Source of the DNA: Moorella sp. Hama-1
GTDB lineage: Bacteria > Bacillota > DSM-521 > Neomoorellales > Neomoorellaceae
Reading direction: 5' to 3'
Assembly: GCF_023734095.1 (NCBI RefSeq)
Contig: NZ_AP024620.1
Span: forward strand, 2,166,501-2,230,500
DNA: 64,000 bases
Below, piece after piece: positions 1-64,000 of this stretch; position 1 is the stretch's first letter, and every line of letters begins with the position of its first letter. The translations under genes were made by a program, and so were the position numbers. Below the pieces are notes generated by a model. It saw only the letters and a program-made list of their open reading frames with translations, had not been told where the DNA came from and ran no database searches.

Positions 1-1
1 G

Positions 2-505
2 GAGAGCGGCCTCTCCCCCCGGGCCATGCCCGGCCTGCCGGGTATGGCCGTCACCCTGGATTCGGACGAACATGATGAGGATGGACGGATTATTGAGGAT
101 GCCGTCAGCCGCAGGAGGATGGTGGAAAAGCGCCTTGGGAAATGGCCGGCCATGGCAGCAGCCCTGGAACCGCCGGAAATTACCGGTGATATTGATGCAC
201 GGTGGGTGTTAGTGGGCTGGGGCTCCACCCATGGTGCCCTGGCGGAAGCCTGCGCCCTCCTGCGGCAAAGAGGCGAAAAGGTGCAGATGCGCTGCCTGGT
301 TGATCTCTGGCCGTTACGCAACGACGTGCTGGCAGATATTCCTGCCGGCGCCAGGCTTGTGGCGGTGGAAGGCAATTACACCGGCCAGCTGGCCCGCCTG
401 CTGGCGGTGGAAACCGGCCGCCGGGCTGATTACCGCATTAACCGTTATGACGGGCGACCTTTTACGCCGGGCTATATCTTGGAGCACTTTGCCGTCTTTG
501 AATAA
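2..505 (+). CDS. korA: 2-oxoacid:ferredoxin oxidoreductase, alpha subunit, C-terminal part
   Basis: Partial gene whose 5' end lies before the window; the reading frame is open from base 2, so the first in-window ATG (26) is internal. The 167 visible residues carry the segment SPRAMPGLPG followed by LDSDEHDEDG, typical of the C-terminal half of KorA-type subunits, then the R-R-M-V-E-K-R stretch and a Rossmann-like domain with VGWGSTHG. With the beta subunit it would oxidise a 2-oxoacid (2-oxoglutarate or a branched-chain oxoacid) with CoA and reduce ferredoxin in the cytoplasm. The true substrate cannot be read from this fragment. A 171-bp gap separates it from korB, longer than usual for this pair. 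Confidence 0.88.
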   Translation, partial: ESGLSPRAMPGLPGMAVTLDSDEHDEDGRIIEDAVSRRRMVEKRLGKWPAMAAALEPPEITGDIDARWVLVGWGSTHGALAEACALLRQRGEKVQMRCLVDLWPLRNDVLADIPAGARLVAVEGNYTGQLARLLAVETGRRADYRINRYDGRPFTPGYILEHFAVFE

Positions 506-676
506 TAGTTGTTTGTCATATAAAAATGCAATGACTTAGAAAGCAAAACAGTAAAATGTTGATAGTACCGCTAAGTTATCGGGTTAATCCGGGGAAAGGA
601 AAAAGCCTTCTATAATTTAAATTTAGCTGCCATATGTGATCTGAGGATTAACAATATTTTTCGGGAGGTATTTTTC

Positions 677-1531
677 ATGGTCAATCCCTTTGAAATCACC
701 ACAGAAACCGCCTGGTGCCCCGGCTGCGGCAACTTTGCCATTATTCAGGCGCTGCAGCAGGCGCTGGGCAGGACCGGCCGGCTGCCCCACCAGGTGCTGC
801 TGGTATCCGGTATCGGCCAGGCAGCCAAACTGCCTCAGTACATAAACTGCAACTATTTCAACGGCCTGCACGGCCGGACGCTGCCGGCGGCCACAGCAGC
901 TAAAGCAAGTAACCATGAATTAACTGTTGTCGTCACCACCGGGGACGGCGATTGCTATGGGGAAGGGGGCAACCATCTGATCCATACCATCCGACGCAAC
1001 CCGGATATCACCCTTTTTGTACATAACAATCAGATTTACGGCCTGACCAAAGGGCAGGCCTCGCCCACCAGCGATCCAGGCATGCGCACCAAACTGCAAA
1101 CCCGAGGGGTGACCAACGAATCCTTAAATCCCCTGGCCCTGGCCATTGCCCTGGACATCTCCTTTGTTGCCCGGGGTTTCGCCGGCGATGTGGCACACCT
1201 GGCGGAACTAATGTATCAGGCTATCGCTCACCGAGGTTTTGCCCTGGTAGATATCCTTCAGCCCTGCGTCAGCTTTAATAAACTCAATACTTTCGCCTGG
1301 TACCGGGAACGGGTTTACCGGTTGGAGGAAACCGACTATGATCCCACAGACCGTGCGGCTGCTTTTCGGAAAGCCCAGGAATGGGGCGATCGTATTCCCA
1401 TTGGTGTCGTTTTCCGTCAGGAGCGGCTGGTCTTTGAAGATAACCAGCCGGCTTTGAGACGCGGCCCGCTGGCACACCAGAAAACAGCAGCTATGGCGGA
1501 CGTGTCCGCGGTGCTGGATAGTTTTTGCTGA
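677..1531 (+). CDS. korB: 2-oxoacid:ferredoxin oxidoreductase, beta subunit
   Basis: Thiamine-diphosphate subunit, 284 residues, normal for the family. WCPGCGN at residues 13-19 gives the first two cysteines of the 4Fe-4S site; GDGD at 89-92 followed by NNQIYGLTKGQ at 117-127 is the TPP/Mg binding motif, and ILQPCVSFN near residue 195 supplies a further cysteine. It pairs with the upstream alpha subunit to make acyl-CoA and reduced ferredoxin. The start is set by CGGGAGG a few bases upstream. A TATAAT-like box at 611-616 lies in the gap after korA but no good -35 is seen, so co-transcription with korA is still possible. Confidence 0.92.
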   Translation: MVNPFEITTETAWCPGCGNFAIIQALQQALGRTGRLPHQVLLVSGIGQAAKLPQYINCNYFNGLHGRTLPAATAAKASNHELTVVVTTGDGDCYGEGGNHLIHTIRRNPDITLFVHNNQIYGLTKGQASPTSDPGMRTKLQTRGVTNESLNPLALAIALDISFVARGFAGDVAHLAELMYQAIAHRGFALVDILQPCVSFNKLNTFAWYRERVYRLEETDYDPTDRAAAFRKAQEWGDRIPIGVVFRQERLVFEDNQPALRRGPLAHQKTAAMADVSAVLDSFC

Positions 1532-1536
1532 TACCA

Positions 1537-1839
1537 TGCGCAAAGCACGGATAAATTCCGCCAGCAGACGGTATTCAAAGTCAGCATTGAGGAGCGTCGG
1601 CTAGATGAAGGTTGCTCCCGCCGGCCAGCGCCCGGGCTACGGCTCGGCGGATATAACGCATGACCTTGGCCGAATGGCAACGTTTTGACTAGAATGCGTC
1701 CTACGTTGACACAGGTGCCGCCTAACGCTCTTTCTTCCAGCAGCGCCACTTCCCAGCCGTGGGTCGCGGCTTCCTCGGCAATGGTCAACCCGGCCGTCCC
1801 GCCACCCAAAACCACGAGTTCAAACTTTTTGACCCACAT
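1537..1839 (-). pseudogene. MerA/dihydrolipoamide dehydrogenase-like flavoprotein remnant
   Basis: Starts convincingly with a Rossmann FAD motif (VVLGGGTAGLTIAEEA, residues about 9-24) and GGTCVNVGR, but the second redox cysteine expected in GGTCVNVGC is Arg. After residue about 55 the family signal jumps frame: a -1 frame gives CHSAKVMRYIRRA, which matches the helix following the redox motif in mercuric reductase relatives, and a further frame gives ADFEYRLLAEF before korB is reached. The gene therefore has at least two frameshifts and lacks its NAD and dimerisation domains. It follows the copper ATPase by about 80 bp on the same strand, so it was probably part of a metal-resistance operon. 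Nonfunctional by inference. Confidence 0.75.
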
Positions 1840-1921
1840 TTTAACCTCCTCACTTAGCCCGGTTTAGTTCTACCCTGAAAGATCGGGTTCGGAGTTGAAA
1901 AGCCCAAAGGCAAAATAAAAA

Positions 1922-4141
1922 TTATTCAACGGCCAGCCTTTGAGCGTTAAAAGCCACAATAACCGTACTCAACGACATGAGCAAGGCGCCTACAGCCGGG
2001 GAAAGGACGATACCGATCTGGTAGAGGGCGCCGGCGGCCAGGGGTATGGCCAGGACGTTGTAGCCCACGGCCCAAGCCAGGTTCTGCACCATTTTACGGT
2101 AGGTAGCCCGGGCCAGGTGCAGGGCCGCCACCACATCCCGGGGATCGTTATGCACCAGCACCATGTCGGCTGATTCTACGGCCACGTCGGTGCCCGCCCC
2201 GATGGCAATACCTACATCGGCCTGCACCAGGGCCGGGGCGTCATTGATACCGTCCCCCACCATAGCCACTGTCAGGCCCCGCTGTTGAATTTCCCTGATC
2301 TTTTCCGCTTTCTGGTGTGGCAATACTTCGGTAAAGTATTCGTCCACGCCCAGCTCCCCGGCCACCCAGCGGGCCACCGGCCGGCTGTCGCCAGTAAGCA
2401 TGAGGCATCGGATGCCCATTTGTTTTAGTTGCCGTACGGCGTCCCGGGATTCCGGGCGGATTACGTCGGCCAGGGCCACAGCCCCCAGGGGCCGGTGATC
2501 CCTGAGTACATAGATTACTGTTTTGCCCTGGGTTTCCAAGGCGGCCAGAGAGGGATGGTCAACGACAATAGCCTTTTCTTTTAAATAGCCCGGACCGACC
2601 ACGGCCAACCGGCTGCCCTGGCGGCGGGCCAGAGCCCCCCGGCCGGGGAGGGCCTGGAAGTCCTCGGCAGCAGGAATGGCCAGTTGTCTGGTCAAGGCTT
2701 CCTCCACTATGCTCCGGGCGATGGGGTGTTCCGAACGGCTTTCTACAGCTGCCGCCATTTGTAAAATATCGTTTGCCGACAGGCCTTCCTGTAAGGGGAC
2801 GATATCGGTAACCCCGAAGCGGCCTTCAGTGAGGGTGCCCGTTTTGTCAAAGACCACCGCCTGGATCTGCCGTGCCGTTTCAAAGGCGGTGCGGTCGCGC
2901 ACCAGCAGACCGTTACGGGCCAGAAGGGAAGTGGAAACGGCCACCACCAGGGGGATGGCCAGGCCCAGGGCGTGGGGACAGGTGGCCACCATCACGGTGA
3001 CCATTCGTTCCAGGGCATAGCTGAAACCCGCTTCAGCCTTAAGCCAGAGGGCCAGGGTGAGGACGCCGCCGGCAATGGCAATGATGGTCAGCCAGAAAGC
3101 GGCCCTGTTGGCCAGATCCTGGGTGCGGGATTTGCTCTGCTGTAGTTGTTCCACCAGCTGGATCACCGAGGCGATGTAGGTGTCCCGGCCGGTTTTTTCC
3201 ACCTTTACTTCCACCGCCCCTTCGCCGTTGATGGAGCCGCCAATTACTTTATCTCCGGCGGCTTTGGGGATGGGTCGGGATTCACCGGTCAAAGCGGCCT
3301 CGTTTACGGTGGTGTCCCCTTCGTAAACCCGGCCATCCACGGGAACCCTTTCTCCCGGCTTAACCAGCACCCGCTCACCCGGCTGCAGGGCGGTCACTGG
3401 AATTTCTTTGGTGGAACCGTCGGGCTGAATCCGGTGGGCCGTGGCAGGCATGAGCCGGGCCATTTCCTCCAGGGCCCGGGAGGCGCCCAGCACTGATCGC
3501 ATTTCCAGCCAGTGGCCCAGGAGCATGATGTCAATCAGGGTAGCCAGTTCCCAGAAAAAGGTGCTCCCGGCCAGTCCGAAAACCACCACGCTGCTGTATA
3601 CATAGGCCACGCCGATGGCCAGGGCGATCAGGGTCATCATTCCCGGCTGCCTCTGGCGCAGCTCAGCAACCAGACCTTTGAAGAAGGGCTGGCCGCCGTA
3701 GAAGAAGACCACTGTGGACAGGGCAAAGACCAGGTAGTCCTGGCCCGGATAAGCCAGCCGGTGCCAGCCCATCATTTTCTGGATCATGGGGGAGAAGAGG
3801 ATGATGGGCACGGTGAGGAAAAGGGATACCCAGAAACGCCGCTGAAAATCCCGGATCATGTGGGCATGGTGGCTGGTATGGCCAGGGGCACCCGGGGTAT
3901 GCCCTGCGGGGCTGGAGTGATCTGTAGTGACCGGGGCGTGGCCGGCATGGGCGGTATGGTTTGTAGTTGGTGTCTGTCCGATCTGTTCGTTATGAGCAGG
4001 ATGATTTGTGACGGTACTGGTGTGTCCGGGGTGAGGAGTGTAGTCAGCTTTCTCTTCGCGCACGTGTTCTGGGGCATCATGATGGTGGGAATGATCACCT
4101 GGGGATATGTCCATTAAAAAATGGTCATTTTGTTGAAACAT
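1922..4141 (-). CDS. copB: Copper-exporting P1B-type ATPase (CPH subtype, CopB-like)
   Basis: Membrane ATPase of about 739 residues. An N-terminal tail of about 95 residues is packed with His (HSHHH and many GH/NH repeats) instead of CxxC metal-binding domains. Then come transmembrane helices, the actuator TGES (about 285), the channel motif CPHALG (about 388), the phosphorylation motif DKTGTLTEG (about 432), an HP nucleotide-binding motif and GDGINDAPA near the C-terminus. CPH instead of CPC marks the CopB/P1B-3 group, usually exporters of Cu(II) or Cu(I)/Ag(I). I prefer ATG at 4141 (AGAGGTGA just upstream) over the GTG at 4159. A promoter with an internal dyad lies at 4278-4306. Confidence 0.93.
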   Translation of the reverse strand: MFQQNDHFLMDISPGDHSHHHDAPEHVREEKADYTPHPGHTSTVTNHPAHNEQIGQTPTTNHTAHAGHAPVTTDHSSPAGHTPGAPGHTSHHAHMIRDFQRRFWVSLFLTVPIILFSPMIQKMMGWHRLAYPGQDYLVFALSTVVFFYGGQPFFKGLVAELRQRQPGMMTLIALAIGVAYVYSSVVVFGLAGSTFFWELATLIDIMLLGHWLEMRSVLGASRALEEMARLMPATAHRIQPDGSTKEIPVTALQPGERVLVKPGERVPVDGRVYEGDTTVNEAALTGESRPIPKAAGDKVIGGSINGEGAVEVKVEKTGRDTYIASVIQLVEQLQQSKSRTQDLANRAAFWLTIIAIAGGVLTLALWLKAEAGFSYALERMVTVMVATCPHALGLAIPLVVAVSTSLLARNGLLVRDRTAFETARQIQAVVFDKTGTLTEGRFGVTDIVPLQEGLSANDILQMAAAVESRSEHPIARSIVEEALTRQLAIPAAEDFQALPGRGALARRQGSRLAVVGPGYLKEKAIVVDHPSLAALETQGKTVIYVLRDHRPLGAVALADVIRPESRDAVRQLKQMGIRCLMLTGDSRPVARWVAGELGVDEYFTEVLPHQKAEKIREIQQRGLTVAMVGDGINDAPALVQADVGIAIGAGTDVAVESADMVLVHNDPRDVVAALHLARATYRKMVQNLAWAVGYNVLAIPLAAGALYQIGIVLSPAVGALLMSLSTVIVAFNAQRLAVE

Positions 4142-4277
4142 CAGCCTCACCTCTTGCACCTGAAGTTCGTGTTCTTCCGGACATGATCGAAATACCCACC
4201 AGTAGCTTCTGGACGATAGCGATTATTCGTTTTCCTTCCCGGTGAATGATGAAACCGGCCGCCAAAAACTATCTATA

Positions 4278-4306
4278 ATAATAATCGATATCGCTATTAC
4301 TAGCAA
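4278..4306 (-). promoter_or_regulatory. Promoter with internal dyad upstream of the copper ATPase
   Basis: On the minus strand TTGCTA (4301-4306), 17 bp, then TATTAT (4278-4283). The spacer holds the imperfect palindrome AATAATCGATATCGCTATT (about 4279-4297). Part of it, AATAATCGCTAT, recurs on the minus strand at about 4218-4229 nearer the gene. A dyad between -35 and -10 is a common place for a metal-responsive repressor (inference); no CopY-type or CsoR site was recognised and no regulator gene is adjacent. Confidence 0.45.
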
Positions 4307-4371
4307 CCCTCTTTTTTACTTTCCTCCGAAATTCATTAAGATAAAGCATCAATAATAAAAGTAAATAAAAA

Positions 4372-4394
4372 TAAAAAAGGGAAGCGGCCTTCCC
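4372..4394 (-). terminator. Intrinsic terminator after hsp20
   Basis: Minus-strand hairpin GGGAAGGCCGCTTCCC (4379-4394) followed by six T (4373-4378), directly after the hsp20 stop. Nearly the same hairpin, with one extra base, occurs again upstream of hsp20 at 4961-4977, where no T run follows. Confidence 0.75.
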
Positions 4395-4400
4395 GGTTGC

Positions 4401-4868
4401 TTATTCAACTTTGATATCGATCTTTTTCTCTTTTTCCTCTTCCGCTTTGGGTAACTCCAGGGACAGGATGCCATCTTTGTAGGTGGCGATAATCTTAGCG
4501 GCGTCTACGCTCCCCGGCAGGGAGATACTGCGCAGGAAGTTGCCATAATAGCGCTCGCAATAATAGTAGTCTTTTTCCTGGCATTCCTTTTCCGCCTTGC
4601 GCTCGCCCTTAATAGTCAGGACGTTTTTGCTGACCGCTACGTCGATGTCTTCTTTGTTCAGGCCGGGCAGGTCGGCTTTGATTACATATTTATCCTTCTC
4701 TTCATAAACCTCAATGGGTGGAGCCCAGGCTCCGCCCTCACCAGCCACCAGCCGCCGGCTGAGGGGGAACAGGGGGCTGGTGAGGTCCAGAATCCGCTCC
4801 CGGAGTTCCTCCAGTTCGCGGAAGGGATTCCAGGGAGTTAAGCCGCCACGATACCTTTCAATGGCCAT
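4401..4868 (-). CDS. Small heat-shock protein Hsp20 (alpha-crystallin family)
   Basis: 155-residue holdase chaperone that binds unfolding proteins in the cytoplasm. The N-terminal arm (ITERYRGGLTPWNPF-like, residues 3-17) precedes an alpha-crystallin domain from about residue 48 with APPIEVYEEKDKYVIKADLPG and the closing LPGSVDAAKI...GILSLELPK motif; the tail is Lys/Glu rich and ends EKKIDIKVE, length normal. It begins at ATG 4868 after an AGGAGGAGG site. That site can pair, with a single bulge, with UCCCCUA in the leader (4912-4918), a possible RNA thermometer. It lies beside clpB-dnaJ-dnaK, as expected for a stress region, but is transcribed alone because of its terminator. Confidence 0.95.
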   Translation of the reverse strand: MAIERYRGGLTPWNPFRELEELRERILDLTSPLFPLSRRLVAGEGGAWAPPIEVYEEKDKYVIKADLPGLNKEDIDVAVSKNVLTIKGERKAEKECQEKDYYYCERYYGNFLRSISLPGSVDAAKIIATYKDGILSLELPKAEEEKEKKIDIKVE

Positions 4869-5132
4869 GGTTTAAATCCTCCTCCTAAATTTAATATGGA
4901 TGTAAGATTGGTAGGGGAAGTTGCATCTCGCCGCTTGGGCGGCTCTTAGCGTTTCTTATAGGGAAAGGCCGCTTCCCTTCATTAACATATTTAGCAATAT
5001 CTTTCCCTGGGTGCCAGACACCGAACCGGCACGCCTGCAGTTAGGAATTAAAGTCTCCCGTTATTAGAAATTGTTCCTATTGGTGCTAACCATACAAAAA
5101 GATGTCTTTCGTTGAGCCGCCAAGGATCTACT

Positions 5133-5654
5133 CTAGCCAAAATATAGGGTATCCGGGTTATATAAAGAAGCATTTTTCGGAACCGGCCACCGGTGCGCAT
5201 GCTGACGATAGGATGTACTCAAGGGCCTCCCCTCCCGCAGGACGCCCATATTGGTGATTTGGCCGATAAAAATAGTCTGCCTTCCGGCTGTAAAGGAGCC
5301 TGTCACTTGGGTTTCCAGGAAAGCCAGGGTATGGTCGATTAAATAAGGGATACCATTCTGCCCCAATTCATAGCGTAGGCCGGCAAATTTGTCGATCTGC
5401 CTGCCAGACTTGTAACCGAAGCGCTCGATCAAAGCGAGGGGAGTATCTTCCGCTAAAATCGAGACATTGAAAGCCTGACAACCGGTAATATACTCGTGGG
5501 TGAGGTTGGCTACATTGATGCCTGTCAGTACTGTCGGGGGCTCGGCGGCCACCTGGAAGACGATATTCGTCACCAGGCCGTTAAAACGGTTGTCCTGACG
5601 GGAGGTGACGATATACAGGCCGTAATTAATCAGGTTCAAGGGATTGGCTTCCAT
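5133..5654 (-). CDS. Flavin reductase-like FMN-binding protein
   Basis: 173 residues. The split-barrel flavin reductase fold is suggested by NYGLYIVTSRQDNRFNGLVTN-type opening (residues 10-30), then the typical FNVSILAED at about 62-70 and GRQTIFIGQITNMGVL near 125-140. In acetogens related domains form the N-terminal half of high-molecular-weight rubredoxin, which passes electrons to oxygen-reducing flavodiiron proteins; here no rubredoxin domain follows and the protein ends PKNASLYNPDTLYFG. It starts 18 bp after the clpB stop on the same strand, so it is likely co-transcribed with clpB. The substrate is unknown. Confidence 0.78.
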   Translation of the reverse strand: MEANPLNLINYGLYIVTSRQDNRFNGLVTNIVFQVAAEPPTVLTGINVANLTHEYITGCQAFNVSILAEDTPLALIERFGYKSGRQIDKFAGLRYELGQNGIPYLIDHTLAFLETQVTGSFTAGRQTIFIGQITNMGVLREGRPLSTSYRQHAHRWPVPKNASLYNPDTLYFG

Positions 5655-5671
5655 TGATTTGTCCTTCTTTC

Positions 5672-8299
5672 CTAACTTATTGTTTCTGTATCCGTTTCTA
5701 CAAGGGACTGCACCCTAAAATCGATGGCGCCGTGGGCGACGGTTAAAGTTAGGCTGTCCCCGGGTTTAATCTCGCCGCTGACGAGCTTCCGGCTGAGGGG
5801 CGTTTCGACCTCCTGCTGGATGACCCTTTTTAGCGGCCGCGCCCCGTAGGCCGGTTCATAGCCCTTGTTGGCCAGGTAGGTCAACACCGCCTCCTCCCAG
5901 TGCAGGCTACCCTGAAGGGTTTGCTGCAGCCTGGCCGCCAGTCGTTCCAGGAGCAGGGCGGTTATCTGGCGCAGCTGGTCCGGGCTCAAAGCCTGGAAGA
6001 CGATAATCTCATCTACCCGGTTTAAGAACTCCGGCCGGAAATGGCGGCGTACCAGGTCCAGGACGCCCTTTTTCATGGCAGTGAAATCGCCGCCCCTTTC
6101 CTGGAAGGCCAGGATCTCCTGGCTACCCAGGTTGGAGGTCATGATAATGATAGTGTTTCTAAAGTCTACCGTCCGGCCCTGGCCGTCGGTGAGGCGGCCG
6201 TCATCCAAAATCTGGAGCATGACGTTGAAGACATCGGGGTGGGCCTTCTCGATTTCATCGAAGAGGACCACACAATAGGGCTGGCGCCGGACGGCTTCCG
6301 TCAGCTGGCCGCCCTCGTCGTAACCCACATAACCCGGCGGGGCGCCGATAAGGCGGGCGACGGTGTGCTTCTCCATGTACTCCGACATATCCAGGCGGAT
6401 AATCTGGCGTTCATCGTCGAAGAGGGCCGCCGCCAGGGAGCGGGCCAGTTCCGTCTTGCCCACCCCGGTCGGTCCCAGGAAGATGAAGCTTCCCACCGGC
6501 CGGTTGGGGTCCTTCAGGCCGCTGCGAGCGCGCAGGACGGCTTCGGCCACCGCCCGGACGGCTTCATCCTGGCCGATGACCCGCCGGTGCAGCTCCTCCT
6601 CCAGGTGCAGCAGCTTCTCCTTTTCCCCTGCCAGCAATCTGGTCACCGGGATGCCGGTCCAGCGGCTGACTGTCCGGGCGATATCCTCCTCATCCACCTC
6701 TTCTTTTAACAGCCGGTTGGTCTTCTGTTTGCCGGCTAGAAGTTCTTCCTCTCCTTTGAGCCGGCGTTCCAGTTCATGCAAGCGACCGTATTTCAGTTCG
6801 GCCATGCGGTTGAGGTCATATTCTCGTTCCGCCTTTTCGATCTCCGTGCGGGTTTCCTCGATTTCCCGTTTGAGCTGCCGCACCCTGGCAATGGCCTGCT
6901 TCTCCACCTGCCACTGGGCCTTCATGGCCTCAGCCTCACTCTTCAGGTCCTGGAGTTCTTTCTCGATTCTTTGCAACCGCTCCCGGGAGGCCGGGTCCTT
7001 TTCCTTTTGCAGGGCGGCGGCCTCGATCTCCAGTTGCATCACCCGCCGGGTGATCTCGTCCAGGGCGACGGGCATGCTGTCGATTTCGGTGCGCAGGCGG
7101 GCCATGGCTTCGTCCATTAAATCGATGGCCTTGTCCGGCAAAAAGCGGTCGCTGATGTAACGATCGGCCAGGGTGGCGGCCGCCACCAGGGCGGCATCCT
7201 TGATGCGCACACCATGGTGCACTTCGTAGCGTTCCTTCAAACCTCGTAAAATGGAGATGGTATCTTCTACTGAGGGCGGTTGGACGAGAATCGGCTGGAA
7301 ACGCCGTTCCAGGGCGGCATCTTTCTCAATGTGCTGGCGATACTCGTCCAGGGTCGTCGCCCCGACGGCCCGCAGTTCACCCCGGGCGAGCATGGGTTTC
7401 AGGAGGTTGCTGGCGTCCATGGCCCCCTCGGCGGCCCCGGCGCCGACTACCGTATGCAACTCGTCAATAAAGAGGATGATGCCCCCCGCCGCCTCCTGAA
7501 CCTCCTTGAGGACCGCCTTCAGGCGCTCTTCGAACTCGCCCCGGTACTTGGCGCCGGCTACCAGGGAGCCCATATCCAGGGCGATGACGCGCTTGCCTTT
7601 CAAGCCCTCAGGGACATCGCCGGCTACAATCCGCCGCGCCAGGCCCTCGACGATGGCCGTCTTGCCCACCCCCGGCTCGCCAATTAAGACCGGATTGTTT
7701 TTGGTGCGCCGGGAGAGGATTTCCATCACCCGGCGGATCTCGTCGTCGCGGCCGATGACCGGGTCGAGCTTACCCTCCCCGGCCAGCCGGGTCAGATCGC
7801 GGCCGTAGCGTTCCAGGGCTTCATAGGTATTTTCCGGGTTGTCGCTGGTCACCCGCTGGGAGCCCCGGACGGCCCGCAGGGCCGCCAGGATGCCGTTACG
7901 GGTCACGCCCTCCCGCCGGCAGAGGTCCTTTAAGTCCCCTTCGCTTTCCTCCACTAAAGCCAGCAAAAGGTGTTCCACACTGATATAATCGTCTTTTAAT
8001 TGTTCGGCTTCCTTGGCCGCCCGGTCCAGGACCCTGGCCAGGGCCGGGCTGAGATAAAGGGAGCCCGCATCACCCGTCACCGCCGGTATCTTCTGCAGCA
8101 GGTTTTCCAGCCGGCGGCGCCATTCCCGGGTGTCTACTCCGGCCTGTTCCAGCAGGCGGGGCACCAGGCCCTCGGCCTGGTCAAGCAAGGCCAGGAAAAG
8201 GTGACCGGTAGTTACCTCTTGGTGATGCCGGCCTGCCGCCAGTTGCTGGGCTGCGGCCAGGGCTTCGCGGGATTTTTGCGTTAAACGGTTAGCGTCCAT
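5672..8299 (-). CDS. clpB: ATP-dependent disaggregase ClpB
   Basis: Hsp100 chaperone of about 875 residues that resolves aggregates together with DnaK/DnaJ. Domain order: N-terminal Clp repeat domain (1-145), first AAA module with Walker A GEPGVGKT (about 205) and Walker B FIDELH, the long middle coiled coil (about 400-530, rich in Glu/Lys/Arg) that defines ClpB rather than ClpA/C, second AAA module with GPTGVGKT (about 605) and [13 protein letters not shown], then the C-terminal D2-small domain. I choose ATG 8299, 5 bases after AGGTGA; the GTG at 8308 lies within that site. dnaJ and dnaK lie upstream on the same strand. Confidence 0.96.
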
Positions 8300-8341
8300 A
8301 ATGATCACCTACCCTTTTAACCAGAAGTGAGATGCTAGAAG

Positions 8342-8395
8342 TTGGAGGTGAGAGACTTGTAGGAACCGGCTGCGCCTGTTCTTTATTTAAGCTTA
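8342..8395. repeat. Diverged partial copy of an intergenic repeat
   Basis: GGAGGTGAGA, then GGAACCGGCTGCGCCTGTTC and TTTAAGCTT follow in the same order as GGAGGTGAGA, GAAACTGGCTGCGCCAGTTT and TTAAAGCTT at 33611-33660. There the central part is a perfect hairpin; here it is degenerate. It sits in the 195-bp gap between clpB and dnaJ, which otherwise holds no gene that I can support. Confidence 0.45.
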
Positions 8396-8504
8396 TCATA
8401 TCGCTGTTCTTATTTATTATTTGTACTGGTGTTGTCTGGTTGATGGACGGCTATCCTTTAATAACAGGGAGACGATTGGTGCTAATAAAGGCACACCAGG
8501 GTCA

Positions 8505-9524
8505 TCATTTGCTTCCACCCCGCCGTAATTCCTTTAGTTGCCGGTACAGGCTCCTTTCTTCCTCCGTCAACTCGGCCGGGATGTCGATAGTCAGGCGCAC
8601 GTACTGGTCGCCCCGCCGGCCGTCCCGGGCCGGCAGGCCCTTGCCCCGCAACCGCAACCTGGTGCCGCCGCGGCTGTTAGGGGGGACCGTTACGACTACC
8701 GGGCCATCCAGGGTCGGCACCGGGAGTCTGGCTCCCAGGACGGCCTCTTCCGGCCGCAGGGTCAAGCCGGTTTCCACATCCCGGCCCTTGACGGTGAAGG
8801 TGGGATGGGGTAGCAGGCGAACGCGCAAATAAAGGTCGCCTGCTCCGCCCCCGTCCCGGCCCGGGCCGCCCTGGCCCTTGAGGCGGATCCGTTCCCCGTC
8901 CTGGATACCGGGAGGAATTTTAACGGCCAGGATTCTGGTCTTACTCAGCTTGCCGGTGCCGCCGCACCGGGCACAGATCTGGCCCCTACCGGTAACCCCC
9001 ATCCCCCCGCAATCCGGGCAAAGGGCTTCCCCGGCCAGTTCCAGATCCCTGGTTGTGCCCCGGTATGCTTCCTCCAGGGTGATGGCCAGCTCGCTTTCCA
9101 CATCCGGGCCGCGGGCCGGCCGCCGGCGCCGGCGGCCAGGGCCTGTCCTGGCGGCAGGATTAAAATCCAGGTCGCCGAAGAGGATCTTGAAGAAATCACT
9201 GAAGCCGCCCCCGGCATCGGGCTGGAAACCGGCGCTGGTATAAAAATGGATGTCGCCCATATCCGGCGGCGGCTCAAAATCCTGACCGGCCTGCCAGTTG
9301 GCCCCCAGGCGATCATAGCGGGATCGCTTTTCCGGGTCGCTCAACACCGCATAGGCTTCGTTGATTAGCTTGAACTTTTCCTCGGCTTCTTGCTTTTCTT
9401 TACCCGTGTGCAGGTCGGGATGCCACTGGCGGGCCAGCCGGCGGTAGGCGGCTTTAATCTCCTTGGGGGTTGCCTCCCGCTTGACGCCGAGTATCTGGTA
9501 GTAATCCTGGTAGGTCGCCGCCAT
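8505..9524 (-). CDS. dnaJ: DnaJ-family co-chaperone with reduced zinc region
   Basis: J-domain protein of 339 residues that stimulates DnaK ATPase. J domain at 5-72 with HPD at 35-37; a Gly/Phe-rich linker with FSDFFKILFGD (about 108-118); then two C-terminal beta domains ending near 330. Only two CxxCGG motifs are present (Cys 169/172 and 184/187), half of the four in classical DnaJ, so it can form one zinc centre at most. This places it between DnaJ and zinc-free CbpA types. It begins 27 bp after the dnaK stop, so dnaK-dnaJ is an operon; grpE and hrcA are not here, suggesting a second dnaK locus in the genome (inference). Confidence 0.93.
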   Translation of the reverse strand: MAATYQDYYQILGVKREATPKEIKAAYRRLARQWHPDLHTGKEKQEAEEKFKLINEAYAVLSDPEKRSRYDRLGANWQAGQDFEPPPDMGDIHFYTSAGFQPDAGGGFSDFFKILFGDLDFNPAARTGPGRRRRRPARGPDVESELAITLEEAYRGTTRDLELAGEALCPDCGGMGVTGRGQICARCGGTGKLSKTRILAVKIPPGIQDGERIRLKGQGGPGRDGGGAGDLYLRVRLLPHPTFTVKGRDVETGLTLRPEEAVLGARLPVPTLDGPVVVTVPPNSRGGTRLRLRGKGLPARDGRRGDQYVRLTIDIPAELTEEERSLYRQLKELRRGGSK

Positions 9525-9551
9525 GGGGGACCGCCTCCGTTTATTTAGCTT

Positions 9552-11447
9552 CTATTTCTCTTCGTACTCGGCGTCAACGACGTCGTCATTGCCGGCGGGG
9601 GGAGTATCCGGGTTGGTTCCCGATGCTGTTCCCCGTCCCGTTCCCGGCGCCGCCTTGGCCCGGGCGGCTGCTAAAGAATAAGCCGCCTGCTGTAAATCGC
9701 TGTGCAGGGAACGGAGGCGTTCCAGGGGGGCATTTTCCTTTAAAGCCGCCCGCAGGTCGGCCAGGAGCTGTTCAATCCGGGCTTTTTCGTGCACCGGCAA
9801 TTCTTCGCCCTGTTCCTTTAACTCCCGTTCCACCTGGTAGGCCAGGCTGTCGGCCTCATTGCGAGCCTCGATCTCCTGGCGGCGTTTTTTATCCTCTTCG
9901 GCGTGGGCCTGGGCCTCCTGGACCATGCGCTCGATCTCGGCTTTGTCCAGATTGGTCGAGCCGCTGATGGTCACCCTTTGTTCCTTGCCCGTGGCCTTAT
10001 CCCGGGCGCTGACATTTAAAATGCCGTTGGCGTCGATATCAAAGGTGACCTCAATCTGCGGGATACCGCGCGGTGCCGGGGCAATGCCCTCCAATTTGAA
10101 TTGTCCCAGAGAACGGTTATCCCGAGCGAGTTCGCGCTCACCTTGAAGAACGTGGATATCAACCGCCGGTTGATTGTCCTCGGCCGTGGAGAAAACCTGG
10201 CTACGCCGCACCGGGACGGTGGTGTTGCGCTCGATTATCTTCGTCATCACCCCGCCCAGGGTTTCCACGCCCAGGGAAAGGGGGGTCACGTCCAGCAGCA
10301 CGACATCCTTCACCTCCCCGGCCAGGACCCCGGCCTGGATAGCCGCCCCGACGGCAACGACTTCGTCCGGGTTAACTCCCTGGTTAGGTTCTTTACCCAG
10401 CAGTTCGCGGATTAACTTTTGTACCGCCGGGATGCGGGTGGAGCCGCCCACCAAGATTACCTCGTCAATATCCGCTGCCGTCAATTTGGCATCCTTCAAG
10501 GCGGCCTGTACCGGTCCCCGGCAACGTTCTACCAGGTGGTGGGTCAGTTGCTCGAATTTGGCCCGGGTCAGTTTGGTGTCCAGGTGCCGGGGGCCGCTGG
10601 CGTCGGCGGTGATGAAGGGCAAGCTAATCTGGGTCTCCATCAAGGTTGACAACTCAATCTTGGCCTTTTCGGCCGCTTCAACCAACCGCTGCAGGGCCTG
10701 TTTATCCTGGCGCAGATCAATACCGTAGTCTTTTTTAAACTCTTCCGCCAGCCAATCGACGATGGCTTTATCAAAGTTGTCACCGCCCAGGTGCGTATCC
10801 CCGTTGGTGGCCTTGACCTCAAATACGCCGTCGCCCACTTCCAGAATGGAGACGTCGAAGGTGCCGCCGCCAAGGTCAAAGACCAGAATTGTCTCATTGG
10901 CCTTTTTGTCCAGGCCGTAGGCCAGGGAGGCGGCCGTGGGCTCGTTGATAATACGCAGGACCTTGAGGCCGGCGATCTGCCCGGCATCTTTGGTGGCCTG
11001 GCGTTGAGCGTCGTTGAAGTAGGCCGGCACGGTGATTACCGCTTCGGTGACCTTCTCGCCCAGGTATTTACCGGCGTCGTCGACCAGCTTCTTTAAAACC
11101 ATGGCAGAGATTTCTTCCGGCGCGTACTTTTTACCCCGGATTTCGAAGCGCACGGCGTCGTTGGGCCCGGCCACGACTTTATAAGGAACCAGCTGGCGTT
11201 CGTCGCCTACTTCCGAAAACTTGCGTCCGATAAAGCGCTTCACGGAATACAAGGTATTTTCGGGATTCAAAGCTGCCTGGCGCCGGGCGATCTGGCCGAC
11301 TAGCCTTTCGCCCCCTTCTTTGAAGGCCACTACCGAGGGCGTCGTGCGCGCGCCCTCGACATTAGCGATGACGACCGGTTGCCCGCCTTCGATAACCGCG
11401 ACCACCGAGTTGGTGGTGCCCAGATCAATACCTACTGCTTTGGCCAT
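9552..11447 (-). CDS. dnaK: Chaperone DnaK (Hsp70)
   Basis: 631 residues, full length. ATPase domain starts [19 protein letters not shown] (4-22), with [32 protein letters not shown] and [16 protein letters not shown]; linker [17 protein letters not shown] (about 380) leads into the substrate-binding beta domain and a helical lid ending in [11 protein letters not shown], the usual DnaK tail type. It folds and protects proteins with DnaJ/GrpE and hands aggregates to ClpB, encoded downstream. Start ATG 11447 follows GAGGG. A promoter is proposed at 11587-11615; no CIRCE operator was found, which is unusual for a Firmicute dnaK. Confidence 0.97.
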
Positions 11448-11586
11448 GATTTTCCCTCCTGCTGTTTAAAGTTAGATTTTGTGCATCTAACCCGGCACTA
11501 TACCCGTGATTTGCCTGCTATGTTATTCAGGTCAGACGGATATGCTGCTAACACAGCACCATGCGCTTTTGACCTTTCTTGACTAT

Positions 11587-11615
11587 TATATATCGCAAGC
11601 AGTAATAATTAGCAA
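11587..11615 (-). promoter_or_regulatory. Candidate dnaK promoter
   Basis: Minus strand TTGCTA (11610-11615), 17 bp, TATATA (11587-11592), about 140 bp before dnaK. CTTGACT-N8-TCGCAAG (11578-11599, plus strand) overlaps the -10 and weakly resembles the HspR inverted repeat CTTGAGT-N7-ACTCAAG. The nine bases AATCGCTAT next to the -35 also occur in the copper ATPase leader. The 401-bp gap 11448-11848 holds no gene beyond this site and the terminator at its far end. Confidence 0.4.
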
Positions 11616-11756
11616 TAGCGATTTATGGTTTTTTAGGCTGGTTTTTACCCTTTAAACTCACCATATTCAAACAGGCCCTTACTTTCACCATTTTGCTGGT
11701 ATTTTTTGCATTACGCGGCTGCTGGTAAAAAAATATAATCGGTGCCCTTGAGTCAA

Positions 11757-11783
11757 GAAAACCCGCAGTTTGTACCGCGGGTT
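11757..11783 (-). terminator. Intrinsic terminator of the oxygen-defence operon
   Basis: Minus-strand stem ACCCGC / GCGGGT around a 10-base loop, followed by TTTTC. It is placed about 65 bp after the flavoprotein stop. Confidence 0.6.
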
Positions 11784-11848
11784 GTTTGAGTCAATCGCTC
11801 CGCCAAGGATTATCATCATCAAATTTACAGGATCCGCCGCCTCAAGGA

Positions 11849-12430
11849 TTAAGTTGCAACCAGGTCCCGGCCCAGCTGCAAAGCGGCTTCCAGCTGTTCC
11901 GGGTGTTGACGGATGGCGCCCGGCTCGTCAACGCCGCGTACCAGTAGCTCCCGGCTATAGTCCAGGTTCAGGGCCTTAAGGGCGTACTTAACTGTTAGAA
12001 TTGAACCCAGGAAGAGCTTATCGCCCCGGGTGGCGCCCACGGCAATCAGGGCACCCCGGCCGGTGCCCCCGGCCCACTCAACTGGCTTGCCCAACCGGTA
12101 ACGGCGATTCCAGAACACCTGGCAACGATCGATCAAAGCCTTCAACTGGGCTGTTACCCCGTAAAAGAAGATGGGTGAAGCGATAATCAGGGCTCCCGCC
12201 CCGGCAAAGAGGGTAGCCAGGGAATCCATGTCATCGCGCTGGACACAATGGCCACGGCGGCAGTAATCGCAACCGCGGCAGGGATTAATCTGCAGGCTGG
12301 TCACGATAATCTTTGTTGTTGTCGCCCCCTGCTCCGCCGCCCCTGCCAGGGCGGCGTCCAGGAGCAGTTCGCTATTCCCCTGGCGCCGGGGGCTGCCGGC
12401 AATACCCAGTACTAACACCGCTTCACCCAA
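11849..12430 (-). CDS. Iron-sulfur flavoprotein / NAD(P)H-dependent FMN reductase family
   Basis: 193 residues with a flavodoxin-like fold: LVLGIAGSPRRQGNSELLL (residues 6-24) is the FMN phosphate loop, and IASPIFFYGVTAQLKALIDR (about 90-110) is the second FMN segment. CRGCDYCRRGHC (about 53-64) gives a compact cysteine cluster as in archaeal iron-sulfur flavoproteins (Isf) that bind 4Fe-4S and pass electrons from ferredoxin. It overlaps the 3' end of the ferritin-like gene by 19 bp, pointing to translational coupling. A role in peroxide or oxygen reduction is an inference from its neighbours. The physiological acceptor is not known. Confidence 0.82.
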   Translation of the reverse strand: MGEAVLVLGIAGSPRRQGNSELLLDAALAGAAEQGATTTKIIVTSLQINPCRGCDYCRRGHCVQRDDMDSLATLFAGAGALIIASPIFFYGVTAQLKALIDRCQVFWNRRYRLGKPVEWAGGTGRGALIAVGATRGDKLFLGSILTVKYALKALNLDYSRELLVRGVDEPGAIRQHPEQLEAALQLGRDLVAT

Positions 12431-12891
12431 TCCTGTAAAGCGCTATGCAGTTCGCACAGGTGGCGCCTTTCCTGGCGCAGCAATTCATCCACCTGGGCTG
12501 CTTCCACATCCGGTACCAGGTTCTTTAATCCGCCGAAAAACAGCAGCGAATCCTTTTCAAAACCCATGGCCAGCTTCAGGGCGTCTTGATCGTTGCTGAT
12601 TTGCCGGGCCAGCTCCCCGGGGTCCAGCTCCCGGGGAAAGACGTTATTATCTACCAGGGCTTGCATATATTCAGCGTATTCCCCGGGATAAGTCTCCGGC
12701 GGGTCATAGGCCGCTACCCTGGCGGCCAGGCGTTCAAAATCCAGGATGTGTTGCGCTTCTTCCCGGGCCAGGCGTTGAAAGAGCTGCTGCACCTGGTTAT
12801 CCCGGGCGCCGGCGGCCATGGCCTGGTAAAAGGCGCGCCCGTTTTGCTCGATGGCCCGGGCAAATGCAAAAACCTCACTGGCACGAAACAT
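12412..12891 (-). CDS. Ferritin-like diiron protein (rubrerythrin-type, no rubredoxin domain)
   Basis: 159 residues. Four-helix bundle with carboxylate and His ligands in the ferritin-like pattern: E14 in RAIEQNG, EEAQH (about 44-48), then E/D pairs in the second half including FEKDSLLFF and RQERRHL (about 140). Rubrerythrins of this type use a diiron site to reduce peroxide; the C-terminal rubredoxin domain of classical rubrerythrin is missing, so electrons may come from the separate small rubredoxins encoded just upstream (inference). Start ATG 12891 follows AAAGGGGGG. An alternative role is iron storage or sensing. Confidence 0.75.
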   Translation of the reverse strand: MFRASEVFAFARAIEQNGRAFYQAMAAGARDNQVQQLFQRLAREEAQHILDFERLAARVAAYDPPETYPGEYAEYMQALVDNNVFPRELDPGELARQISNDQDALKLAMGFEKDSLLFFGGLKNLVPDVEAAQVDELLRQERRHLCELHSALQDWVKRC

Positions 12892-13091
12892 GATAGGCCC
12901 CCCTTTGCAGGCAAAAAGCCCGCATTAAATCACCGCCAAGGTGCCACCGCCCTGCTCTGTTCATAAGGTCAGTAGCCGGCGCAATATCTTTAAGTAACCT
13001 CGACGGTGCCGCCGCCCCTCCCAGGGCCTTCAGATCAGCGACCAACTTGCAGCGGCTTGCCGGGCGGCCGCACCGTGAGGTGGTTAGTTAC

Positions 13092-13232
13092 TTATACACT
13101 CCCGCCCCCACAGTCGGGAATGTAGCAATTGGCATCAACAAAGCTGCATACCGACTGGCAGGCGGGACATTTGTCCGGAGGAATCTCCCCTTCCAAGGTA
13201 TAGCCGCAAGCGGAACAACGCCATTTATGCAT
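13092..13232 (-). CDS. Rubredoxin-like zinc/iron-binding peptide
   Basis: 46 residues, MHKWRCSACGYTLEG... with Cys 6/9 and 22/25 in the CxxC...CPxC spacing of the rubrerythrin-type rubredoxin domain (short loop, not the 30-residue loop of true rubredoxin). Three further Cys (29, 36, 41) in SVCSFVDANCYIPDCGG are extra to the classical site and could make a second metal or disulfide centre. It starts after AGAAAGGAGAA and lies between rubredoxin and the ferritin-like gene, so it is a likely electron carrier for that protein (inference). Confidence 0.78.
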   Translation of the reverse strand: MHKWRCSACGYTLEGEIPPDKCPACQSVCSFVDANCYIPDCGGGSV

Positions 13233-13330
13233 TAGTGGTTTCTCCTTTCTGGAACTATAAACCTATCTACAACCAAACTGTCAGCAACCTTACGCAGCAG
13301 CAAAAGCAAAGGCCTTTCTGGGGTATTCAA

Positions 13331-13492
13331 TTACTCCTCCGGTTCGAAGGCTTCCTTGCCGGCGCTGCATAGCGGGCAAACCCAGTCATCCGGCAGCTCG
13401 CTAAAGGGTGTTCCCGGGGCGATGCCGTTGTCGGGGTCGCCTTCCTCCGGGTCATAGACATAACCGCAGACCGTGCAGGTGTATTTTTCCAT
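13331..13492 (-). CDS. rub: Rubredoxin
   Basis: 53 residues with the standard fold: [14 protein letters not shown] (Cys 6 and 9), [20 protein letters not shown] (Cys 39 and 42). It carries one Fe(Cys)4 and transfers single electrons in the cytoplasm. It lies 135 bp downstream of desulfoferrodoxin; in anaerobes rubredoxin is the direct electron donor of superoxide reductase, so the two most likely act together. Start ATG 13492 follows GAAAGGAGCGG. Confidence 0.95.
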
Positions 13493-13627
13493 CTAACGTC
13501 CGCTCCTTTCAGAAATGGATCGCGCCATCTTTCATTATTCTGCTGATATCCCTGGCGACCCCTTTTAGTCCTTCAGGAGCCTGCCCGGGTGGCATGGAGG
13601 CCCTGGCCTGCCACTGATTCCTTCTCA

Positions 13628-14005
13628 CTATACGGACTGCCAGTTGCCGTGGAGATTGCAGTAGGCGCGGGCCGTGGCGTGGCCGGCCGTAGTGCAGAAT
13701 ACCGCCTCGGGAGCGTCACCAGGTTCCAGGTGCTGGCGCAGGACCTGACCGCCGGCCTGGAGTTCGATCCACTCAATATAGTGTTTTTCTTCCATGGGAT
13801 GGGGGATGCTGCCGACGGTTACTTTAAAACCGCCATCCACTTTGGCCACCACGGGGACATGCTTTTCCTGGCTGGCGTCGACCGTGTTTTCACCCTGCAG
13901 GACCATGGGCTTGCCGCAGCAAACCAGGGCCCCGGTGCCGGGATGCAGGACGGTAACGATATTGCCACAAACACTGCACTTGTAAACCTGACCAATTGCC
14001 GTCAT
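13628..14005 (-). CDS. dfx: Desulfoferrodoxin (superoxide reductase)
   Basis: 125 residues, two-iron type. Desulforedoxin domain with Cys 10, 13, 29, 30 (CSVCG...VCCGKPM) and a C-terminal neelaredoxin domain whose active-site ligands are all present: His49 (EKHVPV), His69 and His75 ([13 protein letters not shown]), Cys116 and His119 (YCNLHGNW). It reduces superoxide to peroxide without making oxygen. First gene of the oxygen-defence block. AGGAGG precedes ATG 14005, and a 17-bp inverted repeat lies at 14022-14038 directly before that site. Confidence 0.97.
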
Positions 14006-14021
14006 TATTAAGTTCCTCCTT

Positions 14022-14038
14022 ATAGTAGGAATTACTAT
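14022..14038. promoter_or_regulatory. Inverted repeat before desulfoferrodoxin
   Basis: ATAGTA-GGAAT-TACTAT, perfect 6-bp arms, 17 bp before the start codon and touching the ribosome binding site. Next to it GCGA-N7-TCGC (14041-14055) forms a second small dyad. The first resembles AT-rich Fur/PerR-type operators in size only; a peroxide or superoxide repressor is an inference. No convincing -35/-10 pair was found. Confidence 0.35.
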
Positions 14039-14133
14039 TTGCGATTAGTATTCGCCAGTCATCCTTTTTTTCCTGCTGGTTAAAAAATTTTTTTCGGTTA
14101 ATATTGACTGGTGATGGATACGGCCATAGTAAA

Positions 14134-14169
14134 AGCAGCCCCGGGCTTTATAAGGGGCTGCTTTTTTTG
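14134..14169. terminator. Bidirectional terminator
   Basis: AGCAGCCCC (14134-14142) pairs with GGGGCTGCT (14154-14162), followed on the plus strand by a T run; on the minus strand TTTTAC follows. The stop codon of the 14148-14465 frame lies in the loop, so the 3' end of that gene forms the terminator. Confidence 0.75.
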
Positions 14170-14465
14170 TCACGGCAAATAATGAGCAAATCGCCCAGGC
14201 GGTTTACTACCCGGACGGGATGGGCGCTACCATCGGGTTCCACCAGCAGGTGGCTCTCATGATCTTCGCGGACGATATAATCAGCATCATCGGCAACGGA
14301 TAATTCCCGTCTGGTGCTGGCATAGGCTTCCCGGCGGCGCTGCAGGGCCTTCTGCCCGGCCAGGAGGCGCAGTTCCAGGGTGGCCAGGCTTAAAAGACAG
14401 GGCAGGACCTGTCCACCTTTAAGGATGAGGCGGGACCGGTAGGGTGGCTTTAAGTAAGGTTGCAC
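14148..14465 (-). CDS. Hypothetical protein, possible C-terminal half of a ComK-like protein
   Basis: 105 residues, no family recognised with certainty. It opens with YRSRLILKGGQVLPCLLSL (about 9-27), then a basic helix QRRREAYASTRREL; the spacing of the strand-turn-strand (LILKGGQVLPC) is like the segment of B. subtilis ComK that follows its HVHV motif. Its only start is GTG 14465 without a ribosome binding site, inside the end of the preceding frame (16-bp overlap). It may therefore be the second half of one gene joined by a -1 shift, or a coupled gene. The end overlaps a terminator. Confidence 0.45.
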   Translation of the reverse strand: MQPYLKPPYRSRLILKGGQVLPCLLSLATLELRLLAGQKALQRRREAYASTRRELSVADDADYIVREDHESHLLVEPDGSAHPVRVVNRLGDLLIICRDKKSSPL

Positions 14466-14806
14466 CGGGTGACGTTGCTGCTGACGACATATCCGGTACC
14501 TCCTTCGTCACGGTTGCAGGGCTGGCGCAAACGCAGGGGGACCAGGGCCATCTCCGGCCCGAGGACAACCGGCGGCAGGTGGCGACGACCATTATCCTGC
14601 CAGGCTGTATACTGTTGCCGCCAGGAAACCCCCAGGTAGGTGGCCAGGGCCTTTAGAACCGTTTTTACCCGACGGCGATCGAGGAGTTTCTCCCCGTTAT
14701 CCAGCCAGACTTCGGTATAATTGCCGGCATCGTCGCCCTCGCCATAAACCGGCACCAGGCAATTTAAATGTTCCCAGAGACGCTGCCGGATCCAATTTGC
14801 TTCCAT
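14450..14806 (-). CDS. Hypothetical protein, possible N-terminal half of a ComK-like protein
   Basis: About 118 residues. YLGVSWRQQYTAW, then LPPVVLGPEMALVPLRLRQ and GTGYVVSSNV follow the order and spacing of the ComK segments FFGSSYAGRK, KPPIMVDPSNQIFLFPTLS and WISHVHV. This resemblance is by eye and remote. ATG 14806 is chosen because AAGGTG lies 9 bases upstream; ATG 14815 and GTG 14818 are alternatives. If ComK-like, it would be a DNA-binding activator of competence genes, but the frame ends before the C-terminal half, which continues in the overlapping frame. It follows the DUF1659/DUF2922/YvrJ cluster on the same strand. Confidence 0.5.
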   Translation of the reverse strand: MEANWIRQRLWEHLNCLVPVYGEGDDAGNYTEVWLDNGEKLLDRRRVKTVLKALATYLGVSWRQQYTAWQDNGRRHLPPVVLGPEMALVPLRLRQPCNRDEGGTGYVVSSNVTRCNLT

Positions 14807-14940
14807 TCCTGGCATCACCTTCTTTTTGCTTTATTATACCGAAACATATGTTCTGGGTCAAGGTGTTGTTTCCTGCTTACCACGCCGGGAATAAAGCCAG
14901 GTATTCTCGGAATGGTGTCCGTTCGCCTGCTCAAATCCGG

Positions 14941-15090
14941 TCAGGTACCCTTATCCAGGGTCCGGGCGAGATCATTGATGGCCACCGTCAGGTCGTCAAG
15001 CTTTTTTTCGATTCTAATTAAAAGGAAGAAAGCAATAACCATAGGGAACCCATAATTGCCGATCTGGACCCAGAAGTTTTCCATATCCAT
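14941..15090 (-). CDS. YvrJ family small membrane protein
   Basis: 49 residues: a single hydrophobic helix (IGNYGFPMVIAFFLLIRIE, residues 10-28) followed by a charged amphipathic tail KKLDDLTVAINDLARTLDKG. The motif IGNxGFPxVIxxxLLxRIExKL is that of the YvrJ family of Firmicutes, whose function is unknown and which resembles small holins or regulators in layout. Start ATG 15090 has GGGAGGGG almost touching; ATG 15084 (third residue) has better spacing. Its gene is the last of the DUF1659-DUF2922-zinc ribbon series, a neighbourhood often seen in Firmicutes. Confidence 0.82.
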   Translation of the reverse strand: MDMENFWVQIGNYGFPMVIAFFLLIRIEKKLDDLTVAINDLARTLDKGT

Positions 15091-15098
15091 TCCCCTCC

Positions 15099-15377
15099 CT
15101 AACTTTGATCCTGGTTATCCTGGCTATCCTGACTATCCGGGCTGTTTCCCGGTGTTAATGGCCCGCCGGCAAAGTTCCATTCCCGGGTTACCCTTTCCCG
15201 GGTGTGGCCCAGGAGTTCTTCCAGGGCTATGGCGCACTCACTGCACAGGACAAGGTCGCCGATAAGGTTGTCGCCTTCCAGGACCAGGATCTTGCCTTCC
15301 AGGACCTGCTGGCGGTCGCAGCAGTCGCAGCGCCCCCGGCGCTGGCGGGCGAAAGTAACCGGCCGGATCTGGTACAT
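15099..15377 (-). CDS. Zinc-ribbon hypothetical protein with repetitive acidic tail
   Basis: About 92 residues, family not recognised. A knuckle pair CDCC (about 17-20) and CSEC (about 45-48) would make one zinc site; the C-terminus is low-complexity DSQDSQDNQDQS, encoded by a run of near-identical 9-base units (15108-15145). Preferred start ATG 15377, since AGGTG lies 6 bases upstream, while GTG 15386 is inside that site. It lies 8 bp before YvrJ, clearly in the same transcript. Confidence 0.65.
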   Translation of the reverse strand: MYQIRPVTFARQRRGRCDCCDRQQVLEGKILVLEGDNLIGDLVLCSECAIALEELLGHTRERVTREWNFAGGPLTPGNSPDSQDSQDNQDQS

Positions 15378-15473
15378 ATTGATCACCTCGCTAATAGTAG
15401 TCGGCCCTATCCCTACGTTTTGAAGGCAGGCCTCCGGGGTGTTCCGGCAATTGGCCCCGGAGGCCGGCAGGTT

Positions 15474-15695
15474 TTAAGATGCGATAATATCGGTCACATC
15501 CCTGGTGACAATCCGGGCTCCAACGATGGCCTTGAGATCACCGCCCGGCGAGGTAAAGATGTTCCTGGCCAGGATCAGTTCCATGGCAGCCCGGACATCG
15601 GCCTCCGTGAGATTTTCCCGGGGATCCTGGACGGCCATGGTGGTACGGCGACCGGCAGCATTCTGAAAGATCAGTTCCAGGCGTTTGGTCGGCAT
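15474..15695 (-). CDS. DUF2922 family protein
   Basis: 73 residues with the layout of DUF2922: KRLELIFQNAAGRRTTMAVQDP (about 4-25), then LTEADVRAAMELILARNIF and a closing GAR(I)VTRDVTDI strand. Members are small soluble Firmicute proteins of unknown function nearly always next to DUF1659. GGAGGTGAACC before ATG 15695 gives a strong start. Located 17 bp after the preceding small frame. Confidence 0.85.
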   Translation of the reverse strand: MPTKRLELIFQNAAGRRTTMAVQDPRENLTEADVRAAMELILARNIFTSPGGDLKAIVGARIVTRDVTDIIAS

Positions 15696-15711
15696 AACGG
15701 TTCACCTCCTT

Positions 15712-15930
15712 TCAAAGATCGACCGGCGGGGTGAGGGGATCTGACAGCAGCACCCGGGCGTTATGAGGGAGATCCCCGGCGCTAACTTTGACGGGGTGCA
15801 GTCCTGCCCCAACTGGCCCCCACCGGTCTAATGGTTCGTCAGTCCAGGTGGCCCAGTAGATCCATAACCCCTGGCTACAGGCTGTATAAGCCTTAACCGG
15901 TGGCCAGGGGGCGAAAGCCGCCGGTCCCAC
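15712..15930 (-). CDS. Small hypothetical protein
   Basis: 72 residues (GTG start, AGGA 7 bases upstream). Rich in Trp, Pro and Leu (WIYWATWTDEPLDRW in the middle); no motif or membrane segment recognised. It fills the space between DUF1659 and DUF2922 with gaps of 20 and 16 bp, which favours a real gene, but composition is unusual and there is no independent support. Confidence 0.4.
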   Translation of the reverse strand: MGPAAFAPWPPVKAYTACSQGLWIYWATWTDEPLDRWGPVGAGLHPVKVSAGDLPHNARVLLSDPLTPPVDL

Positions 15931-15950
15931 CTGGATGTCCTGCGGCTGAC

Positions 15951-16178
15951 CTAGGCGCTGGCGCTCAGGTCGCCTTCGTTGGTACGGCTGATGGTGCTGA
16001 CAGGGTGGACCTGCAACCCGCCCAAAGACTGGGCGACATCGTAGACGTCCTGGTCGGTAGCAGCCGGTTTAACGCTATTGTAGGTCCGCACCCGGTAAAG
16101 GGGCTGGCCACTCGCGTCGGTACCGGTCTGGACCCGCAGCTGCAGGCTGGAAGCCACCGGAGTATTGACGACTGGCAT
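15951..16178 (-). CDS. DUF1659 family protein
   Basis: About 75 residues: SSLQLRVQTGTDASGQPLYR (about 10-29) then YNSVKPAATDQDVYDVAQSL and a Ser/Thr-rich end, the pattern of DUF1659. First gene of the cluster; ATG 16178 has GGGAGG 8 bases upstream, GTG 16187 lies within that site. Function unknown; co-conservation with DUF2922 and YvrJ suggests a shared surface or sporulation-related role (inference only). The 316-bp gap upstream, 16179-16494, shows no further gene; a TATAAT box at 16425-16430 probably belongs to the trkA-type gene. Confidence 0.82.
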   Translation of the reverse strand: MPVVNTPVASSLQLRVQTGTDASGQPLYRVRTYNSVKPAATDQDVYDVAQSLGGLQVHPVSTISRTNEGDLSASA

Positions 16179-16494
16179 TTTTCTCACCTCCCTTCGGACA
16201 GCTATAGGATACCACGGTTACCCAGATTAGTCGAACATCTGTTTCGGTCTCTTACGAAAGTCTCTCCCTCTTCTGCTGCTTATTCCAGCCGACCGGCGGC
16301 CTTATTCCCCGGTAGGACGAAGGGCGGCGGGGCGTAAGGCCAGGATAACCTCCAATCCGGCCAGGGCTACCAGAGGGCGTACCCGATGCTTGGCCTACAG
16401 CACGGCACAGCCCTGGAAATAAATTATAATCCGTTAACTATGGAAGGAAGAGCGGCCACGGCGGCGAATAGATATAAAAGAAAGGGGTTGGGTC

Positions 16495-17163
16495 ATGAGG
16501 GTCGTAGTTGTAGGTGGCGGCAAAGTAGGTTTCCAGGTGGCCAGGCAGTGCGCTGCCTGGGGATGCGACGTCGTCCTGGTGGAGAATGATCAGGAAAAGG
16601 GTGAGAAAATAAAGAAGGAACTCGGCCTGCAGGTGGTCATCGGCGATGGCACCAGGGCTCACTTTCTCAAAAAAGCCGGCGCCGAAGAAGCCGATATCGT
16701 TGTCGCCGTAACTGATGACGACCAGGACAACCTGGTTATCTGCCAGCTGGCCGAACGCCAGTTTAAGGCCAAACGTACCCTGGCCCTGGTCAATAACCCG
16801 GGTAATGAGAAGCTCTTCCGCTGGCTGGGTGTCAACCAGGTCATCGGCCCCGCCTCCCTCATCCTGGGGCTCATCCAGGAAAGGGTGGACATGGACGCTA
16901 CGGCTGCCATGTGGATGCAGGGGATTAAGGATCTGAAGATGATCCAGTTCAAGCTCGGTCCCGACGCTCCCGTCCGGGGGAAAAAGATTAAGACTATCCC
17001 CTTCCCGAACGAGTGTATCCTGGTGACGGTTGTCCGGGAAGACTCGGCCATAGTCCCCTGCGGTAATACCGTCCTGGAGGAAGGGGATCTGGTCTTCGCC
17101 CTGGCCAACCCGGCCGTCCAGGCAGAACTGGAGTATATCCTGACGGGAAAAAGCGACGTTTAA
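16495..17163 (+). CDS. TrkA/KtrA-type potassium transport regulatory protein
   Basis: 222 residues, cytoplasmic gating subunit for a Trk/Ktr K+ channel. RCK-N Rossmann domain at 1-120 with VVVVGGGKVGFQVA (3-16), the acidic ribose-binding Glu in VENDQEK and GDGTRAHFLKKAGAEEAD; RCK-C domain at about 140-218 (FKLGPDAPVRGKKI...EEGDLVFALANP). No membrane partner gene is adjacent. AAAGGGG precedes ATG 16495. It ends just before a tRNA promoter. Confidence 0.9.
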   Translation: MRVVVVGGGKVGFQVARQCAAWGCDVVLVENDQEKGEKIKKELGLQVVIGDGTRAHFLKKAGAEEADIVVAVTDDDQDNLVICQLAERQFKAKRTLALVNNPGNEKLFRWLGVNQVIGPASLILGLIQERVDMDATAAMWMQGIKDLKMIQFKLGPDAPVRGKKIKTIPFPNECILVTVVREDSAIVPCGNTVLEEGDLVFALANPAVQAELEYILTGKSDV

Positions 17164-17167
17164 GGCC

Positions 17168-17196
17168 TTGACAGGACCGGCAGCCCGTGCTATAAT
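17168..17196 (+). promoter_or_regulatory. Consensus promoter of the tRNA-Gly/tRNA-Cys unit
   Basis: TTGACA (17168-17173), 17 bp, TATAAT (17191-17196), 18 bp before the tRNA. It is a perfect match to the vegetative consensus. Confidence 0.92.
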
Positions 17197-17214
17197 CTCC
17201 TATGCAATGAGCGA

Positions 17215-17289
17215 GCGGAAGTAGCTCAGCGGTAGAGCATCGCCTTGCCAAGGCGGGGGTCGCGGGTTCAAATCCCGTTTTCCGCTCCA
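17215..17289 (+). tRNA. tRNA-Gly (GCC)
   Basis: Full cloverleaf of 75 nt including CCA: acceptor GCGGAAG/TTTCCGC, D arm GCTC...GAGC, anticodon loop TTGCCAA, T arm GCGGG-TTCAAAT-CCCGT. Confidence 0.96.
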
Positions 17290-17301
17290 TTTTTATATCC
17301 T

Positions 17302-17377
17302 GGCGCGGTGGCGAAGAGGCTAACGCCGCGGTCTGCAAAACCGCTATGCGCCGGTTCAAATCCGGCCCGCGCCTCCA
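17302..17377 (+). tRNA. tRNA-Cys (GCA)
   Basis: 76 nt with encoded CCA: acceptor GGCGCGG/CCGCGCC, anticodon loop CTGCAAA, T arm GCCGG-TTCAAAT-CCGGC. It shares the promoter and terminator with the preceding tRNA. Confidence 0.96.
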
Positions 17378-17394
17378 GGTTGGTCAAACTTAAA

Positions 17395-17430
17395 AAGCCA
17401 TCTTGCTATACAGCAGGATGGCTTTCTTAT
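17395..17430 (+). terminator. Terminator of the tRNA-Gly/Cys unit
   Basis: AAGCCATCTTGCT pairs with AGCAGGATGGCTT (one G-T pair) around TATAC, followed by TTCTTATT. Confidence 0.8.
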
Positions 17431-17517
17431 TAGTCCTCACCGGGGTTTGGCCCTCCACAAAAAAATAGTACCGTACCGGCGGTAGGGACCCCTATCCAGA
17501 AGTTGACATAGGAAGGG

Positions 17518-17727
17518 CTAACTGTTAGGATGTAATTGTTCCTTCCTTTGCTGGCGGAGCAACTCCTCCAGTTCCTCCTCCAGGTCTTCCAGCTGTTGAA
17601 ACATGGACGGTTTCAGGGAGTGGGCCGGAAAACGCCGCTTCAAATCCGCAATTTCCTCTTGCAGCAAGTCGATACGTTCCTGTAAACTGGATATAGGAAC
17701 CCCCTCCTCACCTGATTTTGAACTCAA
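17518..17727 (-). CDS. Small coiled-coil hypothetical protein
   Basis: Up to 69 residues, almost entirely helical and charged: heptad-like LQERIDLLQEEIADLKRR and LEDLEEELEELLRQQRKE. The open frame allows a TTG start at 17727 but this has no ribosome binding site. A strong GAGGAGGGGG lies inside the frame, 8 bases before an ATA codon, so translation may begin at a rare ATA near residue 12. Divergent from the thioesterase gene. Function unknown. Confidence 0.5.
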   Translation of the reverse strand: MSSKSGEEGVPISSLQERIDLLQEEIADLKRRFPAHSLKPSMFQQLEDLEEELEELLRQQRKEQLHPNS

Positions 17728-17749
17728 TTATAGCAAAAGGGGTGGCACC

Positions 17750-18199
17750 ATGGAAGGGGATTTTTCCTGGCCCGGTGGTGTAGCACCGGACAAGTGGCGC
17801 TCTTTTGTATTACCTGAGAATCCCCTGGCCAAATTCCTGGGAATCAAGATCACCGGGATAGAGCCGGGCCGGAGCGTGGTAGAGTTAAAGGTGTTGCCCA
17901 GGCATCTAAATCCCTGGCAAACCCTCCATGGCGGTGTCTACGCAGCCCTGGCCGATCTGGCCATGGGTACTGCTGTACGGACTACCGGCAAAAAAGCGGT
18001 AACCCTGAACCTGCAGGTGGGTTATCTGCGGCCGGTAAAAGCGGGCCAGGTGGTTACCTGCCGGGGGATGGTCATCCATAACGGTGATGCAGTAGTTGTT
18101 ACTGAAGCCAGGATGGCGGTGGCTGAACGGCCGGTGGCTACCGCAGGCGGTATATTCTACGTCCAGGAAAGATTTATGGCCTGCGTCCCCGGGGCCTGA
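17750..18199 (+). CDS. PaaI-type hotdog thioesterase
   Basis: 149 residues, single hotdog domain that hydrolyses acyl-CoA thioesters. NPWQTLHGGVYAALADLAMG (about 64-83) is the PaaI catalytic signature, with HGG and the Asp in ALADLA; LNLQVGYLRPVKAGQVVTC and EARMAVAERPVATAGGIFYV complete the fold. ATG 17750 follows AAAAGGGGTGG, so the longer frame to 17603 is not used. Substrate unknown (aryl- or acyl-CoA). Confidence 0.88.
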   Translation: MEGDFSWPGGVAPDKWRSFVLPENPLAKFLGIKITGIEPGRSVVELKVLPRHLNPWQTLHGGVYAALADLAMGTAVRTTGKKAVTLNLQVGYLRPVKAGQVVTCRGMVIHNGDAVVVTEARMAVAERPVATAGGIFYVQERFMACVPGA

Positions 18200-18310
18200 A
18201 GAGAACTACCCCGGCACCGATTAGCCTGCCTTAATGCCGGCCCTTCGTCGAAAGTCCTGCCGGGCTTTGATGAAGAGCCCTGGACTCCGGTATTTAATCG
18301 TGACATAGTA

Positions 18311-18340
18311 TTGAAGAACCCGGTATCTATATGATATAAT
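18311..18340 (+). promoter_or_regulatory. Promoter of tRNA-Leu (TAA)
   Basis: TTGAAG (18311-18316), 18 bp, TATAAT (18335-18340), ending 11 bp before the tRNA. Confidence 0.8.
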
Positions 18341-18351
18341 ATGTTTTGCTT

Positions 18352-18439
18352 GCGAGAGTGGCGGAATCGGCAGACGCCCGAGACTTAAAATCTCGTGGAC
18401 CTTTGGTCCGTGCGGGTTCAAGTCCCGCCTCTCGCACCA
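18352..18439 (+). tRNA. tRNA-Leu (TAA)
   Basis: 88 nt with long variable arm (class II) and CCA. Acceptor GCGAGAG/CTCTCGC; anticodon loop CTTAAAA; T arm GCGGG-TTCAAGT-CCCGC. Confidence 0.96.
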
Positions 18440-18447
18440 GGAAAATC

Positions 18448-18470
18448 AAGGCCCGCGGGCCTTTTTTCTT
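18448..18470 (+). terminator. Terminator of tRNA-Leu (TAA)
   Basis: Short palindrome AAGGCCCGCGGGCCTT followed by a T-rich run. Confidence 0.7.
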
Positions 18471-18551
18471 TTTACAGCTTTGCATCAACCGAATTACAAC
18501 ACCCGAAATGGTGCCACTACAAAAACAAAACCCCTGGTCTATCCGGACTAA

Positions 18552-18598
18552 TAAAAAAGCCCCCAAAGCCGTGGTTAACCCACAGGCCTGGGGGCTTC
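18552..18598 (-). terminator. Terminator, probably of the DEAD-box helicase transcript
   Basis: Minus strand AAGCCCCCA / TGGGGGCTT stem with an inner GTGG-TTAAC-CCAC hairpin, followed by TTTTTTATT. It lies about 200 bp after the helicase stop; the 357-bp gap 18440-18796 has no supportable gene. Confidence 0.7.
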
Positions 18599-18796
18599 TC
18601 TTATTCCTTCTACTATTCCTTCCACCGCCGGTGTCCGTACTCCCGGCGATATACCACGTCTCTGTATCTTCAAGCCTCACCTAGCATTTAGGGTAAAGCG
18701 CCGGTTTCGCTGCACCAGCAGCGATTTATCCTTGCGTCGTAGCGTTATAAGTATCAAGGTGCATTTGTCAGGAGTAATTGCAGTCTTTTCCCTGGA

Positions 18797-20233
18797 TCAT
18801 TTTGACCAGCTTTGTTTTTTGCGGTTACCGGTTCTATTTTTACTGATCATTTTATACCCATGCTCCTCATACTTGTGCTCTCGCCTGGGTCCGGCGTGAT
18901 TATACCTTGGCGACCGGACGGGTTCTTCCGGTGTTAATTGTACAGGAGTGGTATCCTGTTCCTTGGTCAGCAATTTTAAAGCGGCGGCAATCAGGGTGAC
19001 CGAATCGGTTTCCGCCAGCAAATCCTCAGCCAAGCCCCGGTATTGCTCAACTTCCGCGGTTTCCGCCGCCTGGAGCAGCTTTTCCATGGCCACCCGCTGC
19101 TGGCCTTTAAGGAACTCGGTCAAGGTAGGAACGGACTGGCGCCCTATTTTCCGCCGTATCATGTTCTCAATCGACTTGAGAAGCCCCATCTCCCGCGGGG
19201 TAACAAAGGTCAGGGCCTGGCCAGACCGGCCGATGCGCCCGGTTCGGCCGATGCGATGCACGTAACCCTCCGGGTCCTGGGGGATATCAAAGTTATAGAC
19301 ATGGGTGACTCCGGTAATATCCAGTCCCCGGGCCGCTACATCAGTCGCTACCAGGATCTCGATAGCACCCTCCCGGAACTGCCGGATTACACTCTCCCTT
19401 TTCGCTTGCGTCAAATCACCATGGATGGCTTCCACTGAATAGCCGCGTTTATTTAAAGCCCCGGCCAGTTCGTCCACCCGGCGCTTGGTGCGACAAAAAA
19501 CAATCGCCAGGTCCGGCGCCTGAATATCCAACAGGCGACAGAGGACCTCAAATTTTTGTTTCTCCTGGAGCTCGATGTAGCTCTGTTCGGTGTTGGATAC
19601 CGTGACCTCTCGAGCCGAGATACGAATAGTTTCCGGGGCCTGCATGAACCTCTGCGCCAGGTTCTGGATCGGTAGGGGTATGGTGGCCGAAAACAACATG
19701 GTTTGGCGTTCCCCAGGGATCTCCCGGAGGATGGCTTCAATATCTTCAATAAAACCCATGTTAAGCATTTCATCGGCCTCATCCAGAACCACGATTTCAA
19801 TATCATGAAGGCGTATTGTTCGCCGCCGCAGGTGATCAAGCAAGCGGCCCGGCGTGCCTACGATAATATGGGGCCTTTTCTTCAGGGCCTTGAGCTGCCG
19901 GTTAATATCCTGCCCACCATAAATAGGTAAGGTGCGGATACTCTTGAATTGCCCAATGCGGTTCAACTCCTCGGCCACCTGCACCGCCAGTTCCCGGGTA
20001 GGGGTGATCACAATCCCCTGGATTTGTTCCGCCTCGACCGCGATTCTTTCCACCATAGGTATGCCGTAGGCCGCCGTTTTCCCGGTACCGGTTTGCGCCT
20101 GGCCAATTAGATCCACCCCTGCCAGGGCGACCGGGATAGTCTGCATCTGGATGGGCGTCGGTTCTTCAAACCCCATATTAGCGATTGCCTGCAGGACCGG
20201 TTGGCCCAATCCTAGTTCTGTAAAGGTTACCAA
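18797..20233 (-). CDS. ATP-dependent DEAD-box RNA helicase
   Basis: 478 residues. Helicase core 1-365: Q motif with [13 protein letters not shown] (17-30), Walker [13 protein letters not shown] as [13 protein letters not shown], and the second RecA domain with [17 protein letters not shown] and [11 protein letters not shown] basic C-terminal tail of about 60 residues ([17 protein letters not shown]...RKKQSWSK) could bind RNA. Such proteins (CshA/DeaD group) unwind mRNA and rRNA, often at low temperature. The TTG start at 20233 is supported by AAGGAG 10 bases upstream. Confidence 0.94.
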
Positions 20234-20305
20234 AAAACATTATCTCCTTTGCTGCGGGTATAATTTTTTTCCGGATATGTCCGGCCTTATTATAACCCAA
20301 AAATA

Positions 20306-20333
20306 AACTCCTCTACCCGTTAGTAGAGGAGTT
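20306..20333 (-). terminator. Terminator after the zinc-ribbon gene
   Basis: AACTCCTCTAC / GTAGAGGAGTT perfect 11-bp stem; the minus strand continues TTATTTTT. Confidence 0.8.
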
Positions 20334-20345
20334 CCCTCGCCTTAA

Positions 20346-20648
20346 TTAGTAGCGGTTGTTGTTTTTGCTGAAGCAATCCCGGCAATACACCGGGCGATCA
20401 CCGCGGGGATGAAACGGCACTTCTGTTTCCGCTCCACAGGCGGCGCAGGTTGCCTTGTACATTTCCCTGGGGCCACGATTATCCCCACGGCCAAAGCCGT
20501 TGCCGTTCCGCTTGCGGGCGGCGCGGCACTGGGGACAGCGACCCGGCTCATTGGTAAAACCTTTCTCGGCATAAAACCCCTGTTCGGAAGCCGAGAAAAT
20601 AAATTCGCCGCCACAATCACGGCAGGTAAGGGTTTTGTCTTCGTACAT
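20346..20648 (-). CDS. Zinc-ribbon protein with two to three zinc knuckles
   Basis: About 100 residues, cytoplasmic. TCRDCGGEFIFSASEQGFY (about 6-24) plus CPQCRAARK (about 37-45) form a probable zinc-ribbon of the type with conserved F-T-E-Q-F-Y centre; a second unit is CAACGAETEVPFHP and YCRDCF (about 69-93). Related proteins are annotated CxxCxxC zinc-binding domain and lack known function; nucleic-acid binding is an inference. ATG 20648 follows AGGAGG at 8 bases, so the upstream TTG 20678 is not the start. Confidence 0.78.
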   Translation of the reverse strand: MYEDKTLTCRDCGGEFIFSASEQGFYAEKGFTNEPGRCPQCRAARKRNGNGFGRGDNRGPREMYKATCAACGAETEVPFHPRGDRPVYCRDCFSKNNNRY

Positions 20649-20774
20649 AATTAAATCCTCCTCATATTTTTGCTCCAATGGTTCAGGGAATTAAATTTAT
20701 CTCCCTTCACCAGAAAAGCATTGAGAAGGATAAATAAATTTTACCCTACCAGACCAATTGATAAGCTAATATTG

Positions 20775-20803
20775 ATTATAACCCACCTTTAACCAAAGGT
20801 AAA
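20775..20803 (-). promoter_or_regulatory. Candidate promoter for the zinc-ribbon gene
   Basis: Minus strand TTTACC, 17 bp, TATAAT. The spacer contains CCTTTGGTTAAAGG (20786-20799), an inverted repeat that could be an operator. The gap 20649-20974 shows no gene. Confidence 0.45.
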
Positions 20804-20974
20804 GTAGTAATTCAAATTATTTTTAGCTGATCGCAGGCCGCGGATTATCATCGCTGGTGATTATTATGTGGGCAGTCTACGAAGCGGTAGCTACACGGCT
20901 CACTAACCTGCTTGGATTGCCAATGCCTGCTGGGAGCATAATCTACAAGGTGAGGTATCCGTCGCTTGACATCT

Positions 20975-21263
20975 TTAAACCAGGATTTCAATGTACTCCG
21001 TCAACCCCCATGCGAAAAATCTTCCGGTAATGCTCGGATAAACCCCGGGCCCGGAGAACGCCACCCCGGGTGCGGGCGTGGCGTAAAAGATTGATGAGCT
21101 GGGCGATGCCGGCGCTATTGATATAGTCCACCGCGCTGAAGTCCAGCAAAATGGCCGCTGGCCAGGGGTTCAAATCCAGCAGGGCGGTAAAGATAGCCGC
21201 CCTTTCATTGCCGGCGACGGCGCCGAGGCGCAGCGCGGCCAATTTGGTCGTCTTGCGGCCCAT
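20975..21263 (-). pseudogene. STAS-domain anti-sigma antagonist-like gene with 3' frameshift
   Basis: Single STAS domain, about 90 residues. ILLDFSAVDYINSAGIAQLINLL carries the conserved Ser that is phosphorylated in SpoIIAA-type proteins (INSAG). The annotated frame ends IFRMGVDGVH, but dropping one G from the run of five (plus strand C run 21005-21009) restores IFRMGLTEYIEILV and a stop at 20975, the usual end of the family. The change is either a real homopolymer mutation or a sequence error. Loss touches only the last helix, so the protein may still fold. It overlaps the end of the regulator gene upstream. ATG 21263 follows GGGGGTG. Confidence 0.7.
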
Positions 21264-22233
21264 CCAATTCACCCCCGCCTGTCTGCTTGAGCTGCTGGTA
21301 GAGTTTTTGGAGCTCCGGGGCAGGTTCTACCCCCAGGGTCGTCGCCAGGTAACGAGCGTAGTGCTGGTAACACTCCAGGGCGCGATTCTTCCTGCCGGTC
21401 CGGGCCAGCAGGTCCATGGCCTGTTCCAGGGCTTCTTCATTTCCTGGATCTAGCTCCAGGATCTCCAGCCAGAGGGCCAGGGAACCAGCCGCTCCCCCCC
21501 GGTCAGTGGCGGCCGCCGCCAGGCGGGCCAGGGCTTCCAGGTACATCTGGTGGATGCCCTCCCGCAGGGGCGTCAGCCAGATTTCCTCGGCCACCCCGGC
21601 CAGGAGTTCGCCGCCATAAAGGCTCCTGGCCTGGCGGCAGCATTCCAGGGCCTGCTGGCGGTCCTCCCCCCAGTGGACCCTGGCGGCCTGGATGCAGGCC
21701 CGGAACTGTTGCAGGTCACTGCCGGCCACCAGCTCCGGCTGCAAGCCGATGTTCCCCTGGTGCAGGGTCAGGTAGGCAGGCGCGGTCTCCAGACCGGCGT
21801 TTAAGGCCCGCCGCAGGGTATGCAGGGTCACATGCAGGGCGTTGGCCCCGGCCTCTTCACCCCAGAAGAGTTCCACTAATTTATCCCGGGGAACCCGCCA
21901 GTGGGGCTGCAGAGCCAGGTACTGGAGGATGGCCGCCGCCTTGCGCCGTGGCCAGGTATGGACGGCCAGCATCTCCTCCCCCCGCCGGACGGCGAATTCG
22001 CCCAAAAGGCGAAAATAGAGACGGGGGCCGGCTACTGCCTCCCCGTTCGCGGAGGGGACAGGGCCGCCCCTTAATTGACCCTCGAGCCGGGTAACCTGCC
22101 GGCACCAGGCCAGGAGCAAGGGCTCCCCCAGCAGGCCGGCCAACTTTTCCGCCCGTTGCCAGTCCCGGCCGGCGGCGGCGAAATCACCGCCGGTGTAGTA
22201 CCAGTACCCCCTTTCCAGTATAGCAAGGGGGGA
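21205..22233 (-). pseudogene. 5'-truncated MalT/SARP-like regulator with BTAD domain
   Basis: The frame codes a winged-helix domain (YFRLLGEFAVRRGEEML... PRRKAAAILQYLAL... DKLVELFWGEE...LHVTLHTLRRALN) and a bacterial transcriptional activator domain with TPR repeats ending PAPELQKLYQQLKQ. Upstream of the only starts (TTG 22143) the family signal continues as AILERGYWYYTGGDFAAAGRD, a TPR, until TAA at 22234-22236. The AAA/NB-ARC and most TPRs of a roughly 1000-residue regulator are missing and the frame abuts promoter-like DNA, suggesting an internal deletion. The remaining DNA-binding half could still be made from TTG 22143 as a 312-residue protein, without a clear ribosome binding site. Confidence 0.72.
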
Positions 22234-22520
22234 TTACGGCTCTCTTACAGATTTCTTACAACTGCTTCATTTTTGTTGTCCACGGCAAAATCAGTTCATG
22301 CTTGTTACTCCCACCATATACCGACTAAGATGGACAATGTAAGGTGTAAGGAAAAGAGTGGCGGGCAGGAAATTGTCGGGGCAATGACGGCCGGGTGAGC
22401 AGCCACGATGATTGGGCAGGCCACGAACTCGGCTATCACCCGGCCGTTCATAAATGCCAGGTCTCTCTTCCGGTCTCCCAGGCTGGTAAGACGTGCTTCG
22501 AAATTACTAACGCTGTAGTA
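22234..22520. other. Gene-free gap before the truncated regulator
   Basis: No coding frame can be supported. The minus strand reads TTGTAAGAAATCTGTAAGAG just before the regulator remnant, two TGTAAGA units 11 bp apart, as in promoters of SARP/MalT-type regulators (inference). Confidence 0.35.
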
Positions 22521-23678
22521 CTAATAAGTTAACTTTTCCGCTCCTCCCGCAGTAACCACATACGTATCCTCCACCCCCACGCTGCCGAGCCCAGGGAAGA
22601 CAAACTTGGGCTCCAGGGCGAAGGCCATGCCCGCGGCCAGGACAGTCCGGTCCCCCCGGGCCAGCACCGGCCACTCGTTCAAGTCCAGGCCGACACCGTG
22701 ACCGATGTAGGTTACCTGGCGGCCGTAGCCCATAAAGTGTTCCTGCAAACCGGCCCGGGCGGCCAGGGTCACGGCCAGGTCATAGAGCTCGCCGGCCGTT
22801 ACTCCGGGCCGGGCCGCTGCCGCCACCCGGCCGGCAATCTCCAGGGCCACGTCCTGAGCCCGGCGTAAATCCGCCGGTACCTCCTTGCCCAGGTAGATCC
22901 TGGTCTGATCAACGGTGTAGTCGCCGTAAACCCCGGCGTAGTCAATGAGGAGGGGCTCCCCTTCCTCCCAGACGTGCTGGCTGGCTCCCATAGGGTACAG
23001 GGGTGAGAGGCCCAGACCGGCCAGGGGCAGGTTAAAGCAAGAAGTCCGGGCGGAATTGGCCCCGGCGGCCACCAGACCGGGACCCATGCCCTGCTCCTGA
23101 CCCCGGAAGTGTTTCGCCCCCTGATGGCCCAGGCGGCGGGCGTAGCCTTCAAACTCGGCGGCAATGGCCAGTTCCGTCATCCCCGGCCGGATCCAGTTAC
23201 CTATGTAGTGAAACACCTGGGCGTGCCTGGTGGCTGACCACCGCAGGGCCTCCAGTTCGGCCACTGTTTTGACCATCCGCTGCCGCCGCAGGATCTGGCC
23301 GATGTCGGCCCACTGGACGCCAGGCAGGAGGGCCTCATAACGGCGAAAGAGGTTCAAGGGTATCACGTCCATCTCCAGGCCCAGGCGCCGCAGGCTGGCC
23401 CAACCGGACTCCCGGAGCAGGCCGGGAAGTTCTTTAAAGCTACCCAGGGGCCTGACCTGCCAGGCGGATTCCTCCTGTGCCCGTTCGTAGTCCCGGTAAG
23501 CCAGGAGGAGAGGCTCCCCTGCCGCCGGTACGAAAAAATGGCCAGCCTGGGCCGTCCCGGTCAGATAGTACAGGTCAGTGGCCTGATAGATAATAGCGCC
23601 GTCGAGCCCCAGGGCTTGCAAGGACTCCTGAAAGCGGCCCAGGCGATTCTTGTATTCTATGTACTCCAGCTTTGCCAT
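22521..23678 (-). CDS. M24 family Xaa-Pro aminopeptidase-like peptidase
   Basis: 385 residues, cytoplasmic pita-bread metallopeptidase. N-terminal creatinase-like domain (1-130, YYLTGTAQAGHFFVPAAGEP), then the catalytic domain: IDYAGVYGDYTVDQTRIYLG holds the two Asp ligands, GHGVGLDLNEWP the His ligand, FALEPKFVFPGLG and GVEDTYVVT the Glu ligands. It would remove residues before proline or process similar dipeptides. Start ATG 23678 follows AAGGGGG. Transcribed alone; the exact substrate is not predictable. Confidence 0.9.
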   Translation of the reverse strand: MAKLEYIEYKNRLGRFQESLQALGLDGAIIYQATDLYYLTGTAQAGHFFVPAAGEPLLLAYRDYERAQEESAWQVRPLGSFKELPGLLRESGWASLRRLGLEMDVIPLNLFRRYEALLPGVQWADIGQILRRQRMVKTVAELEALRWSATRHAQVFHYIGNWIRPGMTELAIAAEFEGYARRLGHQGAKHFRGQEQGMGPGLVAAGANSARTSCFNLPLAGLGLSPLYPMGASQHVWEEGEPLLIDYAGVYGDYTVDQTRIYLGKEVPADLRRAQDVALEIAGRVAAAARPGVTAGELYDLAVTLAARAGLQEHFMGYGRQVTYIGHGVGLDLNEWPVLARGDRTVLAAGMAFALEPKFVFPGLGSVGVEDTYVVTAGGAEKLTY

Positions 23679-23787
23679 ATAAACAGCCCCCTTTATCTAA
23701 GCTCGTTATTGTACACAAGATTTGCCAATATCATATCATATTACCAAGATTAATCCATCTAGGTAAGTATTGGAAGGAGACTTAAAA

Positions 23788-24123
23788 ATGCCAGTCCCCG
23801 AAGCCACCGTCTCAAGCAATAACTTTAATTATCATCAGCATGTCCATGACCATAGCGGCAAGACCAGTTGCGAAATGGGCCATGCCCATATGCATCCCGG
23901 CGTAACTGGTTTACCCCGAGCGGTCAATAACAGCCATGAACATATCCTTCAAGGTATTACCACCTTTGATTATGGGCACACTCACTCCTTTTATGCGATA
24001 ACCGGCCCGGCCATCGACCTGCCGGGAGGCATGCATACCCACTATGTCTACTTTGAAACCAATGAAGTTGACGGCCATCGTCACCGGGTACAGGACTTTG
24101 TCGTCCCTGCGGCAATGAGGTAG
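23788..24123 (+). CDS. YmaF family His-rich protein
   Basis: About 111 residues. It contains repeated His pairs in a regular layout: HQHVHDHSG, GHAHMHPGVTG, NNSHEHIL, GHTHSFYAITG, GMHTHYVYFET, DGHRHRVQD. This is the YmaF pattern (function unknown, predicted metal-binding beta fold). ATG 23788 follows AAGGAG at 8 bases. A terminator follows, shared with the convergent tRNA cluster. Confidence 0.85.
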   Translation: MPVPEATVSSNNFNYHQHVHDHSGKTSCEMGHAHMHPGVTGLPRAVNNSHEHILQGITTFDYGHTHSFYAITGPAIDLPGGMHTHYVYFETNEVDGHRHRVQDFVVPAAMR

Positions 24124-24144
24124 GGTTACCTGCGAAAAGATATA

Positions 24145-24184
24145 AAAAAACTCCTTCCTGAACCCCGGCCAGGAAGGAGTTTTT
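24145..24184. terminator. Bidirectional terminator between ymaF-like gene and tRNA cluster
   Basis: ACTCCTTCCTG / CAGGAAGGAGT 11-bp stem with A run before and T run after, serving both convergent units. Confidence 0.85.
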
Positions 24185-24186
24185 GC

Positions 24187-24262
<76 letters not shown>

Positions 24263-24267
24263 ATGAA

Positions 24268-24344
24268 TGGCGGAGCCGACGGGATTTGAACCCGCGATCT
24301 TCGGCGTGACAGGCCGACATGTTAAACCGCTACACTACGGCTCC
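24268..24344 (-). tRNA. tRNA-Asp (GTC)
   Basis: 77 nt with CCA; acceptor GGAGCCG/CGGCTCC, anticodon loop CTGTCAC, T arm GCGGG-TTCAAAT-CCCGT. Confidence 0.96.
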
Positions 24345-24349
24345 CCTTA

Positions 24350-24424
24350 TGGTGGGCAGTGGCAGGTTTGAACTGCCGACCCCCTGCTTGTAAGGCAGGT
24401 GCTCTCCCGCTGAGCTAACCGCCC
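24350..24424 (-). tRNA. tRNA-Val (TAC)
   Basis: 75 nt with CCA; acceptor GGGCGGT/ACTGCCC, anticodon loop CTTACAA, T arm GGCAG-TTCAAAC-CTGCC. First of the Val-Asp-Phe unit. Confidence 0.96.
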
Positions 24425-24446
24425 CTGTGTACCTGCCGCGAAAAAT

Positions 24447-24476
24447 ATTATAGCACGGCAGCGGGAGCAAAGTCAA
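24447..24476 (-). promoter_or_regulatory. Promoter of the tRNA-Val/Asp/Phe unit
   Basis: Minus strand TTGACT, 18 bp, TATAAT. The -35 overlaps the last codons and stop of the agmatinase gene. Confidence 0.85.
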
Positions 24477-25369
24477 ATATTTTTTCCTCCCCAGGCCAGG
24501 AGGGCTTCGCGGAGGATCTTGGCCGCCAGGATGGCGGTAATATCACTCCGATCGTAAGCCGGGCAGACCTCCACCAGGTCAAAGGCGACCACATTAGCGT
24601 CCTGTAAAAGCTGGATGGCTTTAAAGATCTCCCCCGGCTGGCAGCCCCCCGGTTCGGGGGTGCCAGTACCGGGGGCGTAGGCCGGGTCAACCACGTCGAT
24701 GTCCAGGGTTACATATAACGGCCGTTGGCCCAGCTCTGGCACCAGTTTCGCCAGGGGCGACGTCATGGTATCCATAAAAAAGTTCGTCTCTTCCTGTGCG
24801 TAGGCAAATTCCCCCCAGGTGCCGGAGCGGATGCCGAACTGGTAGAGGCGGCCGGGACCGATTTCCTCCGCCACCAGGCGCATGACGGTGGCGTGGGAGA
24901 GCCTTTCCCCCAGATATTCCTCCCGCAGGTCGGCATGGGCGTCGAAGTGGAGGACGGCCAGTTCGGGGTAGTACCGGTGGGCTGCCCGGATGAGGGGGTA
25001 GCTGACTAAATGCTCGCCCCCCAGGAAGAAGGGCTTCTTGCCGGCGGCAAAAAGGGCGGCCGCCGCGGCCGCCATCCGTTCTAAACCGGCCTCCACCCGG
25101 CCAGGCGGCAGATCCAGATCGCCGGCGTCATAAAAGGGAATCTCCCCCAGTTCCCGCTGGAGGTAAGGGCTGTATTCCTCCAGGACCTCGGAGACGGCGC
25201 GAATGGCTCGGGGGCCCCAGCGGGTGCCGGGCCGGAAGCTGGTGGTGGCATCGAAGGGGATGCCGGCCAGGACCGCCCGGGCTGCTGCAAAGTCGTCAGT
25301 ACTGGCCAGGAAGACCTGGCCCCTAGTAAATCCCTCGATGGTGCTGCCCGGGGCATGGGCGTCTAACAT
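24473..25369 (-). CDS. speB: Agmatinase (ureohydrolase family)
   Basis: About 298 residues. Binuclear Mn site motifs are all present: GGEHLVSYPLI (about 117), HFDAHADLR (about 140-148, HxDxHxD), and DIDVVDPAYAPGTGTPEPGG (about 222-241). It hydrolyses agmatine to putrescine and urea. The next gene upstream on the same strand is spermidine synthase, so putrescine passes straight to spermidine. ATG 25369 follows GGAGG at 7 bases. Arginase or guanidinobutyrase activity cannot be excluded by motif alone, but context favours agmatinase. Confidence 0.9.
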   Translation of the reverse strand: MLDAHAPGSTIEGFTRGQVFLASTDDFAAARAVLAGIPFDATTSFRPGTRWGPRAIRAVSEVLEEYSPYLQRELGEIPFYDAGDLDLPPGRVEAGLERMAAAAAALFAAGKKPFFLGGEHLVSYPLIRAAHRYYPELAVLHFDAHADLREEYLGERLSHATVMRLVAEEIGPGRLYQFGIRSGTWGEFAYAQEETNFFMDTMTSPLAKLVPELGQRPLYVTLDIDVVDPAYAPGTGTPEPGGCQPGEIFKAIQLLQDANVVAFDLVEVCPAYDRSDITAILAAKILREALLAWGGKNI

Positions 25370-25388
25370 CAATCTTCCTCCGAAAATA

Positions 25389-25493
25389 GATTTCTACCAA
25401 AAGTGGTTGCGACTTACAGTAACCGCTGCGGGGCTGGCGCTACAGGTCTCCAGGCTCCTGTGGTTCTCGGCGAGCAAACTTGACGCTCGACCT
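25389..25493 (-). repeat. Dispersed intergenic repeat, copy 1
   Basis: TTCTACCAAAAGTGGTTGC on the plus strand (25391-25409) followed, in inverted sense, by GTTTGCTCGCCGAGAACCAC and GGAGCCTGGAGACCTGTA (minus strand, about 25440-25482). It fills the 127-bp gap between speE and speB. See the repeat-family finding. Confidence 0.7.
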
Positions 25494-25496
25494 CGC

Positions 25497-26348
25497 CTAA
25501 AACTCTTCTTCCTCCGGCGCCTCCAGGAATTCCAGAACGAAGGGCGGCAGGGAGAAGGCGGCCTGGTGAATGGCCGGTGTATAGTAGCGGGTCGTTATCT
25601 GGGGGGCCTGACGCCAGTCTACCCGCAGGGGATCATACTCCTTGCTCCCCAGGCTGAAGGACCAGAGGCCGCCCGGGTAGGTGGGCACCGTGGTCAGGTA
25701 GAGCCTGGCAATGGGGAAGATCTCCTGCAGGTCGCGCTGGATGCGGCGGATGAGCTTGCTATTAAAAAGCGGGGATTCCGTCTGAGCGACGAAGATGCCC
25801 TCTGGTTTCAGAGCCCGGAAGACATTACGGTAAAACTCGGCGCTAAAGAGGCCCACCGCCGGCCCGATGGGGTCGGTGGAATCGACGATAATCACGTCGT
25901 AGGTATTCTCCCGCTGGCGGATGTGCTCGATGCCGTCTTCGAAACGAATCTCCACCCGGGCGTCATCGAGGCCGCAGGCGATCTCCGGCAGGTACTCCCG
26001 GGCATTGGCCACCACCCGGGCGTCGATCTCCACCAGGGTGACCTTTTCAATGGAGGGGTGTTTGACAATCTCCCGCACGACACCCCCGTCACCGCCACCG
26101 ATGACCAGGGCCGTACGGGGCTGGGGATGGGTATTCAGGGGCACGTGGGCGATCATCTCGTGGTAAAAGAATTCGTCCTTTACGGTCGTCTGGATAATAT
26201 TGTCCAGGAGGAGCATGCGGCCGTAAGCTCCCGTATCTACTACGGCCAGCTCCTGATAGGGGGTTTTTTCATGATGCAGGGTTCGGTTCAGGCGCACGGA
26301 GATCGCCAGATCCGGCGTCTGTAGTTCGGAAAACCAGATACCGCGCAA
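25497..26348 (-). CDS. speE: Spermidine synthase
   Basis: 283 residues. Aminopropyltransferase with [18 protein letters not shown] opening, [14 protein letters not shown], the SAM-type loop [16 protein letters not shown] (about 80-95), VEIDARV and the catalytic DSTDPIGPA (about 153-161). It transfers aminopropyl from decarboxylated SAM to putrescine. TTG start at 26348 with AGGAGAGG 7 bases before it. Operon with speB. Confidence 0.95.
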
Positions 26349-26472
26349 AAGCTACCTCTCCTTTCTCCAGGGTGTAGTTTACCAAAAATCGCCCCTTACT
26401 ACAAGTTCATCAGCCCTCAAGCAACTCCCATTCTCCTTTTCCGCACCCCTTCCCAGAGCAACATACGCCGCT

Positions 26473-26512
26473 GCAAAAAAACCGCTACCCATGCGCCATC
26501 AAGGCAATGGGT
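26473..26512 (-). terminator. Terminator after the Na/Pi cotransporter
   Basis: Minus strand ACCCAT / ATGGGT with an inner GCC/GGC pair, then AGCGG and seven T. Confidence 0.65.
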
Positions 26513-26536
26513 TCGCCGGCAAGCTGCTTGCAGCCC

Positions 26537-28144
26537 TTAAATAATACCCATTACTGCCTGGGCGATGCTGACGTTATGGGTATTCAGGCGCAGGAGCTGG
26601 TTAATGAGGTCCATATGGACGGAGGTAGTCTCCAGGCTGAGACGGTTCTCCCGCTGCAGGCGCTGGAAATGGGAGTAGCGCAGGTTTTTCTCCAGGCGCA
26701 GGATCTCCGGGTGGCCGCGGATGACCAGGGCGGCCAGGTGGCGGTCGTTGCTGGCAAAGGCCTCCAGGGCAGCGGTAAAGTTCTCCTGGACCTTATTAAA
26801 CATCTCCTGGAGTTCGGCCTGCCCCTCGGGGGAAAACTCCACGCCGCTGTTCTCGATCTTGCGCCACTGGCGGGCCATCTCTACGGTAACGTCACCGATG
26901 TGCTCCAGGTCATTGGCAATATAAAGGAGCTGGGTCTGGGCTATCATCTGTTCCTCGCTCAGGTTATCCCGGTTCATATGGGCCAGGTAGCGGGCAATGG
27001 CCGCGTAAAGGTAGTCCAGGATGCCGTCTGTGCGGCGTAACTTCTCCACCAGGTCCACCTCCCGCTGGGCCAGGGGCTGCATGACCCGGGGGAACATCTC
27101 CTGCCGGATAATCCCGGCCATCCGCAGGAGCTCCTGGGTCACCCCGGCCAGGGCAAGTTCCGGCAGATCCAGGAGGGAATTGTCCAGGTATTTGGCTACC
27201 TTCTCCTCTTCCGGAGCGTTGGGTAGGAGCCTTTCCATCAGGCGACCCACCAGGGGGGTAAAGGGTATAAAGACCAGCATGTTGATAATATTGAACAGGG
27301 TATGGCCGTTGGCCACCTGGCGGGCAATATCCGGTGAGGTCAGGCGGGACAGGCCGGCATAGAGGCCCAGGAGGGGCAGGAAAAGGAGAACGCCGGCCAG
27401 TTTAAAAAAGAAATGGGCCAGGGCCACCCGCTTGGCCTCCCGGGAAAGGGCGATGCTGGAGATAAGGGCCGTGGCCGTGGTACCCAGATTGGCGCCCAGG
27501 ACCAGGGCCAGGGCCGGTTCCAGGGCCAGGCTACCCTGGGCCGCCAGGGTCATGGCCACCACCACCGGTGCGGCGCTACCCTGGACAATGGCCGTAAAGA
27601 GGCTCGCCGCCACCATCATTAACCAGGGGTGGGCCGCCAGGCGGTCCAGGGTGGTGGTAAATTCCGGCAGGGTACCCAAGGGCGCGATGGCCGTACCCAT
27701 AAGGGCGGCACCATAAAAAATAAGGCCAAACCCGAGGATGGCCTGACCCAGGTAACGCCAGCGCAGGCGCCGGGCGGCAAGGTAAGGGATGAGGCCGGCA
27801 ACCACCGCCCAGAGGGCATAGTCGCTCAGGCGGAAGGCAATGAGCTGGGCGGTCAGGGTGGAGCCGATGGCTGCCCCCAGAATGACCCCCAGGGCCTGGC
27901 CTAGGCTCATGAGGCCGGCGCTGACAAAACCCACCAGGAGCACTGTGGTGACGGCGCTGGTTTGGAGAAATATAGTAACTACCAGCCCGGCCAGCATACC
28001 GTAGAAGCGGTTCCTGGTCACCGCTCCCAGGAGCTGCTGCACCTGGCGGGCGGCCGCTTTTTGCAGGCCGGTACTGATTAGATTCATGCCGTACAGAAAA
28101 AGGGCCAACCCGCCCAGGAGCCCCGTGGTAACGGTGAAAAACAT
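26537..28144 (-). CDS. Na+/phosphate cotransporter with PhoU-like C-terminal domain
   Basis: 535 residues, NptA/PNaS family. Two inverted halves of membrane helices each carry the QTSA-type signature (FLQTSAVTTVLLVGF about 59-73; VQGSAAPVVVAMTLAAQG about 188-205) and GANLGTTATALISS. The last 200 residues are soluble, helical and PhoU-like (ADQ..., YLAHMNRDNLSEEQMIAQ, DLEHIGDVTVEMAR). It would import phosphate with sodium, its PhoU-like domain giving feedback control. Start ATG 28144 follows GGGAGG; a separate phoU gene lies 42 bp upstream in the same operon. Confidence 0.93.
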   Translation of the reverse strand: MFFTVTTGLLGGLALFLYGMNLISTGLQKAAARQVQQLLGAVTRNRFYGMLAGLVVTIFLQTSAVTTVLLVGFVSAGLMSLGQALGVILGAAIGSTLTAQLIAFRLSDYALWAVVAGLIPYLAARRLRWRYLGQAILGFGLIFYGAALMGTAIAPLGTLPEFTTTLDRLAAHPWLMMVAASLFTAIVQGSAAPVVVAMTLAAQGSLALEPALALVLGANLGTTATALISSIALSREAKRVALAHFFFKLAGVLLFLPLLGLYAGLSRLTSPDIARQVANGHTLFNIINMLVFIPFTPLVGRLMERLLPNAPEEEKVAKYLDNSLLDLPELALAGVTQELLRMAGIIRQEMFPRVMQPLAQREVDLVEKLRRTDGILDYLYAAIARYLAHMNRDNLSEEQMIAQTQLLYIANDLEHIGDVTVEMARQWRKIENSGVEFSPEGQAELQEMFNKVQENFTAALEAFASNDRHLAALVIRGHPEILRLEKNLRYSHFQRLQRENRLSLETTSVHMDLINQLLRLNTHNVSIAQAVMGII

Positions 28145-28186
28145 CCCTTACCTCCCTTTTCTGTCTCGATAGAACCTCTTCCGTCT

Positions 28187-28903
28187 TTATCCATTGCTGG
28201 CACCGCCTGGCGGCGGGATAATCTTCTGGGGCCCCTGTATCTCTTTAAAGGCCCGGCGCCGGCCGGTCTCCCGGTAGACCACCATCTCGGCGACGTTAAC
28301 GGCATGGTCGGCAATGCGCTCCAGGTAACGGGCCACCAGGGCCAGGTAACTGGCCTGGTCGACGTACTCCGGCCCCCTTTTCATGTAGGCTACCAGTTCG
28401 TCGTAGAGGGCTTCAAAGAGGCGGTCGACGGCATCGTCGGCCGCCACCACTTCCCGGGCTATCTCCAGGTTGCGCTCGACCAGGGCCTGGAGGCTCCTGC
28501 GGAGCATGGCCCGGGCCAGGTTACTCATGTGGGGGATATCCACCAGGGGCTTAAAATATGGTCCCAGTTTGGCCAGGCGCCCGGCCACCTCGGCTATGTT
28601 GACGGCATAGTCGCCAATGCGCTCTAGTTCCCTACTCACCCGCATGACTGTGGCCAGGGTGCGCAGGTCATCTCCGATGGGCTGCTGCAGGGAGATGAGA
28701 TCCAGGGAGGACATTTCGACGTCGTGGGCCAGATCATCGGCCACGTCATCGCCCTCCACGACCCGGCGCGCCAATTCCCGGTCCTGGTCTTTTAAGGCCT
28801 GCAAGGCCTGATCCAGCTGGTCGGCAACATATTCTCCCATCCGCAGGATGTTTTGCTGCAAGTCCAGGAGGGCCCGGTCGTAGGCATTGAGGATTCGGTT
28901 CAT
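28187..28903 (-). CDS. phoU: Phosphate signalling protein PhoU
   Basis: 238 residues; two three-helix repeats each with the PhoU metal motif E/DxxxD (ELERIGDYAVNIAE about 91-104; YLERIADHAVNVAEMVVY about 193-210). Peripheral membrane regulator that modulates phosphate transport and the Pho two-component system; here it probably acts on the adjacent Na/Pi cotransporter. About 20 residues longer at the C-terminus than usual (GRRRAFKEIQGPQKIIPPPG). ATG 28903 follows GGGGGGAAG. Confidence 0.94.
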   Translation of the reverse strand: MNRILNAYDRALLDLQQNILRMGEYVADQLDQALQALKDQDRELARRVVEGDDVADDLAHDVEMSSLDLISLQQPIGDDLRTLATVMRVSRELERIGDYAVNIAEVAGRLAKLGPYFKPLVDIPHMSNLARAMLRRSLQALVERNLEIAREVVAADDAVDRLFEALYDELVAYMKRGPEYVDQASYLALVARYLERIADHAVNVAEMVVYRETGRRRAFKEIQGPQKIIPPPGGASNG

Positions 28904-28922
28904 CTGCTTCCCCCCGCAGGTC

Positions 28923-28939
28923 TTTACATATTCTTAACA
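28923..28939 (+). promoter_or_regulatory. Pho-box-like direct repeat before phoU
   Basis: TTTACA-TATTC-TTAACA, two TT(A/T)ACA units with 5-bp spacing as in PhoP boxes of Bacillus; it lies 20-36 bp before the phoU start on the opposite strand. TATAAT is at about 28945-28950 on the minus strand. Expected to mediate phosphate starvation control (inference). Confidence 0.45.
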
Positions 28940-29001
28940 TCTATTATATGTTTATTACCCCGGAGATTAAAGGGAAGCGTCATAAAAACCGGGAGACAGA
29001 T

Positions 29002-29520
29002 TTATGGCTGGCGTAACCGGCCGGCGGGAGCCAGGATCTTAGCCTCAATCAAATCCACCAATCCGGCGGCGTCGTCCAGGTCGTAACAGGGGGCGTCGAT
29101 TACCAGGGGCTCGTCGGTGGCCACGGCCAGGAGTTCGTCCGCGGTGCAGAGGAGTTCTCCCCTTACCGCCTTCCGGTGCACCTCAATCTTGGGCTTATCC
29201 CCGCGCTTGTAGCCCTCGGTGATAATGAGGTCAACATTCTGGATGCGGCCGGCGATGGCATCCAGGGGCAGTTCTGCAGCCACCTTTTCAATAAAGGCTA
29301 CCTTGGCCGGCGAGGAGATGACGACAACGTCGGCCCCGGCTTCGGCGTGACGCCAGGTATCCTTGCCGGGGCGGTCGATGTCAAAGCCATGGGTGTCGTG
29401 CTTGACGGTAGCCACCCGGTAGCCCCGCCGCTTTAATTCCGGCAGGAGCTTGATTAGCAGCGTCGTCTTGCCGACGTCGGATTTGCCGACTACGGAGATA
29501 ACCGGGATGGTTGTTGGCAT
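29002..29520 (-). CDS. mobB: Molybdopterin-guanine dinucleotide biosynthesis protein MobB
   Basis: 172 residues, P-loop GTPase: VVGKSDVGKTTLLIKLLPEL (10-29), KHDTHGFDIDRPGKDTWRH (40-58, typical of MobB), and IITEGYKRGDKPKIEVHR (about 103-120). It binds GTP and assists MobA in attaching the nucleotide to Moco. It belongs to the run mobA-moeA-mobB on this strand, after a 168-bp gap that holds part of the dispersed repeat. Confidence 0.94.
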   Translation of the reverse strand: MPTTIPVISVVGKSDVGKTTLLIKLLPELKRRGYRVATVKHDTHGFDIDRPGKDTWRHAEAGADVVVISSPAKVAFIEKVAAELPLDAIAGRIQNVDLIITEGYKRGDKPKIEVHRKAVRGELLCTADELLAVATDEPLVIDAPCYDLDDAAGLVDLIEAKILAPAGRLRQP

Positions 29521-29544
29521 ATGGAAACCTCCCCTTCCGCAAAT

Positions 29545-29690
29545 ATGGTTCTGCCAAAAATGGTGCCTTCTGATGGGGATATGTCCCCACCCATAACTGC
29601 CGACTATCTACGGTTTCGCGCAAGTATCTAACGCTTCGAACCGAGCAGCCTTTCACCGTTATCTGCCATCCCCTTGACAGCATGGCGGCT
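29545..29690 (+). repeat. Dispersed intergenic repeat, diverged copy 2
   Basis: TTCTGCCAAAAATGGTGCC (29550-29568) is the same 5' module as in copies 1 and 5; further on CGCTTCGAACCGAGCAGCC (about 29631-29649) matches CGCCTCGAACCAAGTCGCC of copy 4. It occupies the moeA-mobB gap. Confidence 0.5.
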
Positions 29691-30930
29691 AGCCTGTAAG
29701 TAAAATCACCGTTACTGCTTCTCCCGGTGACGGGGTGCTACCCGGGGGTACGTCGATGAGGGCATTGGCGCCGATGGCGGCGCGGATGCCGCCCGGGCGG
29801 CGGGGTAAAGGTGTGGCCTCCCAGCCTGCCTCTGTAGCTTTGACCCGGGCCCAGATAAAGGCCCGTTCGGGCCGGGCTTTATCCAGGGCTGCCGCCAGGA
29901 CCGCCGGAAAGACCACCGGCGCTGCTTCCCGGCCGCCCAGGGCCCGGATGGCCGGCACCGCCAGGAGATAACAGGCCACCAGGGCGGCCGGGGGATTGCC
30001 GGGGAGACCCAGGAGGAGTTTACCCCCCCGGCGGGCGGCTATGACGTGCCGGCCGGGGCGCATTGCTACCCCGGTGAAAAGGATCTCGCCTCCGGCAGCG
30101 GTAAAGGCCGCTGCCGTCAGGTCCCGGGCACTACCACCGGCTCCCCCGGTGGTCAAGAGCAGGTCGGCTTCTTCCAGGGCCCCCCGGTAAAGCCGGACCT
30201 GCTCCTCCAGGTCATCGGCCACCGGCCTCGGGGATAGCACCTGCCCCCCGGCAGCCGTGCCCGCCGCCGCCAGGGCAAAGAAATTACTATTATAAATCCG
30301 GGGTGCTTCCCCCTGCTCGCGGGCCGGGGCGCCGTTCAGGGCCAGGAGCTCGCTGCCGTTACTGACCAGGGCGATAACCGGCCGGCGATAGACGGTTACC
30401 TCCCCTAGGCCCAGGGCCGCCAGGAGACCCAACTCTGCCGGACCCAGGCAGGTACCGGCAGCCAGGACTTCTTCCCCGGCCCTTACCTCCGCCCCGGCCG
30501 GCTCCAGGTATTTACCTGCCGCCAGTAGCGGCGCCCGGATTAGCTCACCCCCGTCCTCCGCCAGTTCCCGGGGGATGATGGCCACCGCGCCCTCAGGAGG
30601 ACGGGCGCCGGTAAAAATGGCCGCCGCCGTGCCGGGCCCCAGGCTCACTGCCGTACTACTGCCCGCCGCTACCGTGGCCACCACCCGGTAGGTAGGCCAC
30701 TTAGCGTCCCTCTCCCTGGCAGCCTCGCCGCCCCGTTCAACCGGCGGTGGTCCCAAGGCGTAGCCGTCCACCAGGGAGCGGGGGAAGGGCGGGAAGGGCC
30801 GCGGGGCCAGCACCGGTTCTGCCAGGACCAGGCCCGCGGCCGCCGCCAGCTTTATTTTCACCTTCCCCGGCGGTTTTAACCCGCTCAAAAGTAGGCGTTG
30901 CGCCTCCTCCAGGTTTAAGGGCTTAACCAT
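29689..30930 (-). CDS. moeA: Molybdopterin molybdenumtransferase MoeA
   Basis: About 413 residues. Domains: MoeA N-terminal segment with PRSLVDGYAL (about 50; PxSxxDGYA motif), the insert domain, the MogA-like domain with VSNGSELL, YNSNFFALAA and TTGGAGGSARDLT, and GLPGNPPAALVACYLL, then the C-terminal beta domain. It inserts molybdate (or tungstate) into adenylated molybdopterin. ATG 30930 follows GGGGGGAGAA and lies 1 base after the mobA stop, showing tight coupling; upstream in-frame starts run into mobA. Confidence 0.95.
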   Translation of the reverse strand: MVKPLNLEEAQRLLLSGLKPPGKVKIKLAAAAGLVLAEPVLAPRPFPPFPRSLVDGYALGPPPVERGGEAARERDAKWPTYRVVATVAAGSSTAVSLGPGTAAAIFTGARPPEGAVAIIPRELAEDGGELIRAPLLAAGKYLEPAGAEVRAGEEVLAAGTCLGPAELGLLAALGLGEVTVYRRPVIALVSNGSELLALNGAPAREQGEAPRIYNSNFFALAAAGTAAGGQVLSPRPVADDLEEQVRLYRGALEEADLLLTTGGAGGSARDLTAAAFTAAGGEILFTGVAMRPGRHVIAARRGGKLLLGLPGNPPAALVACYLLAVPAIRALGGREAAPVVFPAVLAAALDKARPERAFIWARVKATEAGWEATPLPRRPGGIRAAIGANALIDVPPGSTPSPGEAVTVILLTG

Positions 30931-30931
30931 A

Positions 30932-31630
30932 TCAGTTCTCCCCCCTGCCCCCAGGAGAACCCTTCCGCCCATCATCCTCTTCTTTCAATAGAATCTGGTG
31001 GGATGGGGGCTTACCCTTTAGACGGTACCGTGCCCGGGCCAGGTCGGCGGGGGTATTGATATTAAAAAAGACTTCCTCCGGGTCGTTAAAACCCCGGTCC
31101 TTCAGGCGGTCAACATCAATATAGCGTACCCGCACCCGGGGATAAAAGGCAAAGGCTTGGTATTCCCCTTTTTTAAGACAGGCTTCAATGGCCGGCAGGC
31201 AACCACGGGAATAGACGGCATGGAGGGGCTGCAGGTACTCACCCCGCCGGGGAACGACGGCGTCATAGCCCGGCGCCCGGCCCAGGAGGTAACTGATCAG
31301 GGCCGGGTCCAGGAAAGGCATGTCGCAGGCCACAATAAAATTATGCCAGTAAGGTGAAGCCAGGAGGCCGGCATGAAAGCCACTCAGGGGACCCCGGCCG
31401 GGAATGACATCCCGTACCAGACGGGCCCCTAAATCCCGGTACAACTCGGGGGTGTTAGTAACGACTATGATCTCGGCAAATAACGGCCGCAGAGCGGCTA
31501 CCACCGTGGCCAGGAGGGACTTGTCCCGCAGGGGCAACAGGGCTTTGTTGGTGCCCATACGGGTACTCTTCCCGCCGGCCAGGACGATCCCCCCTGCCGG
31601 CGGCAGGTTAGCAGGCACCTTCCCGGTCAC
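30932..31630 (-). CDS. mobA: Molybdenum cofactor guanylyltransferase MobA
   Basis: 232 residues. GIVLAGGKSTRMGTNKALLP (14-33) is the nucleotidyltransferase signature, followed by VRDVIPGRGPLSGFHAGL and ACDMPFLDPALI. It makes the guanine dinucleotide form of the cofactor used by formate dehydrogenase-type enzymes. A GTG at 31630 is the longest start; GTG 31618 is an alternative, neither with an ideal ribosome binding site. It follows modC by about 60 bp. Confidence 0.94.
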   Translation of the reverse strand: MTGKVPANLPPAGGIVLAGGKSTRMGTNKALLPLRDKSLLATVVAALRPLFAEIIVVTNTPELYRDLGARLVRDVIPGRGPLSGFHAGLLASPYWHNFIVACDMPFLDPALISYLLGRAPGYDAVVPRRGEYLQPLHAVYSRGCLPAIEACLKKGEYQAFAFYPRVRVRYIDVDRLKDRGFNDPEEVFFNINTPADLARARYRLKGKPPSHQILLKEEDDGRKGSPGGRGEN

Positions 31631-31690
31631 CCTTTTCCAGTTCTTGCTGCTCCTGATTATACTTAATCTACGCCAGTATTACAACACATA

Positions 31691-32800
31691 TTATTCCGGC
31701 GAAAGGTGCAGGGCTTCCTTCTTCAGGGAGACCATAACCCGGCTGCCGGGGGCCAGGCGTTCCCGCTGGAAGACGTGGCGCGGCAGGAGCATCTCGATAT
31801 CATAGGCATCGCCGGGGTTCAGCCGCAGAAAGACGCGGCAGGTATGGACTTCGGGCACTACAGCCGTCACCTCCACCGCAAAAACATTCTCCCGTACCGG
31901 CCGGCCCAAGCTCCGCCCGGGCCGAATCAGCATAACGTCCTCCGGCCGGATGCCGAAAACCACCCTTTGTCCTGGCTCCAGGGGGGCGTAGGGCATTTGC
32001 ACCTGGAACTTCTCCCCGGCCACCTGCAGGATATCTCCTTCCCGGTCGGCGGCCAGGACCCGGCCGGTCCAGAGGTTGCGAAAGCCGACAAAACGGGCCA
32101 CCCGCCGGTTGCCGGGGTGGTAAAAGACCTCTTCCCTGCTGCCTGTCTGGAGCAGGCGGCCGTTATCTAGGACGGCTATCCGGTCCCCCAGCATATAGGC
32201 CTCTTCCAGGTCGTGGGTCACCAGGATCATGGGGATGCGGAAGGAGCGGCGCACGGCCAGCAGGTCGTAACGCAGCCGCGCCCGGATCAGGTTGTCCAGG
32301 GCGGCAAAGGGCTCGTCCAGGAGGAGGAGCCGCGGCCGGTTGAAGAGGGCCCGGGCCAGGGCCACCCGCTGCTGCTGGCCGCCGGAGAGCTCCCCGGGCC
32401 GGCGCTGCGCCAGCCCCTGCAGGCGCAGGAGGGCCAGGAGCTCCTCCAGGCGCGCCGACCTTTCCCCGGGAGCCAGGCCGGCCGGCGCCCCGTAGGTGAT
32501 ATTATGGCCCACATCCAGGTGGGGAAAGAGGCCCGGATGCTGCAGGCAGTAACCGATACCGCGGTGGTAAGGGGGCAGGTTCACCCCTTTCCGCCCCTCT
32601 TCTCGTCGGAAAAAAACTACCTCGCCACAGGTGATGCAGCCGTAATCGGGGGTCACCAGGCCGGCGATCATATTGAGGATGGTGGACTTGCCGGCCCCGG
32701 AGGGGCCCAGGAGGACCAGGATCTCTTCCCCCATGGTTAACTCAACCTGGACCTGAAAATCGCCCCGGGTCTTAGCAACATTAAGGGTGAGGATAGCCAT
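31691..32800 (-). CDS. modC: Molybdate/tungstate ABC transporter, ATP-binding protein
   Basis: About 369 residues. ABC domain with LLGPSGAGKSTILNMIAGL (Walker A), LSGGQQQRVALARAL (signature), LLLDEPFAALD (Walker B), then a C-terminal MOP/TOBE-type domain (about 290-365, HTCRVFLRLNPGDAYDIEMLLP) that binds oxyanions. It overlaps the modB 3' end by about 20 bp. ATG 32800 directly after GGGGGGTG is ambiguous; TTG 32815 with AGAAGG before it is the alternative. Confidence 0.92.
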   Translation of the reverse strand: MAILTLNVAKTRGDFQVQVELTMGEEILVLLGPSGAGKSTILNMIAGLVTPDYGCITCGEVVFFRREEGRKGVNLPPYHRGIGYCLQHPGLFPHLDVGHNITYGAPAGLAPGERSARLEELLALLRLQGLAQRRPGELSGGQQQRVALARALFNRPRLLLLDEPFAALDNLIRARLRYDLLAVRRSFRIPMILVTHDLEEAYMLGDRIAVLDNGRLLQTGSREEVFYHPGNRRVARFVGFRNLWTGRVLAADREGDILQVAGEKFQVQMPYAPLEPGQRVVFGIRPEDVMLIRPGRSLGRPVRENVFAVEVTAVVPEVHTCRVFLRLNPGDAYDIEMLLPRHVFQRERLAPGSRVMVSLKKEALHLSPE

Positions 32801-33572
32801 CACCCCCCGGAGCAACCTTCTTTACCGCCAGGAGCACGGCAAAGGAAACCAGGACCAGGAGGGCGGCCATGACCAGGGCTGCCTCTAGGTTGCTGTCCAT
32901 GGCCATATAAATGGCCAGGGGCAGGGTTTGGGTAATCCCCGGCATATTGCCGGCGAACATGATGGTGGCGCCGAACTCTCCCAGGGCCCGGGCCCAGGCC
33001 ATAATGGCCCCGTTAAACAGGGCCGGGAAGGCCAGGGGCAGGGTCACCCGGAAGAAGGTTTGCAGGGGGGTTTTACCCAGGGTCAGGGAGATAGCCTCCA
33101 GGGAGGTATCCACGGCGGCGAAACCATTGCGGGCCGTCTTCAGGAAAAAGGGGGCGCTGACAAAGATCTGGGCCAGGATGACGGCCACAGTGGTAAAGGG
33201 CAGGGAGATCCCCCATCCCGCCAGCAGGGACCCCAGGAGGCCGCGACGGCCGAAGGCCATCAGGAGGGCCACCCCGGCCACAGCCGGCGGCAGCACCAGG
33301 GGCAGGTCCAGAAGGGTGTCGATGACCACTCGGCCGGGAAAGCTGCGCCGGGCCAGAAAATAGGCCAAGGGCGTGCCCAGGAGGATGGTCACGGCGGTGG
33401 CCGCCAGGGTCGTCAGGCCGCTGAGCTGCAGGGCCTGCAGGACCACCGGCAACCTGATGGTGGTACCGAACCGGTGCCAGCTGATGTTCAGAAAGATACT
33501 GGCCACCGGCAGGATAATATAAAGTATGAAAGCAAGGCCGGCCAGGGCCGGCAGGAAATTCAGGCGTTTCAC
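32781..33572 (-). CDS. modB: Molybdate/tungstate ABC transporter, permease
   Basis: 263 residues with five to six membrane helices and the inner-membrane permease loop EAISLTLGKTPLQTFFRVTLP (EAA motif, about 158-178; key residues E, G, P). ALGEFGATIMFAGNMPGITQTLPLAIY is typical of ModB. GTG 33572 follows GGAGG at 7 bases. The modA gene is separated by 445 bp filled with repeat DNA, so read-through or an extra promoter would be needed for balanced expression. Confidence 0.95.
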   Translation of the reverse strand: MKRLNFLPALAGLAFILYIILPVASIFLNISWHRFGTTIRLPVVLQALQLSGLTTLAATAVTILLGTPLAYFLARRSFPGRVVIDTLLDLPLVLPPAVAGVALLMAFGRRGLLGSLLAGWGISLPFTTVAVILAQIFVSAPFFLKTARNGFAAVDTSLEAISLTLGKTPLQTFFRVTLPLAFPALFNGAIMAWARALGEFGATIMFAGNMPGITQTLPLAIYMAMDSNLEAALVMAALLVLVSFAVLLAVKKVAPGGDGYPHP

Positions 33573-33589
33573 GGTGGCTCCTCCGGAAT

Positions 33590-33805
33590 GAGATATGAGA
33601 TATGGGAGGTGAGAAGTGGGATGCCTGTCGAAACTGGCTGCGCCAGTTTCAGATTAAAGCTTGCTCGCCTCTCATTTCTTTCCTTCGTTAGTGGCGGCCC
33701 GCCACCATGGGTGGCTGCTGGCGGTACAGGTCTCCAGGCTCCGTGGTTCTCGGCGAGCAAACTTGGCGCTCAGTTGCTTAAGCGGCGGGGGTGCTCGGCT
33801 GTATC
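33590..33805 (-). repeat. Dispersed intergenic repeat, copy 3 (between modA and modB)
   Basis: Reading the minus strand: GCCGCTTAAGCAACTGAGCG, GTTTGCTCGCCGAGAACCAC, GGAGCCTGGAGACCTGTACC. On the plus strand at 33631-33651 the hairpin GAAACTGGCTGCGCCAGTTT adds a module also seen, degenerate, at 8342-8395. Confidence 0.7.
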
Positions 33806-33879
33806 TCTTTGAATAAACGCAGCGGGGAGCGGAACTCTTTGTTCCTACACTTACGTTACGATCCCCATCCCGTTCACCG

Positions 33880-34012
33880 CCGCCTCATCTCGGCTTCGCT
33901 GAGTTTGCTAGCGCCTCGAACCAAGTCGCCTTCCGCCTGTACTCGCCAGCCCTCTACTCAACCAGTATTTTCATATCTTCGTGGCGGGGGCGTCAGCCCC
34001 CATGAGGGGCTC
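33880..34012 (+). repeat. Dispersed intergenic repeat, copy 4 (between modA and modB)
   Basis: AGTTTGCTAGCGCCTCGAAC, CTGTACTCGCCAGCCC, then TATTTTCATATCTTCGTGG and GGGGGCGTCAGCC, in the same order as copy 5 at 46880-46970. It is inverted relative to copy 3, so the 445-bp modA-modB gap carries an inverted pair and no gene. Confidence 0.6.
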
Positions 34013-34017
34013 GATTC

Positions 34018-34857
34018 CTAGCTTCCCCGCTTGACCGGCAGGAAGCCATATTTAGCCAGGATCTTCTGGCCGTCGGCGCTCGTGATCAGGTTCACCAGTT
34101 CCCGGGCCAGGGCGGCCTGTTTGGAACCCTTAACTACAGCAATGGGGTAGTTAGCCTGGACATTGGCTTCCTGGGGAAAGGGAATGGTGGCCAGCTTTTC
34201 CCGGTAGGAGGAATTGATGTCGGTGACGTAAACAATACCGGCATCAGCTTCCCCCAGGGCCACCTTGGCCACCACCTGGCGGACAGTGGTTTCCTGGGAG
34301 ACTACCCTTTTTTCTACCTGCTGGGAATAGCCGCTGCCATAGAGACTATCCAGCTTTTCCAAGGCCTGGCGGGCGTATTTCCCTATAGGGACATCCGGCG
34401 CCGCCAGGTCAAGTTTACCCTTTGTAGCCAGGTCGGCGGCGGTTTTAATACCAGCCGGGTTGTTTTTAGGTACAATGATGGTCAGGGTGTTCGCGGTGAA
34501 ATCCACGGGTTGCTCTACCAGGCCTTTAGCGACCAGCTCCTGCATGTATTTTTGGTCGGCCGAGGCAAAAATATCGGCCGCCATGCCCTGCTCAATCTGG
34601 GTCCGCAGTTGCTGGGAGCCGCCGAAATTAAATTTGACGGTAACGCCGGGGTGGGCCTGCTCGAAGGCCCGGCCGATTTCACCAAAGGCGTCTGTCAGGG
34701 AGGCCGCGGCAAAGACCACCAGCTGCCCCTGCGGTTGCTGCCCCTGGTTCGGGCCGGGTTGGGTCTGCCCGGTCCCGGCCTGGCGGCAGCCGGCCAGGGC
34801 CAGGGCGGCGATCATTATGGTCGCTATAAAAATGATGGTGCGCCGGAGTTTCATCAT
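34018..34857 (-). CDS. modA: Molybdate/tungstate ABC transporter, substrate-binding lipoprotein
   Basis: 279 residues. Lipoprotein signal with IMIAALALAGCRQAG (lipobox LAGC, Cys about 23), a Gln/Gly/Pro linker, then a periplasmic-type fold: LVVFAAASLTDAFGEIG (about 47-63), FNFGGSQQLRTQIEQG, VDFTANTLTIIVPKNNP, and the C-terminal LVNLITSADGQKILAKYGF. It captures molybdate or tungstate outside the cell for ModBC. Expression is likely governed by the Moco-type riboswitch upstream. Tungstate preference is possible in acetogens but not readable here. Confidence 0.95.
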   Translation of the reverse strand: MMKLRRTIIFIATIMIAALALAGCRQAGTGQTQPGPNQGQQPQGQLVVFAAASLTDAFGEIGRAFEQAHPGVTVKFNFGGSQQLRTQIEQGMAADIFASADQKYMQELVAKGLVEQPVDFTANTLTIIVPKNNPAGIKTAADLATKGKLDLAAPDVPIGKYARQALEKLDSLYGSGYSQQVEKRVVSQETTVRQVVAKVALGEADAGIVYVTDINSSYREKLATIPFPQEANVQANYPIAVVKGSKQAALARELVNLITSADGQKILAKYGFLPVKRGS

Positions 34858-34965
34858 ATCAGTCGCCTCCTAACTTTAGTGGTTCACTTAAAAGGGCACT
34901 GGTTCCTATGAGGGGCTCCTTCCGAGGTTTCTCCCTTTATGGTCCCCTGGCGCCGCCGGGGTAAA

Positions 34966-34999
34966 TAAAAAAGCCCGGCTCGCAAAGGATACCGGGACT
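34966..34999 (-). terminator. Riboswitch-linked terminator before modA
   Basis: Minus strand CCCGG / CCGGG hairpin followed by CTTTTTTATTT, 110 bp before the modA start and directly after the aptamer. It is the expected OFF platform of the riboswitch. Confidence 0.8.
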
Positions 35000-35009
35000 T
35001 CTTCGTCCA

Positions 35010-35140
35010 AAAGCCACCTGTAATCTCCTTTCCGAGTAAAGGGAGGCAGGCCTGTTTCCCGGCCCACCCCGTGGGTGTTAGAACCCAGGCCGGCGTACCA
35101 TGGGCGGCAACCTTTAGGTACCGCCGGCTCGGAGATGGTT
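35010..35140 (-). ncRNA. Moco-type (molybdenum/tungsten cofactor) riboswitch
   Basis: The minus-strand leader of modA contains conserved pieces of the Moco RNA motif in order: CTCCGAGCCGG (from 35134 downward), a GC-rich arm closing at CCGGCCTGGGTTC, AAACAGGCCTGCCTCCC (to about 35041), then GGAAAGGAGATTACAGG (about 35030-35015). E. coli moaA and many mod leaders share CTCCGAGCC and GCCTCCC...GGAGGA. A terminator follows at once. It would lower transporter synthesis when cofactor is plentiful. Recognition is by eye. Confidence 0.8.
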
Positions 35141-35156
35141 ATGCAATTTTAAGTTA

Positions 35157-35185
35157 ATCATACTTGTTCTACTACCGGGCGTCAA
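35157..35185 (-). promoter_or_regulatory. Promoter of the riboswitch-modA transcript
   Basis: Minus strand TTGACG (35180-35185), 17 bp, TATGAT (35157-35162), about 20 bp before the aptamer. Confidence 0.75.
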
Positions 35186-35246
35186 GCCCCTGGCTAGCCT
35201 TTGTTTCCCAAACCCCGGAGTGGATTATCGCCTCGAAGCACCCGTA

Positions 35247-36170
35247 TTAGCTGATCGGTCTGGTCGCGTTCCCCATCCCCCGGGGGGGATGGTCGGCCGC
35301 GAAGTTCACGAAGGCTTCGGCGGCCGGGCTCAAATCCCGGCGCCGCCGGACCAGGTAGATGTCCCGTTTGAGATTTACACCCTCCAGGGTGACGACGGCC
35401 AGGCGGCCTAGCTGGACGCTCTTTTCCACGGCCCAGGAAGTCACCAGGGAGATACCCAGACCGGCCTCAACAGCGCTGACAATGGCTTCCGTGCTGCCCA
35501 GTTCCATGACGATTTGTTCCGGGTCGATTGTCAGGCCGGCTGCCGCGAGGCGCTCTTCCACTACCCGGCGGGTCCCGGAGCCGGATTCCCGCCATACCAG
35601 GGGCTCACCCTTTAACTCCGCCGGCGCTACAGCCGCCGCCCCGGCCAGGCGATGCCCCGGCGGGACGATCAGGACCAATTCATCACCGGTCAGGCGGCTG
35701 TAAGAGAGATTGCGGCCCCGGCCGCTGGCGCCCACCACCCCCAGGTCGATCTCTCCATCCTGCAGGCGCTGCACCACTTCCTGGGTGTCGGCAATGGTCA
35801 GGACAACCTCTACCCGGGGGTATTCCCGGCGAAAGGCGCCAATGAGCCGCGGCAGGACATACTGCCCTGGCGTGGTGCTGGCTCCCAGGAGAAGACGGCC
35901 CCGCACCAGTTGGGTCAGTTCCGCCAACTCCCGCCGGGTTTGCTTTAGATGGCTGGCAATAATACGGGCATGGCGGTAGCAGATCTCCCCGGCAGCAGTC
36001 AACCGCACCTCCCGGCCACGGCGCTCTAAAAGGCGCAGGCCAAAGTATTCTTCCAGAGCCTGGAGTTGCTTGCTCACCGCCGGCTGGGTCAGGTGCAATT
36101 CTTCGGCTGCTGCCGATAGGGTTCCTTTTTCGACGGTAGCGATAAAGGCCAATACGTGGTTAAAATTCAT
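35247..36170 (-). CDS. LysR-family transcriptional regulator
   Basis: 307 residues. N-terminal winged HTH with FIATVEKGTLSAAAEELHLTQPAVSKQLQALEEY read in pieces (residues 9-42; SAAAEELHLTQPAVS is the recognition region), then the effector domain from about 90 with LLLGASTTPGQYVLPRLIGAF, as in CysB/CbbR-like members that bind small metabolites or oxyanions. It is divergent from ldh (114 bp apart) and lies upstream of the mod region, so either may be its target. CCTGA-N13-TCAGG at 36180-36202 is a fair LysR operator (T-N11-A type). Confidence 0.93.
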   Translation of the reverse strand: MNFNHVLAFIATVEKGTLSAAAEELHLTQPAVSKQLQALEEYFGLRLLERRGREVRLTAAGEICYRHARIIASHLKQTRRELAELTQLVRGRLLLGASTTPGQYVLPRLIGAFRREYPRVEVVLTIADTQEVVQRLQDGEIDLGVVGASGRGRNLSYSRLTGDELVLIVPPGHRLAGAAAVAPAELKGEPLVWRESGSGTRRVVEERLAAAGLTIDPEQIVMELGSTEAIVSAVEAGLGISLVTSWAVEKSVQLGRLAVVTLEGVNLKRDIYLVRRRRDLSPAAEAFVNFAADHPPRGMGNATRPIS

Positions 36171-36179
36171 TCCGCATCC

Positions 36180-36202
36180 CCTGATTAAAGTTTACCTTCA
36201 GG
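36180..36202. promoter_or_regulatory. Candidate LysR operator between lysR-type gene and ldh
   Basis: CCTGA and TCAGG arms separated by 13 bp in the 114-bp divergent gap, containing TGA-N13-TCA. Typical LysR sites are partial dyads of this size near the divergent start; the link is inferred. Confidence 0.35.
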
Positions 36203-36284
36203 CAGCCCTGGCGACCCCGGAGCCCCTGGGGGGCTTGCGCATAAACCCCCGCAGGCAGTTTAAGACTAAAAGCGAGGTGGTGTT

Positions 36285-37238
36285 ATGAGTTTACAGGCTT
36301 CGACCAGGGTAGCCATCATTGGTACGGGCTATGTTGGCGCCAGCACGGCCTTTGCCCTCCTCTTTAGCCCCCTGGTCAAGGAACTGGTCCTGGTGGACGT
36401 TAACCATGCCAAGGCCGAGGGTGAGGCCATGGACCTGGCCCATGCGGCGACCCTCATCCGGCCGGTAGAGGTCTACGCCGGCCGCCCGGCCGATTGTGCC
36501 GGTTCCAGGATAGTGATCTTTACGGCCGGTGCCAACCAGCAGCCCGGGGAGACCCGCCTGGACCTGATTCACCGCAATACAGCCATTGTCCGCCAGGCCC
36601 TGCCCGAGATTCTCCATTATTGTCCCGACGCCCTGGTCCTGATGGTGGCCAACCCGGTGGACATCCTCACCTACGTCGCCTGGAAAATCTCCGGCCTGCC
36701 GGAGAATAAAGTGCTGGGCTCGGGCACCGTCCTGGATAGCGCCCGTTTCCGTCACCTTCTGAGCCGCCACTACCGCGTCGATCCCCGCAATATCCATGCT
36801 TACGTTATCGGCGAGCACGGCGATACCGAGGTGCCGGTCTGGAGCCTGGCCAACGTCGCCGGTGTCGGCCTGGAAGAGTTCTACCTTATGGATGGTATCA
36901 AGGAAGAAGAGGCCTTCCGGGTGGAGATTAGTCACCAGGTCCGGGAGGCGGCCTACGAGATCATCGAGCGCAAAGGGGTGACCTCCTACGGGGTGGCCCT
37001 GGCCCTGAGCCGGATAACCGAAAGTATTCTCAGAAACGAGCACAGCGTCCTGACCATCTCCAGCGTCATCCGGGAACTCTACGGTATCGACGATGAAGTA
37101 GCCCTGAGCCTGCCCTGCCTGGTGGGCAGCGCAGGCCGGGAAAAAGTCCTGGCCATCCCCCTGGGAGCCAGGGAAAAAGCCGCCCTGCAACACTCAGCGG
37201 CCACCCTGCAACAGCTCATCTCCCACCTGCAGCTCTAA
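36285..37238 (+). CDS. ldh: L-lactate dehydrogenase
   Basis: 317 residues. Rossmann motif IIGTGYVGAS (about 11-20), Asp of VLVDVNHAKAEG, the substrate loop GANQQPGETR (Gln at the specificity position, so lactate not malate), NPVDILTYV, and the catalytic IGEHGDTEVPVWS with His about 178. It interconverts pyruvate and L-lactate with NADH. AGGTGG precedes ATG 36285. Monocistronic, divergent from a LysR regulator. Confidence 0.94.
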   Translation: MSLQASTRVAIIGTGYVGASTAFALLFSPLVKELVLVDVNHAKAEGEAMDLAHAATLIRPVEVYAGRPADCAGSRIVIFTAGANQQPGETRLDLIHRNTAIVRQALPEILHYCPDALVLMVANPVDILTYVAWKISGLPENKVLGSGTVLDSARFRHLLSRHYRVDPRNIHAYVIGEHGDTEVPVWSLANVAGVGLEEFYLMDGIKEEEAFRVEISHQVREAAYEIIERKGVTSYGVALALSRITESILRNEHSVLTISSVIRELYGIDDEVALSLPCLVGSAGREKVLAIPLGAREKAALQHSAATLQQLISHLQL

Positions 37239-37265
37239 ATTCGTTTCCTGGATCCGGTTCTACCT

Positions 37266-38024
37266 TTAATGGCTTCGTTTGTAAAGCTGGATAAAATTAA
37301 GGATAAACCGCAGTTCCGTTTCATTGCAGTTACAGATCAGCCGCAAAACCGACTGGACTTGGGGTTCCATAAGGAGCTGGCGGAGCTCGGGGCTCATCTG
37401 GTTTAACACCTCATCGACCCCGGCGTCTTCGGCGATAAAATAGCAGGGGGAAATATCCAGGACCGACCCTACCTTCTCCAGGGTTTTTAAAGAGGGCTGC
37501 ACCTTGCCCTGTTCAATCTGGCCGATGAGGCCGGCCGAAACGCCGGCGGCCCGGGCCAGCTCGGCCTGGGTCAGGCCCCGCTCCTCCCGTGCCAGGCGCA
37601 ATTTATGGCCCAGGGAGCCGCCGGTGCCGATAACCGAACTTAAGGGGACTTCCAGGGCCGCGGTAATCTTTTTCAGGGTGTCAATGGCGGGATAGACATT
37701 ACCCCGCTCAATTTCACTCAAGTAGGAGACGGAGATCCCTGCCGCTTCAGCCAGGGCGTTTAAATTTTTACCGGATCGCTCCCGCAGGAGGCGGATCCTC
37801 TCCCCCGGCGCCAGGCCGCCTTCACTACCGGCCTCAACGAGCTGTTCCCGGGGCAGGTTCAAGGCCCGGGCCACCTTGTCCAGGGTTTTTAAAGAAGGTC
37901 TTTTGGCGCCGCGTTCAATTTCACTCAGGTAAGAAACCGAGACCTCTGCCCGCTGCGCCAGGTCCTGCAGGGAATAACCCCGTTCCTCCCGCAGCTCCCG
38001 GATGCGTTTGCCACAAATGCGCAT
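37266..38024 (-). CDS. Regulator with three tandem XRE/Cro HTH domains
   Basis: 252 residues consisting of three XRE helix-turn-helix units: 5-62, 74-131 and 138-196. Units 1 and 2 share the exact 11-mer SVSYLSEIERG (29-39 and 98-108); unit 3 has GVSAGLIGQIEQG. A short C-terminal helical region follows (MSPELRQLLMEPQ...LRFILNFIQLYK). Three DNA-binding units in one chain are uncommon and could let a monomer read a long operator. Its own promoter at 38078-38106 is flanked by an AACTATA/TATAGGTT dyad, suggesting autoregulation. Targets unknown. ATG 38024 follows GAGGAG. Confidence 0.88.
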   Translation of the reverse strand: MRICGKRIRELREERGYSLQDLAQRAEVSVSYLSEIERGAKRPSLKTLDKVARALNLPREQLVEAGSEGGLAPGERIRLLRERSGKNLNALAEAAGISVSYLSEIERGNVYPAIDTLKKITAALEVPLSSVIGTGGSLGHKLRLAREERGLTQAELARAAGVSAGLIGQIEQGKVQPSLKTLEKVGSVLDISPCYFIAEDAGVDEVLNQMSPELRQLLMEPQVQSVLRLICNCNETELRFILNFIQLYKRSH

Positions 38025-38058
38025 TCTTTTTCGCTCCTCTGGACCACACTTACGCTAA

Positions 38059-38106
38059 CTATAGTATTACTAAATCGAGTATAGGTTAAAGGTTTGGTCC
38101 TGTCAA
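38059..38106 (-). promoter_or_regulatory. Promoter and dyad of the triple-HTH gene
   Basis: Minus strand TTGACA (38101-38106), 17 bp, TATACT (38078-38083), near-consensus. Over and after the -10 lie AACCTATAC and GTATTACTATAGTT-like arms (about 38058-38088, with the central bases unmatched), a long partial dyad suited to a multi-HTH repressor. Confidence 0.7.
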
Positions 38107-38203
38107 GTTTCATATTTCCTAAAAAAATCTGCCTATTGCGGCCAGGACAGGGGCGGTAGCCCCCAGGAGGATGCCCCGGCTATTCCCGACCCCGCAGACA
38201 AAA

Positions 38204-38707
38204 TTAAAGCAGGTCCCGCAGCAAACTATCCAGCTCACCCGGGCCCAGGGGACCGTTTTTCACCCGGCGGAGGAGGCCCTGGCGGTCAATGATAAAGGTG
38301 GTAGGAATGCCACTGACCCCGTAGGCACCGGCCACGTTGCTACCCTCATCCAGAAGGACCAGGTAGTTATGGGGTTTAGTACCCAGAAAGGCGTGGATCT
38401 TCTCCATGGTCTCGCGCTGCATGATATTGACCGCCAGGACCTTCACTCCCCGGGGAGCCAGCCTCCCGGCAGCGGCATCGAGCTCATCCATCTCGGCTAC
38501 GCAGTACGGGCACCAGGTGGCCCAAAAATTCAACACTACCACTTGCCCTTTCAAACTCGCCAGGCTCACCTGGCTGCCGTCCAGGGTCGACAGGGTGAAG
38601 GCCGGGGCATGGACCTGGTCGCCCCGGCGGGGCAGGAAAAAGGACAGGGCCAGGACGGCGACCATCACCAGGATAATTAGGGCCGGTACCCGCCATTTAG
38701 GATACAA
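38204..38707 (-). CDS. Membrane-anchored thioredoxin-like protein (TlpA/ResA type)
   Basis: 167 residues. N-terminal anchor helix ALIILVMVAVLALSFFL (about 9-25), then a thioredoxin fold with FTLSTLDGSQVSLASLKGQV, catalytic NFWATWCPYCVAEMDEL (CPYC about 68-71) and the cis-Pro segment SGIPTTFIIDRQG. It reduces disulfides outside the membrane using electrons from the CcdA protein encoded 14 bp upstream. TTG 38707 has AAGGAGG 9-10 bases before it. Without cytochrome c genes nearby the client is unknown. Confidence 0.92.
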   Translation of the reverse strand: MYPKWRVPALIILVMVAVLALSFFLPRRGDQVHAPAFTLSTLDGSQVSLASLKGQVVVLNFWATWCPYCVAEMDELDAAAGRLAPRGVKVLAVNIMQRETMEKIHAFLGTKPHNYLVLLDEGSNVAGAYGVSGIPTTFIIDRQGLLRRVKNGPLGPGELDSLLRDLL

Positions 38708-38721
38708 AATGGACTCCTCCT

Positions 38722-39405
38722 TTAAATAAAAGCGTTCAAACGGCCAAAAAAGACCAGCAGGCCCATAGCAACAAGGATAAACCCGCTAATCAGGGATATT
38801 TGCGGCATATAACGGGAAAACTTCCGCAAGGAGTGTAAAACCGGCCCCAGGGCCAGGGCAGCTACCAGGAAGGGCAGCGCCAGGCCCAGGGAATAGGTGG
38901 CCAGGAGGAGCATGCCCTGGAGCAGGGTGGCCTGGCTGCCGGCGTAAATCAAAATTGAGGCCAAGACGGGTCCGATACAGGGAGTCCAGCCGGCGGCAAA
39001 GGCCATTCCCAGGAGAAAGGAAGCGGCCGCCCCGGGGGTCCGGGGCCGGAGCTCCCACTTTTTCTCCCGGGCCAGGAAGGGCAGACGGCCAATTCCGGCC
39101 ACCTGCAAACCGAATACTATTATCAGGATTCCCCCCAGGCGATTTACTACCGGCCGGTAGGCCTGGAGGAGATAACCCAGCCCCCCGGCCGAGGCCCCCA
39201 GGAGGATGAAGATAAGGGCAAAACCGGCCGTAAAGAGGGCTGCCCGCCCGGCTAAAAAGGAACGATCCAGGTCCTGGACCCGGCCGCCGGCGACGGCGGA
39301 ACCGCCCAGGTAAGTAAAATAAGCCGGCAGCAGGGGTAGAATACAGGGAGAAAAGAAGGAGAGCAGGCCGGCTACAAAAGCCACAGCCAGGGATACTTCG
39401 GCCAC
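38722..39405 (-). CDS. ccdA: CcdA/DsbD-like transmembrane thiol transporter
   Basis: 227 residues, six predicted membrane helices. FFSPCILPLLPAYFTYLGG (about 17-35) and AFAAGWTPCIGPVLASIL (about 134-151) carry the two redox cysteines in the internal-repeat positions typical of CcdA. It moves electrons from cytoplasmic thioredoxin to the thioredoxin-like protein downstream. GTG 39405 follows GAGGTG at 7 bases. Confidence 0.93.
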   Translation of the reverse strand: MAEVSLAVAFVAGLLSFFSPCILPLLPAYFTYLGGSAVAGGRVQDLDRSFLAGRAALFTAGFALIFILLGASAGGLGYLLQAYRPVVNRLGGILIIVFGLQVAGIGRLPFLAREKKWELRPRTPGAAASFLLGMAFAAGWTPCIGPVLASILIYAGSQATLLQGMLLLATYSLGLALPFLVAALALGPVLHSLRKFSRYMPQISLISGFILVAMGLLVFFGRLNAFI

Positions 39406-39692
39406 CAGGCATCACCTCTGTTTGATTATACTATTTTATCGTTTCGCCGTCAATATGGGTTTCCAGAAAGTAATCTGGTTATACCGGGCCTGAACCTGCA
39501 GGCCGGTACAGCGCCTGCGGGAGAATCTCTTATTTAACGCTCGTAATGACGACTCGAGGCCACCCAGATCTCCTTCTGGACCTTGTAACCGGACCTCCTG
39601 TCCTTGTACCGCCGCTGTAACCAATTGGTGGTAGCCAGGAGCGATGTTATAATTGTATGCGGTAAGCGATTACCTTGATTGGGGGAACAAGC
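39406..39692. other. Gap with a doubtful short frame
   Basis: A minus-strand frame 39436-39624 reads as a plausible but unsupported peptide (QGQEVRLQGPEGDLGGLESS...ARYNQITFWKP) with no start signal. It may be a remnant of a short gene. Nothing else is seen before the glycosyltransferase. Confidence 0.3.
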
Positions 39693-41114
39693 ATGGATTG
39701 GGAAACGATAAGTACAGCCCAGATTCTTTATTTAATTACTGTCGGTTTTTATTTGCTCTTTTTTGGCCTCTTCCTGAGGTATTTCTACTGGAAGTGGTAC
39801 TCCGTCAAGTATCATTGGCGCAAGCGCCTGCCCCTGGACGCCGAAAAGGTCCAGACCCTGGCTGCCGAGAAAGGCCTGGAAATCCCCTTCTTTACCATTA
39901 TGGTCCCGGCCCGTAACGAGGCCGAGGTGATTGCCAACACCATCGACCACCTGGCCTCCCTGAACTACCCCAATGAGCGCTATGAAATCATGGTGATCAC
40001 CGATGAAAAAGAGGTCTTGGCCCGGGCCGAAGGTCAGGGTAACGGCCCCACCACCATGGAGGTAGTGGAGGCTAAAATCCGGGAATTCGCCGACCGCCCG
40101 GGGATGCCCCAGCTCAAGCACTGCACCGTTCCCTACGACTTCGACGGCCGCTACCGGGGCTCCCGACGGGGGCACAGCATCCCCTCCACCAAGGGCCGGG
40201 CCCTGAACTATGGCCTGGAGTTCGTCGACCCGCGGACGACCATTTGCGGTTTTTATGACGCCGAGAGCCATCCCGAGGCTGATGTCCTCCTCTACATAGC
40301 CTGGTCCTGGCTCCAGGATCCGCGGGAACGCATCTGGCAGGGTCCGGTATTCCAGGTACGCAATTTCTACCAGTTGGGCATTATCACCAAGATCGCCGCC
40401 ATCTACCAGGCTATTTCCCACGAGATCTACCTGCCCATATTAATGAAAAAGCTTCCCTTCGTGGGTGGTACCAACCTTTTTGTTGGCCGTCACCTGCTGG
40501 AGCGTATCGGCGGTTACGACCACCGCGCCCTGACCGAGGACCTGGAACTGGGGGTCCGGGCCTACCTGGCAGCAGGAGTATGGGCCGAGTACTTCCCCTA
40601 CTTCAGCACCGAACAGACTCCGGCTACCCTGTATGCCTTTTTCCGCCAGCGTCTGCGCTGGGGCAGCGGTCACCTGCAGGTCTGCGATAAATTCCGCTAC
40701 GCTTACCAGTATGCCTGGGATAAAAGGGGTTTCCTCCTCCACAACCTTTTCTGGAAGGGCCCGGGCGAGTGGCTCCTTTACCAGGGAGCCGTCCTGGTAC
40801 CGCTATCCATCGTGGTCCTGGGAATGAACGGCGGTCTCGATCCGTCAATTGTACCCTTTAAAATTCGCCTGGTCCTCCACTACCTGGTGTTCATCTATTT
40901 CGGCTTTACCTTTTATGCCTATGCCCACTTCCACCGTTTAATGGCGCCGGTTAACTGGTGGCAACAATTCATCGGGTTTTTGCAGCTCCTGGCCCTGCCC
41001 TTTGCCAGTTTCTTTTTACCACTGCCCTATACTACGGCTTCCATCATGAAAGCCCTGAACCGCCAGCCCCAGGCATGGGTGAAGACGCCGCGAACTAAGG
41101 AGGCTACCCGTTAA
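39693..41114 (+). CDS. Membrane glycosyltransferase, family 2 (processive beta-type)
   Basis: About 473 residues. N-terminal membrane helix (ILYLITVGFYLLFFGLFL), cytoplasmic GT-A domain with FFTIMVPARNEAEVIANTID, substrate Asp in GFYDAESHPEAD, acceptor/catalytic TEDLELGVRA (TED), and the RQRLRWGSGH box (QxxRW), followed by four to five C-terminal membrane helices. This is the layout of cellulose/glucan or hyaluronan-type synthases and of N-acetylglucosaminyl transferases that make surface glycans. Sugar donor unknown. ATG 39693 follows GGGGGA at 6 bases, so the earlier ATG 39675 is not used. Transcribed alone. Confidence 0.88.
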   Translation: MDWETISTAQILYLITVGFYLLFFGLFLRYFYWKWYSVKYHWRKRLPLDAEKVQTLAAEKGLEIPFFTIMVPARNEAEVIANTIDHLASLNYPNERYEIMVITDEKEVLARAEGQGNGPTTMEVVEAKIREFADRPGMPQLKHCTVPYDFDGRYRGSRRGHSIPSTKGRALNYGLEFVDPRTTICGFYDAESHPEADVLLYIAWSWLQDPRERIWQGPVFQVRNFYQLGIITKIAAIYQAISHEIYLPILMKKLPFVGGTNLFVGRHLLERIGGYDHRALTEDLELGVRAYLAAGVWAEYFPYFSTEQTPATLYAFFRQRLRWGSGHLQVCDKFRYAYQYAWDKRGFLLHNLFWKGPGEWLLYQGAVLVPLSIVVLGMNGGLDPSIVPFKIRLVLHYLVFIYFGFTFYAYAHFHRLMAPVNWWQQFIGFLQLLALPFASFFLPLPYTTASIMKALNRQPQAWVKTPRTKEATR

Positions 41115-41239
41115 AAAATCAACCCGCCTTAAAAAATTGCCCCCGGCCCCGGCCGAAAATATTCCTCTGGAGTATGAAACCATGGCCGGCGGTAAAAAAT
41201 AGCTACTGCTTTGGGGATTATGACTGGGAGGGAAAAGAA

Positions 41240-41314
41240 ATGAAAGTTACTGTCGACAAGGATCTCTGCATTGCCTGCGGCACCTGCATTGACCTGTGCC
41301 CGGGTGTTTTTGAC
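41240..41314 (+). pseudogene. Ferredoxin, 5' fragment (interrupted by IS elements)
   Basis: The first 25 residues of a small 4Fe-4S ferredoxin: MKVTVDKDLCIACGTCIDLC then PGVFD (Cys 10, 13, 16 and 20). The coding frame stops matching exactly where the IS inverted repeat begins. The remainder is found at 45458-45577 on the other side of both IS copies; joined at the shared FD codons the protein would be 62 residues. A GGGAGGG site precedes the ATG, so a truncated peptide may still be made. Confidence 0.88.
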
Positions 41315-41315
41315 C

Positions 41316-43198
41316 CACATTCCGCACCTCTGGATATAGTTACCAACATTTTTGGGGGGCCTTAAAAAATATTCCTACCCACCACCGCTAGGTGGGAAAA
41401 GGTAGATTTCCTTACCGAACCCCGCGAGTTCAAGGGCTCTAATCACCTCCGAACCGTGGTAATTGATTAACGCCCTGTCCGGACCTTGTTTAACTACCAG
41501 GAGATAATCAAACATCTCCAGGAGTGCCCGGGCCGTAGGGTTAGTACTTTTCCTCTTGCCCGGCAGGATTAAAGGAGCCTCTTGTTGCTCCAGATTTTTT
41601 CTAACCCGATACTCCAGGTAAGCTGCCACCAGAAGGGCTAACTGAAAGACGAAGGACATGGCTTCTACCCGGTCCTTGTTTTTGAGAAAGATAGGCCCCA
41701 GGAGGACCGGCTGTTTAAGAAAACGGAACTGCCTCTCGACAGCGTTCTGTTCCTTATACTCCTTGAGCACTTCCCCGTCGGGGTAGGCTGCGGTATCCAT
41801 GAGATTGGTAATAAGGACGAAGGTGGAAGCCAGGTCCTTCTCCTGGGCCATTGCTTCCGGATCTTCATCTACCTGGATGTAGGCATGGTAAACAACTGTG
41901 TTCTGGGGCTGCTCTTCTTTCTTGGGCCGCCCCCGTTTGGCATAGCTGCTCTCTATCTCTTCAGTAACTGTACCCTTGAAGATGAAAGGTTGGTGGCGGT
42001 ATTCCTGGCAGAAGAGCTCTATGGCTTTCCTGGCATCGGCATCACAGGCGAAGGGACGCCGGGAGAGTTCCCGGGCGGCCTTTGCTAAAGTTTCCTTTTG
42101 CTTGGCCCACTTTTTTAAGAGGCTCTTCTCTTTGCGTTTATCCAAGGTCGTGGAGTGAACTACGATTAACCGGAAGTCCTTGCCGTCTATTTCCCGGACA
42201 AAGCTCTGGCTTTTATACCTGGCGGCGTCTTCCTTCTGGCTTAAATTCCCGATCTCCTGCCAGGCGCCGGTGTGAAAGGCCTCGGCTTTGATCTCCTTGT
42301 TAAGGCCAAAGTTCTCCGGTAACAGGGAGATGAATTGGAGGGCTGGTTTGTTTTCTTCCTCCTGGACCAGCAGCGCCAGGTTATCCTTGGTTACCAGGGC
42401 GCAGTCCGCCACAAAGATGATCTCTTTAAGCTTTGCCGGGCTGAAGTTTTGCACCAATTCCTCAATAACCTGAGGATACCAGGACTTATCACTCGTATTG
42501 CCGTCCAGGCTCTGACCTAAAATGGGTAACCCGTCCTTGTTTACGGTTAAACCGATGAGAAACTGCTTGAGGTCGGGGCGATGATCTTTGCTAAAACCGA
42601 AGGTGATATCTAAATCTCCTTCACCCTCATAGGCTCCCTGCACGGAAATGGAGGTAGTATCGACGTGGATGCCTTCGATAGGCACGTTGTGAGTTGCGGC
42701 GGCAGTTAAGGCAATGCTGGAGAACAACTTCTTTAACTGGCCGCTGGCGAAGAGTTTATCCAGGGCCCGACCCAAGGCGTCGTCGTTAAAATCTTCAGCC
42801 CGGATCTGTTGCTCAGTTCCAAACAAGACCTCCAGGTCCTGGTTCTCAAAAAAGCGCTCGACATGATAAAGGGCCTCCCGGTCTACTAGGAGATTAATGA
42901 TCAGCGCCTTAACCCGAGTGCCCGGGGAAAGATGGCACTGGACCGGGTCCCATTCGACTACGGCATCAATGATTTCTGTTATCTTTAGGACGTCACATAG
43001 CCTGGCGATCAGGGCTGCGGGACCGGCCCGGAAGAAGCGCATATTATCGATGGCTACGGGCATCGAACATTCCTCCAGAATTCTCTTGGAGAAATGATTC
43101 GACATGGAATTAGTAATTCCTGGTTAGAAGATTCTCTCTACTTTATTTTCTTCTGCACCTAAAAATCATTTTTAGTTGCTCACAGGGTGCGGAATGTG
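41316..43198 (-). mobile_element. IS1634-family insertion sequence, copy A
   Basis: 1883 bp bounded by inverted repeats CACATTCCGCACC (41316-41328) and GGTGCGGAATGTG (ending 43198), with one transposase gene on the minus strand. Its left flank is the ferredoxin 5' half; its right flank is the 371-bp foreign spacer, so its own two flanks are not duplicated. Confidence 0.92.
41375..43105 (-). CDS. IS1634-type transposase, copy A
   Basis: 576 residues, intact. DDE-type enzyme with HVDTTSISVQG (first Asp 149), FVADCALVTKDNL (second Asp 234), and the C-terminal YKEQNAVERQFRFLK block that supplies the Glu; an all-alpha N-terminal region precedes the catalytic core. It cuts and joins the IS ends. 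ATG 43105. Almost the same as copy B but with clustered differences, for example LLVAAYLEY here against LTLAAYLEY there. Confidence 0.93.
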   Translation of the reverse strand: MSNHFSKRILEECSMPVAIDNMRFFRAGPAALIARLCDVLKITEIIDAVVEWDPVQCHLSPGTRVKALIINLLVDREALYHVERFFENQDLEVLFGTEQQIRAEDFNDDALGRALDKLFASGQLKKLFSSIALTAAATHNVPIEGIHVDTTSISVQGAYEGEGDLDITFGFSKDHRPDLKQFLIGLTVNKDGLPILGQSLDGNTSDKSWYPQVIEELVQNFSPAKLKEIIFVADCALVTKDNLALLVQEEENKPALQFISLLPENFGLNKEIKAEAFHTGAWQEIGNLSQKEDAARYKSQSFVREIDGKDFRLIVVHSTTLDKRKEKSLLKKWAKQKETLAKAARELSRRPFACDADARKAIELFCQEYRHQPFIFKGTVTEEIESSYAKRGRPKKEEQPQNTVVYHAYIQVDEDPEAMAQEKDLASTFVLITNLMDTAAYPDGEVLKEYKEQNAVERQFRFLKQPVLLGPIFLKNKDRVEAMSFVFQLALLVAAYLEYRVRKNLEQQEAPLILPGKRKSTNPTARALLEMFDYLLVVKQGPDRALINYHGSEVIRALELAGFGKEIYLFPPSGGG

Positions 43199-43569
43199 AG
43201 ATATAACATCCCCCCTGTTAATTACCGGCAATTTTCCCCCGTCAAAGCCGGGATCTCCCGCCCGGCTTTTTATATGGCCAGGCTGCCGGCGAGCTGCAAA
43301 CTATAAAGTGATTCCCCAAGCAACTGTCCTTTTCCTGCCATCCAAGGAGGATTATAAATACAAATTTCTGGATCCAGGACATAACAGCCGCCACCCGTGT
43401 TTCCCGGAAATGCTTTCTTCCGGGATATCCGCTATAGTTTCTATCCTAAAGATGGGCCTCAACCCATCTGGAAATCGAGTTTGACGGGCGGCCATCCCCG
43501 CCCCCTCCCTCTCACTAGACATAAGGGACGGGTGATATATTAAAAAGGGCCTAATGTCTTTCAGTAGCC
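43199..43569. other. 371-bp foreign spacer between the two IS copies
   Basis: No complete gene. A plus-strand hairpin AAAGCCGGG / CCCGGCTTT with T run (43244-43272) looks like a terminator, and CCAAGGAGGATTATAAATAC (43341-43360) looks like a ribosome binding site with no good frame after it. This DNA does not match the ferredoxin gene and so came in with an IS or was left by a rearrangement. Confidence 0.6.
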
Positions 43570-45454
43570 CACATTCCGCACCTCTGGATATAGTTACCAA
43601 CGTTTTTTGGGGGGCCTTAAAAAATATTCCTACCCACCACCGCTAGGTGGGAAAAGGTAGATTTCCTTACCGAACCCCGCGAGTTCAAGGGCTCTAATCA
43701 CCTCCGAACCGTGGTAGTTGATTAACGCCCTGTCCGGACCTTGTTTAACTACCAGAAGATAATCAAACATCTCCAGGAGTGCCCGGGCCGTAGGGTTAGT
43801 GCTTTTCCTCTTGCCCGGCAGGATTAAAGGAGCCTCCTCTTGCTCCAGATTTTTCCTGACCCGGTATTCCAGGTAAGCGGCCAAAGTCAAGGCTAACTGA
43901 AAGACGAAGGACATGGCTTCTACCCGGTCCTTGTTTTTGAGAAAGATAGGCCCCAGGAGGACCGGCTGTTTAAGAAAACGGAACTGCCTCTCGACAGCGT
44001 TCTGTTCCTTATACTCCTTGAGCACTTCCCCGTCGGGGTAGGCTGCGGTATCCATGAGATTGGTAATAAGGACGAAGGTGGAAGCCAGGTCCTTCTCCTG
44101 GGCCATTGCTTCCGGATCTTCATCTACCTGGATGTAGGCATGGTAAACAACTGTGTTCTGGGGCTGCTCTTCTTTCTTGGGCCGCCCCCGTTTGGCATAG
44201 CTGCTCTCTATCTCTTCAGTAACTGTACCCTTGAAGATGAAAGGTTGGTGGCGGTATTCCTGGCAGAAGAGCTCTATGGCTTTCCTGGCATCGGCATCAC
44301 AGGCGAAGGGACGCCGGGAGAGTTCCCGGGCGGCCTTTGCTAAAGTTTCCTTTTGCTTGGCCCACTTTTTTAAGAGGCTCTTCTCTTTGCGTTTATCCAA
44401 GGTCGTGGAGTGAACTACGATTAACCGGAAGTCCTTGCCGTCTATTTCCCGGACAAAGCTCTGGCTTTTATACCTGGCGGCGTCTTTCTTCTGGCTTAAA
44501 TTCCCGATCTCCTGGCAGGAGCCGGTGCGGAAGGCCTCGGCTTTGCTCTCCTTGTTAAGGCCGAAGTTCTCCGGCAACAGGGAGATGAATTGGAGGGCTG
44601 GTTTATCTTCCTCCTCTTGAACCAGCAGCGCCAGGTTATCCTTGGTTACCAGGGCGCAGTCCGCCACGAAGATGATCTCTTTAAGCTTTGCCGGGCTGAA
44701 ATTCTGGGCCAGTTCCGCAATCACCTGGGGATACCAGGACTTATCGCTGGTATTGCCGTCCAGGCTCTGACCTAAAAGGGGTAACCCATCCTTGTTTACG
44801 GTCAAGCCGATGAGAAACTGCTTGAGGTCGGGGCGATGATCTTTGCTAAAACCGAAGGTGATAGCTAAATCTCCTTCGCCCTCATAGGCTCCCTGCACGG
44901 AAATGGAGGTGGTATCCACATGGAGGCCCTCGATGGACACGTTATGGGTAGCGGCGGCGGTTAAGGCAATGGTAGAGAACAGCTTCTTCAGCTGGCCACT
45001 GGCGAAGAGTTTATCCAGGGCTCGACCCAAGGCGTCGTCGTTAAAATCTTCAGCCCGGATCTGTTGCTCAGTTCCAAACAAGACCTCCAGGTCCTGGTTC
45101 TCAAAAAAGCGCTCGACATGATAAAGGGCCTCTCGGTCGACCAGGAGATTAATGATCAGCGCCTTAACCCGAGTACCCGGGGAAAGATGGCACTGGACCG
45201 GGTCCCAGTCGACAATGGCATCAATAATTTCAGCTATCTTCAAGAGATCACAAAGCCTGGCGATCAGGGCTGCGGGACCGGCATGGAAGAAGCGCATATT
45301 ATCGATGGCTACAGGCATCGAACATTCCTCCAGAATTCTCTTAGAGGAATGATTCGACATGGAATTAGTAATTCCTGGTTAGAAGATTCTCTCTACTTTT
45401 ATTTTCTTCTGCACCTAAAAAATATTTTTAGTTGCTCACAGGGTGCGGAATGTG
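43570..45454 (-). mobile_element. IS1634-family insertion sequence, copy B
   Basis: 1885 bp with the same terminal repeats as copy A (43570-43582 and ending 45454), same orientation. Left flank is the 371-bp spacer; right flank is the ferredoxin 3' half. Confidence 0.92.
43630..45360 (-). CDS. IS1634-type transposase, copy B
   Basis: 576 residues, intact, same catalytic Asp and Glu motifs as copy A. By eye about 595 bp in the centre of the gene (43892-44486) are identical to copy A (41637-42231), whereas both sides carry scattered substitutions (GLHVDT against GIHVDT; ELAQNFS against ELVQNFS). The pattern suggests gene conversion between two older copies. Confidence 0.93.
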   Translation of the reverse strand: MSNHSSKRILEECSMPVAIDNMRFFHAGPAALIARLCDLLKIAEIIDAIVDWDPVQCHLSPGTRVKALIINLLVDREALYHVERFFENQDLEVLFGTEQQIRAEDFNDDALGRALDKLFASGQLKKLFSTIALTAAATHNVSIEGLHVDTTSISVQGAYEGEGDLAITFGFSKDHRPDLKQFLIGLTVNKDGLPLLGQSLDGNTSDKSWYPQVIAELAQNFSPAKLKEIIFVADCALVTKDNLALLVQEEEDKPALQFISLLPENFGLNKESKAEAFRTGSCQEIGNLSQKKDAARYKSQSFVREIDGKDFRLIVVHSTTLDKRKEKSLLKKWAKQKETLAKAARELSRRPFACDADARKAIELFCQEYRHQPFIFKGTVTEEIESSYAKRGRPKKEEQPQNTVVYHAYIQVDEDPEAMAQEKDLASTFVLITNLMDTAAYPDGEVLKEYKEQNAVERQFRFLKQPVLLGPIFLKNKDRVEAMSFVFQLALTLAAYLEYRVRKNLEQEEAPLILPGKRKSTNPTARALLEMFDYLLVVKQGPDRALINYHGSEVIRALELAGFGKEIYLFPPSGGG

Positions 45455-45457
45455 AGT

Positions 45458-45577
45458 TTTGACTGGGATGATGAGGGCCTCTCCCATACCATCGTCGATG
45501 AAGTGCCCGATGATGCCGAGGACTGCGCCCGGGAATCCATTGATTCCTGCCCCACTGAGGCCATCAAAGAAGTCTAG
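45458..45577 (+). pseudogene. Ferredoxin, 3' fragment
   Basis: Codes FDWDDEGLSHTIVDEVPDDA then EDCARESIDSCPTEAIKEV and stop: the acidic middle and C-terminal half of the ferredoxin begun at 41240, with the SCPTEAI motif typical of the second half. The FD codons repeat the last two codons of the 5' fragment, as expected from a target-site duplication (TTTTGAC). It has no start of its own. Confidence 0.88.
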
Positions 45578-45594
45578 GCGCTATATTCCATAGC

Positions 45595-45636
45595 CACTAA
45601 AAAAGGGAGCCGCGGCTCCCTTTTTTAGTGGACCAT
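45595..45636. terminator. Bidirectional terminator
   Basis: CACTAAAAAAGGGAGCC / GGCTCCCTTTTTTAGTG, a long perfect stem with A/T arms serving the ferredoxin remnant (plus) and the DUF3243 gene (minus), whose stop lies within it. Confidence 0.85.
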
Positions 45637-45900
45637 GTCCTCCTGGCGGCGACCGTCGCTCACCATCCTGGTAACCAGGGCCGCCAGCACCTGGCGTTCC
45701 TCCTCATCGGCCACGTCCCAGAGCTCCTTCAGGACCCTTTGCTCCCGGTTCAGGGGGTCAACATGATCAGCCAGCCAGTTTCCCAAGCGCAGGGCGATCC
45801 CGTTCATGGTCCTTTCCTCGAAACCCAGTTTCTCACCCAGGTTGACGACCAGGGAAAGGGAATCCTTCCACTTCTCCCAGCTTTTCTCTTCCTGTGGCAT
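45625..45900 (-). CDS. DUF3243 family protein
   Basis: 91 residues. WEKWKDSLSLVVNLGEKLGF (8-27), then GIALRLGNWLADHVDPLNREQRVLKELWDVADEEERQ in the family order (key residues G, N, D-P, R-E-Q, L-W). DUF3243 (YmfJ-like) proteins are small helical Firmicute proteins of unknown function, often in sporulating species. GGAGGTGAAGGC precedes ATG 45900. Single gene. Confidence 0.85.
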   Translation of the reverse strand: MPQEEKSWEKWKDSLSLVVNLGEKLGFEERTMNGIALRLGNWLADHVDPLNREQRVLKELWDVADEEERQVLAALVTRMVSDGRRQEDMVH

Positions 45901-46139
45901 GCCTTCACCTCCAGTGGCGAAAATACCCGGGGTTACTGGTTATCAGTACTTAATTTCTCAGTATAGTTTGGGTTTGCCGGAGTTACTTTATGTAGGTTCT
46001 GGGGTCGATTTAATATGAATCTGATTCTGGAGGATAAGGTGGCGCGGCCAGCCTGAGGCCTGATCGGAAGCAATAGATCTTGACACGGGCTGGTAAAAGG
46101 TGAAAAATATACCTAGAATAAATAAAGGAGATGGTTGCC

Positions 46140-46712
46140 TTGGAACTCTACGCCGCCATGAAGGCCCGGCGGAGCATCCGCAAATTCAAACCCGACCCGG
46201 TGCCCAGGGAGTTAATCGCCCGCATCCTGGAGATGGCTACCTGGTCGCCCTCAGGCCTCAACTGGCAACAATGGCACTTCCTGGTGGTGACCGGCCCCAA
46301 AAAGGACGAGCTGGCCCGGAGCTACGGCCGGATCGTCGAATTTGGCATGCCGCCGGCAGGCCAGCGTAACCCCCAGCAGGAAGGTTTCCTGCAGTGGGCT
46401 AAAACCCTGGGCGGGGCGCCGGTGGCCATTGTCGCCTTGAGCCCGGCCCACGGCCAGCCAGGCACCCGCAAGATGAACCTGGAAAGCGTGGCCTCGGCCT
46501 TCAGCCACCTCCTCCTGGCCGCCACCAATGAAGGTTTGGGCACCTGCTGGATGACCGGGCCCCTGGATAATGAACCAGAATTGCGCAAAGTCCTGGCCCT
46601 TCCCGACGATAAGGAAATTGTCGCCGTCACGCCCCTGGGTTACCCCGCCGAGAGCCCGGCGGCGGCCCCGCGGAAAAGCCTGGACGAGGTCGTTACCTGG
46701 ATCGGTTTTTAA
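46140..46712 (+). CDS. Nitroreductase-family flavoprotein
   Basis: 190 residues. MKARRSIRKFKPDPVP (FMN-binding Arg pair), ATWSPSGLNWQQWHFLVVTG, and GLGTCWMTGPLDNEPELRKVL with LGYPAESP near the C-terminus, all typical of FMN-dependent NAD(P)H nitro/flavin reductases. It forms homodimers; natural substrate unknown. TTG 46140 has GGAG 9 bases before it, while ATG 46131 touches that site and is unlikely. A terminator follows at 46735. Confidence 0.9.
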   Translation: MELYAAMKARRSIRKFKPDPVPRELIARILEMATWSPSGLNWQQWHFLVVTGPKKDELARSYGRIVEFGMPPAGQRNPQQEGFLQWAKTLGGAPVAIVALSPAHGQPGTRKMNLESVASAFSHLLLAATNEGLGTCWMTGPLDNEPELRKVLALPDDKEIVAVTPLGYPAESPAAAPRKSLDEVVTWIGF

Positions 46713-46734
46713 GTATAACTTATAGTCATATCTG

Positions 46735-46760
46735 GAGGCGCCTACCAGCGCCTCTTTTCT
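46735..46760 (+). terminator. Terminator of the nitroreductase gene
   Basis: GAGGCGC / GCGCCTC around CTACCA, then TTTTCTT. Confidence 0.75.
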
Positions 46761-46789
46761 TATCCGTTTCTTATACGTCCTTCTAAACA

Positions 46790-46975
46790 GGGTTCTACCA
46801 AAAATTGTTGCCGCTAGTCAGGCGGTAATCCGGAGATAAAGCCAAGCCGCCACCGCCGCTTAAGCAACTGAGCGCATAGTTTGCTAGCCGAGAACCACCG
46901 GAGCCCTGAGCTGTACCTCCAGCCCCAAGCCAATATTTTCATACCTTCGCTGGTGGGGGCACCAGCCTAATTTTT
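46790..46975 (+). repeat. Dispersed intergenic repeat, copy 5
   Basis: Most complete copy: TTCTACCAAAAATTGTTGCC (46793-46812), then CCGCTTAAGCAACTGAGCGC, AGTTTGCTAGCCGAGAACCA, CCGGAGCC, GAGCTGTACCTCCAGCCCC, TATTTTCATACCTTCGCTGG and GGGGGCACCAGCC. It fills most of the 327-bp gap before polA, where no gene is present. Confidence 0.72.
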
Positions 46976-47039
46976 AAATTGCTTCCGGCGCCGGAAAAAG
47001 ATAAAATATAGGCAGTCCTATGTAAAAGAAGGGTGATTA

Positions 47040-49718
47040 ATGCCCGCTAAAACCGCCAGCTTGCTCCTGGTTGATGGTAACAGCGTCATCCACCGGGCCT
47101 TTCATGCCCTGCCGCCCCTGCAGACCAGGGAAGGCGTCCGTACCAACGCCGTCTATGGCTTTGCCACCATGCTGCAGAAGGCCCGGGACATGGTTAAGCC
47201 CGATTATATAATTGTGGCCTTTGACCACAGCAAGGTTACCTTTCGCAACGATCTGTACGATAAATATAAAGGAACCCGGCCAGAGACCGATCCGGAACTG
47301 CGGCCCCAGTTCGCCCTGGTCAAGCGCCTCCTGGCTGCCTGGAACCTAGCCAGTTGTGAAGCTGAGGGCTATGAGGCCGACGACCTTATCGGCACCCTGA
47401 GCCGCCAGGGGGCGGAGGCAGGTGTGGAAGTTATTATCCTTACCGGGGACCGGGATGCCCTGCAGCTGGTGGGGAACCAGGTGAAGGTCCTCCTCATGCG
47501 GCGCGGCCTCTCCCAGGTGGAGGCCATCGACAGGGAAGCCATCCGGAAGAACTACGGCCTGCAGCCGCAGCAATTAATCGATGTCAAAGCCCTTATGGGC
47601 GATACCTCGGATAATATCCCGGGGGTACCCGGCATCGGAGAGAAGACGGCCGTCCAGCTCGTCCGCCAGTACGGCGATCTGGAGGGGGTCCTGGCCCATG
47701 CCGGGGAGGTAAGGGGGCGCCGGGTGGCGGAAAACCTGATGACTTACGCCGGCCAGGCGCGCCTGGCCCGGCGCCTGGCCACCATTGACTGCCACGCCCC
47801 CGTCACCCTGGACCTGGACGGGTGCTGCAACCGGCCCCCGGATTATGAGGCCGTCCTGGCCCTCTATAAAGAACTGGAGTTTCACAGCCTGGTTAAGGAT
47901 GTTTTACAGGCCATGGGACAGGAGGAAGGGCAGACCCCGGCGGAAACGACTACCGTCCAGGGCCTGGAGCTGCCGAAACCCCTGACTCTGGGCGGCCTGG
48001 AAGACCTGGCGGACCTGGTAGAGCGGCTGGTCGGGGAAGATGAGGTGGCCCTGGAGCTGGTCTTAAACAGCCCCAACTACCTGGAGGCCGCAGCCGTAGC
48101 CCTGGGGTTAGCCTGGGAAGGCGGGGTGGCGGTCCTGGGCACCGCCGGGATACCGGCCGCTGCCTTGGCCGGGACCCTGGCGCCCCTCCTCCAGGCCGCC
48201 CCTGTCTTCCATGACGCCAAGGCGGCCCTGGTATGGCTGGGTAACGCCGGGGCGCAGGCGGCCGATCCCGGCGGCGACACCATGGTGGCCGGTTACCTGT
48301 TAAATCCTACGGCCTCACGCCACGATCTACCGGAACTCTGCCTGGAACACCTGAACCTGGCCCTGGTAGAAGGGGATTCCCTGCAACTGGCAGTAGCCCG
48401 GCGGGCGGAGGCCATCAGGCTGCTGCACCGGGAACTGGTGGCCAAGCTCCAGGCGGCCGGCATGGAGAACCTCTACCGGCGGGTAGAGTTACCCCTGACC
48501 CGGGTGCTGGGGGCCATGGAGAGCTATGGTGTAGCCGTAGATATGGAAGCCCTGGACCTTATGGGGAGCGAACTGGATGGCGGCCTGGCGGCCCTGACGG
48601 AGGCCATCTACGAGCTGGCCGGGGAGAGGTTTAACCTGAACTCCCCCAAACAGCTGGCCGTCATCCTCTTTGAAAAACTGGGCCTGCCGCCGGTCAAACG
48701 CACCAAGACCGGTTTTTCTACCGACGCCGCCGTCCTGGAAGAACTGGCCTATAAACACCCCATCGCTGCCAAACTGGTCGAATATCGCCAGCTGGCGAAA
48801 TTGAAATCGACCTATGTCGACGGTTTGAAGCCCCTGGTTAATCCCCAAACCGGTAGCCTGCACACCAGTTTCAACCAGACGGTAACGGCTACCGGCCGTC
48901 TCTCCAGCAGTGAGCCCAACCTCCAGAATATCCCGGTGCGCCTGGAACTGGGCCGGCGCCTGCGCAAGGCCTTTGTCCCCCATGGCCCCGGCCGGTTACT
49001 CCTGGCGGCCGATTACTCCCAGATCGAGCTGCGGGTCCTGGCCCATATTGCCGGGGACCCGGCCATGATCGACGCCTTCCGTCGGGGCGAAGATATCCAT
49101 GCCCGGACGGCGGCCGAGGTCTTCGGGGTACCCCTGGACGAGGTAACGCCGGCCATACGGCGCAGCGCCAAGGCGGTGAACTTCGGCATTGTCTACGGCA
49201 TCAGCGACTTTGGCCTGAGCCGGGATCTGGGCATCAGCCGCGCCGAAGCCCATGATTATATCACGCGCTACTTCCAGCGCTACCCGCGGATTAAGGCCTA
49301 CCTGGATGAAGTCGTCGCCCGGGCGCGACAGGAGGGTTATGTCACCACCCTCCTGGGTCGCCGCCGCTACCTGCCGGACCTCTTTAGCTCCAACCGCAAC
49401 GTCCGCAGCTTCGGCGAGCGCACGGCCATGAACACCCCCATCCAGGGCACGGCCGCCGACATCATCAAAGTGGCCATGGTCAAGATCGCTCGCCTGCTGG
49501 AAGAAGAATACCCGGCTACCAGGATGATCCTCCAAGTCCACGACGAACTTATCTTTGATGTCCCGGAGGAGGAACTGCCGGCCGTGGCCGCCCTGGTCAA
49601 GGAGGCCATGGAGCACACCCTGGAACTCCAGGTCCCCCTCCAGGTGGATTTAAAGGCCGGCCCCAACTGGTACGACCTGGAGCCTTATAAGGCGGCCCCA
49701 GGTAAACCAATTAGATGA
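47040..49718 (+). CDS. polA: DNA polymerase I
   Basis: 892 residues. 5'-3' exonuclease domain 1-290 (LLLVDGNSVIHRAFHALPPL; acidic cluster EGYEADDLIG and TGDRDALQLV), a middle domain, and a family A polymerase domain with DYSQIELRVLAH (motif A), RRSAKAVNFGIVYG (motif B) and QVHDELIF (motif C). In the middle domain the exonuclease DxE motif is replaced (VALELVLNSPNYL), so 3'-5' proofreading is probably lost as in many thermophilic relatives. It fills gaps and repairs DNA. First gene of the polA-mutM-ytaF-coaE run. Confidence 0.97.
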   Translation: MPAKTASLLLVDGNSVIHRAFHALPPLQTREGVRTNAVYGFATMLQKARDMVKPDYIIVAFDHSKVTFRNDLYDKYKGTRPETDPELRPQFALVKRLLAAWNLASCEAEGYEADDLIGTLSRQGAEAGVEVIILTGDRDALQLVGNQVKVLLMRRGLSQVEAIDREAIRKNYGLQPQQLIDVKALMGDTSDNIPGVPGIGEKTAVQLVRQYGDLEGVLAHAGEVRGRRVAENLMTYAGQARLARRLATIDCHAPVTLDLDGCCNRPPDYEAVLALYKELEFHSLVKDVLQAMGQEEGQTPAETTTVQGLELPKPLTLGGLEDLADLVERLVGEDEVALELVLNSPNYLEAAAVALGLAWEGGVAVLGTAGIPAAALAGTLAPLLQAAPVFHDAKAALVWLGNAGAQAADPGGDTMVAGYLLNPTASRHDLPELCLEHLNLALVEGDSLQLAVARRAEAIRLLHRELVAKLQAAGMENLYRRVELPLTRVLGAMESYGVAVDMEALDLMGSELDGGLAALTEAIYELAGERFNLNSPKQLAVILFEKLGLPPVKRTKTGFSTDAAVLEELAYKHPIAAKLVEYRQLAKLKSTYVDGLKPLVNPQTGSLHTSFNQTVTATGRLSSSEPNLQNIPVRLELGRRLRKAFVPHGPGRLLLAADYSQIELRVLAHIAGDPAMIDAFRRGEDIHARTAAEVFGVPLDEVTPAIRRSAKAVNFGIVYGISDFGLSRDLGISRAEAHDYITRYFQRYPRIKAYLDEVVARARQEGYVTTLLGRRRYLPDLFSSNRNVRSFGERTAMNTPIQGTAADIIKVAMVKIARLLEEEYPATRMILQVHDELIFDVPEEELPAVAALVKEAMEHTLELQVPLQVDLKAGPNWYDLEPYKAAPGKPIR

Positions 49719-49729
49719 CTTACATGCCA

Positions 49730-49840
49730 CCAGGCGACAACAGCAGATAAATTCAAGCCACCCCCGCCGTCGAGCAAGGCTGAGCGCCAAGTTTGCTCGC
49801 CGAGAACCACCGGAGCCCGGAGCTGTACCCCCAGCTCGTT
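49730..49840 (+). repeat. Dispersed intergenic repeat, copy 6
   Basis: GAGCGCCAAGTTTGCTCGCC, GAGAACCACCGGAGCCCGGA, GCTGTACCCCCAGC, at about 49782-49834, in the polA-mutM gap. Confidence 0.72.
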
Positions 49841-49900
49841 CAAAGATGCCAACAATAACCACTCTGTGCAGAACCTTTTTACGGAGGCTACAAAGTTTAG

Positions 49901-50725
49901 ATGCCCGAATTACCGGAAGTAGAAACCATCAAACGTACCTTAAGTCCCTATATCCAGGGGCAAATAATCGCCAGGGTGGCCATCCACCACCCTGGCGTTA
50001 TTGCTGCCCCCGACCCGGACTCCTTCACCCGTTTACTGACCGGCCGGGAAATCTTCGGCCTGGGCCGCCGGGGCAAGTACCTGTTGCTGCACCTGGCGGG
50101 GGAATACTGTCTCCTGGCCCACCTGCGTATGACCGGGCGATTAGTCCTGGTGGACGAGGCGGCACCCCTGGAACCCCATACCCATGTGGTCTTTACCCTG
50201 GCCGGCGGCTCCACCCTGCGTTGGGTGGACACCCGCCGCTTCGGCCGCCTCTACCTGGTCAAGGAAGGAGAGGTCGAAAACACGGCCGGCGTAGGGGAAC
50301 TGGGGCCGGAACCCCTGGACCCGTCCTTTGACGCCCCGGCCCTGGCGGCTATTCTCGCCGGCCGGCGCCGGCCCCTGAAACAGGTCCTCCTGGACCAGCG
50401 TCTGGTGGCCGGACTGGGTAATATTTACGCCGATGAGGCTCTCTTCGCCGCCGGCCTGGACCCCCGGCGGCCGGCGGCCTCCCTGAATCTGGAGGAAGTA
50501 GCCAGCCTGCACGGGGCCATGCGCGCTGTCCTGGAGCAGGGGATCGCCAACCGCGGCACCTCCATCAGGGATTACGTCGACGGTAGTGGGCGCCAGGGCA
50601 GTAACCAGGAACACCTCCAGGTTTACGGCCGGACCGGCCGGCCCTGTCCCCACTGCGGGCAGCCCCTGGAACGGGTGCGCCTCGGCGGTCGCAGCACCCA
50701 CTTTTGCCCCCGCTGTCAGGTATAA
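49901..50725 (+). CDS. mutM: Formamidopyrimidine-DNA glycosylase
   Basis: 274 residues. N-terminal MPELPEVET supplies the catalytic Pro2 and Glu3; the helix-two-turn-helix contains GLGNIYADEALF; LQVYGRTGRPCPHCGQPL with FCPRCQ forms the C-terminal zinc finger (four Cys). It removes 8-oxoguanine and other oxidised purines from DNA. It sits between polA and ytaF/coaE, a conserved Firmicute order. Confidence 0.97.
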   Translation: MPELPEVETIKRTLSPYIQGQIIARVAIHHPGVIAAPDPDSFTRLLTGREIFGLGRRGKYLLLHLAGEYCLLAHLRMTGRLVLVDEAAPLEPHTHVVFTLAGGSTLRWVDTRRFGRLYLVKEGEVENTAGVGELGPEPLDPSFDAPALAAILAGRRRPLKQVLLDQRLVAGLGNIYADEALFAAGLDPRRPAASLNLEEVASLHGAMRAVLEQGIANRGTSIRDYVDGSGRQGSNQEHLQVYGRTGRPCPHCGQPLERVRLGGRSTHFCPRCQV

Positions 50726-50823
50726 GATAACCTGGAACCCCCGCCAGAACATGACAGGCACGAATACCCCCGCGCTGCGTATATTGTTAGAGAAACAACG
50801 GGGTAAAGGTGGGATAATCTGCC

Positions 50824-51447
50824 ATGTTTCTGGCAACGATACTCCTGGCCCTGGCTGCCAGCCTGGATGGCCTGGGGGTAGGGCTATCCTATGGCCTCCG
50901 AAGGATACGACTGCCCTGGTTTTCCCTGGTCCTGGTATCCCTGGTCTCCGTAGGGGCCAGTTTCCTGTCCATGGTTGCCGGGCACCTGCTGGTCAGGGTT
51001 TTTAATCCTGTCCTTTCCGGCCGCCTGGGTGCAGGTATATTATTAATCCTGGGTACGGTTATTATTATGGAGGCCTACTTGAAAAGGGAAGATAAAGACG
51101 GGCAGATACAGACCCTGCTGCGCCTGCGCCTGCCCCGGCTGGGCCTGGTCATTCAAATCTTAAGGGAGCCGGCCCGGGCCGACAGCGACCTGTCCGGGAG
51201 CATCAGCAGCCGGGAGGCCCTAACCCTGGGAATAGCCCTGGCCCTGGACGCCCTGGGCATAGGCATCGGTGCTGCGGCCGCCGGTTTTTCCGTGTTCCTG
51301 GCTCCCCTATCCATCGGCCTGTGCCAGCTCCTCCTAGTACGGCTGGGCTTGTTCCTGGGAGGGTACTGGCAACTGGATAACCTGGGCTGGCGGGGGGCGG
51401 CCCTCCCGGGCTTGATTCTAATCACCATCGGCCTCTGGCGATTATAG
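50824..51447 (+). CDS. ytaF: Sporulation membrane protein YtaF-like (MntP/cation channel superfamily)
   Basis: 207 residues, about six helices in two halves: LLALAASLDGLGVGLSYGLR (about 8-27) and TLGIALALDALGIGIGAAAAG (about 138-158), each with an Asp in the membrane (LAASLDG, LALDALG), as in the MntP-like fold. YtaF is linked to sporulation in Bacillus; transported ion unknown. Position between mutM and coaE is conserved. ATG 50824 follows AAAGGTGGG. Confidence 0.88.
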   Translation: MFLATILLALAASLDGLGVGLSYGLRRIRLPWFSLVLVSLVSVGASFLSMVAGHLLVRVFNPVLSGRLGAGILLILGTVIIMEAYLKREDKDGQIQTLLRLRLPRLGLVIQILREPARADSDLSGSISSREALTLGIALALDALGIGIGAAAAGFSVFLAPLSIGLCQLLLVRLGLFLGGYWQLDNLGWRGAALPGLILITIGLWRL

Positions 51448-51458
51448 GAGTGGCGATA

Positions 51459-52223
51459 ATGTTTATTATTGGTCTTACCGGCGGTATCGCCTGTGGTAAG
51501 AGTACTGTGGCCGGCATCTTAAAGGAGCTGGGGGCGGTTATAATTGATACCGACCGGGTAGCCAGGGAGGTGGTGGCCCCCGGCCGGCCCGCCTACCGGG
51601 AGATAGTAGCCGCCTTTGGCCCCCTGGTCCTCCAGCCTGACGGCCAGCTGGACAGGCCGGCCCTGGCCCGGATTATCTTTAACGACCCTACTGCCAGGGA
51701 ACTCCTGAATGCCATTACCCATCCCCAGATCCGGGATCGGGTGCAGGAGCTCCTGGCCGAACTGCGCCGGACCGACCCGGAGGCGGTAGTAGTCATCGAA
51801 GCGCCCCTGTTGTTCGAGGCCGGTATGGAAAAGATGGTGGACGCCGTCTGGGCGGTTACCGCACCGGCGCCGGTGCGGTTAAAACGGCTGATGGCCAGGG
51901 ACAACCTCTCCCTGCCGGAGGCGGAGTCCCGTCTCCGGGCTCAAGGGGAGGAAGGAGCCCGCCTGCGCCGGGCCACCAGGTTGATACCCACCGGCGGCGA
52001 CCTGGCGGCCACCCGGACCGCCGTCCAGGCGGCCTGGCAGGAGCTGCAGCGCCGCCTGGGGGGCAACTGCATACCGGGAGCAACAACCTGTAGCGCTCCT
52101 GGCCGGTCGGATAGGAGCCCCCTGGAGAATAACCAGACAGCAGGGGCGGTAACCGGGAATGCCCCCGGCCAGGCTGGCCAAGGCCATCTGGATGATAACC
52201 AGGTACCTGGAGGTGCCCTATGA
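51459..52223 (+). CDS. coaE: Dephospho-CoA kinase with low-complexity tail
   Basis: About 254 residues. P-loop GLTGGIACGKSTVAG (about 5-19), DTDRVAREVV, HPQIRDRV, EAPLLFEAGM and RLMARDNLS(L)PEAESRL. It phosphorylates dephospho-CoA, the last step of CoA synthesis. The usual fold ends near residue 198; about 55 further residues are Gly/Ala/Asn rich (NQTAGAVTGNAPGQAGQGHL) with no recognisable domain. ATG 51459 has AGGAG 8 bases before it; GTG 51450 lies in that site. It ends with an ATGA overlap onto a tiny frame. Confidence 0.93.
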   Translation: MFIIGLTGGIACGKSTVAGILKELGAVIIDTDRVAREVVAPGRPAYREIVAAFGPLVLQPDGQLDRPALARIIFNDPTARELLNAITHPQIRDRVQELLAELRRTDPEAVVVIEAPLLFEAGMEKMVDAVWAVTAPAPVRLKRLMARDNLSLPEAESRLRAQGEEGARLRRATRLIPTGGDLAATRTAVQAAWQELQRRLGGNCIPGATTCSAPGRSDRSPLENNQTAGAVTGNAPGQAGQGHLDDNQVPGGAL

Positions 52224-52264
52224 GGATCGCAGGGCAGCAGGGAGGTGCCCCATGGGAAAAATAG
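52220..52264 (+). CDS. Possible 14-residue leader frame before the transglycosylase
   Basis: ATG 52220 overlaps the coaE stop as ATGA and is preceded by GGAGGTGCCCT. It reads MRIAGQQGGAPWEK and stop, running over the transglycosylase start in another frame. The same GGAGGTGCCC precedes the real start at 52252, so this may be a small duplication rather than a functional peptide. Confidence 0.3.
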   Translation: MRIAGQQGGAPWEK

Positions 52265-52803
52265 GACGGCGTTTCCTGTGGTTACTTCTACTACTAGCCC
52301 TCCTGGCCTTTCTCCTGCCCCGGGCCGGGCGGCTCTTTTATCCCCTGCCCTACCGGGATAGTATCGTCACCTATGCCCACCGGGAAGGCCTCGACCCCCT
52401 GCTGGTAGCCGCTGTAGCCAGGGTGGAAAGCAAGTTCTACCCCCGGGCCCGATCGGCCCAGGGAGCCCTGGGCTTGATGCAACTCATGCCGGATACCGCC
52501 CGGCTGGCGGCGGGCCACCTCGGTTTGCCCTTTGAACCGGACAAGCTCTACAACCCGGACTACAACCTGCGCCTGGGCAGCTGGTACCTGGCCCGGCTCC
52601 TGGAGGAATTCGGCGATGTCAACCCGGCCCTGGCCGCCTACAACGGCGGCCGCGGCCACGTCCACGAGTGGCTGAACGGCGGTGTCTGGGACGGGAGTTA
52701 CGCCAACCTGCGGCAGGTACCCTTCCCGGAGACCAGGGAGTTTGTGCGCCGGGTCCGGCAGGATTACCGCATCTATCGTTTTTTATACCCTGACGTTCGC
52801 TAG
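52252..52803 (+). CDS. Membrane-anchored lytic transglycosylase (SLT domain)
   Basis: 183 residues. Signal anchor FLWLLLLLALLAFLLP (about 8-23), then a soluble lysozyme-like domain: VARVESKFYPRARS holds the catalytic Glu, SAQGALGLMQLMPDTAR the G-L-M-Q-L-M-P motif, and NPALAAYNGGRGHVHEWL the A-Y-N-G motif. It cleaves peptidoglycan glycan strands outside the membrane. GGAGGTG precedes ATG 52252. In Firmicutes this position after coaE is common. Confidence 0.93.
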   Translation: MGKIGRRFLWLLLLLALLAFLLPRAGRLFYPLPYRDSIVTYAHREGLDPLLVAAVARVESKFYPRARSAQGALGLMQLMPDTARLAAGHLGLPFEPDKLYNPDYNLRLGSWYLARLLEEFGDVNPALAAYNGGRGHVHEWLNGGVWDGSYANLRQVPFPETREFVRRVRQDYRIYRFLYPDVR

Positions 52804-52881
52804 CAGGGAATCGCCCCCGGAAGCCGAATAATATAGGGAAACCTTTGGCAAAATGAAATTTGGTGTCGAGGAGTGGATACA

Positions 52882-53922
52882 ATGGGGACCGAGGTCATTG
52901 CCTCCCTGGAGCAGGTACGGCGGCTGCAGGTTGAACCGGACCGGCGTTTTTATTCCGCGCGGCATGAAGAGATTGCTTCCGGGGCGACCACCGACGTTTA
53001 TTTCGTCCGCACCTACGAGATCTTGAAGGAACTGGGCAAGATCGATACCGTGGTCACGGCCGAGATTTTTCCCCGCCGGCCGGGGATTATCTGCGGCGTT
53101 AATGAGGTTTTGGCCCTGCTGCAAGACAGGAAAGTAACCATCTACGGCTTGCCCGAGGGGAGTCCCTTTGCACCCAAAGAGGTAGTCATGCGTATCCAGG
53201 GGCCCTACAGCGAGTTTGGCCTCTTTGAGACCACCCTGCTGGGTATGCTGGCCAGTTCCAGCGGCTGGGCCACGGCAGCCCGGGAGATCAGGGAAGCGGC
53301 CGCTGACCACCCCTTCGTCTGCTTCGGCGCCCGCCATGTGCACCCGGCGGTGGCCCCGGTTATGGAGCGGGCGGCCATTGTCGGCGGCGCCGACGGGGCG
53401 AGCTGCATCCTGGCGGCCAAACTGGCCGGCCGGGACCCCCAGGGAACGGTACCCCACGCCGTTTTTCTCATTATCGGCGATACGGTAGAAGGGGCCCTGG
53501 CCTACGATCGCCTCATGCCTCCCGATGCTAAACGGACCATCCTGATTGATACCTTTAAAGACGAAGCCGAAGAAGCCCTGCGGGTGGCCGAAGCCCTGGG
53601 CCCGGCCCTGGCCGGGGTACGCCTGGATACCCCCAGCGAACGCGGCGGTGTAACCCCGGAGCTGGTCCGGGAGGTGCGTTACCGATTGGATAAAGCCGGC
53701 TACCACCATGTTGGCATCTTCGTCTCCGGCGGCCTGACGCCGGAGCGCATCCGCACCCTCATTGAAGCCGGGGCCGACGCCTTCGGCGTAGGCAGCTATA
53801 TATCCGGGGCGGCGCCCATTGACATGACCATGGACATAAAGGAAGTCGATGGCCGCCCGGTGGCCAAACGTGGTCGCCTGCCGGGGGTCGTCGCCAACCC
53901 CCGGCTGGTGCAGCTAAAGTAG
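52882..53922 (+). CDS. Nicotinate phosphoribosyltransferase
   Basis: 346 residues, short archaeal/clostridial form. TDVYFVRTYEIL near the N-terminus, FGARHVHPAVAPVMERAAIVGGADG read in two pieces (FGARHVHPAVAP, GGADGASCILAA), TIPHAVFLIIGD-like VPHAVFLIIGD, ILIDTFKDEAEEA, and VFVSGGLTPERI as IFVSGGLTPERI with a C-terminal FGVGSYI phosphate loop. It makes nicotinate mononucleotide for NAD salvage. ATG 52882 follows GAGGAG; GTG 52873 overlaps it. Confidence 0.92.
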   Translation: MGTEVIASLEQVRRLQVEPDRRFYSARHEEIASGATTDVYFVRTYEILKELGKIDTVVTAEIFPRRPGIICGVNEVLALLQDRKVTIYGLPEGSPFAPKEVVMRIQGPYSEFGLFETTLLGMLASSSGWATAAREIREAAADHPFVCFGARHVHPAVAPVMERAAIVGGADGASCILAAKLAGRDPQGTVPHAVFLIIGDTVEGALAYDRLMPPDAKRTILIDTFKDEAEEALRVAEALGPALAGVRLDTPSERGGVTPELVREVRYRLDKAGYHHVGIFVSGGLTPERIRTLIEAGADAFGVGSYISGAAPIDMTMDIKEVDGRPVAKRGRLPGVVANPRLVQLK

Positions 53923-54022
53923 CCGGGCGGTAGGAAATCTCGTAGGGACACCTCTAAAATAGCCCGGATACCCCAGCCAGTTCCTGGTCCAGCTTTCCGG
54001 TGGCAGTCGGCACCTGAAAGCC

Positions 54023-54051
54023 TTGACAGAAGTAGCAGGAGAGTTTATAAT
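54023..54051 (+). promoter_or_regulatory. Promoter of tRNA-Leu (GAG)
   Basis: TTGACA (54023-54028), 17 bp, TATAAT (54046-54051): perfect consensus, 14 bp before the tRNA. Confidence 0.92.
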
Positions 54052-54065
54052 TATTTTTGCTAAAT

Positions 54066-54150
54066 GCGGCGGTGGCGGAACCGGCAGACGCGTACGTTTG
54101 AGGGGCGTATGGGTTATCCCGTGGGGGTTCAAGTCCCCCTCGCCGCACCA
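54066..54150 (+). tRNA. tRNA-Leu (GAG)
   Basis: 85 nt, class II with long variable arm and CCA. Acceptor GCGGCGG/TCGCCGC, anticodon loop TTGAGGG, T arm GGGGG-TTCAAGT-CCCCC. Confidence 0.95.
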
Positions 54151-54191
54151 AATATAGGTTTTACAAGGGCTCTAAACCCTGAAAATTGAAT

Positions 54192-54292
54192 GGGACGTGT
54201 CGCGGCTGACGAGGCGCGTACGTCCACGGCTAGTAAACCTCCTCTAACCTGCTTACTAAAATACTTTAGCGGTAAGGAGGTTTACTATTTTA
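54192..54292 (+). terminator. Two hairpins after tRNA-Leu (GAG)
   Basis: GGACGT / ACGTCC (about 54193-54225), then AGTAAACCTCCT (54232-54243) with its exact complement AGGAGGTTTACT (54275-54286), followed by ATTTTAT. The second is terminator-like but with a 31-base inner region that itself can pair (TTAC/GTAA). It could equally be a structured leader for the amidase gene. Confidence 0.45.
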
Positions 54293-54436
54293 TGGCGAAA
54301 AGGACGTAAGGTTAATCCCCCCAATTACCTCCACCAGGGTTAAACAACCTTGCTGCTCATCTTTTCCATGGCCCCTGCTGGGGTTTTTTCTTTATCCCTC
54401 GATGAATATAAATTAACGAGGTTGATAGCGAGGGGG

Positions 54437-55576
54437 ATGAAGGTGGGCCGGATTTTATTTTTGCGCTGGCGATGGGTGAGGCTGATGGTTCCAGGCGTCA
54501 TTCTCCTGACTGGCATGACCCTTTTCTTGCTTAGACCAGAAAGCTTGCCGGTAACGGCGCCCCCCGCCTCCGGGGAATTAAAGGAGCACCTGACAACCAT
54601 CTTCACGGCCCGAGCCAGGGCCCTAACCGACGGTAAATATAAGGGCCTGGAGGTCTTCTATGATGCCACGACGACCAGCGGCCGGTTTGCCCTGAACCAT
54701 GAAATCGGCCGCATTAAATACATCCAGGAGTGGTTGCAAAAGCGCCAGGTAACCCTGACCGGCAGTCACCTGGACCTGGCTGTTGTCGATAGTGGTAGCG
54801 AAGGGGATAAAGGCTGGGCCTCGGTATCCCAGCACCTGATCCTCAGTTACCGGCACCAGGGGGAAGCGTCAAAAATAGTAAACCAGATGGGGTTCCGTAC
54901 CCTCCACTGGGTGGAACTGGTCAAGAAGGACGGTCGCTGGCTGATCACCCGCGACTGGTACTGGGACCCCTTTGAGACCGACGACCTGAAACCTGCAATC
55001 GCCCCCGGCACGGCAGTCTGCAAGGTGCCGCCGCCACCGATCCAGGGGAAATACCGCCGCCAGGCGGCGGTGGCCTATGCCGACCGCTACAGCGGCGTGC
55101 GCGTGGGTCCCGGGGATGGCCGCTATAACCAGGATTACCGGGATTTAACGGGCCTGGGGGGCGATTGTGCCAACTTCGCTTCCCAGGTTTTGAGTGATAA
55201 AAATGCCGGGGGCATACCCCGGGACTGGGTGTGGAATTATCACAACGGTGAGGGCAGCCAGGCCTGGGCCCAGGCTGCCGGTCTGGTCTGCTACCTCCTG
55301 GACAGCGGCCTGGCAGTGCGCCTGGCCCGGGGGAATTTTCACGAGGTGACCCGGGCCACTGCTGCTTACCCCTACGGGGCAGTAAATGCCCTGCAGCCGG
55401 GAGATATTATCGGTTATGAGGAAGGCGGTGAGGTGAGCCATGTCTCCGTGGTCGCAGGCCGGGATGCGTCCGGGTATGTTCTGGTTGACAGCCATACGGC
55501 CGATCGTTACCACGTCCCCTGGGACATGGGCTGGGAGGACCGGACCATCTACTGGCTCCTCCAGGTGGTTTATTAG
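54437..55576 (+). CDS. Secreted or membrane-anchored amidase-domain protein
   Basis: About 379 residues. Signal/anchor helix LMVPGVILLTGMTLFLL (about 16-32), a middle domain with a cystatin-like feel (SRFAL..., VQLVKKDGRWLITRDWYWD as WVELVKKDGRWLITRDWYWD), and a C-terminal putative amidase domain: AVAYADRYSG, GGDCANFASQVL (catalytic Cys), and GEVSHVSVVAGRDASG with VDSHTADRYHVPW (His). This is the NlpC/P60-like Amidase_6 layout, thought to act on cell wall or capsule peptides. The start is uncertain; ATG 54437 is preferred, earlier ATG 54350 possible. Confidence 0.82.
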   Translation: MKVGRILFLRWRWVRLMVPGVILLTGMTLFLLRPESLPVTAPPASGELKEHLTTIFTARARALTDGKYKGLEVFYDATTTSGRFALNHEIGRIKYIQEWLQKRQVTLTGSHLDLAVVDSGSEGDKGWASVSQHLILSYRHQGEASKIVNQMGFRTLHWVELVKKDGRWLITRDWYWDPFETDDLKPAIAPGTAVCKVPPPPIQGKYRRQAAVAYADRYSGVRVGPGDGRYNQDYRDLTGLGGDCANFASQVLSDKNAGGIPRDWVWNYHNGEGSQAWAQAAGLVCYLLDSGLAVRLARGNFHEVTRATAAYPYGAVNALQPGDIIGYEEGGEVSHVSVVAGRDASGYVLVDSHTADRYHVPWDMGWEDRTIYWLLQVVY

Positions 55577-55584
55577 TCCCGGCG

Positions 55585-55635
55585 CTCCGGGTGATTCGAA
55601 CCGCCGGAGCCCGGAGCTGTACCTCCAGCCCCCAA
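55585..55635 (+). repeat. Dispersed intergenic repeat, short copy 7
   Basis: CGAACCGCCGGAGCCCGGAG followed by CTGTACCTCCAGCCCC, the core of the family, just after the amidase stop. Confidence 0.65.
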
Positions 55636-55657
55636 GTAGCTGCTTACAACTTAAAAT

Positions 55658-56728
55658 TCATGGTTTATCCTTGGTTGTAGTTGCCGGCTGTGCCTGCAGG
55701 TCACCCATGAGGACCGGGGGCAGGGCCTTGAGTTCACCCTTCTGGCTTGAAGGCCGGGCCTGGGGGCCGGTTGTACTTGCCGGCTGTTTCTTTCCGTCTC
55801 CCCCTGTTGGTGGTACAGGCGGCAGCGTTCCCTCCTGGCCCGGGGAAGTTATACCGGAAGGTTTCGTTTCGGCCCCGCCCTGGCTGCTGCCGGTAGAAGT
55901 ACCCCCGGTATCCAGGCCCGTACCGGGTTGGGGCAGGACCGGTGCCTGCCCTGGTGAACCCGGAACTTTCCCCGGTGACTCGCCCGCAGCCTGGTCCCGG
56001 GTACCTGGTTGCTGCCCTGCCGGCTGTCCTTTATCTGCCGGTGGCGGGCTCTGCTCTGCCCCTGTCGGGGACTGCTCTTCCGCTACCTGCCCTCCTGCCC
56101 TGCTGCGGGAACTAAGGTTCATGGCACCTACCAGAAGATACTTCTGTTCCTGCTCTTGCTTCTGCTCTTGCAATGCCGGCCGGTAGACCCTGGTTGTTCT
56201 GGCCGGGGCTTTGGGCAACTGGTTGGCTTCTTCTTTTATCTCCGGAGCCGGCTGCCGGGGTGGAACTGCGGGCGCTACCGGGGGCAGGGTCAGCAGCGGT
56301 GTCGCCGGCGTGTCTTTCCCGGCGGGCTGTTGTGAAGCGGTAAGGGCCTGGCTTTGCACCTGTTCCCTGCCGGAGGTAAAGTCATTAAAAGGTCCGGAGC
56401 GGAGGTAGTCGGCCCGGGCCGTAAAGGCCATGACCATAATGAGGGCTGCCGCCGCACTGAGGGAAACCCAGCTGCGGCCAGGGCGCCGGTACCAGGGCTG
56501 CCGCTCCCTCTCCAGGCGTGAGCGCAGGCGTTCGGCAAAACCGGCCGGCAACTCCAGTTCCTCTTCCGACCAGGTGTGGATAATCTTTATTGTCTGGCGC
56601 ATGGCCTCCAGTTCTTCCCGGCAGGTCGGGCAGAAGCGCAGGTGGCCCTCCAGGGTCCGGCATACGGTCTCACTCAAGATACCATCAAGATATGGTGAAA
56701 GTAATTCCCGGCACCGGCAGCAATTCAA
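55658..56728 (-). CDS. Anti-sigma factor with zinc-finger (zf-HC2) and Pro-rich extracellular part
   Basis: 356 residues. Cytoplasmic zinc-binding anti-sigma domain with HLRFCPTCREEL (HxxxCxxC about 29-36) and CRELLSPYLDG near the N-terminus; one membrane helix WVSLSAAAALIMVMAFTA (about 86-103); a long extracellular region that is Pro/Gly/Gln-rich and low in predicted structure. It should hold the ECF sigma factor inactive until a cell-envelope signal leads to its cleavage. TTG 56728 overlaps the sigma stop by 4 bases. Confidence 0.88.
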   Translation of the reverse strand: MNCCRCRELLSPYLDGILSETVCRTLEGHLRFCPTCREELEAMRQTIKIIHTWSEEELELPAGFAERLRSRLERERQPWYRRPGRSWVSLSAAAALIMVMAFTARADYLRSGPFNDFTSGREQVQSQALTASQQPAGKDTPATPLLTLPPVAPAVPPRQPAPEIKEEANQLPKAPARTTRVYRPALQEQKQEQEQKYLLVGAMNLSSRSRAGGQVAEEQSPTGAEQSPPPADKGQPAGQQPGTRDQAAGESPGKVPGSPGQAPVLPQPGTGLDTGGTSTGSSQGGAETKPSGITSPGQEGTLPPVPPTGGDGKKQPASTTGPQARPSSQKGELKALPPVLMGDLQAQPATTTKDKP

Positions 56729-57339
56729 CGCCCCTCACCCCCTTTATCTATATAGACGCCGGTATCCTTTAAAAGTTCCCTCTCCCCTATCAGCTGCCGG
56801 CGGAGAAACATCCGGGCCCGGCTCAAGCGGGACTTAACCGTCCCCACGGAACAATCCAGGCAACTGGCTATCTCTTCGTAGCTAAAGCCCTGGATGTCCC
56901 TCATGATTATCACCATCCGCTGCTCGGGCGCCAGGGCCTGGATTAATCTATGTAAATGATCCTCCCCTTCCCTGGCTACAGCAATCTCCTCCGGCGAAAC
57001 AACATCCCCGGCGGGGATTTCCCGGGGTGGGCCGTCTATCTCCAGGAGGGCATCCAGGGAAAGGGTGGGCCGCCGTTTCAGGCGGCGCAGCTCATCCCGG
57101 CATACATTGGCAATGATGTGCTGTAACCAGGTTTTAAAGGAGCACTGGCCGCGGAAATCCTTGAGGCCTTTAAAGGCCCGCACCAGGGCCTCCTGGGCGG
57201 CGTCACCGGCATCCTCGGGGTTGCCCAGGAAACGGTGAGCAATGGTATAAAGCATGCCCTGGTAACGTTCCACCAGATGGGTGAAGGCCTCAGGGTCACC
57301 GTTTCTACTGCGGGCCAGTAACTCCTCATCGGCAGACAT
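56725..57339 (-). CDS. RNA polymerase sigma factor, ECF (SigW-like)
   Basis: 204 residues. Region 2 LVERYQGMLYTIAHRFLGNPEDAGDAAQE in pieces (LVERYQGMLYTIAHRF; NPEDAGDAAQEALVRAF), region 4 PEQRMVIIMRDIQGFSYEEIA with TVKSRLSRARMFLRRQL. It recruits RNA polymerase to envelope-stress promoters. Paired with the anti-sigma gene just downstream. The leader reads GGGGGTGTCGAATAGG on the minus strand (about 57370-57385), a possible autoregulated ECF -10 region. ATG 57339 follows AAAGGAGCGG. Confidence 0.94.
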   Translation of the reverse strand: MSADEELLARSRNGDPEAFTHLVERYQGMLYTIAHRFLGNPEDAGDAAQEALVRAFKGLKDFRGQCSFKTWLQHIIANVCRDELRRLKRRPTLSLDALLEIDGPPREIPAGDVVSPEEIAVAREGEDHLHRLIQALAPEQRMVIIMRDIQGFSYEEIASCLDCSVGTVKSRLSRARMFLRRQLIGERELLKDTGVYIDKGGEGR

Positions 57340-57403
57340 AGCTTACCCGCTCCTTTCCAACATTTTTCCTATTCGACACCCCCTGACCTTTATCCTTTAG
57401 GCC

Positions 57404-57432
57404 TTGCAAGAATATAAAGCCTGTGTTACAAT
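57404..57432 (+). promoter_or_regulatory. Promoter of tRNA-Leu (CAA)
   Basis: TTGCAA, 17 bp, TACAAT, 13 bp before the tRNA. It lies outside the island, so the host promoter still drives the restored tRNA. Confidence 0.8.
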
Positions 57433-57445
57433 GAAAAACGGATAC

Positions 57446-57532
57446 GCCGAAGTGGTGGAACTGGCAGACGCGCTGGACTCAAAATCCAGTGGTAGCAATA
57501 CCGTGCGGGTTCGACCCCCGCCTTCGGCACCA
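57446..57532 (+). tRNA. tRNA-Leu (CAA), island integration site
   Basis: 87 nt class II tRNA with CCA. Acceptor GCCGAAG/CTTCGGC, anticodon loop CTCAAAA, T arm GCGGG-TTCGACC-CCCGC. Its last 58 nt (57475-57532) recur at 60812-60869 with one mismatch. Confidence 0.95.
57475..57532 (+). repeat. attL-like direct repeat (tRNA-Leu 3' part)
   Basis: Begins GGACTCAAAATCCAGTGG and runs to the tRNA CCA. The same 58 bases, with T to G at the eleventh position, occur at 60812-60869. Confidence 0.9.
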
Positions 57533-58241
57533 GGAATAACAATGGTTCCAGGGTTTTGTAAATCTTGGAAATAGACATAAAGCAACCTCAGTAATGCATT
57601 TCTAATGAAGCTGCTCACCGAACACCCAGAGGAATGCGGCCAAAGTGGAGGATTGAATCCTCCAAACTTGGGGCCACGGGTCACAAAGCCAACAGCCACA
57701 ACGAATTGCGGCTTCCCACCATGCAAAAAATAGGTAGGGTCGCATCCCTGCTAATGGTGGTAAGAATTTAGTTTTTCGCTCTGTCCCTGCGTTCTCGCAG
57801 GGCTTTTTCTTCTATCAGGCCGTTCAACGTAGCTGGCGCCGCCTACAGGCCGGGGGTTAGGTGGCTGTGCAGGGCAAGAGTTATGATGATGCTGTTGTGC
57901 CCCAGTCGCTATTGCACAACCTTGGAGTGAACACCTCTAGCCAGCAGCAAGCTAACATGGGTGTACGGCAGGTCGTGTATGCCTCTTTATTTTTACAGCT
58001 CCTTTATGACATTACCATTATCACGCAGGAGTTTCCCTTGGGATGCCGAATATACTAGAAGGAATGCCTTCTACGGGCTCACAATAACCGCTGCGGCACT
58101 GGCCGTGATGGTTGTAGTTTTTTATCGCCTGCGAGGGTGTGCGCAGGGGTGGATCTGGCGCGGCCATAGTGGAAACGCCCCAGGCTGAATGCGGTTTCTG
58201 ATCGGATTCTGGCCGGGTCGGCGAGGAAGCATCGTCCGGCG
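57533..58241. other. Left, gene-poor part of the island
   Basis: No supportable gene. TGGAGGATTGAATCCTCCA (57646-57664) is a 19-bp perfect palindrome. A plus-strand terminator CCCTGCG-TTCT-CGCAGGG with CTTTTTCTT lies at 57785-57810. A 65-codon frame at 57861-58058 has no recognisable family or start signal. Confidence 0.55.
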
Positions 58242-58490
58242 CACCCGCCGTCCTTCCTCGCCACCATCATCCGGGTAGTGGACATCTATATGCGCCTAGA
58301 GGGCGGTAGCGAGGAGAAGGTGCGCTTCATCGGCATCGAGGCCCTGGAGAGCACCTCCCATATCGAGCCCTTTGATAACGAGGCCGCGGCCTACGCGAAA
58401 GTCACCTATATGAGCAGACGGTCTACCTGAAACACGTAGGTAAAAGATGGCTATACTTGTCTCACTCGCCTACAGCCGTCTATTCCAAAT
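58242..58490 (+). pseudogene. Thermonuclease (SNase-like) remnant
   Basis: ATIIRVVDIYMRLEGGSEEK then VRFIGIEALEST and IEPFDNEAAAYAKVTY follow the staphylococcal nuclease family (ATVVRVVDGDT..., VRLIGVDTPE, EPFGKEAAAY). The active-site Asp/Glu region is altered (IEALEST for VDTPET). The frame then shifts: EQTVYLKHVGKRWLYL continues the family in another frame after the stop at 58430. The C-terminal half is absent. Its composition is more GC-rich than the methylase genes, so it may be host-derived or older. Confidence 0.7.
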
Positions 58491-58566
58491 AATTTATTCG
58501 CTGGAGGGCGTGAATACGCCTTTCCATATGGGAGGTATAGACACTTTTTGAGAAGGGTGTGATTAC

Positions 58567-59205
58567 GTGAAGTCCTCTATAGAAGAGCAAATTAGAGAGT
58601 TAGCTTCGAGGTACTCAAGAGAGCTTAAGGAAAAAATTGATGAACGCCTTATGGAGATGGCGGATGATGATAAGTCCCATTATCTTATATACCATGTTTT
58701 GGGAATTACGAATGAGGAGGGGGAACTGATTGACCAATATCAAAACAAAGGACGATTTCTTTATAAATATGCTGGATCATTCTTAGAAGATGCTACTATC
58801 GCATGCTTTCTCTTTAAGTACCCTCAGGCATTGACAAAGGTTAAAATTGAAAACTTCCTCGGGAGGCGTCCAAAAACATTTGAAATCGATTGTTTGGTTG
58901 GGAAAGATGCATATGAAATCAAATGGCGGGATGCAACTACTGACGGAGATCATATAACTAAGGAACATACGCGGCTTAGGGTGATCGAAAAACATGGGTA
59001 TAAACCTATAAGGATCATGTTTTATTATCCTAACCGAGAACAAGCAATTCGTATACAAGATACACTAAAAACTCTTTATGAGGCACTAAAGGGAGAATAT
59101 TATTCAGGCAACCAAGCTTGGGAGTTCGTACATAATTATACGGACGTGGACCTAAAAGGTATCCTTACAAAAATTGCACATGACAACTTGAGTAAACGAG
59201 ATTAG
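58567..59205 (+). CDS. Type II restriction endonuclease, ApaLI-like
   Basis: 212 residues. A PD-(D/E)xK nuclease core is visible as FEIDCLVGKDAYEIKWRDAT (Asp108, Glu117, Lys119), followed by TDGDHITKEHTRLRVI. The block KWRDATTDGDHxTKEHTR is that of ApaLI-type enzymes (recognition GTGCAC), as I recall the family; the site cut here is not proven. It would cut unmethylated DNA, protected by the methylase encoded 11 bp downstream. AT-rich, unlike its neighbours, so acquired recently. GTG 58567 is the start (GAAGGG upstream). Confidence 0.8.
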   Translation: MKSSIEEQIRELASRYSRELKEKIDERLMEMADDDKSHYLIYHVLGITNEEGELIDQYQNKGRFLYKYAGSFLEDATIACFLFKYPQALTKVKIENFLGRRPKTFEIDCLVGKDAYEIKWRDATTDGDHITKEHTRLRVIEKHGYKPIRIMFYYPNREQAIRIQDTLKTLYEALKGEYYSGNQAWEFVHNYTDVDLKGILTKIAHDNLSKRD

Positions 59206-59216
59206 GGGAATCCATA

Positions 59217-60458
59217 ATGACTATACTACTCGGCGATTGCTTAAGTAAAATGGCGGGTATTGAAAGCGCAACAATAGACTTAGTATATCTTGATCCACCT
59301 TTTTTCTCTCAGAAAAACCATCGTCTTAAACCAAGGGACAATTCTAAAGAATACACATATGAAGATGTTTGGGGGTCACTTGAGGCTTACCTCTCTTTCA
59401 TGAAAGAATGCTTAATTCAGTGTAGAAGAGTCTTGAAGAATACGGGGAGTATTTTCTTGCATTGCGATAGATCAGCCTCTCACCATTTAAGGTTATTACT
59501 TGACGAAACGTTTGGAACAGACATGTTCCAAAGCGAGATTATTTGGGCATATAGACGGTGGTCAAGTAAGAAAAAGGGCTTGTTAAATTCCCATCAGACA
59601 ATCTTTTTTTATAGTAAGACTAAGGACTTCAAATTTAATACCATTTATACCGACTATTCACCAACCACGAACATTGACCAAATACTGCAAGAAAGAGAGC
59701 GAGATATTAACGGGAAATCAGTTTATAAGAGGGATGAATACGGCAACATCATTATCGGTAAGGAGAAGAAGGGTGTTCCGTTATCTGATGTTTGGTATAT
59801 TCCCTATTTGAACCCTAAAGCCAAAGAAAGAGTTGGGTACCCAACACAAAAACCAGTATTATTGCTTGAGCAAATAATAAGGATTGCCTCGGATGAAAAC
59901 GACCTTATTCTTGATCCTTTCTGTGGAAGTGGTACAACTTTGATCGCTGCAAAGCTGTTAAATCGCAGATTTATTGGTATTGACAATTCGGTAGAAGCAG
60001 TAAATCTTACCAAACATAGACTGTATAATCCAATTATCTCAAGATCGGCATATATTGAAAAGGGAGCAGATAGCTATATTGAAAAGAGTAGTATGGAGCT
60101 TGAAATCCTAAAGAGCATAAACGCGATACCTGTTCAAAGAAATAGTGGGATAGATGGGTTTTTGAAGAAACTGTATCATGGTAAACCGATATCTATTAGG
60201 TTCCAAAAAGAACACGAACCCTTACAGGAAGCCAAGAATAGATTAATTACTGCGAGTAAGGCCAAAGAGTGCGGTTTGATGATATTGTTCAGAACCAACC
60301 TTTTAGATCAGTCCACTTTCATGTCCGCTCAGAAAGAACTAGACCAAAATCTTCTGGTCATCGATAGCTATGACTTGATCATTAGAAACTGGATAAAAAA
60401 CAAATCCAAGGAACATCCGAATAATCGGTTATGTCCAAGAGCTGCTGTAAAATATTGA
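59217..60458 (+). CDS. DNA adenine/cytosine-N4 methyltransferase, beta class
   Basis: 413 residues. Catalytic motif IV DPPF (26-29) comes before the SAM motif I DPFCGSGTT (233-241) with GIDNSVEAVNLTKHR, the beta-class order; PTQKP at 209-213 is the usual motif X region. DPPF marks an amino-methyltransferase (N6-A or N4-C). A C-terminal extension of about 130 residues (from about 285) has no known domain and may be specificity or oligomer part. It protects host DNA from the endonuclease upstream. AT-rich. Confidence 0.92.
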   Translation: MTILLGDCLSKMAGIESATIDLVYLDPPFFSQKNHRLKPRDNSKEYTYEDVWGSLEAYLSFMKECLIQCRRVLKNTGSIFLHCDRSASHHLRLLLDETFGTDMFQSEIIWAYRRWSSKKKGLLNSHQTIFFYSKTKDFKFNTIYTDYSPTTNIDQILQERERDINGKSVYKRDEYGNIIIGKEKKGVPLSDVWYIPYLNPKAKERVGYPTQKPVLLLEQIIRIASDENDLILDPFCGSGTTLIAAKLLNRRFIGIDNSVEAVNLTKHRLYNPIISRSAYIEKGADSYIEKSSMELEILKSINAIPVQRNSGIDGFLKKLYHGKPISIRFQKEHEPLQEAKNRLITASKAKECGLMILFRTNLLDQSTFMSAQKELDQNLLVIDSYDLIIRNWIKNKSKEHPNNRLCPRAAVKY

Positions 60459-60811
60459 GGCCTGGTTCACACAGTGGCGTTTAATATTCATCATCGGCTG
60501 TGTACTATACTTACTATAAAAAGTGATATAGCCCCCTTTGGAGAATGGTATAGGTGGGATAAAAACCAAACCTATCAATTGGAATAAAGAAAGACTAGCT
60601 AAAAGACGGGCTGAACGTAAACAAGCGCAAAAAACAACTACCAATAGGCCGCCCCCAGGATTACTATAGTAATGCACTTCGTAATGCAGTGGGGATGAAA
60701 AAGCATTGAAAAAAGCTAAACAGCAGGGATTTATACCAGCAGCAAGGACGGAAAAGCCCGCAAAATCCGGCTTTCTTTAATTAGGCTAAACTGCCTTAAA
60801 TAAAGATTAAA
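60459..60811. other. Right end of the island, no gene
   Basis: Only a short frame NWNKERLAKRRAERKQAQ (about 60566-60640) has coding character, with no start; it may be the tail of a lost gene. AAAGCCCG / CCGGCTTT-like hairpin with T run at about 60751-60778 (plus strand). Confidence 0.45.
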
Positions 60812-60869
60812 GGACTCAAAAGCCAGTGGTAGCAATACCGTGCGGGTTCGACCCCCGCCTTCGGCACCA
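60812..60869 (+). repeat. attR-like direct repeat (displaced tRNA-Leu 3' end)
   Basis: 58 bp matching 57475-57532 except one base; contains the anticodon arm to CCA end, without the 5' half of the tRNA. It is not a functional tRNA. Confidence 0.9.
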
Positions 60870-60913
60870 AAAAAATTAATATATCCGGCGTTGGTGGTGG
60901 GATCCGCCGGAGA

Positions 60914-60966
60914 CAAAAACCCTTGGACGCTAACTAATATTAAAGGCGTTAAGGGGTTTTTCTTTT
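60914..60966 (+). terminator. Terminator of the original tRNA-Leu unit
   Basis: AAAAACCCTT...GACGCTAAC / GGCGTTAAGGGGTTTTT stem with CTTTTT tail, 45 bp after the displaced tRNA end. It fits the pre-island tRNA transcript. Confidence 0.75.
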
Positions 60967-61125
60967 TGTGGTTACCCTTGCTGGGGGTATTTCCTGCCAG
61001 GAGGATTTTCCTGCCCTTTTTCCGCCTGGAACCCCCTCCAGGTAGCTTTGCCCGCTGCCTGTCCTCCGTGATAGACTCTTAAAGGAACACTCATTGACCA
61101 CCGCTCAGGGGAGGGTCCAGTTGGT

Positions 61126-62088
61126 ATGGCTATAAAGGAAGAAGCCCTCAGGCGGCGAATAACCCCTGGATGCGCCGCCGGATCAGCCCGCCGCCTGGGT
61201 TATGCGGCTATTATCCTGGCTGCCCTCCTTTACGGGGGCAACGTCATCGCCGGCCGGGTGGTGGCGCCCCTGGTACCGCCCCTGGCCATGGCCACGGCGC
61301 GGGGGCTACTGGGCCTGCCGGTGCTGCTCTTTTTTGCCCTGAGGGCCGGGACCAGGCCCCGGCCGGCAGACCTGCCCTATATGGCCTTGATGGGCTTCCT
61401 GGGGATTAGTGTAGCCTACGGCTCCTTTGCCTGGTCCATGCAAAACAGCCCGGCGGTTAATGCCTCCATTATCTTCGCCACCTTTCCCGCCGTCACCCTA
61501 GTCCTGCTGGCCCTCGGCTGGCACGTGAAACCCAATCGTTACCAGATAGCGGGCATCATAATCGCCTTTACCGGCTTGGCCCTGGTCACCGCCCAGGGTT
61601 CCCTGGAGCGACTCCTGGCCCTGCGCTTCCAGCCGGTGGATCTGGTCCTCCTGACCAATGTTGTCGCCGCCTCCCTGTATAACATCCTGGGACAGAGGAT
61701 GGTGGAACGTTACTCGCCCGTTGTCACCAGCGCCTATTCCCTGCTCTTCGGCACCCTCTTTCTTCTCCCTGCCGGCTTCTGGGAAGTCGCCCACCAGGGC
61801 TGGTACTTGCCCCCCTCCGGCTGGCTCCTCCTTATCTATATGGGCTGTATCATTGCCGGCCTAGCCATCTTACTTAACTTCGAAGCCATCGAACGCATCG
61901 GCTGCGGCCCGGTAGCCATGTTTAACAACCTGAACCCCATCTCGGCCATCGCTCTGGCAGCCCTGCTCCTGGGGGAAAAACTGAGCTGGTACCACTGGGC
62001 CGGGATTATCCTCGTCCTGGGGGGTGTCTGCCTCTCCTTGAGGCAGCCCGGGGGGCGACAACAGGCGAAAAAAGCACACCAGCAGTAA
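61126..62088 (+). CDS. EamA/DMT family transporter
   Basis: 320 residues, ten predicted helices in two EamA repeats: IILAALLYGGNVIAGRVVAP (about 28-47) begins repeat 1, and NVVAASLYNILGQRMVERYSP begins repeat 2 (about 183); VAMFNNLNPISAIALAALLLG with EKLSWYHWAGIILVLGGV is the family ending. It exports or imports a metabolite (amino acid, purine or sugar phosphate type), identity unknown. ATG 61126 follows GGGGAGG. A strong terminator lies just after. Confidence 0.9.
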   Translation: MAIKEEALRRRITPGCAAGSARRLGYAAIILAALLYGGNVIAGRVVAPLVPPLAMATARGLLGLPVLLFFALRAGTRPRPADLPYMALMGFLGISVAYGSFAWSMQNSPAVNASIIFATFPAVTLVLLALGWHVKPNRYQIAGIIIAFTGLALVTAQGSLERLLALRFQPVDLVLLTNVVAASLYNILGQRMVERYSPVVTSAYSLLFGTLFLLPAGFWEVAHQGWYLPPSGWLLLIYMGCIIAGLAILLNFEAIERIGCGPVAMFNNLNPISAIALAALLLGEKLSWYHWAGIILVLGGVCLSLRQPGGRQQAKKAHQQ

Positions 62089-62127
62089 GGGCTTCCCCCT
62101 GGGGAAGCCCTTACTGCTGGCTGTTTT
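62079..62127. terminator. Bidirectional terminator
   Basis: CCAGCAGTAAGGGCTTCCCC (62079-62098) pairs perfectly with 62101-62120 around CT, followed by GCTGTTTTTT. It serves the EamA gene and the convergent glucanotransferase. Confidence 0.88.
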
Positions 62128-62131
62128 TTAC

Positions 62132-64000
62132 TCATATATCAGCGCCCCAAGTTTCCCTCCGCAGGCGATTTATCTCCTCTAACAGGGCCACTACTCCGGG
62201 TAGCCGGCTGAACTCCTCCAGGCTGTACCTGGCCCGACGCTGCCAGTTGGGATACTCGGCTACGGTACCGGGGATATTCTGGGGTTCCGTCTCCAGCCAC
62301 AGGTCCTCCAGGTTTACCGACAGTAAACGCGCCGGGCTGGCGGCCAGGTGGGCTAGGGAGGCCCTTAGGAGGCTGGCCGTAGCCGTCGTGGGCAGCTCCA
62401 GGTGGCCCTGGTTATAGAGGAAGATGGGCAGGGCCGCCCGCTGACGGCCTCGTTTCCCCCGCCAGAAGGCGGCAAAGGGCGGCATATCGTGGGTATTCAA
62501 GCTGGCCAGGCTCCTGGTGGCAACCGGTGGCAAGGCCCGGCGCGGTTTTCCGGTATACTCGGAGGACAGGACATACATACGGTAGATGTTGTGCCGGGCC
62601 ATGGCCCGGCGGACGTAAGCCGGGACGGTGCCCAGGTCCTCCCCTACCAGGAGGGCCTGGTGGCGCCGGGACTCCAGGCTCAAAATGGCGTAGAGTTCCC
62701 TGGCGTGGTAGCGCACATAGACTCCTTCCCTGGCTGTCAGGCCGCCGGGGATCCAGTAGAGGTGGTGCAGCCCCATGACGTGGTCCAGGCGCAAGATGCC
62801 GGCGTGGTGCAAGTGCTGGCGCAGGCAGGCGCGGTAGTAGCGGTAGCCATCCAGCCGGATTCCCTCCGGGTGCAGGGGCGGAAAGCCCCAGTCCTGCCCC
62901 TGACGAAAAAAGGTGTCGGGAGGAGCGCCACTGCTGGCTGTTGTGGCAAAGGCCTGGCGGTAGCGCCAGACGTCATACCCTGCGCCGTGGACTCCCAAGG
63001 GGAAGTCCAGGTATAAACCCGGGCCGCTACGCCGGGCTACGGCGGCTACCTCCTGCAGCTGCCGGTGGGCCTGCCACTGGACGTAGAGATGGTACTGCAG
63101 GGCTTCCAGATGGTAATCGCCCTCAGCGAGGTTACCCTCCCGCATCCGGGCGGGCCAAGCCGGCCAGGTGGCGTGCTGTTTCTCCACGGTGGCCCGGAAG
63201 CGAGCATAATCCAGGGCCTCCGGGCGGCCGGCCAACCAGCGCTGGAGCTCTTCCTGTCCCCCGGGATAGGCGCTGAAGAAGCTGCGGGCGCAGACCTCCA
63301 GGAGGCGGCGTTTCAGGGCCATGCCTCGGCGGTAGTCCACCAGGGGCGCGGCCTGCAGGGAGGCTATCTCCTGCCGGACCGCCGCCGTATTATAAAGCTC
63401 CTGGGCCTCCGGGCAGCGCCGGGCTTCTTCCAGGCGGGAGGTATCCAGATAAAACTCGTTCCAGAAAAGGCGGCTGGCGGGCTGGTAGGGGCTGGGGGCG
63501 AAGGGCTCGTCCAGGAAGACCGCCAGGAGGGGCAGGGTGCCGGTAAAACCGGCACCCTGGCTGCCGGCCCAGCGTACCAGGGCCTCCAGGTCGCCGAAGT
63601 CCCCGGCCCCCTGGCTACTGCGGGTATGGAGGGCATAGAGGGGGAGGAAACACCCCCAGAGGCGCTCCTCCTTCCCGCCCCTGCCCGGGCTGCTTACCCG
63701 GCCCTTTCCATCCTCAAGATGGCCAGGGGTACTCCTCCCGGCCAGGTCCCAGGCCCGGGAGGGGGCGGCAATGACCAGGACCTCCCGGGTACGGCCGGCC
63801 AGGTGCAAATGGAGGTTATGGTAACCCCACGGCAGCCCGGCGGGCAGGGTAAGCTGCCGGGCTGTAAAGGTCACCCCTTCTATTGTGGCCGTCCGGGTCA
63901 GGGGCAGGCGGTCCGGCTCAAGGACCCACCGCCGCAGCCGGCCGTCCTCCAGTTGCAGCCGGCACTCCAGGGGGGCCGCAGCCTGTCCGGCCGGCAGGCG
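62132..64000 (-). CDS. malQ: 4-alpha-glucanotransferase (GH77), 5' part outside window
   Basis: At least 622 residues; the frame is open to base 64000, so the GTG at 63874 is internal and the true start lies further on. LYALHTRSSQGAGDFGDLEA (key G-D-F-G-D-L), FAPSPYQPASRLFWNEFYLD, then ILRLDHVMGLHHLYWIPGG (nucleophile Asp), LVGEDLGTVPAYVRRAM (acid/base Glu) and SLNTHDMPPFAAFW (stabilising Asp) are all present. It moves glucan chains between maltooligosaccharides or glycogen (amylomaltase). The N-terminal region in the window before the catalytic barrel is a beta domain (LEDGRLRRWVLEPDRLPL). Confidence 0.93.
   Translation of the reverse strand, partial: RLPAGQAAAPLECRLQLEDGRLRRWVLEPDRLPLTRTATIEGVTFTARQLTLPAGLPWGYHNLHLHLAGRTREVLVIAAPSRAWDLAGRSTPGHLEDGKGRVSSPGRGGKEERLWGCFLPLYALHTRSSQGAGDFGDLEALVRWAGSQGAGFTGTLPLLAVFLDEPFAPSPYQPASRLFWNEFYLDTSRLEEARRCPEAQELYNTAAVRQEIASLQAAPLVDYRRGMALKRRLLEVCARSFFSAYPGGQEELQRWLAGRPEALDYARFRATVEKQHATWPAWPARMREGNLAEGDYHLEALQYHLYVQWQAHRQLQEVAAVARRSGPGLYLDFPLGVHGAGYDVWRYRQAFATTASSGAPPDTFFRQGQDWGFPPLHPEGIRLDGYRYYRACLRQHLHHAGILRLDHVMGLHHLYWIPGGLTAREGVYVRYHARELYAILSLESRRHQALLVGEDLGTVPAYVRRAMARHNIYRMYVLSSEYTGKPRRALPPVATRSLASLNTHDMPPFAAFWRGKRGRQRAALPIFLYNQGHLELPTTATASLLRASLAHLAASPARLLSVNLEDLWLETEPQNIPGTVAEYPNWQRRARYSLEEFSRLPGVVALLEEINRLRRETWGADI

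Follow-up and report, generated by a model that had tools for sequence, protein, structure and literature searches.

A probable eroded integrative element with an intact ApaLI-type restriction-modification pair at the tRNA-Leu(CAA) gene of Moorella sp. Hama-1

The window analysed here is a stretch of 64,000 nucleotides of Moorella sp. Hama-1 and belongs to a complete single-contig genome of 3.32 Mb; all positions below are those of the window. Our analysis revealed a segment bounded on one side by an intact tRNA-Leu(CAA) gene, the only full gene of this kind in the genome, and on the other by a direct repeat of the 3' part of this gene (Table 1). About 1 kb of degraded sequence lies beside the intact tRNA, and an intact restriction-modification (R-M) pair was also found between the two copies. 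Upstream of the tRNA we identified a weak promoter match (57404-57432), and the hairpin that follows the partial copy is probably the original tRNA terminator. An earlier note on this DNA had described the repeat with its single mismatch, the AT-rich endonuclease and methylase genes, a dead thermonuclease gene, a promoter before the tRNA and a terminator after the partial copy, and all of these were recovered in our analysis.

Table 1. Features identified in and around the segment between the two tRNA-Leu(CAA) copies (window positions).
Feature	Position	Strand	Basis and remarks
Intact tRNA-Leu(CAA)	57446-57532	+	ARAGORN; Rfam RF00005; left att copy is 57475-57532 (3' 58 nt)
Decayed tyrosine integrase, C-terminal catalytic part	57781-57980	-	PHROG matches, relatives, profile; beside the tRNA, convergent
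Terminator-like hairpin and T-run	57785-57802	+	z -5.1; inside the element, 3' of the intact tRNA, at the former 3' end of the integrase
Probable IS256-family terminal end remnant	57981-58016	-	83% over ~40 nt to a G003 Mutator-type IS end, E 2e-5
Thermonuclease (SNase) gene fragment	~58257-58429	+	51% aa identity, E 5e-10, to a G004 SNase-domain protein
ApaLI-family type II restriction endonuclease, intact, 212 aa	58567-59205	+	PF09499; PADLOC
Cognate N6-adenine DNA methyltransferase, intact, 413 aa	59217-60458	+	PF01555; PADLOC
IS256-family right-end remnant	60427-60493	+	83% over 70 nt to the end of a G008 Mutator-type transposase fragment, E 2e-12
Partial tRNA-Leu(CAA) copy, right att copy	60812-60869	+	58 nt, anticodon stem to CCA
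Terminator-like hairpin and U-run	~60908-60968	+	-22.5 kcal/mol, z -3.9; 3' of the partial copy

The two 58-nt copies lie 3337 nt apart and agree at 57 positions. When all eight tRNAs of the window were checked, no partial copy of any of the other seven was found. Among the ten congeneric genomes searched, eight have the 58-mer once and G005 has it twice, while it is missing from G006, a genome that is only 58% complete. These two results indicate that the repeat did not arise by chance. At the single mismatch, the first 3' position of the anticodon stem, the right copy has G, while the left copy and all congeners having the gene have T. This G is private to the right copy and unpairs the anticodon stem, which is most readily explained by decay of a copy that has no function and is no longer under selection. 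The mismatch had been put forward as a test of which copy came with the island, but the base is uninformative in this respect. The variable arm reads GGTAGCAATACC in both window copies and GGCCGCGAGGCC in the congeners, and since the two copies have it in common, they cannot tell host from element in that region. The variable arm of the intact gene is thus unlike that of all congeners having the gene. A T:A pair in the anticodon stem, present in both window copies, is common only to G004.

Examination of the congeners, as the earlier note had suggested, showed empty sites. In G001, G002, G003, and G007, there is one tRNA, and the EamA gene that the window has past the partial copy lies at most a few hundred bases after this tRNA; these genomes are ~77-80% identical to it in the flanks and belong to species other than that of the window. 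In the right-flank alignment, homology is weak for the first ~100 nt past the partial copy and resumes from there on. An empty site at strain level would be expected to show one tRNA-Leu(CAA) followed directly by AAAAAATTAATATATCCGGC. In the region between the EamA gene and the opposite-strand gene, a perfect 20-nt inverted repeat with a 2-nt gap (62079-62120) is probably a bidirectional terminator.

G005 carries a different, larger island at the same tRNA (L027 6826-14329 and L028 1-866), with unrelated cargo and an identical 58-nt distal copy. This copy starts at the same base (GGACTC, in the anticodon stem-loop), and the terminator behind it is the one found immediately after the tRNA in G003 and G007, where the site is empty. 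An integrase fragment, of another subfamily than the remnant in the window, lies beside the tRNA in this island, whose two contigs probably join within it. Reading of the sequence of G010 showed an integrase remnant of similar kind next to the tRNA. In G009, the genes between tRNA-Leu(CAA) and EamA (L031 5300-9856), judged from their translations, resemble a futalosine-pathway (menaquinone) cluster, and this interval has no tRNA repeat.

The usual position of an integrase is beside the tRNA and facing it. The locus had been described as lacking an integrase, but a decayed one was identified in this position. The minus-strand translation, HDLPYTHVSLLLARGVHSKVVQ*RLGHNSIIITLALHSHLTPGL, carries a tyrosine-recombinase C-terminal motif. 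It matched PHROG 7685 (E 5e-8) and phrog_1 (E 5e-6), while the match to Pfam alone was not significant (E 0.15). A profile of five relatives gave 64.7 bits for the remnant against 1.7 for the best of 300 dinucleotide shuffles; as these relatives were picked by their similarity to the remnant, it is the PHROG result that serves as the independent test. The remnant is 63% identical over 60 aa to the intact 403-aa integrase beside a tRNA-Leu in G018, and past a change of frame the similarity extends as far as the C-terminus. The three best-scoring relatives outside this genome (52-63% identity) all adjoin tRNA-Leu genes, namely tRNA-Leu(CAG) in G018 and tRNA-Leu(TAA) in G009 and G022. Other relatives adjoin tRNA-Leu(CAA) in G019 and G015, and all five of these integrases converge on their tRNA. 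More distant relatives were found next to a variety of other tRNAs. Upstream of the HDL motif, the fragment GKLLRDNGNVIKEL was also considered as part of the integrase, and is more probably IS-end sequence.

The remnant shows in-frame stops, a frameshift, a change of HDLR to HDLP (Arg to Pro), and replacement of the catalytic Tyr by His. With these lesions, which include the loss of both the conserved Arg and the catalytic Tyr, the integrase is dead, which makes current excision of the island unlikely. Of the other integrases of this genome, the one closest to the remnant shares only ~48% identity with it over 42 aa and is encoded by a split gene. Near tRNA-Thr(CGT) of this genome (L116, ~6540-7120), the parts of a tyrosine integrase lie in two reading frames; it is probably another decayed element.

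Restriction-modification pairs are a bacterial defence against viruses. The endonuclease in the segment matched RE_ApaLI (PF09499) over its full length (E 8.4e-94, profile positions 2-189 of 189) and PADLOC REase_II (E 7e-85). The methylase matched N6_N4_Mtase (PF01555, E 2.4e-55) and PADLOC MTase_II (E 2e-170, model positions 4-394 of 399). Comparison with the C-termini of homologues showed that it is complete relative to its family, although its tail is slightly altered where the final codons extend into an IS256-type end. The GC content of the pair is ~37-40%, against 55-68% in the flanks. The endonuclease is absent from the other 17 genomes of the family. One contig scan gave 38 relatives at 58-69% identity from very different phyla, and the methylase directly follows the endonuclease in 37 of 37 checkable loci, as it does here, so the two genes travel as a unit. 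No ApaLI relative was found in IMG/VR, and the sole phage match, in Tenacibaculum phages, is partial and spans 50 aa. Partial tRNA copies near tRNAs were found at none of seven other ApaLI loci checked, and no solved structure of a relative was found by sequence. As in the ApaLI family, the pair should methylate and cut GTGCAC and would protect against foreign DNA, and it is presumably expressed. The genome contains 51 GTGCAC sites per Mb, the lowest density in the genus (55 to ~76 in the others); the ratio to the reversed hexamer is 1.63, which is not low, as near-complete congeners range from 1.20 to 1.68.

Besides the R-M pair, which is the sole intact gene pair in the segment, the thermonuclease fragment and two IS256-type ends are recognisable. 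These remains indicate that the element is eroded. The G003 element matched by the left end has a transposase fragment (E 4e-5), and the transposase fragment of G008 matched by the right end has a Pfam match of E 0.0014, below the curated cut-off. The interior of the right end lies toward higher coordinates, and both outer ends face the R-M block in inverted orientation. No transposase was found in the segment between the tRNA copies, where only short IS end remnants were present, and an arrangement of two IS copies with a transposase flanking the cargo, as in a composite transposon, was not observed. The inverted repeat 57991-58016/60427-60452 was considered as the terminal repeat of an R-M transposon and rejected, because its orientation and relatives point to two IS256-type ends that face inward.

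It is highly probable that the segment is an eroded integrative element which once had its own integrase, was inserted in tRNA-Leu(CAA), and has kept its R-M pair intact. The 3.3 kb between the tRNA copies would be the remainder of this element. Its tyrosine integrase would have recombined an attP copy of the 3' part of the tRNA with the chromosomal tRNA-Leu(CAA), and the crossover probably fell within the anticodon stem-loop. As a result, the tRNA at the left end would have been made whole again, while the displaced 58-nt tail, together with the old terminator, would have come to lie at the right end. Mutation and deletion would presumably then have eroded the integrase, the thermonuclease gene, and IS256-type insertions, while the ApaLI-type pair stayed intact. 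Integration into the 3' part of the tRNA by a tyrosine recombinase, as the earlier note had proposed, is well supported by the empty sites of the congeners, the identical boundary in G005, and the integrase remnant, whose best-scoring relatives adjoin tRNA-Leu genes. The low GC content of the R-M pair, its absence from the other 17 genomes of the family, and the recurrence of this two-gene unit in distant phyla also speak for an integrative element. Points against it are that the empty sites come from congeners of other species, that the immediate right flank shows weak homology, and that of the integrase only the C-terminal part is left.

A later arrival of the R-M pair in the island through IS activity is conceivable. 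According to this explanation, the island is older than the pair, which arrived as an IS-bracketed unit whose remains are the two IS256-type ends. Their inverted arrangement with outer ends toward the R-M block, the run of the last methylase codons into one of them, and the documented existence of IS-flanked R-M complexes (PMC3031569) all fit such an entry. However, the left end rests on ~40 nt with E 2e-5, each end matches a different IS copy, neither a transposase nor a target duplication was identified at the locus, and independent later insertions beside the R-M genes would look alike, so that the ends fit either course of events. We regard the later entry as a tentative possibility. It is doubtful that, in addition to an IS-bracketed arrival, the R-M pair kills cells that lose it and in this way kept the dead island in place after loss of the integrase. 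If both were true, the locus would document the survival of an R-M system beyond that of its carrier.

The eroded element with its own integrase also differs from what the earlier note proposed, namely a possible minimal, integrase-free mobile addiction island, with the recombinase either supplied in trans or since lost. The second part of that alternative fits best, as the remnant lies in the usual place, whereas supply in trans is very unlikely. Both att copies are nearly intact, the R-M genes are the only intact pair, and the host has other integrases, which would suit mobilisation in trans; but the element had an integrase of its own that is now dead, the only related host integrase found is the one in a split gene mentioned above, and neither this genome nor the congeners yielded a second copy of the island. 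Nothing at the locus shows mobility or addiction. That the right copy belongs to an old tandem tRNA duplication and is not an att site is hardly credible and was rejected: both copies do have variable-arm substitutions private to this genome, but the 5' half is missing exactly at the anticodon stem with no 5' tRNA remnant upstream of 60812, the congeners have a single gene, G005 has the same boundary around unrelated cargo, and an integrase remnant adjoins the tRNA.

tRNA genes are documented as attachment sites. In Escherichia coli, the tRNA-Leu gene leuX is a defence hotspot (hotspot 37) with R-M cargo (PMC12707154). The locus described here resembles it in the use of a tRNA-Leu as attachment site, a tyrosine integrase at one end, and R-M genes among the cargo, but its host is a Moorella-type Firmicute, only ~3.3 kb is left of it, its integrase is dead, and it carries an ApaLI-type II system. 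The islands of G005 (L027/L028), G009 (L111), and G018 (L110) likewise have an integrase beside the 3' end of a tRNA-Leu and converging on it, and G005 shares the same tRNA and att boundary. Their cargo is different, and G009 and G018 use tRNA-Leu(TAA) and tRNA-Leu(CAG). The segment is similar to the IS-flanked R-M complexes in having inverted IS sequences on both sides of the R-M genes, but only short end remnants are present here, with no sign of movement. Complete R-M systems are reported to transfer autonomously or in small mobile elements (PMC4176335). The locus departs in nothing from documented tRNA attachment sites, R-M cargo, R-M transfer, or IS-flanked R-M systems.

Our analysis suggests that integrase pseudogenes should be sought in islands that seem to lack an integrase before a mechanism in trans is proposed. 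It also places tRNA-Leu(CAA) among the integration sites that are used repeatedly in Moorella-type genomes. In genetic work on this host, DNA to be introduced may need methylation at GTGCAC, as predicted from the intact ApaLI-type pair.
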